A stretch of DNA of 25,535 nt from the IMG/VR virus record IMGVR_UViG_3300046616_000075, positions 1 through 25,535 of that record, one strand, 5' to 3'. Position numbers and translations under genes: made by a program. Below the pieces are notes generated by a model. The model did no database searches. It was given only the letters and a program-made list of their open reading frames with translations, and had not been told where the DNA came from. This document shows positions 1 to 25,535 of this stretch, piece by piece (position 1 is the first letter of the stretch; each line of letters starts with the position of its first letter). The DNA comes from a virus.

Positions 1-2
1 GG

Positions 3-191
3 GATCGCGAAGAGGCCAGCCGCAAGGGGCGGGTGCCGCTTTCTGATGCTGAGTGCAAAGCCCTGTCCGAAGCTGACAGAGACACTCCCGCCGGAGCCTT
101 TTTCGAGATGGGCAAGAACCAGCGCTGGATTGTCTGGCTCAACGATCGTTGGCGCGACAGCGCGCGTCTTGCACCACGGATCGCCCAATGA
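3..191 (+). CDS. hypothetical protein, 3' part only
   Basis: This frame is open from the window edge to a TGA at 189-191, giving 62 residues with no start inside the window that must be used, so the gene is probably cut by the left edge. The visible part is hydrophilic and ends in a Trp- and Arg-rich segment (QRWIVWLNDRWRDSARLAP). The stop overlaps the ATG of the next gene (ATGA at 188-191), which supports translation in this frame. An internal ATG at 108 could give a 27-residue product, but nothing favours it. I do not recognise the family. From position, it belongs to the small-gene train ahead of the packaging genes. Confidence 0.5.
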   Translation, partial: DREEASRKGRVPLSDAECKALSEADRDTPAGAFFEMGKNQRWIVWLNDRWRDSARLAPRIAQ

Positions 192-331
192 CCCTCGCCG
201 AAAAACACGCTCAGTATCTGGAAGCAGAAGCCGACAAGCGGAAGGGCCGTCGCGAGATCGCGCGGATTTTGCGCGTGATGGCGAGTAATATCAGGGCTGG
301 GTTGGACCGGCCTGTAACGGAGGAGAAGTAG
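188..331 (+). CDS. small hypothetical protein (47 aa)
   Basis: The ATG at 188 overlaps the previous stop by 4 nt, so translational coupling is likely; an upstream in-frame start at 149 would add residues that overlap the previous gene and is less attractive. The protein is short, charged and probably helical, with a Lys/Arg-rich centre (DKRKGRREIARILRVMASNI) and no membrane segment. The basic helix could bind nucleic acid or a partner protein, but this is speculation. It is followed after one base by the next gene, whose Shine-Dalgarno (GGAGGAG, about 318-325) lies inside this reading frame. Confidence 0.55.
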   Translation: MTLAEKHAQYLEAEADKRKGRREIARILRVMASNIRAGLDRPVTEEK

Positions 332-332
332 G

Positions 333-530
333 ATGGAGAAAATGTTCGAGCTGAAGGACGGGAAGTTCACAGCGCGCGGGCCGGCGGTATTGCTGTTCGC
401 TCCGGTCCTGATGATCATTGCCGCGATTGGCTTGGTTTTTGCGGTAGTCCTGATCGGTGTCGCTGGCCTGCTGTCGGTAGTCAGCCGCGTGGCGCAATGG
501 GCCTATGGCCTCGGAAAGCGTTCCGCATGA
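333..530 (+). CDS. small membrane protein (65 aa)
   Basis: ATG at 333 follows a clear GGAGGAG Shine-Dalgarno. Residues 17-51 are almost continuously hydrophobic, enough for one long or two short membrane spans, with a charged N-terminus (EKMFELKDGK) and a basic C-terminus (GKRSA). This is a small inner-membrane protein by sequence. It is too far from the lysis cassette at 18.2-19.7 kb to be called a holin with confidence. Its stop overlaps the ATG of the next gene at 527. Family not recognised. Confidence 0.6.
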   Translation: MEKMFELKDGKFTARGPAVLLFAPVLMIIAAIGLVFAVVLIGVAGLLSVVSRVAQWAYGLGKRSA

Positions 531-844
531 CCATCACAGGAGAGGGGGAGCGCGGGATGCTGGAGCGCCTTTGCTGGAAATTTCTTGAAACGCTTGAGGT
601 AGGCGGCGGGATTGCCCGCGCAATCGATGGCGACCTTTCACGCTGCGAGATTGACGCAGGCCTGTTCGACATGCGGGAAGTTGTCCGCGCCATCCTGAAC
701 GAGCTGAAGGAGCCAAGCGAGGGGATGAAGAAAGCTGTTACCGGCATAGTCTGGGAAAATGCAGCAGAAGACCCCGTCGCCGAAATGAGCGGCCATATCT
801 TCACCGCCATGATCAACGCCATCCTGAGTGAAGGGGAGAATTGA
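527..844 (+). CDS. hypothetical protein (105 aa)
   Basis: Three starts are possible in this frame: 497, 527 (ATGA overlap with the upstream stop) and 557. The 557 ATG has the best Shine-Dalgarno (GGGGAG at 545-550, 6 nt away), so the true product may be only 95 residues; 527 is given here because of the overlap. The protein is acidic and helical, with several Leu/Ile-Glu patterns and no membrane span. No motif is recognised. It is coupled downstream to the DUF6456-like gene, so both are probably on one transcript. Confidence 0.6.
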   Translation: MTITGEGERGMLERLCWKFLETLEVGGGIARAIDGDLSRCEIDAGLFDMREVVRAILNELKEPSEGMKKAVTGIVWENAAEDPVAEMSGHIFTAMINAILSEGEN

Positions 845-846
845 CG

Positions 847-1389
847 ATGGGGCGGGGGCGCGCAAAGCAACGCAAGGTAACGCGTATCGAGGTTGTGGAC
901 GCCACCCCTGAGCGCATCCGCATGGACGAGAGCGAATTCATCAATCCTGCGGAGATTGACAGCTCGGAACAAAATATCGGGCTGACGCGGCGATTCAAGG
1001 GCGGGACACGATTGGACCGCTTGGCGCTCAACGGTCATCTGACTGAATTCCAATGGCAGGCCGGGGACTGGTATCGCGATACACATCACCGCTGTTCGTT
1101 CGCGTTGAGCGTGGTGGCGAAGTACGGCGAGCAAACCAGCAAGAGCGAGATTTCATATGGATTGCCAGCAACTGAGGCCCAGGCTCGCGCCCGCAGCCTG
1201 ATCCGTGAGGCGCGGACGCAATGGCCATCCAATATGCAGGGCTACATGGATCGATTCATCATCCACGACGAGCTTCCCCGTTACGGCGGAAACCAGTACC
1301 ATCGCTCGATGAAGGACATCGCTGGCGCGCTTCAAAAGCTCTCGAACTGGTTGCGTGGTGAAACCTACTTGACAGGCGGACGCAAATGA
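847..1389 (+). CDS. DUF6456-like protein, possible regulator
   Basis: ATG at 847 sits 8 nt after AAGGGGAG (831-838); a TTG at 841 is in frame but too close to that site. The 180-residue product has a basic N-terminus (GRGRAKQRKVTR). A middle segment of the form LDRLALNGHLTEFQWQAGDW is followed by a C-terminal helical segment, ALQKLSNWLRG. That pattern (LDRL...G.LT..Q..AG..yR, then a terminal ALxxL helix) resembles the DUF6456-type proteins of alphaproteobacteria and their phages, which I know mainly as uncharacterised and possibly DNA-binding. In this position, just ahead of the late genes, a late-gene activator or antiterminator role is conceivable but not shown. No catalytic motif was seen. 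Confidence 0.6.
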   Translation: MGRGRAKQRKVTRIEVVDATPERIRMDESEFINPAEIDSSEQNIGLTRRFKGGTRLDRLALNGHLTEFQWQAGDWYRDTHHRCSFALSVVAKYGEQTSKSEISYGLPATEAQARARSLIREARTQWPSNMQGYMDRFIIHDELPRYGGNQYHRSMKDIAGALQKLSNWLRGETYLTGGRK

Positions 1390-1423
1390 CCGATCAAATC
1401 AATATTGGTTCGAGGTGCGCCCG

Positions 1424-1651
1424 ATGAGCGCCAAGGTAATCGCTTTCGAGGCCGTGTCGAGGTTTCTAGAAAATCCTCCAGTTAATCCAACGTGCGATGA
1501 GGTGCTTCGTCATTGGGCGACGATCTTTGATCAGGTTGTGGCTGAACCTTGTCCTGACATCTCACCCGAGCGCGCCGCGCAGATGATGGAAGAGACGGTA
1601 AACTCTGAGACGCTTCGCGAAAAGCTAATTTATTTTGGCGTCAAGCCATGA
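1424..1651 (+). CDS. small hypothetical protein (75 aa)
   Basis: ATG at 1424 is preceded by GAGG at 1412-1415; a GTG at 1415 is also in frame but overlaps that site. The product is soluble, acidic and helical, with two Cys (C22 and C41), a Trp in RHWATIFDQVV and a C-terminal ETLREKLIYFGVKP. No family is recognised. The stop overlaps the ATG of the next small gene (ATGA at 1648-1651). A 13-codon frame (1386-1427) joins the previous stop to this start and may only help ribosome re-initiation. Confidence 0.55.
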   Translation: MSAKVIAFEAVSRFLENPPVNPTCDEVLRHWATIFDQVVAEPCPDISPERAAQMMEETVNSETLREKLIYFGVKP

Positions 1652-1767
1652 GCGCTGATATGGTTACGGTTAACTCGACAGGGGTGATCCACCTCCTTAT
1701 TCTTGTTTCGCTTTGTTCCATGATCGCCGGCTTTATGGTCGCATGGAATATCAGAGGCAAAAAATGA
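1648..1767 (+). CDS. micro membrane protein (39 aa)
   Basis: The frame has ATGA overlaps at both ends (1648-1651 upstream, 1764-1767 downstream), which is strong positional support for so short a gene. The product has a hydrophobic stretch at about residues 12-35 (VIHLLILVSLCSMIAGFMVA) and a basic tail (RGKK), giving a single predicted membrane span with the C-terminus probably cytoplasmic. Function unknown. Confidence 0.5.
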   Translation: MSADMVTVNSTGVIHLLILVSLCSMIAGFMVAWNIRGKK

Positions 1768-2126
1768 GCGCTGACACCGATCTTCGTGATGCGCTGATCG
1801 AGAGATGGCGGCATAATCCGAACCGATGGATTGTGCTGGACCAGCAAGATTTGGAATCACTCGCCGACATCGCCCTGGCCGTCATCAAGGACTGGACGGC
1901 TGAGGAGCCATACGCGCGACCGCGCAAGGCGAACGAGCCTGATAGTTTTTGGTATTGGCGAAAGTGGGGTCTTGGCACGCGCGCTACATGCGTGTTGCTT
2001 CGCGCAGATATTCCTGATTTGGAACGATTGAAAACGGCCTATCCCGTTATTGACTGGTCACACCAGCCTAATTGTGGTCCAAAAACCGTGGCAGAGATAG
2101 CGAACTTCGTAGCTTCTCAGTTTTAA
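1764..2126 (+). CDS. hypothetical protein (120 aa)
   Basis: ATG at 1764 has AGAGG 6 nt upstream (1753-1757) and overlaps the previous stop, so it is preferred over an in-frame start at 1713. The protein is soluble and Trp-rich, with RWRHNPNRWIVLDQQDLESL near the N-terminus, a central FWYWRKWG patch and a C-terminal segment, NCGPKTVAEIANFV. That last part resembles a helix-hairpin-helix-like turn as seen at the C-terminus of bacterial RNA polymerase alpha (N-x-G-x-K-T/S-x-x-E-I). This similarity is noticed by eye only. It is the last gene before a roughly 100-nt spacer, so it probably ends the small-gene train. Confidence 0.6.
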   Translation: MSADTDLRDALIERWRHNPNRWIVLDQQDLESLADIALAVIKDWTAEEPYARPRKANEPDSFWYWRKWGLGTRATCVLLRADIPDLERLKTAYPVIDWSHQPNCGPKTVAEIANFVASQF

Positions 2127-2146
2127 CCCCATCCGCCCCGCGCGGA

Positions 2147-2208
2147 CCCGTCACAACAGCGCCGCCTTTTCACTCTCCCACCCAGGGCAGAGCGCGGATT
2201 GTGACGGG
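2147..2208. repeat. perfect 10-bp inverted repeat in intergenic spacer
   Basis: CCCGTCACAA at 2147-2156 and TTGTGACGGG at 2199-2208 are exact reverse complements separated by 42 nt. Each arm is preceded by the same heptamer GCGCGGA (2140-2146 and 2192-2198). The right arm is followed by CTTTCATTT. The spacer 2127-2228 otherwise shows no gene. It could be a long-loop terminator, an operator or a packaging-associated site; none of these can be decided from sequence alone. Confidence 0.5.
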
Positions 2209-2228
2209 CTTTCATTTGGAGATAGCTC

Positions 2229-2531
2229 GTGGCCCTGGAAATCAGTTACTACGGCGGTGCTGACGCCATCACCCGCATGATTTACGGCTCGCATGTCGGT
2301 GCACAGTCCTGGACGCTTACCTCCAGTTCGGTAGCGTCGGCCATATCGCCTGCGGGCGCCGCCTTGGCCCGCGTCCGCGCCGGAGAGAATTGCCGTTTTT
2401 TGAAGAACACAGACGGCACGAACTCCGGGTCCATGGCGGTTACCTCGACCACCGGGCAGTATCTGGCTGCGGGTGACACAATTGATGTGTTCGTCAAGCC
2501 ATCAACCTATTTCGCCGCGATGACGGTATAA
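2229..2531 (+). CDS. hypothetical phage protein (100 aa), possible virion component
   Basis: GTG at 2229 has TTGGAGA about 6 nt upstream. The product is Ser/Thr/Ala/Gly-rich with alternating hydrophobic residues, as in small beta-sandwich proteins. It ends in TGQYLAAGDTIDVFVKPSTY, a pattern familiar from short phage structural or decoration-like proteins, though I cannot name a family. There is no signal peptide or membrane span. It stands directly ahead of the small terminase with a 63-nt gap, so it opens the packaging and head module. A virion role is inferred from composition and place only. Confidence 0.6.
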   Translation: MALEISYYGGADAITRMIYGSHVGAQSWTLTSSSVASAISPAGAALARVRAGENCRFLKNTDGTNSGSMAVTSTTGQYLAAGDTIDVFVKPSTYFAAMTV

Positions 2532-2563
2532 CCAGCGTTCATTAATTTGAGCGCCTGAACGGC

Positions 2564-2591
2564 CCACCGCCTAGCGGAGCCGGGGAGGTGG
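2564..2591 (+). promoter_or_regulatory. possible hairpin covering the small terminase ribosome binding site
   Basis: CCACC at 2564-2568 can pair with GGTGG at 2587-2591, with further CC/GG pairing inside. The Shine-Dalgarno of the next gene (GGGGAGG, 2582-2588) lies within the right arm, so folding could limit translation of the small terminase. The stem is short and the effect is untested. Confidence 0.25.
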
Positions 2592-2594
2592 CTT

Positions 2595-2852
2595 ATGGCT
2601 GAAGAGCCTAAACTACGTCAGAATAGGGGCAATGCAGGCAAAGGCCGCCCCAAAGGCGTTCCTAACAAAACCAACGCGGCGTTGAAAGATATGATCCTCA
2701 ACGCTCTATCGAAGGTTGGTGGCGAGGACTACCTGGCCAAACAGGCAACCGACAACCCTGCGTCGTTTTTGACACTGGTTGGCAAGGTGCTACCGATGCA
2801 GTTGACCGGCGAGAACGGCGGCGGCCTGACGATCAACATCAACAAGCCGTGA
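2595..2852 (+). CDS. terminase small subunit (probable)
   Basis: The 85-residue product would recognise phage DNA and hand it to the large subunit for packaging. Its N-terminus is basic and Gly/Asn-rich (RQNRGNAGKGRPKGVPNKT). A helical segment follows (ALKDMILNALSKVGGEDYLA), then ASFLTLVGKVLPMQLTG. This order (KGRPKGxPNK, then a helix with VGG..YL, then LxGKVLPMQ) is typical of short small-terminase-type proteins lying immediately upstream of terL. The start has a strong GGGGAGG site at 2582-2588. The stop overlaps the GTG start of the large subunit. Assignment rests on pattern plus neighbour; DNA binding is not demonstrated. Confidence 0.8.
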   Translation: MAEEPKLRQNRGNAGKGRPKGVPNKTNAALKDMILNALSKVGGEDYLAKQATDNPASFLTLVGKVLPMQLTGENGGGLTININKP

Positions 2853-4168
2853 CAGTTATCAATCTCCCGCATCAGTGGGAGCCAAGGGATTACCAGTTAC
2901 CACTCTGGCGGTACATGCACAGCGGCGGCACGCGCGCCATCGCGATATGGCCACGCAGGCACGGCAAGGATGATCTGGCGCTGCATTACACGGCCTGCGC
3001 GGCGCATGAGCGGGTTGGGGTGTATTGGCATCTGCTTCCGCAGCAGAACCAGGCGCGCAAGGCGATATGGGATGCGGTCAATCCGCACACGGGCAGGCGG
3101 CGTATCGATGATGCGTTTCCGAAGGAGTTGCGGGACACGACGCGGGAGCAGGACATGCTCATCCGCTTCAAGTCCGGATCGTCATGGCAGGTAATAGGAT
3201 CTGATAATTACGACGCCCTAGTCGGCACGCCACCGATCGGGGTCGTCTTCTCGGAATGGGCGCTCAGTAATCCGCATGCATGGTCGCTGATCCGCCCGAT
3301 TCTGGCAGAGAATGGTGGGTGGGCGATCTTCATCACCACACCGCGCGGGCGCAATCACGCCTATCGCATGTTCGAGATGGGCAAGGCCGGCAATGAATGG
3401 TTCGCCGAGCGCCTGATAGCGACGGAAACGGGGGTGTTCTCGCAAACGACGCTGGATAACGAGCGTCGCGAATTGATGATCGAGCGCGGTGACGAGGACG
3501 GTGAGGCGATTTACCAGCAGGAATATATGACCAGCTTCAGCGCTGGCCTGCCTGGGGCCTATTACGCGAAGACGATCGACAAGTTGGAAGGCGAGGGCCG
3601 GATAACGTCGGTCCCGTACAATCCCCAGTTTCAGGTTCATACAGCGTGGGATCTGGGCAGGAATGACCAGACAGCGATCTGGTTCATGCAGCGCCACGGC
3701 ACGGGTTGGGCGGTCATTGACTATCTCGCCAACACCAGCGTGGGGATCGACTGGTACGTCAAAGAGGTGCGGGCCAAGCCGTACAATTATGGCGAGCATC
3801 TTATGCCGCATGACGCGGAGAATGAGCAGCTCGTCAGTGCCACGGGGTCGATCGCCGACACCGCTGAATCGATGGGTTTGAAGGGCATAAGGGTCGTTCC
3901 CCGAACGGCCAGTGTCGCGAACGATATTAACGAAGTCCGGCAGATTTTGCCGCTGTGCTGGTTCGACAAGGAAAAGACCGAGAAGGGCGTTGACGCGCTC
4001 CGGTCCTATCGGAGGGTGTGGGATGAAAAGCTTCATGCTTATCAGGACCGTCCGCTCCACGACTGGGCCAGCGATCCTGCGGACGCATTCCGTACGTTCG
4101 CTGTTGGCAAACCAGTCGACCGACAGGCGCCGGTCAAGATCAATTATCCGAGGCGGGCGACAGTTTGA
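2849..4168 (+). CDS. terL: terminase large subunit
   Basis: This is the ATPase-nuclease motor that cuts and pumps phage DNA into the prohead. The GTG start at 2849 overlaps the previous stop (GTGA). The 439-residue product has all expected parts. The Walker A-like loop is WPRRHGKDD (34-42), a variant with Asp after Lys where many ATPases have Ser/Thr. The Walker B-like strand with catalytic acid is IGVVFSE (130-136). The coupling motif ITTPRG spans 162-167. An RNase H-fold nuclease follows, with Asp268 (AWDLGRND), Asp322 (MPHDAE) and a final acidic cluster HDWASDPADAFR (404-415). Length and motif order are normal. It ends in a TTGA overlap with the portal gene. Confidence 0.95.
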   Translation: MTVINLPHQWEPRDYQLPLWRYMHSGGTRAIAIWPRRHGKDDLALHYTACAAHERVGVYWHLLPQQNQARKAIWDAVNPHTGRRRIDDAFPKELRDTTREQDMLIRFKSGSSWQVIGSDNYDALVGTPPIGVVFSEWALSNPHAWSLIRPILAENGGWAIFITTPRGRNHAYRMFEMGKAGNEWFAERLIATETGVFSQTTLDNERRELMIERGDEDGEAIYQQEYMTSFSAGLPGAYYAKTIDKLEGEGRITSVPYNPQFQVHTAWDLGRNDQTAIWFMQRHGTGWAVIDYLANTSVGIDWYVKEVRAKPYNYGEHLMPHDAENEQLVSATGSIADTAESMGLKGIRVVPRTASVANDINEVRQILPLCWFDKEKTEKGVDALRSYRRVWDEKLHAYQDRPLHDWASDPADAFRTFAVGKPVDRQAPVKINYPRRATV

Positions 4169-6270
4169 CTGATCGTCTCACCAACGACGAGTTGGCCATC
4201 ATCCTTGCGGAAGACGAGCGAAGGGCAATCAGTTACCGCGACAGCTCGCTTGCGGACGATCAGGAGGCGGCTCTCAAATTCTACGAAGCTGAACCGTTTG
4301 GCGACGAGGAAGAGGGGCGGTCCCAGATCGTCGTTCCTGTCGTACAGGAAGTCTGCGACTACATGTCGATCGCGGTTCTGCGGACGATGGTGTCGGGCGA
4401 CAGGGTTGTCGAGTTCGAGGCTCGCGAAGAGGATCAGGAAGATGAGGCCGCCGAAGCAACCGAGGCCGTCAACCTCACATTCCTTCGCCATCAAGACGGC
4501 TACAAGGTTCTTCATGACTGGCTGAAGGCGGGGCTGGTCGAGAAGATATGCGCAGTCAAGACGGCGTGCATTGAAGAGGACAAGACGGAGCGGACGCCTA
4601 TGGAGGGCGTTCCCGAGGAATATATCGGAGCCCTTGAGGAAGCGACTGACGGCAAGATCGTGCAGTCCACCCAGAACGAGGACGGCACATTCTCACTGGT
4701 CCTTGAGCGCGCGAAGAAGGTCAAGAAGTACGTCGACATCCCTATCCCGAATGAGGAGTTGCTGTTCGGGACGCGAACTCGGCATGAGGATGAGGCGCAT
4801 TACATCGCTCACCGATCGCGCAAGACCGCGTCTGATCTTGTTGAAATGGGCTTTGATCGCAAGACGGTCGAAGACTTGCCCGGCAACGATGAATCAATGC
4901 TCGACGGCCGCGAGGCGGAACGCTGGGATGATGAGACGCTGCATGATGACGACAGTACCGTCCCCGGAATGCGCGAGTATATCCTCCGCGAGGAATATCG
5001 CCGGGTCGACATGGATGGCGATGGCAGGGCTGAACTGGTCAAGGCATTCCGGGTAGGCCGTACCGTTCTCGAATGGGAGGAAGTGGACGAAAATCCGTTC
5101 GTCGTGTTCTGTCCGTTCCCGAGGCCGCACAGGATGGTCGGCAACTCTCTGGCCGATAAGGTCATGGACTTGCAGCGGGTTCGCTCAGTGCTGCTTAGGC
5201 AGGCGCTGGACGGCACCTACATGACCAACGCGCCGCGCATGTTCGTCAATGAGACGATGATGGGCGATAATACCATCGATGACCTGTTGACGGTTATCCC
5301 TGGCGGTATCGTGAGGGGCAAGGAAAAGCCCGAGCCGCTTTACAATCCGTTCGACCCGTCGAAGTCGATGGCGCTCATGGAATTACTGGTGGGCGAGCAG
5401 GAATCGCGCACTGGTATTACCCGGCTCAACCAGGGGCTGGATGCAGACGCGCTGAACAAGACGGCAACCGGCACGGCGTTGATGCAGGCGCAGGGCCAGC
5501 AGATGGAGGAGTTCGTCGCCCGCAACTTCGCGGAGGCGTTCTCCCGCCTGCTGATGAAGAAGCTGCGGCTCATGATCGCCAATGGCGACCCGATGATGAT
5601 CAAACTCGACGGCAAAGCCAAGCAGGTTGACCCGTCGCGCTGGTCCGGCGATCTGGATGTCTCGATCCGGGTGGGGCTGGGCTCTGGCAAGAAAGAGCAG
5701 CGTCTGGCCTATCGTCAGATGGTGCTGGAGATCCAGCAGGCCGGCCATCAGATGGGGTTGGTGTCCGACAAGCAGCTTTACAACAATGGTGCTGGCATCG
5801 TTCGCGACAGCGCGCTTGGCAATCCGCTGGATTACTTCACCGATCCTGAAAGTGAAGAGGGCAAGGCGCTCAAGGCGAATATGCCGCAGCCACCCCCTGA
5901 TCCCGCTGTGCAGAAAGTGCAGTCCGACATTCAGGCGACGGAAGCTAAGACGCAGATGCAGGCGATGCAGATGCAGGCTGACCATGAGCGCAAGGGCATG
6001 GAGCTTCAGCAGTCCCAGGATGAGGCTGCGGCCAAGATCCAGTTGATGCGCGAAGAGGCGTCGGCAAAGCTGCAGCTTGAGCGTGAGCGAGCGGCGTTTG
6101 AGGCCGATCTGGCTCAACAGCAGGCTGACAGGGAGTTTGAACTGGCGCAGCAGAATGCTGAGCGTGATTTCATGCTGCGGAGCCAGCAGGCCGAGCGCGA
6201 TCATGAACTGGCGATCAAGAAGCAGGACGCGCTGCCGAAGAACAGGCCAGGCGGGGAGTTGGATAAATGA
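4165..6270 (+). CDS. portal protein, P22-type
   Basis: The portal forms the ring at one capsid vertex through which DNA enters and leaves. The 701-residue product has the size and opening typical of P22-like portals: an acidic GDEEEGRSQIV segment (46-56) where these proteins carry a G-RS-x-VV motif, followed by VCDYMSIAVLR. The centre contains DMDGDGRAELV and NPFVVFCPFPRPHRMVGNS. From about residue 582 to 690 it is a Gln/Glu/Arg-rich helical segment, likely a coiled-coil barrel reaching into the capsid as in P22. The start is TTG at 4165, overlapping the terL stop (TTGA). Position after terL and before the scaffold supports the call. Confidence 0.9.
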   Translation: MTDRLTNDELAIILAEDERRAISYRDSSLADDQEAALKFYEAEPFGDEEEGRSQIVVPVVQEVCDYMSIAVLRTMVSGDRVVEFEAREEDQEDEAAEATEAVNLTFLRHQDGYKVLHDWLKAGLVEKICAVKTACIEEDKTERTPMEGVPEEYIGALEEATDGKIVQSTQNEDGTFSLVLERAKKVKKYVDIPIPNEELLFGTRTRHEDEAHYIAHRSRKTASDLVEMGFDRKTVEDLPGNDESMLDGREAERWDDETLHDDDSTVPGMREYILREEYRRVDMDGDGRAELVKAFRVGRTVLEWEEVDENPFVVFCPFPRPHRMVGNSLADKVMDLQRVRSVLLRQALDGTYMTNAPRMFVNETMMGDNTIDDLLTVIPGGIVRGKEKPEPLYNPFDPSKSMALMELLVGEQESRTGITRLNQGLDADALNKTATGTALMQAQGQQMEEFVARNFAEAFSRLLMKKLRLMIANGDPMMIKLDGKAKQVDPSRWSGDLDVSIRVGLGSGKKEQRLAYRQMVLEIQQAGHQMGLVSDKQLYNNGAGIVRDSALGNPLDYFTDPESEEGKALKANMPQPPPDPAVQKVQSDIQATEAKTQMQAMQMQADHERKGMELQQSQDEAAAKIQLMREEASAKLQLERERAAFEADLAQQQADREFELAQQNAERDFMLRSQQAERDHELAIKKQDALPKNRPGGELDK

Positions 6271-6455
6271 GCCGTTATACCAAGCGCCCGCGAGCATGGG
6301 TGAGCGACCCTCTTTACAATGAAGACGCAGCCCTTGTCCCCGACCTCACGGTTGATGAGCATGTCTCGAAATTCACCGGCCTGCTTGATGCTGACGGCGA
6401 TGAGATCTGGAAAGACCCTCGCCCCGTTGGCTTTGGCCGGGATGATGAGTGGTGA
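6267..6455 (+). CDS. small hypothetical protein (62 aa)
   Basis: ATG at 6267 overlaps the portal stop (ATGA). The product is short and acidic with Asp/Trp/Pro pairs (WVSDPLYNEDAAL, WKDPRPVGFGRDDEW) and no membrane span. Such short proteins between portal and scaffold are common in podoviruses, but I do not know a function. The stop overlaps the GTG start of the next gene. Confidence 0.65.
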   Translation: MSRYTKRPRAWVSDPLYNEDAALVPDLTVDEHVSKFTGLLDADGDEIWKDPRPVGFGRDDEW

Positions 6456-6742
6456 CCGAAGACCCCATCCACCGCGCTAACCGCTGGAAGCCATTCTACG
6501 CTGAAGAAGGCGGGTTGAAAGACATCCTCGCCTACATCGGCGAAACCTATCTCAAACGTATGTCGCAGGTTGAGCCTTGGGAAACCGAGAAGCTCGCTAA
6601 ATTGGCGATGGCGAACAAGATCGTGCAGCAGGTCGACGCGATGGTTCAGGCAATCATCAATGACGGCAAGGTCGAAGAGCACGCCCAGAAACGCGTGAAG
6701 CAGATCGAATCCATTCCGCACGCACGCCGGAAGTTCATTTAA
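6449..6742 (+). CDS. hypothetical protein (97 aa)
   Basis: The frame offers GTG at 6449 and GTG at 6452; the second overlaps the previous stop exactly (GTGA), so the real product may be one residue shorter. The protein is helical and ends in a basic RVKQIESIPHARRKFI segment. A central ETEKLAKLAMANKIVQQVD run looks like an amphipathic helix. No domain is recognised. Lying between portal and scaffold, it may assist head assembly, but there is no direct sign of that. Confidence 0.6.
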   Translation: MVTEDPIHRANRWKPFYAEEGGLKDILAYIGETYLKRMSQVEPWETEKLAKLAMANKIVQQVDAMVQAIINDGKVEEHAQKRVKQIESIPHARRKFI

Positions 6743-6759
6743 CACCCGAAAGGTAAGCT

Positions 6760-7764
6760 ATGACTGCCCATCCGAGCGAAAGCGCGGAAGCTGTCGACGC
6801 ACCTGCTGAAAACAGCAATCCCGTCGCAGATTTCGAAAAATATCTCGATGAAGTCGGCGAGGATGAGGACGAAGGGCCTTCGTCCGATGACGAATCCGAA
6901 GATGTGGACGATCCCGATGAGGGGGAAGACACAACCGACGATACTGACGATGAGGACGAACCGGAAGCCCCGGCCATCGAACCCCCTGTCAGTCTCACCA
7001 AGGAGCAGAAAGCAGCTTTCGCGCAGCTTCCGCCCGACCTGCAGAAGGTGTGGGCAGAGACAGAGGCCCAGCGCAATCGTGAGGTGCAGCTCCGCACAAC
7101 CGAAGCCGCCGAGGCCAAGCGTAACGCACAGGCTGACGCGCAACGGGAATTGTCCGCCATCCAGAAGCAATATGCTGATGAACTGGCGGAATATGCCAAG
7201 GTGTTCGAACCGCAGGAGCCGGATTATTCGCTGATCGCGACTGACCCGCAGGCTTTTGCTGAACAAGTGGCGCTACAGAAGCAGATGGCTGCCCATCGTG
7301 AATACCTCACGAAGCAGTCAGCCGACGCGCGCCAGCAGGCCGAAGCGAACGAGCAAGCCATCCTCGCGCAGCAACATGCGCAGGAACTGCAGATTCTTCG
7401 CCGAGAAATCCCAGAACTGAGCGACCCTGAAAAGGGCGGGAAGTTGATGGCGGATCTCGGTAATATTGGCCGCGAGCTTGGGTATCCGGATGAGCTTCTC
7501 GCGCAGGCGAGCGCGTCAGACATTCTGGCGTTGAAAAAGGCGTCCGACTGGAAATCCAAAGCCGCAAAATACGACGCCTGGCAAGCGCGTCGCATGGAAG
7601 CCGTCCGCAACGCAAAGGGCAAACCCAAGGTGATGAAGCCGAACGGAGCCGAAACGCGCGCGGAGCAGGGGCCACGGCGCACCGAAGCCGCATGGCAGCG
7701 AGCGAAGCAGACCCGTTCTGCCGATGATTTCGCTGACTACCTCACGAAAGCCGGGATTCTCTAG
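6760..7764 (+). CDS. scaffolding protein
   Basis: Scaffolding proteins guide coat assembly and leave the prohead before or during packaging. This 334-residue product lies directly between the portal region and the major capsid gene. It shows the classic composition: a very acidic, disordered N-terminal region (about 29-75, dense in Asp/Glu), a long Gln/Glu/Ala-rich helical middle with likely coiled coils (about 85-235), and a basic C-terminal part (about 255-334, many Lys/Arg) that in P22-like scaffolds binds coat protein. An AAAGG site precedes the ATG. The role is inferred from composition and order, since scaffolds are poorly conserved in sequence. Confidence 0.85.
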   Translation: MTAHPSESAEAVDAPAENSNPVADFEKYLDEVGEDEDEGPSSDDESEDVDDPDEGEDTTDDTDDEDEPEAPAIEPPVSLTKEQKAAFAQLPPDLQKVWAETEAQRNREVQLRTTEAAEAKRNAQADAQRELSAIQKQYADELAEYAKVFEPQEPDYSLIATDPQAFAEQVALQKQMAAHREYLTKQSADARQQAEANEQAILAQQHAQELQILRREIPELSDPEKGGKLMADLGNIGRELGYPDELLAQASASDILALKKASDWKSKAAKYDAWQARRMEAVRNAKGKPKVMKPNGAETRAEQGPRRTEAAWQRAKQTRSADDFADYLTKAGIL

Positions 7765-7786
7765 TCTCAAGCAACAGGAAATCGAA

Positions 7787-8743
7787 ATGACTGTACCTTC
7801 AGCAACCGTGCAGGCGGTCGCTCGCGTCGGCGTGCGCGAGGATCTTTCTGACAAGATCGCGTCGCTCTATCCGAACGATGCACCCTTCTGCAAAGCCATC
7901 GGCAAAGGCTCGGCGAAGTCGACCTACACCGAATGGCAGACCGACTCGCTCACCGCCGCGAACGCGACGAATGCAGCGATTCAGGGTGATGATCTCGCCA
8001 ACGCGACCCGCGCGAATACCGTTCGCGTCGGCACGTACACGCAGATCATGACCAAGGTCGTCGGCACCTCGACCACCGTTGAAGCGGTCGACAAGGCTGG
8101 CCGCAAGTCGGAAATGGCCAAGGAAATCATGAAGTCTGGCAAGGAGCTCCAGACCGACAAGGAAAAGCGGTTCGTTGGCAATTACGCCTCCGTCGCCCCC
8201 CTTGCCGGTACGGCTGGCCAGACCGCTGGCGCCTTGGCGTGGTTGACCACCAACACCTCGCTTGCCGGTGCCGGTTCTCCGGCCAATGGCGGGTTCTCGG
8301 CGGGCATCGTCGCGGCTGCCACCAACGGCACCGCCCGGTCCTATACCGAGGCGCTGCTCAAGACCGTTCTAGCGAGCGTCTGGACGGCTGGCGGCAATCC
8401 GACGATGGTCATCACATCGATCGGCCAGAAGCAGACGGCGGCGGCGTTCGCTGGCCTTGCGACTGCGCGGCGTGAGTCCGGCGACAAGCGCCTGACGATC
8501 GTGGCCGGTGCCGATTACTACGTCTCGGACGTGGGTGAGGTGCAGTTCGTGCCCGACCGCTTCGCATCGACCCGCGATGCCCTGATCGTTGATCCGGAAT
8601 ATTGGGAAGAGGCTGTTCTCGACCCGCTTCAGGTCAAGGACATGGCTGTCACCGGACTTGCCACGCGCAAGATGATGTGGACGGAAACCGCGCTTAAGTG
8701 CCTCAACGAGGCCGCGTCGGGCGTGGTTCGCGATCTCAGCTAA
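7787..8743 (+). CDS. major capsid protein, DUF5309 (SU10-like) type
   Basis: This is the main shell protein. ATG at 7787 is 7 nt after AGGA (7776-7779); an in-frame ATG at 7724 lies inside the scaffold gene and is rejected. The 319-residue product begins with the DUF5309 signature layout: VGVREDLSDKIASLYPNDAPF (about 14-34), followed by a Gly-Lys-Gly turn and TEWQTDSL, then QGDDL, then a TQIMTKVVGTSTTVEAVDKAG segment, then GKELQTDKEKRFVGN. The C-terminal part has VQFVPDRF and LDPLQVKDMAVTGLATR, as expected for the peripheral and axial domains of this HK97-fold family. A strong terminator follows at 8771-8802. Confidence 0.92.
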   Translation: MTVPSATVQAVARVGVREDLSDKIASLYPNDAPFCKAIGKGSAKSTYTEWQTDSLTAANATNAAIQGDDLANATRANTVRVGTYTQIMTKVVGTSTTVEAVDKAGRKSEMAKEIMKSGKELQTDKEKRFVGNYASVAPLAGTAGQTAGALAWLTTNTSLAGAGSPANGGFSAGIVAAATNGTARSYTEALLKTVLASVWTAGGNPTMVITSIGQKQTAAAFAGLATARRESGDKRLTIVAGADYYVSDVGEVQFVPDRFASTRDALIVDPEYWEEAVLDPLQVKDMAVTGLATRKMMWTETALKCLNEAASGVVRDLS

Positions 8744-8770
8744 GTCTCCTCTCCCTTGGCTGACTGACTG

Positions 8771-8802
8771 GGGGCTGGCGTCCGCGCTGGCCCCTTTTCT
8801 TT
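8771..8802 (+). terminator. intrinsic terminator after the capsid gene
   Basis: GGGGCTGGCG (8771-8780), loop TCCG, CGCTGGCCCC (8785-8794) form a 10-bp stem with two G-T wobbles. TTTTCTTT follows at once. This is a textbook rho-independent terminator 28 nt after the capsid stop. It probably lowers transcription into the connector genes. Confidence 0.85.
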
Positions 8803-8812
8803 GGAGGTTCGT

Positions 8813-8974
8813 ATGACCACGAAAAAGAAAGAGCAGCATCTCGTTGCTGTCGAATGCACGATGGACGTGACCTTCCTGAGGGATGGGCGCCGTCTTCAGG
8901 CCGGCCAAAGCACATCCATCCCCGAAGACGAGGCTGTTGAGCTTGAGGTTCAGGAGCGCGTGAAGCGTGTCTGA
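8813..8974 (+). CDS. small hypothetical protein (53 aa)
   Basis: ATG at 8813 has a strong TTGGAGG site (8801-8807). The product begins with a Lys-rich tail (MTTKKKEQHLVAVECTM) and continues as a small beta-like segment, VTFLRDGRRLQAGQSTSIPE. That resembles the short phage proteins often found just after the capsid gene, which carry an A-G-x-x-x-x-I/V turn. No function is assigned. Its last codons overlap the GTG start of the next gene by 8 nt. It is the first gene after the terminator, so the strong ribosome site may compensate for reduced transcript. Confidence 0.65.
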   Translation: MTTKKKEQHLVAVECTMDVTFLRDGRRLQAGQSTSIPEDEAVELEVQERVKRV

Positions 8975-9299
8975 CTGGGATCTGGTCGACCACATACCCG
9001 AACAGGGCGTGAAGGTCTTCCACGGCTATGACGAGGCTACGGACAGCGTTCTGGTCAAACACGAGTTCGACGGCGCGGCGACCAATGCGGTTCTTGACCG
9101 TAACAAGGCGGTGGTGGCCGACAGTTGGAACAAGCGCGAGGACATGTGGCACGCGGCCCATATCCCGATCGCGGTCCAGTTCGAGTGGATCACCAAATAC
9201 GGTGTGGACTGCTGGAACCCGGCACATGTCGATGGCGTGAACCGCCTGCTCAATTCGAATGAATATCGCCACTGCCGCGTCCGGCATTTCATTATTTAG
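8967..9299 (+). CDS. conserved-looking podoviral protein (110 aa)
   Basis: GTG at 8967 is preceded by CAGGAG within the upstream gene. The product reads like a conserved podoviral family located between coat and adaptor genes: a central DRNKAVVADSWNKREDMWHA block, then IPIAVQFEWITKYGVDCWNP and VNRLLNSNEYRHCRV at the end. I have seen this DMWHAA...P..VQ.EW..KYG pattern in comparable head-region proteins but know no proven function. A head-completion or neck-associated role is an inference from position. Confidence 0.7.
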   Translation: MSDWDLVDHIPEQGVKVFHGYDEATDSVLVKHEFDGAATNAVLDRNKAVVADSWNKREDMWHAAHIPIAVQFEWITKYGVDCWNPAHVDGVNRLLNSNEYRHCRVRHFII

Positions 9300-9310
9300 G
9301 GGGTGGGTGA

Positions 9311-9955
9311 ATGGCTATTGCGCTCCCTATCCCGTCAATTTCCAATGATATCACCACCTATGACGGGCTGATCGCCGCCTTGCAGGCATGGCTTCAGGAC
9401 TCATCGTTTGAGACAACAGCGCCGCAACTGATCTTTCTGGCCGAGGCATATCTCAAGCGCGAGGTTCGCGACCAGAAGCGCGAGGGTACGGCGTCACTGA
9501 CCGGAAGCGCATCCATCGTGCTTCCATCTGATTTTGCGGCGTTGCGCTCGGCCTGGCTGGACACGGCTCCGCGCCAGATACTTCTGCCGACCTCGCCGAA
9601 TGTCGCGAACGAATGGTATTCATCGCCAGGCCGTCCTCGTCATTACCAGATCATCGGCGACATGATGGCGCTCTCACCTGCGCCTGACGCCACCTACACG
9701 GTCAACATTGTTTACGAACGCAAGTTCAGGAACCTGTTCCCCGACAACCAATCAAATTGGCTGAGCGAAGAGCACCCCGACGTTTATTTGTGGGCGTGCC
9801 TGATTCAGTGCGAAATGTTCGGCTGGAACGATGAACGCGTGCCGTTGCTCAAGTCAGCGCTGGATGAGGCGATAGCGAGCGTCAACGCGCAGGCTCAGCG
9901 ACATAAGTTCGGCCCCGGCCTTGCCATGCGGTCGCCTGTTGCCGGTTTCTGTTGA
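9311..9955 (+). CDS. head-to-tail adaptor protein, P22 gp4-like
   Basis: The 214-residue product sits after the coat genes and directly before a gp10-sized protein, the place of the P22 gp4 adaptor that extends the portal ring. It starts with a helical segment (YDGLIAALQAWL), then APQLIFLAEAYLKREVRDQ. A beta-rich part follows with VLPSDFAALRSAWLD, SPGRPRHYQIIGDMMALSP and YTVNIVYERKFRNL, and the C-terminus returns to helices (HPDVYLWACLIQCEMFG). This helix-beta-helix plan with LP.DF...R and Y.i.gd.i.l.P motifs is typical of podoviral adaptors. The start has a GGGGG-type site about 7 nt upstream. Confidence 0.75.
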   Translation: MAIALPIPSISNDITTYDGLIAALQAWLQDSSFETTAPQLIFLAEAYLKREVRDQKREGTASLTGSASIVLPSDFAALRSAWLDTAPRQILLPTSPNVANEWYSSPGRPRHYQIIGDMMALSPAPDATYTVNIVYERKFRNLFPDNQSNWLSEEHPDVYLWACLIQCEMFGWNDERVPLLKSALDEAIASVNAQAQRHKFGPGLAMRSPVAGFC

Positions 9956-11355
9956 TGTTCACTTACGGCGAATACCGCCCCGACATTGCGCCGCATGCCA
10001 CAGACACGATGGTCATGGTCAAGAACGCCTACGCGTCAGCCAATGGCTACCGGCCCGTAAAAGGCCCTTCGGAGATCGCTCCTGCATTGGGCGGGCTGTT
10101 CAAGGGCGGCGGGTCGTTTGTTGCGTCGGACAATACGCCCCGGCTGATAGCAGGGGATCAGACCGACCTCTATTCCTTTGCGCTGGGAGTGTGGGCGAGC
10201 AAGAGCGGTTCGCTCACGGTCAACAGCTTCTGGCAGTTCGCGCAGTTCGGGGACGATGTGATCTGCGTCAACGGCGGCGCTCCGGTGGATTACGATCTGC
10301 TCACCAATACGGCGGGCAACCTCGCCGGGTCTCCACCCACAGCTGACCTCGTGGCGATCGTCGGCGATTTTGTCGTGCTTGGGCGGGTCGACGGTGATGT
10401 CAATTCGGTTGCGTGGTGCGACCTCGGGGACGCAGAGAACTGGACGACCGGCCAATCCGGGGTTCAGCCGCGTTATCAGGGCGGCAAGATTATGGGCGTA
10501 CTCGGGGGCGAGTATGGCCTGGTCCTTCAGCGATTTGCTATTACCCGGATGACATACACGGGCGATCCAACAAATCCGTTTCAATTTGATACTATTTCCA
10601 CCAACTACGGCTGTGCTGCGGAAAGGTCGGTCGCCCAAGCCGGGGACATGGGGTTCTTTTGGTCGGACAGGGGGTTCGTCCAGATCCAGGCCGGTCAGAT
10701 TACGCCGATCGGCTCCGAAAAGGTCGATCAGACATTTCGTAATGCTCATTCGCTGACCGACATGCGTGATATGTCGGCTTGCGTGGACCCGGAGCGGACG
10801 CTGGTGCTCTGGGTCATGCCGGGAAGGGTCTATTGCTACAACTGGTCGCTACAACGCTGGACGATCTGGGAATTGTCGGTCGCGGCGGCTTTTGCTTCGT
10901 TCTCCGAGAATGTGACGCTTGAACAACTCGATACGCTTTACGGCAATCTCGACGCCATTCCTTATTCGCTGGACGATCCAAGGTTCCGGGGTGGTGATCC
11001 ACGGGTAACGATAGTCGGCTTCGATGGCGCGTTTTCGGTGCTCAAGGGCAATAATCTTGAGGCGACGTTCACGCTTCCGATGCTTGAGCCGGTGCCGGGT
11101 CGTCAGGCGCGTCTGAACAGGGCCCGACCCGTAGGGGATGCGACGACTGGGATAACGCTGGAACTGATCCATCTGAACCGGCTTGGCGATAGCGGACTGA
11201 TCACGACCTACACCGAATTGAGAGCGAACGGCGACATGCCGGTCAGGATTGCCGCGAGATATATCCAGCCGACAGTGAAGATCGCGGCGGGGAATTTCTG
11301 GAGTTTCCAATTGGGGCTTGATCTTCCAGGTATCGCGGCGGGCGGGCGGCAGTGA
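9955..11355 (+). CDS. tail hub / DNA-plug protein, P22 gp10-like
   Basis: The 466-residue product follows the adaptor and has almost the length of P22 gp10, the packaged-DNA stabilising protein that closes the portal channel. It is beta-rich with repeated blade-like segments: LGGLFKGGGSFVASDNTPRL, FGDDVICVNGG, VGDFVVLGRVDG, MGVLGGEYGLVLQRFAIT, GDMGFFWSDRGFVQIQAG and GRVYCYNWSLQRWTIWEL. The last two resemble beta-propeller repeats. This supports a propeller-like hub. The ATG at 9955 overlaps the previous stop by one base; TTG at 9952 is an alternative. The gp10 name rests on size, fold type and gene order, not alignment. Confidence 0.7.
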   Translation: MFTYGEYRPDIAPHATDTMVMVKNAYASANGYRPVKGPSEIAPALGGLFKGGGSFVASDNTPRLIAGDQTDLYSFALGVWASKSGSLTVNSFWQFAQFGDDVICVNGGAPVDYDLLTNTAGNLAGSPPTADLVAIVGDFVVLGRVDGDVNSVAWCDLGDAENWTTGQSGVQPRYQGGKIMGVLGGEYGLVLQRFAITRMTYTGDPTNPFQFDTISTNYGCAAERSVAQAGDMGFFWSDRGFVQIQAGQITPIGSEKVDQTFRNAHSLTDMRDMSACVDPERTLVLWVMPGRVYCYNWSLQRWTIWELSVAAAFASFSENVTLEQLDTLYGNLDAIPYSLDDPRFRGGDPRVTIVGFDGAFSVLKGNNLEATFTLPMLEPVPGRQARLNRARPVGDATTGITLELIHLNRLGDSGLITTYTELRANGDMPVRIAARYIQPTVKIAAGNFWSFQLGLDLPGIAAGGRQ

Positions 11356-11477
11356 AACGGCATGACATCCGGCGCGACCGCAAGGTTGCTGCAAACCTCA
11401 CCCGCGCAATGCGGGCTATTATGGCGGACATTAAAGCCAAGTTTGCCTTGATTGACAAGGCGATAGGCGAATCATGA
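11352..11477 (+). CDS. micro-protein, basic (41 aa)
   Basis: A GTG at 11352 overlaps the previous stop (GTGA) and the TGA at 11475-11477 overlaps the next ATG (ATGA), so the frame fits exactly into the overlap chain. The product is basic and helical (VKRHDIRRDRKVAANLTRAM, then IKAKFALIDKAI), with no membrane span. Function unknown. The double coupling is the main support. Confidence 0.5.
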   Translation: MKRHDIRRDRKVAANLTRAMRAIMADIKAKFALIDKAIGES

Positions 11478-11674
11478 TCCCGCTTGTCCCGGTCGATAAT
11501 ATACCGGGCTGGCCGCGCAAGGTTGCCAATGCGATCAATGCGCTGATCCGGGGGGCTGTGCAGAGGGATGGGCAAGATATCTACATTGCTTCGGCTATTA
11601 GCAATCCGCCGACGCAGGCACAGGTGCAGGCGATAGCGGACGCGCTGGAAGCGGTTTCCAACCGACTGAAATGA
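11474..11674 (+). CDS. small hypothetical protein (66 aa)
   Basis: ATG at 11474 and the stop at 11674 both lie in ATGA overlaps. The product starts MIPLVPVDNIPGWPRKVANA and ends in a helical ADALEAVSNRLK. It could be a short oligomeric virion peptide. No family is recognised. Confidence 0.6.
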   Translation: MIPLVPVDNIPGWPRKVANAINALIRGAVQRDGQDIYIASAISNPPTQAQVQAIADALEAVSNRLK

Positions 11675-12063
11675 AGATCGGCACATTGCTGGACCCGGAG
11701 AGCCACCCTCTCTGGGACGGTATTCTCGCGCTTCTGGAAATGGCGGCGGCAAGGTTCGGCTGCGCCGCGTGGGAGCCTGACGAAACGGTCTGGGTCGCGA
11801 TCGACGGCACGCAAATCATCGCGGCCGCAACGACGCGGCTACTTGAGAATGGCGATGCTGAACTGGTGAACGTCGGCGGCATTCGCGCACGGGAATGGAT
11901 TGTCCCGTGGGAGACCATGATTTGCGAGTGGGCGAGGCTCAACGGGGCGAGGCGGATCATTTCCGGCGGCGACAGCGGCTCTCGCAAGGGCTGGTGGCGC
12001 TGGGTCAGGCCGTTGGGCTGGACGAAGCAGGCGGATCGGAACATCTATGAGAAGGTTCTGTAA
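11671..12063 (+). CDS. GNAT-fold-like protein (130 aa)
   Basis: The 130-residue product has the look of a small GCN5-type N-acetyltransferase. A strand pair (VWVAIDGTQIIAAATTRLL, NGDAELVNVGGIRAREWIVP) is followed by a helix (WETMICEWARLNGARRIIS) and a final GSRKGWWRWVRPLGW segment. That last part is reminiscent of the C-terminal GRxGW.R.....GW of this fold. The acetyl-CoA loop (Q/R-x-x-G-x-G/A) is not clear, so it may be inactive or merely similar. Comparable proteins occur between hub and ejection genes of podoviruses, where they are often annotated as internal virion or acetyltransferase-like proteins. The start and stop both overlap neighbours. Confidence 0.55.
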   Translation: MKIGTLLDPESHPLWDGILALLEMAAARFGCAAWEPDETVWVAIDGTQIIAAATTRLLENGDAELVNVGGIRAREWIVPWETMICEWARLNGARRIISGGDSGSRKGWWRWVRPLGWTKQADRNIYEKVL

Positions 12064-13049
12064 TGGGCAGTAAATCAAAGACGGGCTCTGCCCAGAAATG
12101 GGCTCAGCCTTATGCCATTGCCGGGGCTGGCGAGGCGCAGTCTGTCTATCGGCAGAACCAACCCACGCAGCAGAAGATCACCGACAGCATTCAGTCGCTT
12201 ATCCCCGGCCTGACGGACAGATTCAAGGCAGGTGATCCGAACGTCGATGCGGCGCAGGGCTACAGCCAGGACGTACTCGGCGGGAAGTATCTCGGTGCCA
12301 ATCCGCAGGTATCGGCCTATGGAGGCTTTTCGGCGAACCCCAATATTGCGCCGAATGGCTATCTGGAAGACATCATCGGCCAGACCAACAGCGATGTAAC
12401 GAACGCCACCAAGGGCGCCTTCGGGTCGCGCGGCAGTTTCGGCGGCACGGCATACATCAGGTCTCTGTCCGACAGCCTTGCGAAGAACGAAAACAACCTG
12501 CGTTACAATGATTTCAATACCACCCGCGATCTCAAGGTTGCGGATTTCAACCGGCTTCAAGAGGCAGGGTATAACGATTTCAACACACAGCGCGGCCTCA
12601 ATGCGGCTAATTACGCCACAGAGCGCAATAACCAGCAACAGGCGATGGGCGCGGCTCCTGGTCTGGCCGATGCAGGATATACCGGTCTTGCCGAACTTCT
12701 TCAGGCTGCTGGTGTCGGCGCTGCGCTGCCTTACGAAGGTCTCGGCGCTTACACTGGCGCGCTCGGCACGCTGTTCAACGGTGGAACGCAGAAGGGCGGT
12801 ATAGGAGAGGTTCTTCAGGGCATCGGCTCGATTGGGTCGGCGGCCGCCAAGTTCTCCGATCGTCGCCTTAAAACAGGCATCCGCAAGATCGGCGAATTCG
12901 CGGACAAACTTGGGATCTACGTCTGGACCTATATCTGGGGCGGCGGCGAACATATCGGCGTCATGGCCGACGAAATCGAGCGCCTGCGTCCATGGGCGCT
13001 TGGCCCGACCGTCTCTGGCTACCAGACCGTCAATTATGAGGCATTGTGA
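12063..13049 (+). CDS. internal/ejection or tail protein with C-terminal S74-like segment
   Basis: The 328-residue product is Gln/Asn/Gly/Ala-rich, with helical repeats in the middle (RYNDFNTTRDLKVADFNRLQ, YNDFNTQRGLNAANYATERN) as seen in phage internal or ejection proteins. The last 65 residues (264-328) read FSDRRLKTGIRKIGEF, then a short strand pair, HIGVMADEIERLRP and a final GYQTVNYEAL. This is the core of the peptidase S74 intramolecular chaperone domain. Ser265 and Lys270 keep the five-residue spacing of the endosialidase cleavage dyad. The segment is shorter than usual S74 domains. It overlaps the previous stop by one base. It could be an assembly chaperone tail or a relic. Confidence 0.7.
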   Translation: MGSKSKTGSAQKWAQPYAIAGAGEAQSVYRQNQPTQQKITDSIQSLIPGLTDRFKAGDPNVDAAQGYSQDVLGGKYLGANPQVSAYGGFSANPNIAPNGYLEDIIGQTNSDVTNATKGAFGSRGSFGGTAYIRSLSDSLAKNENNLRYNDFNTTRDLKVADFNRLQEAGYNDFNTQRGLNAANYATERNNQQQAMGAAPGLADAGYTGLAELLQAAGVGAALPYEGLGAYTGALGTLFNGGTQKGGIGEVLQGIGSIGSAAAKFSDRRLKTGIRKIGEFADKLGIYVWTYIWGGGEHIGVMADEIERLRPWALGPTVSGYQTVNYEAL

Positions 13050-13756
13050 TGGCAATGTTCGGTAATCGTGAGCCGCTAAACTTCGGACGCGCTCCAAGCG
13101 ACGATCTTTACGGCACCCAACCTATAGGGTTGGATCAGATCCTCCAAGGGCAAATCCCAGCCGATCCGCGCATTGCTCAGACCACAAAACCCGACTTCTT
13201 CGGTAAAGGTGGAGATTGGACAAAGGTTCTTGGGACGCTAGGCGATGCACTGCAAATCGCTGGCGGCGGCAGAGCGACTTATGCGCCAGCCATTCAGCAG
13301 GAGGTCGATCAGCAGCGGCAGCGCCAGCAGGAGCTTCAGAATTATCAGATGCAGCGCCGCGACAAATTGTCCGATATGCTCGCTGAACTCCAGTACAAGC
13401 GCGAGAACCCGGAGCTGACGACGCTTCAGCAAAATACCGAATACGCCTATAGCCTGCCAGAGGGTGATCCGCGCCGACAAACGGCAATACAGGGCGTCCA
13501 AGGCTACGCAAATTCACCCGAGGTGATGGCCGCGAGGCAGGCCGCGCAAGAGGAACTGGCAAGGCAGCGGTTTGGCTATTCCGCCGCCCTGAAGGGCGTC
13601 CCGACTTATTCGGCGACGCATCCATCTGGCGGTGGGAGCAGGGGGCTCACCCCTACTGCACGGGCAAAATACATGGCCGATGCTCAAGCGGCGATAGCGC
13701 GCGGCGCTGACCCGGCCAAAGTTCATGCGCGCCTTCAGCAAATCGGGGTTGAGTGA
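13049..13756 (+). CDS. internal/ejection protein candidate, Gln-rich (235 aa)
   Basis: ATG at 13049 overlaps the previous stop by one base; GTG at 13046 directly ahead is an alternative. The N-terminal 85 residues are Pro/Gly/Asp-rich. Residues about 85-130 form a dense Gln/Arg/Glu run (QQEVDQQRQRQQELQNYQMQ) likely to be a coiled coil. A second Ala/Gln helix lies near 155-175, and a helical C-terminus ends in KVHARLQQIGVE. This composition and the place between the S74-tailed protein and the 704-residue injection protein suggest an ejected internal protein, analogous to P22 gp7/gp20. No enzyme motif is visible. Confidence 0.6.
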   Translation: MAMFGNREPLNFGRAPSDDLYGTQPIGLDQILQGQIPADPRIAQTTKPDFFGKGGDWTKVLGTLGDALQIAGGGRATYAPAIQQEVDQQRQRQQELQNYQMQRRDKLSDMLAELQYKRENPELTTLQQNTEYAYSLPEGDPRRQTAIQGVQGYANSPEVMAARQAAQEELARQRFGYSAALKGVPTYSATHPSGGGSRGLTPTARAKYMADAQAAIARGADPAKVHARLQQIGVE

Positions 13757-14382
13757 TGGGCGCGTTTGACGACCTTATTCCCGGAGGCGGGGGTGGTAGA
13801 TCCGGCATGTCCGGTGTCGAGAACAAGGAATTGGTTAACGCCCGTGAAGCCAACCAGACTGGCCGCGACGTTTTCCCCGCTCTTGCTGAGACGTATCGTG
13901 TCGCAAAGCGCTATCCCGGCGGCATTCCGCAGGCGGTATATGACAAGTCACGTCTCGCTGTCGGCTCAGAGGCTCAGCCGGCGCAGGATTATGACCTGTT
14001 CAATGCCATGTCCTCTCGCGCAGGCATCGCGCAGGCTCGGCTGCTGGCGCCGGTCAGCAACACCGATCTACAAACCCTTATTCGCTCCGGCCCAAATCCT
14101 CGCCTCCGATTCGAGAATAACCAAAAGCTGATCGGAATGAACTATTCCAATGCGGCGCGGCAGTATTTCGATAATGCTCTCAAGCAGCGCTTCGCGGCAA
14201 AGGCTGGCGGTACGAATGTCCCTCTGAACGGCAAATCCTATGCGGAGGTATTGGCTGATGCCATGCGCCGCCCCGAGGTGCGCAATCTCGTCACCCCGCC
14301 ATGGACCCGGAAGGGAGCCGCTCCCAAAAAGGGCGACCGCAATGGAGATGGCATTGTCGACTTCAACGATCTGAAGGACTGA
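13756..14382 (+). CDS. internal/ejection candidate with C-terminal Ca-binding loop
   Basis: ATG at 13756 overlaps the previous stop by one base (GTG at 13753 is also in frame). The 208-residue product starts with a Gly-rich tail and continues with a helical domain that includes DVFPALAETYRVAKRYPGG. It closes with a linker, KGAAPKKG, and the motif DRNGDGIVDFNDL. Counting from the GTG start, Asp195, Asn197, Asp199, Asp203 and Asp206 fit positions 1, 3, 5, 9 and 12 of a dockerin/EF-hand calcium loop. Only one loop is present, at the very end of the protein. Its role is unknown; it may fix a virion contact or stabilise the fold with calcium. Position suggests an ejection-complex component. Confidence 0.65.
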   Translation: MGAFDDLIPGGGGGRSGMSGVENKELVNAREANQTGRDVFPALAETYRVAKRYPGGIPQAVYDKSRLAVGSEAQPAQDYDLFNAMSSRAGIAQARLLAPVSNTDLQTLIRSGPNPRLRFENNQKLIGMNYSNAARQYFDNALKQRFAAKAGGTNVPLNGKSYAEVLADAMRRPEVRNLVTPPWTRKGAAPKKGDRNGDGIVDFNDLKD

Positions 14383-14384
14383 CG

Positions 14385-16499
14385 ATGGACGTTCGCCTTC
14401 CTGACGGTCGCATCATCAAGAATGTGCCGCCGGGGACAACGCGCTCGCAGTTGGCGGCCAAACTTGAGCGGAACGGCATTTCCGTTCCCCATACTGGCGT
14501 AAAGGGCACGGGAACGTATGATCTCCCTGCCCCCAAGTCGGATCTTGCCAGTTCTTATCTGAGTGGCGGGATGCTTGGCGGACTGGACGAGGTCGCGGGC
14601 GCCGCTGGTGCAGTTGCCGACGCCATTCGCTCACCATTCAGTGATCAAGTCGATTTCAATCCAAGTAAGTCCTATGCCGCGTGGCGCGACCGGGCCAATC
14701 AGGGCGAAAAGGCCACAACAGCGGCACACCCGATCGCATCGCGCGCTTTGGGTGTCGCGGGTGCCTTGGGCAATGTCCCGGTCAAGGCAATCAAGGCCAC
14801 AACGCTCGGAAAATCCGTGATCAAAGGCGCTGGGATCGGGGGGGCGACTGGCGCCGCAGCGGGCTTCCTGTCGGGAGATGGGCTGGATAACCGGATTAGC
14901 GGCGCGGAATGGGGGCTGGGAATCGGAGCGCCACTCGGCGCACTCGCCCCTCTCATCCTACCACCACTTATCAACGGCGCATCTAGCGCTGCGGGAGCGG
15001 TCAAAAATGCCTACAACCGATTGCTCGGAGCGCCGGTCAAAACCGCTGCGCAAAGGGCTGAAGGGCTGGGTCGCAAAGTCGTTGCCAAGGCCATGGTGGA
15101 TGATGCGGTCACTCCTCTGGCTGCTGGCAAGGCGCTTGATGAAGCGCGTGGTCGCGGCGTTCCTTTAGCCCTTGGTGATATGGGCGATAATCTTCGCGGG
15201 CTTGCCGGATCACTGTCCCGCAAGCCCGGCGCGTCTCGCCGGTTGGTTCAGGCGATGGTGGACGAGCGGCAGGCCGGTCAGGTTGATCGCGTGCGTGGAG
15301 CGGTGGAGCGGGATCTTGGCCCCATTGCCAACCCATATCGTCAGTCGGACGTGATCATGAACCGCGCTAAGATGGTCGCTGGCCCGCTTTATAAAAAGGC
15401 ATACGCCAATCCACCTATCAATAGCCCGGAAATTGAAAGTCTGCTTTCCACACCGGCTGGTCGCAAGGCATTGAACCGCGCGCAGGTCATTGCGGCCAAT
15501 GAGCGCCGCGATCCTACCGCGCTGGGTTTCGCGCTCGATGATCAGGGCAACGTCGTGCTAAATCCGACGCTTACAACCTCAGAGGACGAGGCTGGCAATT
15601 TGCTTTTGGGACAATCCCCGGAACAGGTAAGGTCTTTTTCACCCCAAACGCTGGACTATGTGAAGCGCGGACTGGACGATGTCGTTGAGGCCAACCGGGA
15701 TAAGGTATCACGTCGGCTCATATTGGACGAAGCGGGCCGTGCTGAAAATATGGTACGCGGACAGTTCAGGGAAGAAGTGAAGCGACTCAATCCTGATTAT
15801 GGGGCCGCACTTAATGCCTATGCAGGGCCAGCATCAGCCAAGCAGGCGATGGAAACTGGCCGCAAGGCGCTGAACTATTCGGATCAGGAAATTGAACGCG
15901 CCGTTACGAAGCTATCACAGGGCGATCGTCAGCAGTTCGCGCTGGGTTTCCGCACGGCGCTGGCTGATGCGCTTGATCGAAGGGTGGACGGGGCCGACAA
16001 AGTCGGCGCGCTTCTCGGCTCCCCACGGAAGAGGAAGGCTCTCGCTCAGGTATTTGGTGGTGAGGAGGGCTTCAATCGCTTCCTGCAAACCATGGCTGAC
16101 GAGCGACTTGCAAATGAGACTTATCGTGCTGTTCGCACGGGCTCTCCGACAGCGGGCCGCGTGGCCGAAGATGCGAGCACTTCTGACCTACTTGGGCAGT
16201 CCGCGCAGGCGGCCTATAACATTGGTAGGGGTAATGTTCCGGGCCTGCTCCGTCAGGGCCTTGGGGCTTTCCAGGATTTCCGACGCTTCGGTGCTGGACA
16301 GTCCGCTGAGCGCGCGCGTGAGGAGGCGGCTGCGCTCCTCTCGGAAACTAATCCCGAGGCGTTGCGTAAGAGTCTTCGGGAAGCCTTGCGTAATCAGGCG
16401 CTCTACCGCGCTCGCCTCCGCACTGGCCGCAAGGCCGGTGTCGCCGGGGCCGTCGGGGCTGGGCAATTGACCGGTAGTATCTTGGGGCCCGCGCAATGA
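14385..16499 (+). CDS. large DNA injection/internal virion protein (704 aa)
   Basis: ATG at 14385 lies 7 nt after AAGGA (14373-14377); an in-frame ATG at 14301 is inside the previous gene. The N-terminus VRLPDGRIIKNVPPGTTRSQ is a short beta module often found at the start of large phage internal proteins. Two Gly/Ala-rich hydrophobic stretches follow (about 144-164 and 177-206), suited to membrane insertion during ejection. The remaining 500 residues are mainly helical and rich in Arg/Ala/Glu. No transglycosylase or protease motif was found. It ends the ejection gene block. By size, hydrophobic segments and place it compares with P22 gp16-type injection proteins, without a claim of homology. 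Confidence 0.7.
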   Translation: MDVRLPDGRIIKNVPPGTTRSQLAAKLERNGISVPHTGVKGTGTYDLPAPKSDLASSYLSGGMLGGLDEVAGAAGAVADAIRSPFSDQVDFNPSKSYAAWRDRANQGEKATTAAHPIASRALGVAGALGNVPVKAIKATTLGKSVIKGAGIGGATGAAAGFLSGDGLDNRISGAEWGLGIGAPLGALAPLILPPLINGASSAAGAVKNAYNRLLGAPVKTAAQRAEGLGRKVVAKAMVDDAVTPLAAGKALDEARGRGVPLALGDMGDNLRGLAGSLSRKPGASRRLVQAMVDERQAGQVDRVRGAVERDLGPIANPYRQSDVIMNRAKMVAGPLYKKAYANPPINSPEIESLLSTPAGRKALNRAQVIAANERRDPTALGFALDDQGNVVLNPTLTTSEDEAGNLLLGQSPEQVRSFSPQTLDYVKRGLDDVVEANRDKVSRRLILDEAGRAENMVRGQFREEVKRLNPDYGAALNAYAGPASAKQAMETGRKALNYSDQEIERAVTKLSQGDRQQFALGFRTALADALDRRVDGADKVGALLGSPRKRKALAQVFGGEEGFNRFLQTMADERLANETYRAVRTGSPTAGRVAEDASTSDLLGQSAQAAYNIGRGNVPGLLRQGLGAFQDFRRFGAGQSAERAREEAAALLSETNPEALRKSLREALRNQALYRARLRTGRKAGVAGAVGAGQLTGSILGPAQ

Positions 16500-16504
16500 T
16501 CTGG

Positions 16505-16609
16505 TCAAAACAGGTTCCAGCCGATTTTAAAGAGAACGCCCGCCACTACGCATCCTATTGCGAACATGGCGACACGTAACAAAGCCTCGATCCACCACTC
16601 CTCAGTCAT
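16505..16609 (-). CDS. possible micro membrane protein on the opposite strand (34 aa)
   Basis: On the minus strand, an ATG at 16609-16607 opens a 34-codon frame closed by TGA at 16507-16505, with AGGTG about 6 nt upstream. The product begins MTEEWWIEALL and has one clear membrane span (about residues 12-30) with a short tail, KIGWNLF. The acidic, Trp-containing N-terminus followed by a hydrophobic helix looks like a genuine small membrane protein rather than random sequence. It lies wholly in the gap after the injection gene, so no + strand gene explains it. Length is the main doubt. Confidence 0.45.
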   Translation of the reverse strand: MTEEWWIEALLRVAMFAIGCVVAGVLFKIGWNLF

Positions 16610-16645
16610 TCCCCGCACCTAACACACTCCTCAATCTCAACAAAG

Positions 16646-16674
16646 GCCGTCCTTCGGGGCGGCTTTTCTATTTT
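16646..16674 (+). terminator. intrinsic terminator with TTCG loop
   Basis: GCCGTCC (16646-16652), TTCG, GGGCGGC (16657-16663) form a 7-bp stem with one G-T wobble and a highly stable TTCG tetraloop. The stem is preceded by AAAG and followed by TTTTCTATTTT. It separates the ejection block from the tail fibre genes. The A and T flanks may let it act on both strands. Confidence 0.85.
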
Positions 16675-16687
16675 CGGGACACTGCCC

Positions 16688-17302
16688 ATGCCGATGAGCA
16701 ATTGGAGCGCAAATGCTGCCTCCAACGACAACACGCTTGGCGTTTTCATCGGCGAGGGCTGCGACGCCAGTAATCTGAACAACGCCGCGCGCGAGATCAT
16801 GGCCCAGACCAAGGCCAAGTTCGACAGCACCGACGCGTCCATTACCGCCATCGGCACGCCGCAGCCATTTTCCGCGATCCTTGAGGCCCTTTCAAATGCC
16901 GGGGCGGCAGCGGACAGCATTCCGCTTTATACCGGGCCTGGCTCCGCCACCGTCATCCCGGTCACGGCCTTTGCCCGTTCGGTATTCGATGACGCCGATG
17001 CAGCGACTGCAAGGGCAACGCTCGGGGCCATTTCCGTCAGTGCCGCGTCGTTCGCCAACCCCGGTTACGTAGCGCTCAACCTGCTTAGCTACGGCCTGTT
17101 TTTGGCGCAGTTCGGCAGCGGATCAATCGGCGCCAGCGCGTCGCAGGTTATCACTTTCCCAACCCCGTTCAGCAGTGCCGGATATCCGGTGATTACAGGA
17201 TCTGCCGCGCTCACCGTGACGGCGGTTTCGACCTCTTCCTTCACCATCAACAACGCAACCGGCGGAACCGTGACGTACCGCTGGCAGGCGCTAGGGCAAT
17301 AG
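16688..17302 (+). CDS. tail fibre protein with gp53-like C-terminus
   Basis: The 204-residue product has a short helical N-terminal part with NNAAREIMAQTKAKFDSTD, a pattern familiar in fibre proteins that attach by the N-terminus. A short repeat-like middle (DDADAATARATLGAIS) follows, a typical fibre segment of the form T-A-R-x-x-L-G-A. The C-terminal beta domain (about 125-204, GSGSIGASASQVITFPTPF ... GTVTYRWQALGQ) resembles the gp53-like tail fibre C-terminal fold, where FP.pF and W.A.G occur in this order. ATG at 16688 has a weak GGGA site; ATG at 16694 is an alternative. It is probably a receptor-contacting or adaptor fibre. Confidence 0.7.
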   Translation: MPMSNWSANAASNDNTLGVFIGEGCDASNLNNAAREIMAQTKAKFDSTDASITAIGTPQPFSAILEALSNAGAAADSIPLYTGPGSATVIPVTAFARSVFDDADAATARATLGAISVSAASFANPGYVALNLLSYGLFLAQFGSGSIGASASQVITFPTPFSSAGYPVITGSAALTVTAVSTSSFTINNATGGTVTYRWQALGQ

Positions 17303-17303
17303 C

Positions 17304-18167
17304 ATGAAGAAACTTGCCGACACCGTCATCAATACGAACACGGGGCGCCCGATGAAGAATGCCTTGGTTGAGTTGCTGTTCGGCGGAATCGTCACCACGA
17401 TCTACACCGACAATGCCCAAGGTGGCGCCGCGCTCGGCATGTATACCAATGGCAACGGTCTGTACGAATTCTACGCGCCAGATGGGGCCTATACGCTGCG
17501 GATCAGTTACGGCGGCGAGATCATTACCATTACCGATATCGAGATCTACGACGACAGCGAGGACCGGGCCAAAACCGCCCGCGCGATCCTTGTTCCAACT
17601 GGAGAGGTAGGCCCGACCCTTCCGGCAGCGGCTGATCGAACGGGCAAGTTCCTTGTCGGCGTCGCCGGGGGTGGGATCGGCGTTGCATCAGGGACCGGAG
17701 CTGATGCGAACCTGCGGAACGACCTTTCAGCGACCAACGGTTCCGCACTCGTTGAATATGACGGGTCCACGGTCAAGGCCGCGCTGGATAGCATAGCTGC
17801 TGTTCGCGCCGGGAAGTCTTTCATCACGCAGGGTTCGGCGGTCGGCGGAACGGGTGCCCAGGTCGAGATCGCCTATGACGATGCGTTCGTCATGCCAGCA
17901 ACCGGCATCGTCAAATTCACCGCGGTCATGACGTGTGGCCCCTCGGGGGCTGGCGCGGCATGGAATACGCATTTCCGGGTCGATGGCGCTGGATTGATCG
18001 GCATTCGCGGGTTCGAGGCGAGCGCAAGCATCGTGAATTTCACGAACATTGCCTACGCGACCGTAACGGCCGGGACGCATCGCATCTCGCTCTACTGGTT
18101 CGGCGGCAACGGCCTGATCGGGGTGGGCGGCACTGAAAAAGCTATTCTGATTGCGGAGGCGATGTGA
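17304..18167 (+). CDS. tail fibre/appendage protein (287 aa)
   Basis: The N-terminal domain (about 1-95) reads as a transthyretin-like or carboxypeptidase-regulatory beta fold: VINTNTGRPMKNALVELLFG, GNGLYEFYAPDGAYTLRISY, then a closing strand TDIEIYDD. A segment LRNDLSATNGSALVEYDGST (about 136-155) with a following DSIAAVRAG matches the linker that commonly joins a virion-binding head to the outer part of podoviral tailspikes. The C-terminal 110 residues are beta-rich and may be a small jelly-roll-like tip (TAGTHRISLYWFGGNGLIGV). No catalytic motif is seen. It starts one base after the previous stop and ends in a GTGA overlap. Confidence 0.7.
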   Translation: MKKLADTVINTNTGRPMKNALVELLFGGIVTTIYTDNAQGGAALGMYTNGNGLYEFYAPDGAYTLRISYGGEIITITDIEIYDDSEDRAKTARAILVPTGEVGPTLPAAADRTGKFLVGVAGGGIGVASGTGADANLRNDLSATNGSALVEYDGSTVKAALDSIAAVRAGKSFITQGSAVGGTGAQVEIAYDDAFVMPATGIVKFTAVMTCGPSGAGAAWNTHFRVDGAGLIGIRGFEASASIVNFTNIAYATVTAGTHRISLYWFGGNGLIGVGGTEKAILIAEAM

Positions 18168-18241
18168 TCTTGCCACCCCTCACCCTCATCCTGAATGGCC
18201 GCATCTTGCCGCGCGTCATCCTGTTCAGGCCGGTTCCATGA
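18164..18241 (+). CDS. possible micro-ORF linking fibre and lysis genes (25 aa)
   Basis: A GTG at 18164 overlaps the previous stop (GTGA), has GGAGG a few bases upstream, and its TGA (18239-18241) overlaps the ATG of the next gene. The product is hydrophobic with Pro and Arg (ILPPLTLILNGRILPRVILF). It may be a real micro-protein or only a re-initiation bridge. Confidence 0.35.
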   Translation: MILPPLTLILNGRILPRVILFRPVP

Positions 18242-18531
18242 GCATCGACCTCAACGGCGCCGAGGGCGGGCGGATGGCAGCGGCCTTCGCTACCGGCTGC
18301 ACGGCGGCATGGGTGTTCGTCCGGAACCTTGTGATGAAGCCCGCAATCAAGTCGTGCCACCAGCGGATCGCGGAGCTGACCGAGGACCGCAACCGCCTCG
18401 TCAAGCGCGTCGAGCAACTCGAAACAATCCTGATGACGCGAAGCCCTGGCGATCTGGCAGCGGCGGTGCAGGCGTCCTTGTCTGAAAATCACATCGAAAT
18501 CGAATTGCTGAAGCGGAAAGTCGAGGGGTAG
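18238..18531 (+). CDS. small membrane/coiled-coil protein of the lysis region (97 aa)
   Basis: ATG at 18238 overlaps the stop of the preceding micro-ORF. The product has one hydrophobic segment (about 13-33, including AAFATGCTAAWVFVRNLVM) and then a heptad-like helix (about 41-68, RIAELTEDRNRLVKRVEQLE). It ends in a charged helical tail. One membrane span plus a coiled coil, directly before an amidase, suggests an accessory lysis or holin-type protein, though a separate holin candidate and spanins lie downstream. I do not recognise the exact family. Confidence 0.6.
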   Translation: MSIDLNGAEGGRMAAAFATGCTAAWVFVRNLVMKPAIKSCHQRIAELTEDRNRLVKRVEQLETILMTRSPGDLAAAVQASLSENHIEIELLKRKVEG

Positions 18532-18533
18532 AT

Positions 18534-18968
18534 ATGACCTACGCACCGCTTGGCCCCGTGCGCTTTTTGACCATCCATTGCGCGGCCACCCCGGAAGGAC
18601 GTCACGTCGACACTGCGACGATCTCACAATGGGATCGGGCGAAATTCGGACAAGCCAGTTACCACAAGGTCATCGAGCTGGACGGCTCTATCCATCAATC
18701 CCTTCGCGACGATCAGAAGGGCGCGCACGTCGGCGGCCACAACAGCGGCAATATCGGCGTTTGTTACGTCGGCGGGATGGACGCCGCAATGGCGCACCCC
18801 AAGGACACGCGAACACCAGCCCAGAAAGCGGCGCTGCTGACGCTGATCCGCACCTACAAGGGCCGCTATCCAGGCATCAAGATCCTCGGTCACAATGAAT
18901 GGCCCGGTGTCGTCAAGGCCTGCCCATCGTTCGACGTGGCCGCATGGTTGAAGGAAGTCGGCGAATGA
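18534..18968 (+). CDS. endolysin: N-acetylmuramoyl-L-alanine amidase, T7 lysozyme-like
   Basis: This enzyme cuts the amide bond between N-acetylmuramic acid and L-alanine in peptidoglycan, releasing the phage at lysis. At 144 residues it is close to T7 lysozyme in length. It keeps that enzyme's layout: zinc ligands His15 (LTIHCAAT), His120 (GHNEW) and Cys130 (KACPSFD), catalytic Tyr43 (SYHKVI) and Lys128. It also keeps the SGNIGVCYVGGMD core and the TPAQ segment. There is no signal peptide, so a holin is needed to reach the wall. A GAGGGG site precedes the ATG. The stop overlaps the holin candidate. Confidence 0.95.
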   Translation: MTYAPLGPVRFLTIHCAATPEGRHVDTATISQWDRAKFGQASYHKVIELDGSIHQSLRDDQKGAHVGGHNSGNIGVCYVGGMDAAMAHPKDTRTPAQKAALLTLIRTYKGRYPGIKILGHNEWPGVVKACPSFDVAAWLKEVGE

Positions 18969-19234
18969 GCTGGAACATCCTTCGCGGTATCGGCGGCGAA
19001 TTCGAGATTGGCCGCGTTTTGTTGGCCGGTAGCGGGGTCGCGGGCATCTTGACGCCCATTGGCTTCCAGTCATGGGACATGGCCCTGAACGGCGCTCATT
19101 TCGACGTTGCGGCGTGGTGTCTGGCCTATCCCGGCGGCCTATCTGCCCTTGCCGGTATTGGCGTCTTTGCGATCGGCAAGAAGGACAAGGGCGTCGCGGA
19201 AGCAAAGGCCACACTGAGGGCGGCGGAAGGATGA
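18965..19234 (+). CDS. holin candidate (89 aa, two membrane spans)
   Basis: ATG at 18965 overlaps the amidase stop (ATGA). The product has two hydrophobic segments, about 17-33 (RVLLAGSGVAGILTPIG) and 47-71 (FDVAAWCLAYPGGLSALAGI), then a charged helical tail, KKDKGVAEAKATLRAAEG. Small size, two spans, a charged C-terminus and location between endolysin and spanin genes fit a holin that would open the inner membrane for the amidase. The class assignment is by topology and position only. Its stop overlaps the i-spanin start. Confidence 0.7.
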   Translation: MSWNILRGIGGEFEIGRVLLAGSGVAGILTPIGFQSWDMALNGAHFDVAAWCLAYPGGLSALAGIGVFAIGKKDKGVAEAKATLRAAEG

Positions 19235-19614
19235 TCCCGACATGGCTTATTGGTGCGGCTTCTGGGTTGGCCTTGCTTGTCGGAACCTTTGTTTTTGGTC
19301 GCTCTACCGGGATTGACCACCAGAAAGCTGTGTATGCGAAGGCCGAAGCCAAGGCCGTCGCTGCCATGGAGAAAGGTCGAGCGGCAATCGAAACCGTCTC
19401 CGGGCAGCTTGCTACGGCGCAGCGCGACCAATCCTCTCAATTCAGGACAATCTACAATGAGACAACGCGCATCATTGAGCGCCCGGTCTATCATAATGTT
19501 TGCGTTGATGGGGATGGGGTGCGGCTGCTCGATAACGCGCGCTCCGCTGCAAACGCCAACTTTCGACGCATCCCTACTGGTGACGCCGCAAGAGCTTCCG
19601 GCGATGCCCCGTAA
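19231..19614 (+). CDS. i-spanin (Rz-like)
   Basis: ATG at 19231 overlaps the holin candidate stop (ATGA). The 127-residue product has an N-terminal inner-membrane anchor (about 4-23, TWLIGAASGLALLVGTFVFG). A periplasmic helical stretch rich in Ala/Lys/Glu/Gln (about 28-75) follows, as in Rz-type spanins that bridge the envelope to the outer-membrane partner. The tail contains IIERPVYHNVCVDGDGVRLL. The pattern RPVYxxxCxxxxGxxLL near the end is common in phage Rz-like proteins. An o-spanin is nested in a second frame, which supports the call. Confidence 0.85.
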   Translation: MIPTWLIGAASGLALLVGTFVFGRSTGIDHQKAVYAKAEAKAVAAMEKGRAAIETVSGQLATAQRDQSSQFRTIYNETTRIIERPVYHNVCVDGDGVRLLDNARSAANANFRRIPTGDAARASGDAP

Positions 19615-19744
19615 CGCAAAGGGCGAGATGGAAGGGCGGGACTGCCTCATGGGACCGCTTGAGCTTTACGTCGTTGCAGGCGCGTTTCGGCAGCAATTAA
19701 TGGCCCTGATCGCGGCTGAAAAGGCACGAAAGGACGCACGATGA
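19457..19744 (+). CDS. o-spanin (Rz1-like lipoprotein), nested in the Rz-like gene
   Basis: ATG at 19457 lies inside the i-spanin gene in another frame, with AGGA (19444-19447) 9 nt upstream, and the frame continues 130 nt past the Rz-like stop. The 95-residue product begins with a basic N-terminus and hydrophobic signal (SIIMFALMGMGC) and a lipobox-like cysteine at residue 22. This fits outer-membrane lipoproteins. The Gly at -3 is unusual for a lipobox, and the second Cys at 24 is an alternative. The mature part is longer and less Pro-rich than lambda Rz1. With the i-spanin it would fuse inner and outer membranes at lysis. Confidence 0.75.
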   Translation: MRQRASLSARSIIMFALMGMGCGCSITRAPLQTPTFDASLLVTPQELPAMPRNAKGEMEGRDCLMGPLELYVVAGAFRQQLMALIAAEKARKDAR

Positions 19745-19854
19745 ACGGTCTTGGGCTCGGTCTTGGCTCGAAAAGTCAGGGCGGCGGCGGGTCGTCGCCT
19801 TCAACCGCAGGCACGCCGATCGGCCTGCTTCTCATTCTAACAAAGGCAAGTTGA
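19741..19854 (+). CDS. short Gly-rich peptide gene (37 aa)
   Basis: ATG at 19741 overlaps the o-spanin stop (ATGA). The product starts MNGLGLGLGSKSQGGGGSS, then STAGTP, and ends in a hydrophobic IGLLLILTKAS. It is a flexible Gly/Ser peptide with a hydrophobic tip. Short proteins with this opening are found among phage tail-appendage genes, but I know no function. Its 3' end overlaps the end of the minus-strand endonuclease gene by 23 nt, so the original 3' end may have been changed by that insertion. Confidence 0.55.
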   Translation: MNGLGLGLGSKSQGGGGSSPSTAGTPIGLLLILTKAS

Positions 19855-20401
19855 GCGATGACTTCGGCAGTATCTTTCCTGTCCTTGGGTCACGACGACC
19901 GATCAGGTCAACATATGGGTGGTGTTGATTCCGGCATTGCTCCTGTTGTGTTGCCCACCGACAATTCCCAGGCTCGTAACCTTTGGAATTATCGATCCGG
20001 TCAACGGTATGCTTTCTTGTCGGACGTTCGCCCATATCTTCAACGAAGGCCGCAAAAGACGTCGCCCAGCGTTCGCAAACACGGACACCCTTCCCTCCGT
20101 AATATGGGTACCCGACATTCTTCGGGTTGTTGCAGCGTGAAATCATCGCGCTGTAATTCTTATATGTCTGCGACCGAGACATTCCATGACGCTCAAGCGG
20201 CTTTCCGCCCGCACATCCGCAATTCTTACTTGTCCCATTTTTCAGCGTTTGGGCGGCAACAATTCTCTCTTCGCCGCAATCGCACCGGGCCAAGCAGTGG
20301 ACACGTCCATATTTCCGGTGGCCGTCGTTCAGGACTGTCCATGTCCCAAACCTCTGTCCCGTCATGGAGGTGTAATTCCATGGTTTATTGTAGTTCGCCA
20401 T
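19832..20401 (-). CDS. HNH-type homing endonuclease-like protein
   Basis: The 189-residue minus-strand product is clearly a real gene. A TGQRFGTWTVL opening is followed by a zinc-finger-like part with Cys40/Cys42 and Cys61/Cys63 (CDCG ... CGC). Then come a YKNYSAMISRCNNP segment, YYGGKGVRVCERWATSFAAF, and a terminal core DRIDNSKGYEPGNCRWAT (134-151) with His131 just ahead and Asn158 after. This order is the familiar phage HNH homing-type family that nicks or cuts DNA at an unoccupied site. It is the only sizeable gene facing the opposite way in the window, which fits a mobile intron-free element inserted among tail genes. ATG at 20401-20399. Confidence 0.85.
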   Translation of the reverse strand: MANYNKPWNYTSMTGQRFGTWTVLNDGHRKYGRVHCLARCDCGEERIVAAQTLKNGTSKNCGCAGGKPLERHGMSRSQTYKNYSAMISRCNNPKNVGYPYYGGKGVRVCERWATSFAAFVEDMGERPTRKHTVDRIDNSKGYEPGNCRWATQQEQCRNQHHPYVDLIGRRDPRTGKILPKSSLNLPLLE

Positions 20402-20438
20402 TGCCCGGATTTACCACACTTATGAAAGGTTATCAACC

Positions 20439-21332
20439 ATGAGCGACAATGTGCAGGTCACAGCCGGAACCGGGACTACGATTGCAGCGGATGATGTTGG
20501 CGGCGTCCTTTTTCAGCGGGTCAAGCTCGGCCTTGGTGCTGATGGTACTGCGGTTGACGCGGTCGCGGGCGAAGGTGTGTCGGGTACGGCTGTCCAACGC
20601 GTCGTGCTGGCGAGCGACGGTGCTGTCACAGGCGGCGTAACCGAAACTGCTCCTGCGACCGACACGGCGTCCTCCGGTCTTAATGGCCGTCTCCAGCGCA
20701 TCGCCCAGCGGTTGACCAGCCTGATTGCGCTTATTCCCGCTGCGCTCGGTCAGACCACTAAATCCGCATCGATGTCCGTTACGATCGCCAGCGATCAGGG
20801 CGAGATCGGCAAGGCCTATAGCGGGATATTCAACGTGAACGCGCCCGCGATGACGCGGCCTGCAAACACGACCGCTTATACCGCACTCGACAGCATTTCC
20901 GATAATGCGACGGCGGGGTCAGTGACGGCGAATTCTGTCTCATTGAGCGACACCAACGATGTTCCGATCGACATCGCGGAAATCCTACTTGTCTCGACCG
21001 ACACCGGGCCGGGAACTGCTGGTATCCAGATCCGGCTGCACGTCTTCAACTCCGATCCAACCGCCAGCACTGGTGTCGTTGGTGGCGACAACGCGGCGTG
21101 GTCGAACAAACAAGCGGGTTGGGTAGGCTCGTTCTCCGGCACAATGCGATCATTCTCGGACGGATCGTGCGGCGTCCTCGTGCCCGATGAAGGGTCGCTT
21201 CGCATCTGCAACCCGGTTTCCGGGGCAAAGACGCTGTTCTGGCAACTCCAGACCCTCGGAGCTTTCACCCCGAGCGCCAACAGCACGACCTTCACTCCGC
21301 GTTTCAAGGGGTTCCAGGGTCGTGTTGCTTGA
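20439..21332 (+). CDS. tail appendage structural protein (297 aa)
   Basis: ATG at 20439 has AAAGG about 8 nt upstream (20426-20430). The product is Ala/Thr/Ser/Gly-rich with no signal peptide. Its N-terminal block TAGTGTTIAADDVGGVLFQR followed by VKLGLGADG is a pattern I know from phage and prophage structural proteins in tail regions. The C-terminal half (about 130-297) is beta-rich and ends with [20 protein letters not shown]. No catalytic residues can be proposed. It is the first full gene after the endonuclease and overlaps the next gene by 11 nt. Together with its neighbours it forms one of two similar three-gene sets. Confidence 0.65.
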   Translation: MSDNVQVTAGTGTTIAADDVGGVLFQRVKLGLGADGTAVDAVAGEGVSGTAVQRVVLASDGAVTGGVTETAPATDTASSGLNGRLQRIAQRLTSLIALIPAALGQTTKSASMSVTIASDQGEIGKAYSGIFNVNAPAMTRPANTTAYTALDSISDNATAGSVTANSVSLSDTNDVPIDIAEILLVSTDTGPGTAGIQIRLHVFNSDPTASTGVVGGDNAAWSNKQAGWVGSFSGTMRSFSDGSCGVLVPDEGSLRICNPVSGAKTLFWQLQTLGAFTPSANSTTFTPRFKGFQGRVA

Positions 21333-22011
21333 TGGGTCGGTAGGGCGGCGCCTGTTACAAGGGCGCGCGCTCTCAACATGGACCGGGCTACCGCGCGCTG
21401 GCAGCCCAACCAAGACGCTTAGCTCTACGTCGGACAGCACCAGCGTTCCGGTAACCCTTGCGCCCCATCGGCGAGGAGACGCGCTGATTGTCGCTGTGGC
21501 CGGGGATGGCAATCCAGCCCTTACTCACACCGGCTGGACTACCCTTATCGCGTGGGCGAACAGCACAAATAATAACATCTATATCCTGAGGCGCGACACC
21601 GACGCCCAAGGTCCGGGGGAGACAGGTCCGACCTTCACCTTCGACGCAGCCCAGCAATATGAGGCGATGGCGTGGTCTGTTCCCGGCGGATCGACCATTA
21701 CCTTCACCGCGCCCGCTTCGGCCACGAACGGAACATCGACCGCGCCAGATGCGGCCTCCTACTCGCCCGGCAGCACCAAAGATTATCTCTGGATCACGAT
21801 TTTCTGTGCGGACAACAACACTGGCGTGACGGTTACGGGTACCCCGACCGGTTATTCCGGCCTCGATAATCGCTGGAACGGTAACTCCGGCGGCGTGCTG
21901 CTCGGGGCAGGGCACAAGGCCACCACGGGCACGACAACTGAAAATGCGGGTGCATGGGGCCTCAGCGGTTCTGAAACATGGATCGCGGTCACGATCGCGG
22001 CGGCGCCTTAA
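21322..22011 (+). CDS. beta-rich appendage protein, paralogue A (229 aa)
   Basis: No ATG lies near the 5' end, so GTG at 21322 (or TTG at 21325) is the best start, after a GGG site; the N-terminal 25 residues are uncertain. From about residue 26 it reads RAGSP, then [19 protein letters not shown]. Later come a [12 protein letters not shown] segment, [11 protein letters not shown] and a final [12 protein letters not shown]. The same order occurs in the gene at 22936, so the two are paralogues. The composition suggests a compact beta-sandwich, possibly a fibre tip or carbohydrate-contacting protein. No known domain name is assigned. Confidence 0.65.
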
Positions 22012-22027
22012 ACACCGGGAGAAATTG

Positions 22028-22273
22028 ATGGGCACTATCGCAATTGGCGGGGACGCCTCCCCGCCGACGACCATTCCAGCGCCTACTCCGACTCCAACCC
22101 CGACTCCCACGCCTACGCCTACGCCAAGTCCTACGCCAAGTCCTACGCCCACCCCGACGCCAACACCCACTCCAACCCCCACACCTACCCCAACGCCTAC
22201 CCCGACCTACACACCGTCCCTTGTGATGGGTGACGCGCGAAACGATCAATACGTAATCGCTCGCATTTTCTGA
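22028..22273 (+). CDS. Thr-Pro repeat peptide (81 aa)
   Basis: ATG at 22028 has GGGAG about 6 nt upstream (22017-22021). The product begins [15 protein letters not shown], then has twenty consecutive (Thr/Ser)-Pro dipeptides (residues 20-59), and ends in a short conserved-looking module, [18 protein letters not shown]. Such Thr-Pro runs form stiff extended spacers. The protein could be a rod or stalk that displays the C-terminal module, or an extended connector between tail parts. It is placed like the Gly-rich peptide gene at 19741: a short flexible gene ahead of a structural gene and a beta-rich paralogue. Confidence 0.65.
22085..22204 (+). repeat. 20-unit hexanucleotide array encoding (Thr/Ser)-Pro
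   Basis: Twenty consecutive six-base units encode Thr-Pro (18) or Ser-Pro (2). All four Thr codons and all four Pro codons are used, so the array is conserved mainly at protein level rather than as an exact DNA repeat. A local exact duplication (acgccaagtcct twice, about 22121-22144) shows that slippage has also occurred. Confidence 0.9.
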
Positions 22274-22303
22274 ATTTTCCACACAATCTGAAGGAGTAAC
22301 GCA

Positions 22304-22939
22304 ATGCCAGCAGGCTTTGTGACCATCCCCGTATTGGACGCGGCTGGCATCTCGCGCAGTTTCCGTAAATGGTCCGATTCCGGGGCTGTCGACGGCAATC
22401 TTTACGATGTCTATGTCGACCCGAACACCGGCCTCCCGATCAACCCGGCGTCCACGGTTTCCGTTGCTGGTGCTGATGCCCATGACGCGGTCCCGGCGGC
22501 CAATCCGTTCGGCCAGGGCGTCCTGGCATCGACAGCTCTCCCGACCGCGGTTGCCAACGGGGACATGGTTCGCCTGATCGGTGACATCTATGGCCGGATG
22601 ATCGCCATGCCAGCCCTGCGCGAGCAGATCGGCGTCCAATTCACCACAATCTCCAGCACCTCCGAAACCACGATCGTTACTGCCGCATCGGGCATCAAGA
22701 ACGACCTTGTCGCGCTGCTCATCAGCAACACGCACGCCAGCACGGACGCCAACGTCACGATCAAGGACGGGACCGCCGGAACGACGGTCGGGGTCATTCC
22801 CGCGGTTCACGCGCAGCCTCCCGCAGGTTTCACGATCGGCTTTCCGATCCCTGCGGCGGCTGCAAACACCAACTGGACCGCGACGTGCAGCGGTTCGGCC
22901 ACCGTCAACGTCACCGCCATCTACATCAAGAACAAATGA
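22304..22939 (+). CDS. tail appendage structural protein (211 aa)
   Basis: A strong GAAGGAG site precedes the ATG at 22304. The product has no signal peptide. Its N-terminus VLDAAGISRSFRKWSDSGAV is followed by YVDPNTGLPINPA, a pattern comparable in place to the 20439 product but not obviously homologous over its length. The C-terminal part (about 110-211) is beta-rich: GVQFTTISSTSETTIVTAAS, LLISNTHASTDANVTIKDGT and a final NVTAIYIKNK strand. That resembles jelly-roll-like decoration or fibre-associated proteins of phages. It is coupled to paralogue B by an ATGA overlap. Confidence 0.65.
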   Translation: MPAGFVTIPVLDAAGISRSFRKWSDSGAVDGNLYDVYVDPNTGLPINPASTVSVAGADAHDAVPAANPFGQGVLASTALPTAVANGDMVRLIGDIYGRMIAMPALREQIGVQFTTISSTSETTIVTAASGIKNDLVALLISNTHASTDANVTIKDGTAGTTVGVIPAVHAQPPAGFTIGFPIPAAAANTNWTATCSGSATVNVTAIYIKNK

Positions 22940-23631
22940 CCGCGCCGACGTTTCGTGCGGGCAGCCCGCAAACGACCATCGATGATACGGATGGAACGAC
23001 GTTTACGGCCACGCTTCCAACCCATGAGCCGGGTGATTTCCTGTACATCTGGATTGCTGCAGACGGCGAAATAACGATCACGGCCCCCGCCGGATGGACG
23101 CAGGTACAGCTCCGCGCGCACCCGACAACCGTTACCGGCGCCTTCTTCAAGAAGGACGTTGCGACGACAGGGTCGACCTCGGGCGGAACTCCGGACAGCA
23201 ATCCGGTTTTCACGCTCGGAGCAAGCCAGTCTGCCACCTCGCTGGCATGGGCCATTCACGGAACCTCGATCGAGGTTGAATCCACCACCGGGACGAACGG
23301 CTCGGCCACCAACGCCGACCCGCCAAGCCTGACATGCTCGACAAGTGCCGATTGGCTGTTCGGCGCGCTCTATGCGGGTGATGGACAAAGTGGGCCGTCC
23401 GTTGCCCCCTCGGGCTATTCCAACCTCATCAACAACCAATCCGGGGTATCGACCGGCGCATCGTCAGGCGCGGCCTACAAGAGCACGACGGCCTCCACGG
23501 GGGATAATCCCGGAACCTTCACGAACCCGACCGATCAATGGGTCGCGGTCACCGTAGCGTGGCGCGATTCAGCCGCCCCTCCAGCGGCGACCAACCACGC
23601 CCCGCGTATCTCCATGATGGGAGTCGGCTAA
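22936..23631 (+). CDS. beta-rich appendage protein, paralogue B (231 aa)
   Basis: ATG at 22936 overlaps the previous stop (ATGA). The sequence follows paralogue A (21322-22011) block for block: PTFRAGSP at the start, IAADGEITITAPAGWTQV, then a Thr/Ser-rich middle, APSGYSNLINNQSG, AAYKSTTASTGDN and DQWVAVTVAWRDS. It then has an extra C-terminal tail, APPAATNHAPRISMMGVG, that A lacks. The fold is probably a beta-sandwich. It may be a receptor-binding or structural accessory of the tailspike encoded next, whose ATG overlaps this stop by one base. Confidence 0.7.
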   Translation: MTAPTFRAGSPQTTIDDTDGTTFTATLPTHEPGDFLYIWIAADGEITITAPAGWTQVQLRAHPTTVTGAFFKKDVATTGSTSGGTPDSNPVFTLGASQSATSLAWAIHGTSIEVESTTGTNGSATNADPPSLTCSTSADWLFGALYAGDGQSGPSVAPSGYSNLINNQSGVSTGASSGAAYKSTTASTGDNPGTFTNPTDQWVAVTVAWRDSAAPPAATNHAPRISMMGVG

Positions 23632-25535
23632 TGCTATTTCGGCACCAGCACTCGCTCCGCCCTCCCGTCAACACGGTCCTGCCGACACTGACAGGCAGCC
23701 TCATCAACGCCGAGGTTCTCTCCGGCGCCGATGGCACATGGGATGTTGCTTTTGTCGAAAAGCAATATCGCTGGCTCTCCGCAGTCGCCCCATATGTCAG
23801 CTATTCCGCGATCGGCGGGGCAACGTCTTCGACCTTCACCCTGACCGGCACACAGATCAGCGCCAGAATCATCCGAAGCGTCCGCGTTCGCAATGCCGAT
23901 GGCTGGTCGGATTGGGCCGACAGTGCAGTCTCCGCAATCGTTCAGGACAACCCGACACTCCCCATTGGCATCTCCGGAACTCCGATTACCGGAGCGCTTC
24001 AGAACAGCCCCTATTCGTTCACTGTTACCGGGCTTAACGGCACGCCGGGGACCTCCCCGAAATACACCTTTGCGCTGGTCGGAAGCTGGCCAGCCGGGGC
24101 AACGATTACCCCCAACGCAGCGGGCGACCAGGCAACGATAAGCGGCCCGTTCGCCGTTCCCGGCTCCTATGGCGGGCTCTCTGTCAGCGTGACCGACAGC
24201 GTTGCGTCGTCGGCAAGCCTTGCGAGCTTCAATCTCACGGTCACCTCGAGCAACTACATTAAAATCACCCCTGGAACCGGCTGGACCGGGACCACGGCGG
24301 GCGCGACCAATATCGGGTCATCCTCAGGGGTAGGCTACGGCCATCACCCGGGAGTCTGGTGGGCCGCTCCGCAGTGGGATGAACTCACCGGGCAGACGCT
24401 CATGGAATTTCTCTGCTTCCATACCGGCGATCAGTCGCGGTGGAACAGCATCCAGAACCCGATGTGGGGGCTGGATTATGTACAGGTCAGCGTCGACAAC
24501 GGTACATGGGCGACTATCGCGCCGTCGTTCGATCCGGCAAGCAACCGCTGGGCCTATCGGTTCTACATCGACGCCGCTGATTTTCCGAACCGAGTTTACA
24601 CCACCACCGGGACTATCCTGAACGAGATCCGGGTAAACCCGGTCCCGATCAATGGCGACAGCGTCATAGGACAGGGCACGTCGCAATATGGGCCTTGTGG
24701 ATACCGTTTCGTCACCAACGCGACCGGCGGTCTTTCATCCACCGTCAAATATGTCGACAGCGTCAATGGCGACGACACGAACAACAACGGAAACGCGGCG
24801 GGGACGGCCTACAAGACGATAGCCAAGGCCCAGGCCGTGATCGGCGCCAATCTCGGCGGGTCGCGGATCAAGCTCCGGAACGGCTCCTACAACCTCCCGA
24901 CCAACGGCTTCAGCAACAACGGACGGTGGGCCATCATCGAGGCCGACACCGGCCAGACCAATGTCATCATTACAGGAGCGTCAGGCTCCGGGATGCCGAT
25001 GCTCCGGCTTCGCGGCGTCAAATACGGCAGCACCTTCCCGTTCCCGGTTCAAAGCACGGGATCGCTCTGGGTCGACAACTGCATCTGGGATCGCAATCTA
25101 CTGGCCGGCGGGCAGGATTGGGTGAAGGTTGGTCAGTTCAACGCCACGCAAAACAAATATATCGACGGCATTTTCCCGGTGACCTCGCAGAGCGCCAACA
25201 TCTTCGTGACCGGTGGAGAGGTTGTAAACTGGCCCAACGGCTTCCCGGTTGGGCGGCTTATCAAGGACCATACCATCACCCGGATCGCGAGCGATGCGTT
25301 TCGCGGCGCGCACTGCGTTCTTAATTGTACGGTCGGAACCATCACGGCTGGCAAGATCCAGACCGCTCCCGGAGTGGATCAGGCAGGCGACGGATATCAT
25401 GCCGACTTCGATCAGCAGTTCGCCACGCCGACCAATCAGGTAACGACAGACTATTCATGGGGATCGTGCTTCTACAACGTCGATTGTACGACGGGGAATG
25501 CAGATAGCCAGGGTCCGTTCTATGACGACAACGGG
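23631..25535 (+). CDS. tailspike with parallel beta-helix, 3' end beyond the window
   Basis: An unbroken frame of 635 codons runs from ATG 23631 (GGGAG site 8 nt upstream) to the window edge. The N-terminal part includes repeated fibronectin-like strands (SARIIRSVRVRNADGWSDWA). A cadherin/Ig-like (He_PIG-type) segment spans about 109-205 (GISGTPITGALQNSPYSFTV). A beta-sandwich-like region with GVWWAAPQWDEL follows. From about residue 372 comes KYVDSVNGDD ... GTAYKTIAKAQAVIG, the classic entry to a right-handed parallel beta-helix of the pectate-lyase type. It continues with short helix turns (IKLRNGSYNLP, VDNCIWDRN, GDGYHADF). This is the likely host-surface-binding or polysaccharide-cleaving spike; catalytic residues cannot be assigned. 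Confidence 0.8.
   Translation, partial: MLFRHQHSLRPPVNTVLPTLTGSLINAEVLSGADGTWDVAFVEKQYRWLSAVAPYVSYSAIGGATSSTFTLTGTQISARIIRSVRVRNADGWSDWADSAVSAIVQDNPTLPIGISGTPITGALQNSPYSFTVTGLNGTPGTSPKYTFALVGSWPAGATITPNAAGDQATISGPFAVPGSYGGLSVSVTDSVASSASLASFNLTVTSSNYIKITPGTGWTGTTAGATNIGSSSGVGYGHHPGVWWAAPQWDELTGQTLMEFLCFHTGDQSRWNSIQNPMWGLDYVQVSVDNGTWATIAPSFDPASNRWAYRFYIDAADFPNRVYTTTGTILNEIRVNPVPINGDSVIGQGTSQYGPCGYRFVTNATGGLSSTVKYVDSVNGDDTNNNGNAAGTAYKTIAKAQAVIGANLGGSRIKLRNGSYNLPTNGFSNNGRWAIIEADTGQTNVIITGASGSGMPMLRLRGVKYGSTFPFPVQSTGSLWVDNCIWDRNLLAGGQDWVKVGQFNATQNKYIDGIFPVTSQSANIFVTGGEVVNWPNGFPVGRLIKDHTITRIASDAFRGAHCVLNCTVGTITAGKIQTAPGVDQAGDGYHADFDQQFATPTNQVTTDYSWGSCFYNVDCTTGNADSQGPFYDDNG

Follow-up and report, generated by a model that had tools for sequence, protein, structure and literature searches.

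An IMG/VR virus record of 25.5 kb contains two sets of genes which, in the best reading, were assembled separately as cassettes and came to be stacked by recombination in front of a probable beta-helix tailspike. Each cassette has a short flexible peptide, a modular protein (m) and a beta-rich protein (b), in this order; m would be an adaptor and b a contact protein. We give this reading a probability of about 0.6. The record was analysed over its whole length (25,535 nt), which we call the window. The preliminary description of this DNA proposed that a three-gene unit had been duplicated and had then diverged. The open reading frames have the coordinates and the order given there, and the repeated gene order is real in the window, but homology can be demonstrated for the third genes only.

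The two gene sets and their surroundings

The two sets follow the lysis genes and precede a tailspike-like open reading frame which reaches the end of the contig. The features discussed below are the following:

16688 and 17304: fibre-like genes, 3' of the head and structural genes
18534: amidase, after the fibre-like genes and followed by Rz-like frames
19741..19854, + strand: short Gly-rich peptide of set 1, 37 aa, ending in STAGTPIGLLLILTKAS
19832..20401, - strand: HNH endonuclease gene in the peptide/m1 junction (phrog_374, E 4.7e-54)
20439..21332, + strand: m1 of set 1, 297 aa, with N-terminus type A, helix module midA and ctdA
21322..22011, + strand: b1 of set 1, beta-rich protein of minor tail type, 229 aa from a GTG, start doubtful
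22028..22273, + strand: Thr-Pro-rich peptide of set 2, 81 aa, with the C-terminal motif class PSLxFxxxxNSQY(I/V)GQV
22304..22939, + strand: m2 of set 2, 211 aa, with N-terminus type B, midB and ctdB
22936..23631, + strand: b2 of set 2, beta-rich protein of minor tail type, 231 aa
23631..25535, + strand: probable tailspike, directly after b2 and cut by the contig end

A search of the window with PHROG profiles recognised the portal (phrog_1216, E 4.9e-109). A scaffold, a major head protein and a phrog_5880 protein are also recognisable, together with two virion structural genes (phrog_2941 and phrog_3287); the phrog_3287 gene also matches the head closure protein Hc3. The source of the window is likely to be a short-tailed phage, since relatives of its portal include LUZ24 and Sinorhizobium phage phiM5.

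The open reading frame which follows b2 is 28–38% identical to the protein found after b in two of the surveyed contigs, L067 and L069 (surveyed contigs are designated by L numbers). Its residues 365–415 match the pectin-lyase-fold tailspikes of RHph_Y5A and RHph_TM2_3B, with 45–52% identity over 42–51 aa, and one matched tailspike of this kind carries Pfam Beta_helix. The frame itself, incomplete at the contig end, has no match in Pfam; it is probably a beta-helix tailspike.

The beta-rich proteins b1 and b2

Judged from their sequences, b1 and b2 are without doubt homologues. The blocks RAGSP, A-DG..GWT, GYS-L, KATTGTT/KSTTAST and WIAVT/WVAVT, on which their similarity had first been proposed, do occur in the same order in both proteins, and pairwise and profile alignments bear the similarity out. 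In BLASTP they are 33% identical over 215 aa (E 5e-21). The Smith-Waterman score is 275, while 500 shuffles have a mean of 54.5, a standard deviation of 9.9 and a maximum of 89: none of them scores as high (z = 22). The HHalign probability is 98.9. The reading frames of m2 and b2 are joined by an ATGA overlap. For b1 there is no convincing start. A GTG or TTG start would overlap the end of m1, and the resulting N-terminus is unlike that of b2.

Relatives of these proteins are difficult to find. Searches of the viral contigs with b1 or b2 as single proteins gave no relatives, nor did an alignment of these two sequences against viral and genome contigs; relatives were recovered only with a three-sequence alignment which includes the b protein of L065. 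Homologues of b1 are the b proteins of L065, L067, L069, L070 and L074. Its identity is 34% with L069 b, 34% with b2 and 31% with L067 b. Against isolates, tblastn of b2 found nothing and that of b1 a single non-significant match. The link from b to isolates came through an m1 match and a fold search: gp036 of RHph_I1_6 (PP745_gp036, "minor tail protein" in RefSeq) is a homologue of b2 and also stands directly after an m gene. It is matched by b2 in the N-terminal part only (E 2e-8, 62 aa) and by the b profile at 7.4e-10.

Neither b1 nor b2 has a match in PHROGs at E ≤ 1, and in a second search b2 had none at 0.01. No named family was found for b1, b2, m1 or m2 in Pfam, PHROGs and NCBIfam. Five of the 12 aligned members of the b family match phrog_13352, a minor tail protein. 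Matches of b2 to PDB sequences (antibody light chains, Ika8) were set aside as weak.

The AlphaFold2 model of b2 is all beta, with modest confidence (pLDDT 62.4, pTM 0.66). Compared with BFVD it has 18 matches at E ≤ 0.001, the best one at 1.5e-5; the TM to the query reaches 0.67 and is mostly about 0.57–0.67 among the top matches. A minor tail protein of mycobacteriophage Shauna1 is also matched in BFVD (E 4.1e-3, TM 0.54), and the fold is found there in several hydrolase-fused and phosphodiesterase-annotated phage proteins. Nothing significant was found for the model in the PDB, where the weak top match is the receptor-binding head of Tuc2009 (E 0.33). The predicted fold of b2 is the same as that of minor tail proteins of mycobacteriophages and of Rhizobium Schitoviridae (phrog_13352, phrog_553). 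The window proteins differ from these in that they reach no PHROG profile and occur twice in one phage. HHalign of b1 and b2 with the phrog_553-like beta proteins of L003, L008 and L043 found nothing; therefore we do not claim sequence homology with them.

The modular proteins m1 and m2

The case of m1 and m2 is different. An alignment of the two was proposed as a check of the duplication, and no similarity can be detected between them, either pairwise (z 0.3, since 173 of 500 shuffles score as high or higher, and a blank BLASTP) or by HHalign of their N-terminal, middle and C-terminal parts. We have run module profiles for parts of both proteins over 61 contigs. With redundant contigs included, the N-terminal module ntdA is found in 19 ORFs, midA in 62, midB in 12, and the C-terminal beta domains of m1 (ctdA) and m2 (ctdB) in 18 and 14. 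The N-terminus of m2 is assigned to type B by a weak match (5.9 bits). An m1-type N-terminus is joined to an m2-type C-terminus in L003, L008, L057 and L065. By their profiles the m proteins are built of N-terminal, helical and C-terminal modules which can be exchanged. Since m genes are such chimeras, m1 and m2 are two picks from one pool and not recognisable copies. The m proteins directly before b in L067, L069, L070 and L065 are 40–49% identical to m2 over 140–177 aa.

In the AlphaFold2 model of m1, residues 1–69 are poorly ordered and of low confidence, a helix (81–102) coincides with the midA motif, and a jelly-roll-like beta domain begins at about residue 129. Foldseek matches the model to capsid folds of the viral jelly-roll kind, the best one at E 4.9e-4; the BC2L-C lectin is matched more weakly. 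The capsid matches could mean that m and b are decorations of the head, like head-fibre or capsid decoration proteins, and by sequence reading a capsid-like gene shortly precedes m and b in L003. Jelly rolls are frequent among receptor-binding proteins as well. As many of the m and b genes surveyed adjoin tailspike, fibre or lysis genes, and the relatives of b are annotated as minor tail proteins, we consider head decoration quite improbable.

From the place, the partners and the predicted fold of these genes we infer that the cassette is a tail appendage for host contact. Such a role had been suggested from the beginning, and it is consistent with the position beside the probable beta-helix tailspike and with the minor tail relatives. 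Through its N-terminus and helix, m would attach to the tail and form oligomers, and the peptide would be a linker or a docking partner. The C-terminal jelly roll of m and the b protein would then be exposed and bind sugars of the host surface. The m ORF is not named in the main text of the proteomics paper on CL131, a phage which has an m gene.

The short peptides

The peptide of set 1 belongs to a class with the C-terminal consensus STAGQPIGLLLxLTKA. The same motif is found in L004, L005, L006, L054–L057 and L060–L065. The stop codon of these peptides is usually 2–5 nt from the start of m, except where a gene has been inserted. In 14 sequences the deviation from the commonest base is 0.089, 0.054 and 0.487 at codon positions 1, 2 and 3. 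The third positions vary and the other two are kept, which indicates that the peptide is selected as a protein. A purely DNA-level conservation (a ribosome-binding site or a recombination anchor) is rejected as the sole cause, since third positions are free.

The C-terminus of the set 2 peptide resembles another motif, PSLxFxxxxNSQY(I/V)GQV, which we call the QY class. It is found directly upstream of m in L007, L014, L023, phage PPF1 and five Rhizobium Schitoviridae. The peptide of one of the Schitoviridae, RHph_I1_6, has roughly 49 aa and is unannotated; its homologues in N38, RHEph22 and Y38 are annotated. The two peptides of the window have no clear similarity to each other (z 2.6, 10 of 500 shuffles as good).

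In the loci surveyed, each class of peptide has its own type of m. The Gly class stands only before type-A m (14 loci, three of them, including the window, with a gene inserted in between), and the QY class only before type-B m (10 loci, about 6 lineages). The association (Fisher p 2.6e-5 for 14/0 vs 0/6 lineages) is a post hoc observation, with QY loci met incidentally, outside any systematic search. It may be due to plain linkage of neighbouring DNA instead of contact. A more speculative idea, which we think rather unlikely to be right, is that peptide motif and m N-terminus are matched as plug and socket: STAGQPIGLLLxLTKA with type A, PSLxFxxxxNSQYxGQV with type B.

An HNH gene inside set 1

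At present set 1 does not consist of three adjacent genes, since an HNH endonuclease gene separates its peptide from m1. L057 carries the same gene at this site; over 754 nt, which include part of both flanks, its DNA is 74% identical to that of the window. In L059 a different endonuclease-like gene follows the peptide at this junction, and in L004–L006, L054, L055, L061, L063 and L065 the junction is uninterrupted. The window gene thus has an HNH profile and, by comparison with these empty sites, is inserted at a conserved site, like the gene of a free-standing HNH homing endonuclease. The phage examples described in PMC2988022 likewise have an HNH gene at a conserved junction; cleavage by the window protein is putative.

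The cassette in other phages

Our survey comprises relatives of m1 (45 viral contigs), of the Gly peptide (13) and of b (9), which partly recur, and isolates. A three-part unit is recurrent in it: the order of the cassette is found in otherwise unrelated phages, usually in a single copy, while the window has two. The partner after m is beta-rich or enzymatic, and a tailspike often comes next. L067, L069 and L070 have one set each, in the order Rz-like gene, m2-like gene, b and tailspike. The Schitoviridae RHph_I1_6, N38, RHEph22 and Y38 have peptide, m, b and a fibre-like gene. RHph_TM2_3B has a GLLLLLT-type peptide, m, a fusion protein whose C-terminal part contains b, and then a pectin lyase tailspike. 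In L065 an Rz-like gene of the same kind is followed by peptide-m-x-m-m2-b; compared with L067, further m units have apparently been added in front of an m2-b core. The isolate collection has one place per record for each query. More than one m is found in only 4 of the 61 contigs and two b in the window alone; these counts are lower bounds, since many of the contigs are fragments.

The gene after m is variable: it may be b-like, LamG-like, an SGNH hydrolase or a tailspike (fold labels are mostly by sequence reading). In other phages b would be exchanged for other binding or enzyme domains. The variety of partners, together with the unrelated m proteins and peptides of the window, could also be taken to mean that there is no functional unit at all: beta-rich accessory genes would have accumulated by chance in the variable region around the tailspike, and their similar order would be a coincidence plus one paralogous pair. 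We find this very improbable, because the adjacency of peptide and m and of m and partner recurs in uncultured contigs, in isolates of at least two families and in unclassified phages. Chance gathering does not agree either with protein-level selection on the Gly peptide, or with the co-segregation of peptide class and m N-terminus class.

Duplication or stacking

If one ancestral unit had simply been duplicated in tandem, all corresponding genes should be homologous; only b1 and b2 are. Nor are these two sisters in any of the best trees (8, 10 and 14 rows). In the trees with 8 and 10 rows b1 joins the L067 type, b2 being nearer to the L072 type; in the 14-row tree, where long branches are flagged, they are not joined either. 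When b1 and b2 are forced into one clade, p-AU is 0.0135 with 8 rows, 0.0467 with 10 rows and 0.167 with 14 rows. These values are unstable, and the pair might go back to a very old duplication. It would be a true tandem duplication of one peptide-m-b unit in the ancestry of this phage, followed by extreme divergence or replacement of m1 and the peptide. In its favour, b1 and b2 are homologous and have the same relative place, the 14-row data do not reject their sisterhood, and the C-terminal domains of both m1 and m2 are beta-rich. Against it, m1 and m2 have no detectable similarity, and the peptides differ in motif class, each class going with a particular type of m in unrelated phages. Besides, b1 is as near to the b protein of another phage as it is to b2 (34% in each case). 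We consider this duplication unlikely, and the simple form which was first proposed is not supported.

The unrelated m genes, the different peptide classes and the tree results are better explained by stacking. Recombination would have placed set 1 (peptide-m1-b1) in front of an m2-b2-tailspike set which is older, and set 1 would not be a copy of that set. The HNH gene would have entered set 1. Something comparable is known in Sulfitobacter phage PhiGT1, where the dual tubeA genes are adjacent divergent paralogues which arose by fusion between genomes and not by recent duplication (PMC10386132). Their product is a tail hub protein, while b1 and b2 would be tail appendages.

Relation to known systems

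The region is probably a mosaic adhesin region, of a kind known from phages. It had been presented as a possible undescribed modular appendage system, which is too strong, since the receptor-binding proteins of phages are well known to shuffle their domains (PMC10684548), and in other phages the fold and family of b already carry the annotation minor tail protein. As in those proteins, we find exchangeable modules, repeated recombination and hydrolase or lectin-like partners. The shuffling of the cassette differs in going beyond one long fibre: small genes next to each other also take part in it, the adaptor is a protein of its own, and there is a short peptide besides. The branched tailspike complex of Ackermannviridae, as presented in PMC11414711, also provides several receptor-binding proteins per phage; in our case m, b and tailspike may form a single complex. 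A description of a peptide-m-b cassette was not found in the literature searched, which is no proof that it is undescribed.

Naming the peptide-m-partner cassette gives a gene-order rule for candidate host-contact genes across unrelated phages. Most genes of such regions are annotated as hypothetical and some of the short peptides are missed. It also leads to a testable idea: phages may gain contact proteins by stacking cassettes, and not by editing one fibre. If the plug-and-socket idea were true, one phage could carry at least two stacked adhesin cassettes on a single tail, with no cross-assembly between them, and contact proteins could be added as independent cartridges.

Inserted genes and variants of the peptide-m-b sets

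The junction between the short Gly-rich peptide and m, which codes for a modular putative adaptor protein, is conserved, and a gene has been inserted in it in the window. The genes found next to the peptide, in the window and in the surveyed contigs (L numbers), are:

Window 19832-20401 (-): HNH endonuclease gene, in the junction
L057 8082-8663: same HNH gene, in the junction
L059 8058-8645: endonuclease-like gene, differing from this HNH gene, 3' of the peptide
L064 8113-9168: gene for 351 aa, between peptide and m

The L064 gene, judged from reading to be glycosyltransferase-like, is one more insertion at the same junction as the HNH gene.

A second class of short peptides, with the C-terminal motif PSLxFxxxxNSQYxGQV, also has m genes directly 3':

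L076 4718-4867
L077 5259-5702
L014 7158-7637
L007 7676-7879
L023 1754-2308

The Rhizobium phage RHph_I1_6 has a copy of this class without annotation.

Some single m proteins contain three or four tandem copies of the helical module midA:

L006 7986-9212
L052 2636-4048
L023 2309-3451

Numerous repeats of the type TxTQxATARITK are found in a protein of 1012 aa (L003 9115-12153); it starts with a PLGLLLALT motif, which resembles the Gly-rich peptide.

The beta-rich, minor-tail-type protein b1 lacks a good start (window 21322-21400): its N-terminus from GTG/TTG differs from those of its relatives, and an ATG at 21378, out of frame with b1, lies where homologues begin. This region may contain a frameshift, an assembly error or a recombination scar.

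Upstream of the lysis genes the window has two further fibre-like genes, suggested by a Gp53-like C-terminus (below cut-off) and weak PHROG tail spike/tail fiber matches:

16688-17302
17304-18167

The b-type domain is also N-terminal in longer proteins:

L072 5065-6180
L073 7935-9632
L075 7926-10448

In L073 and L075 it is followed by Ser-Pro-rich repeats; these belong to another kind of phage, and their neighbouring genes differ.
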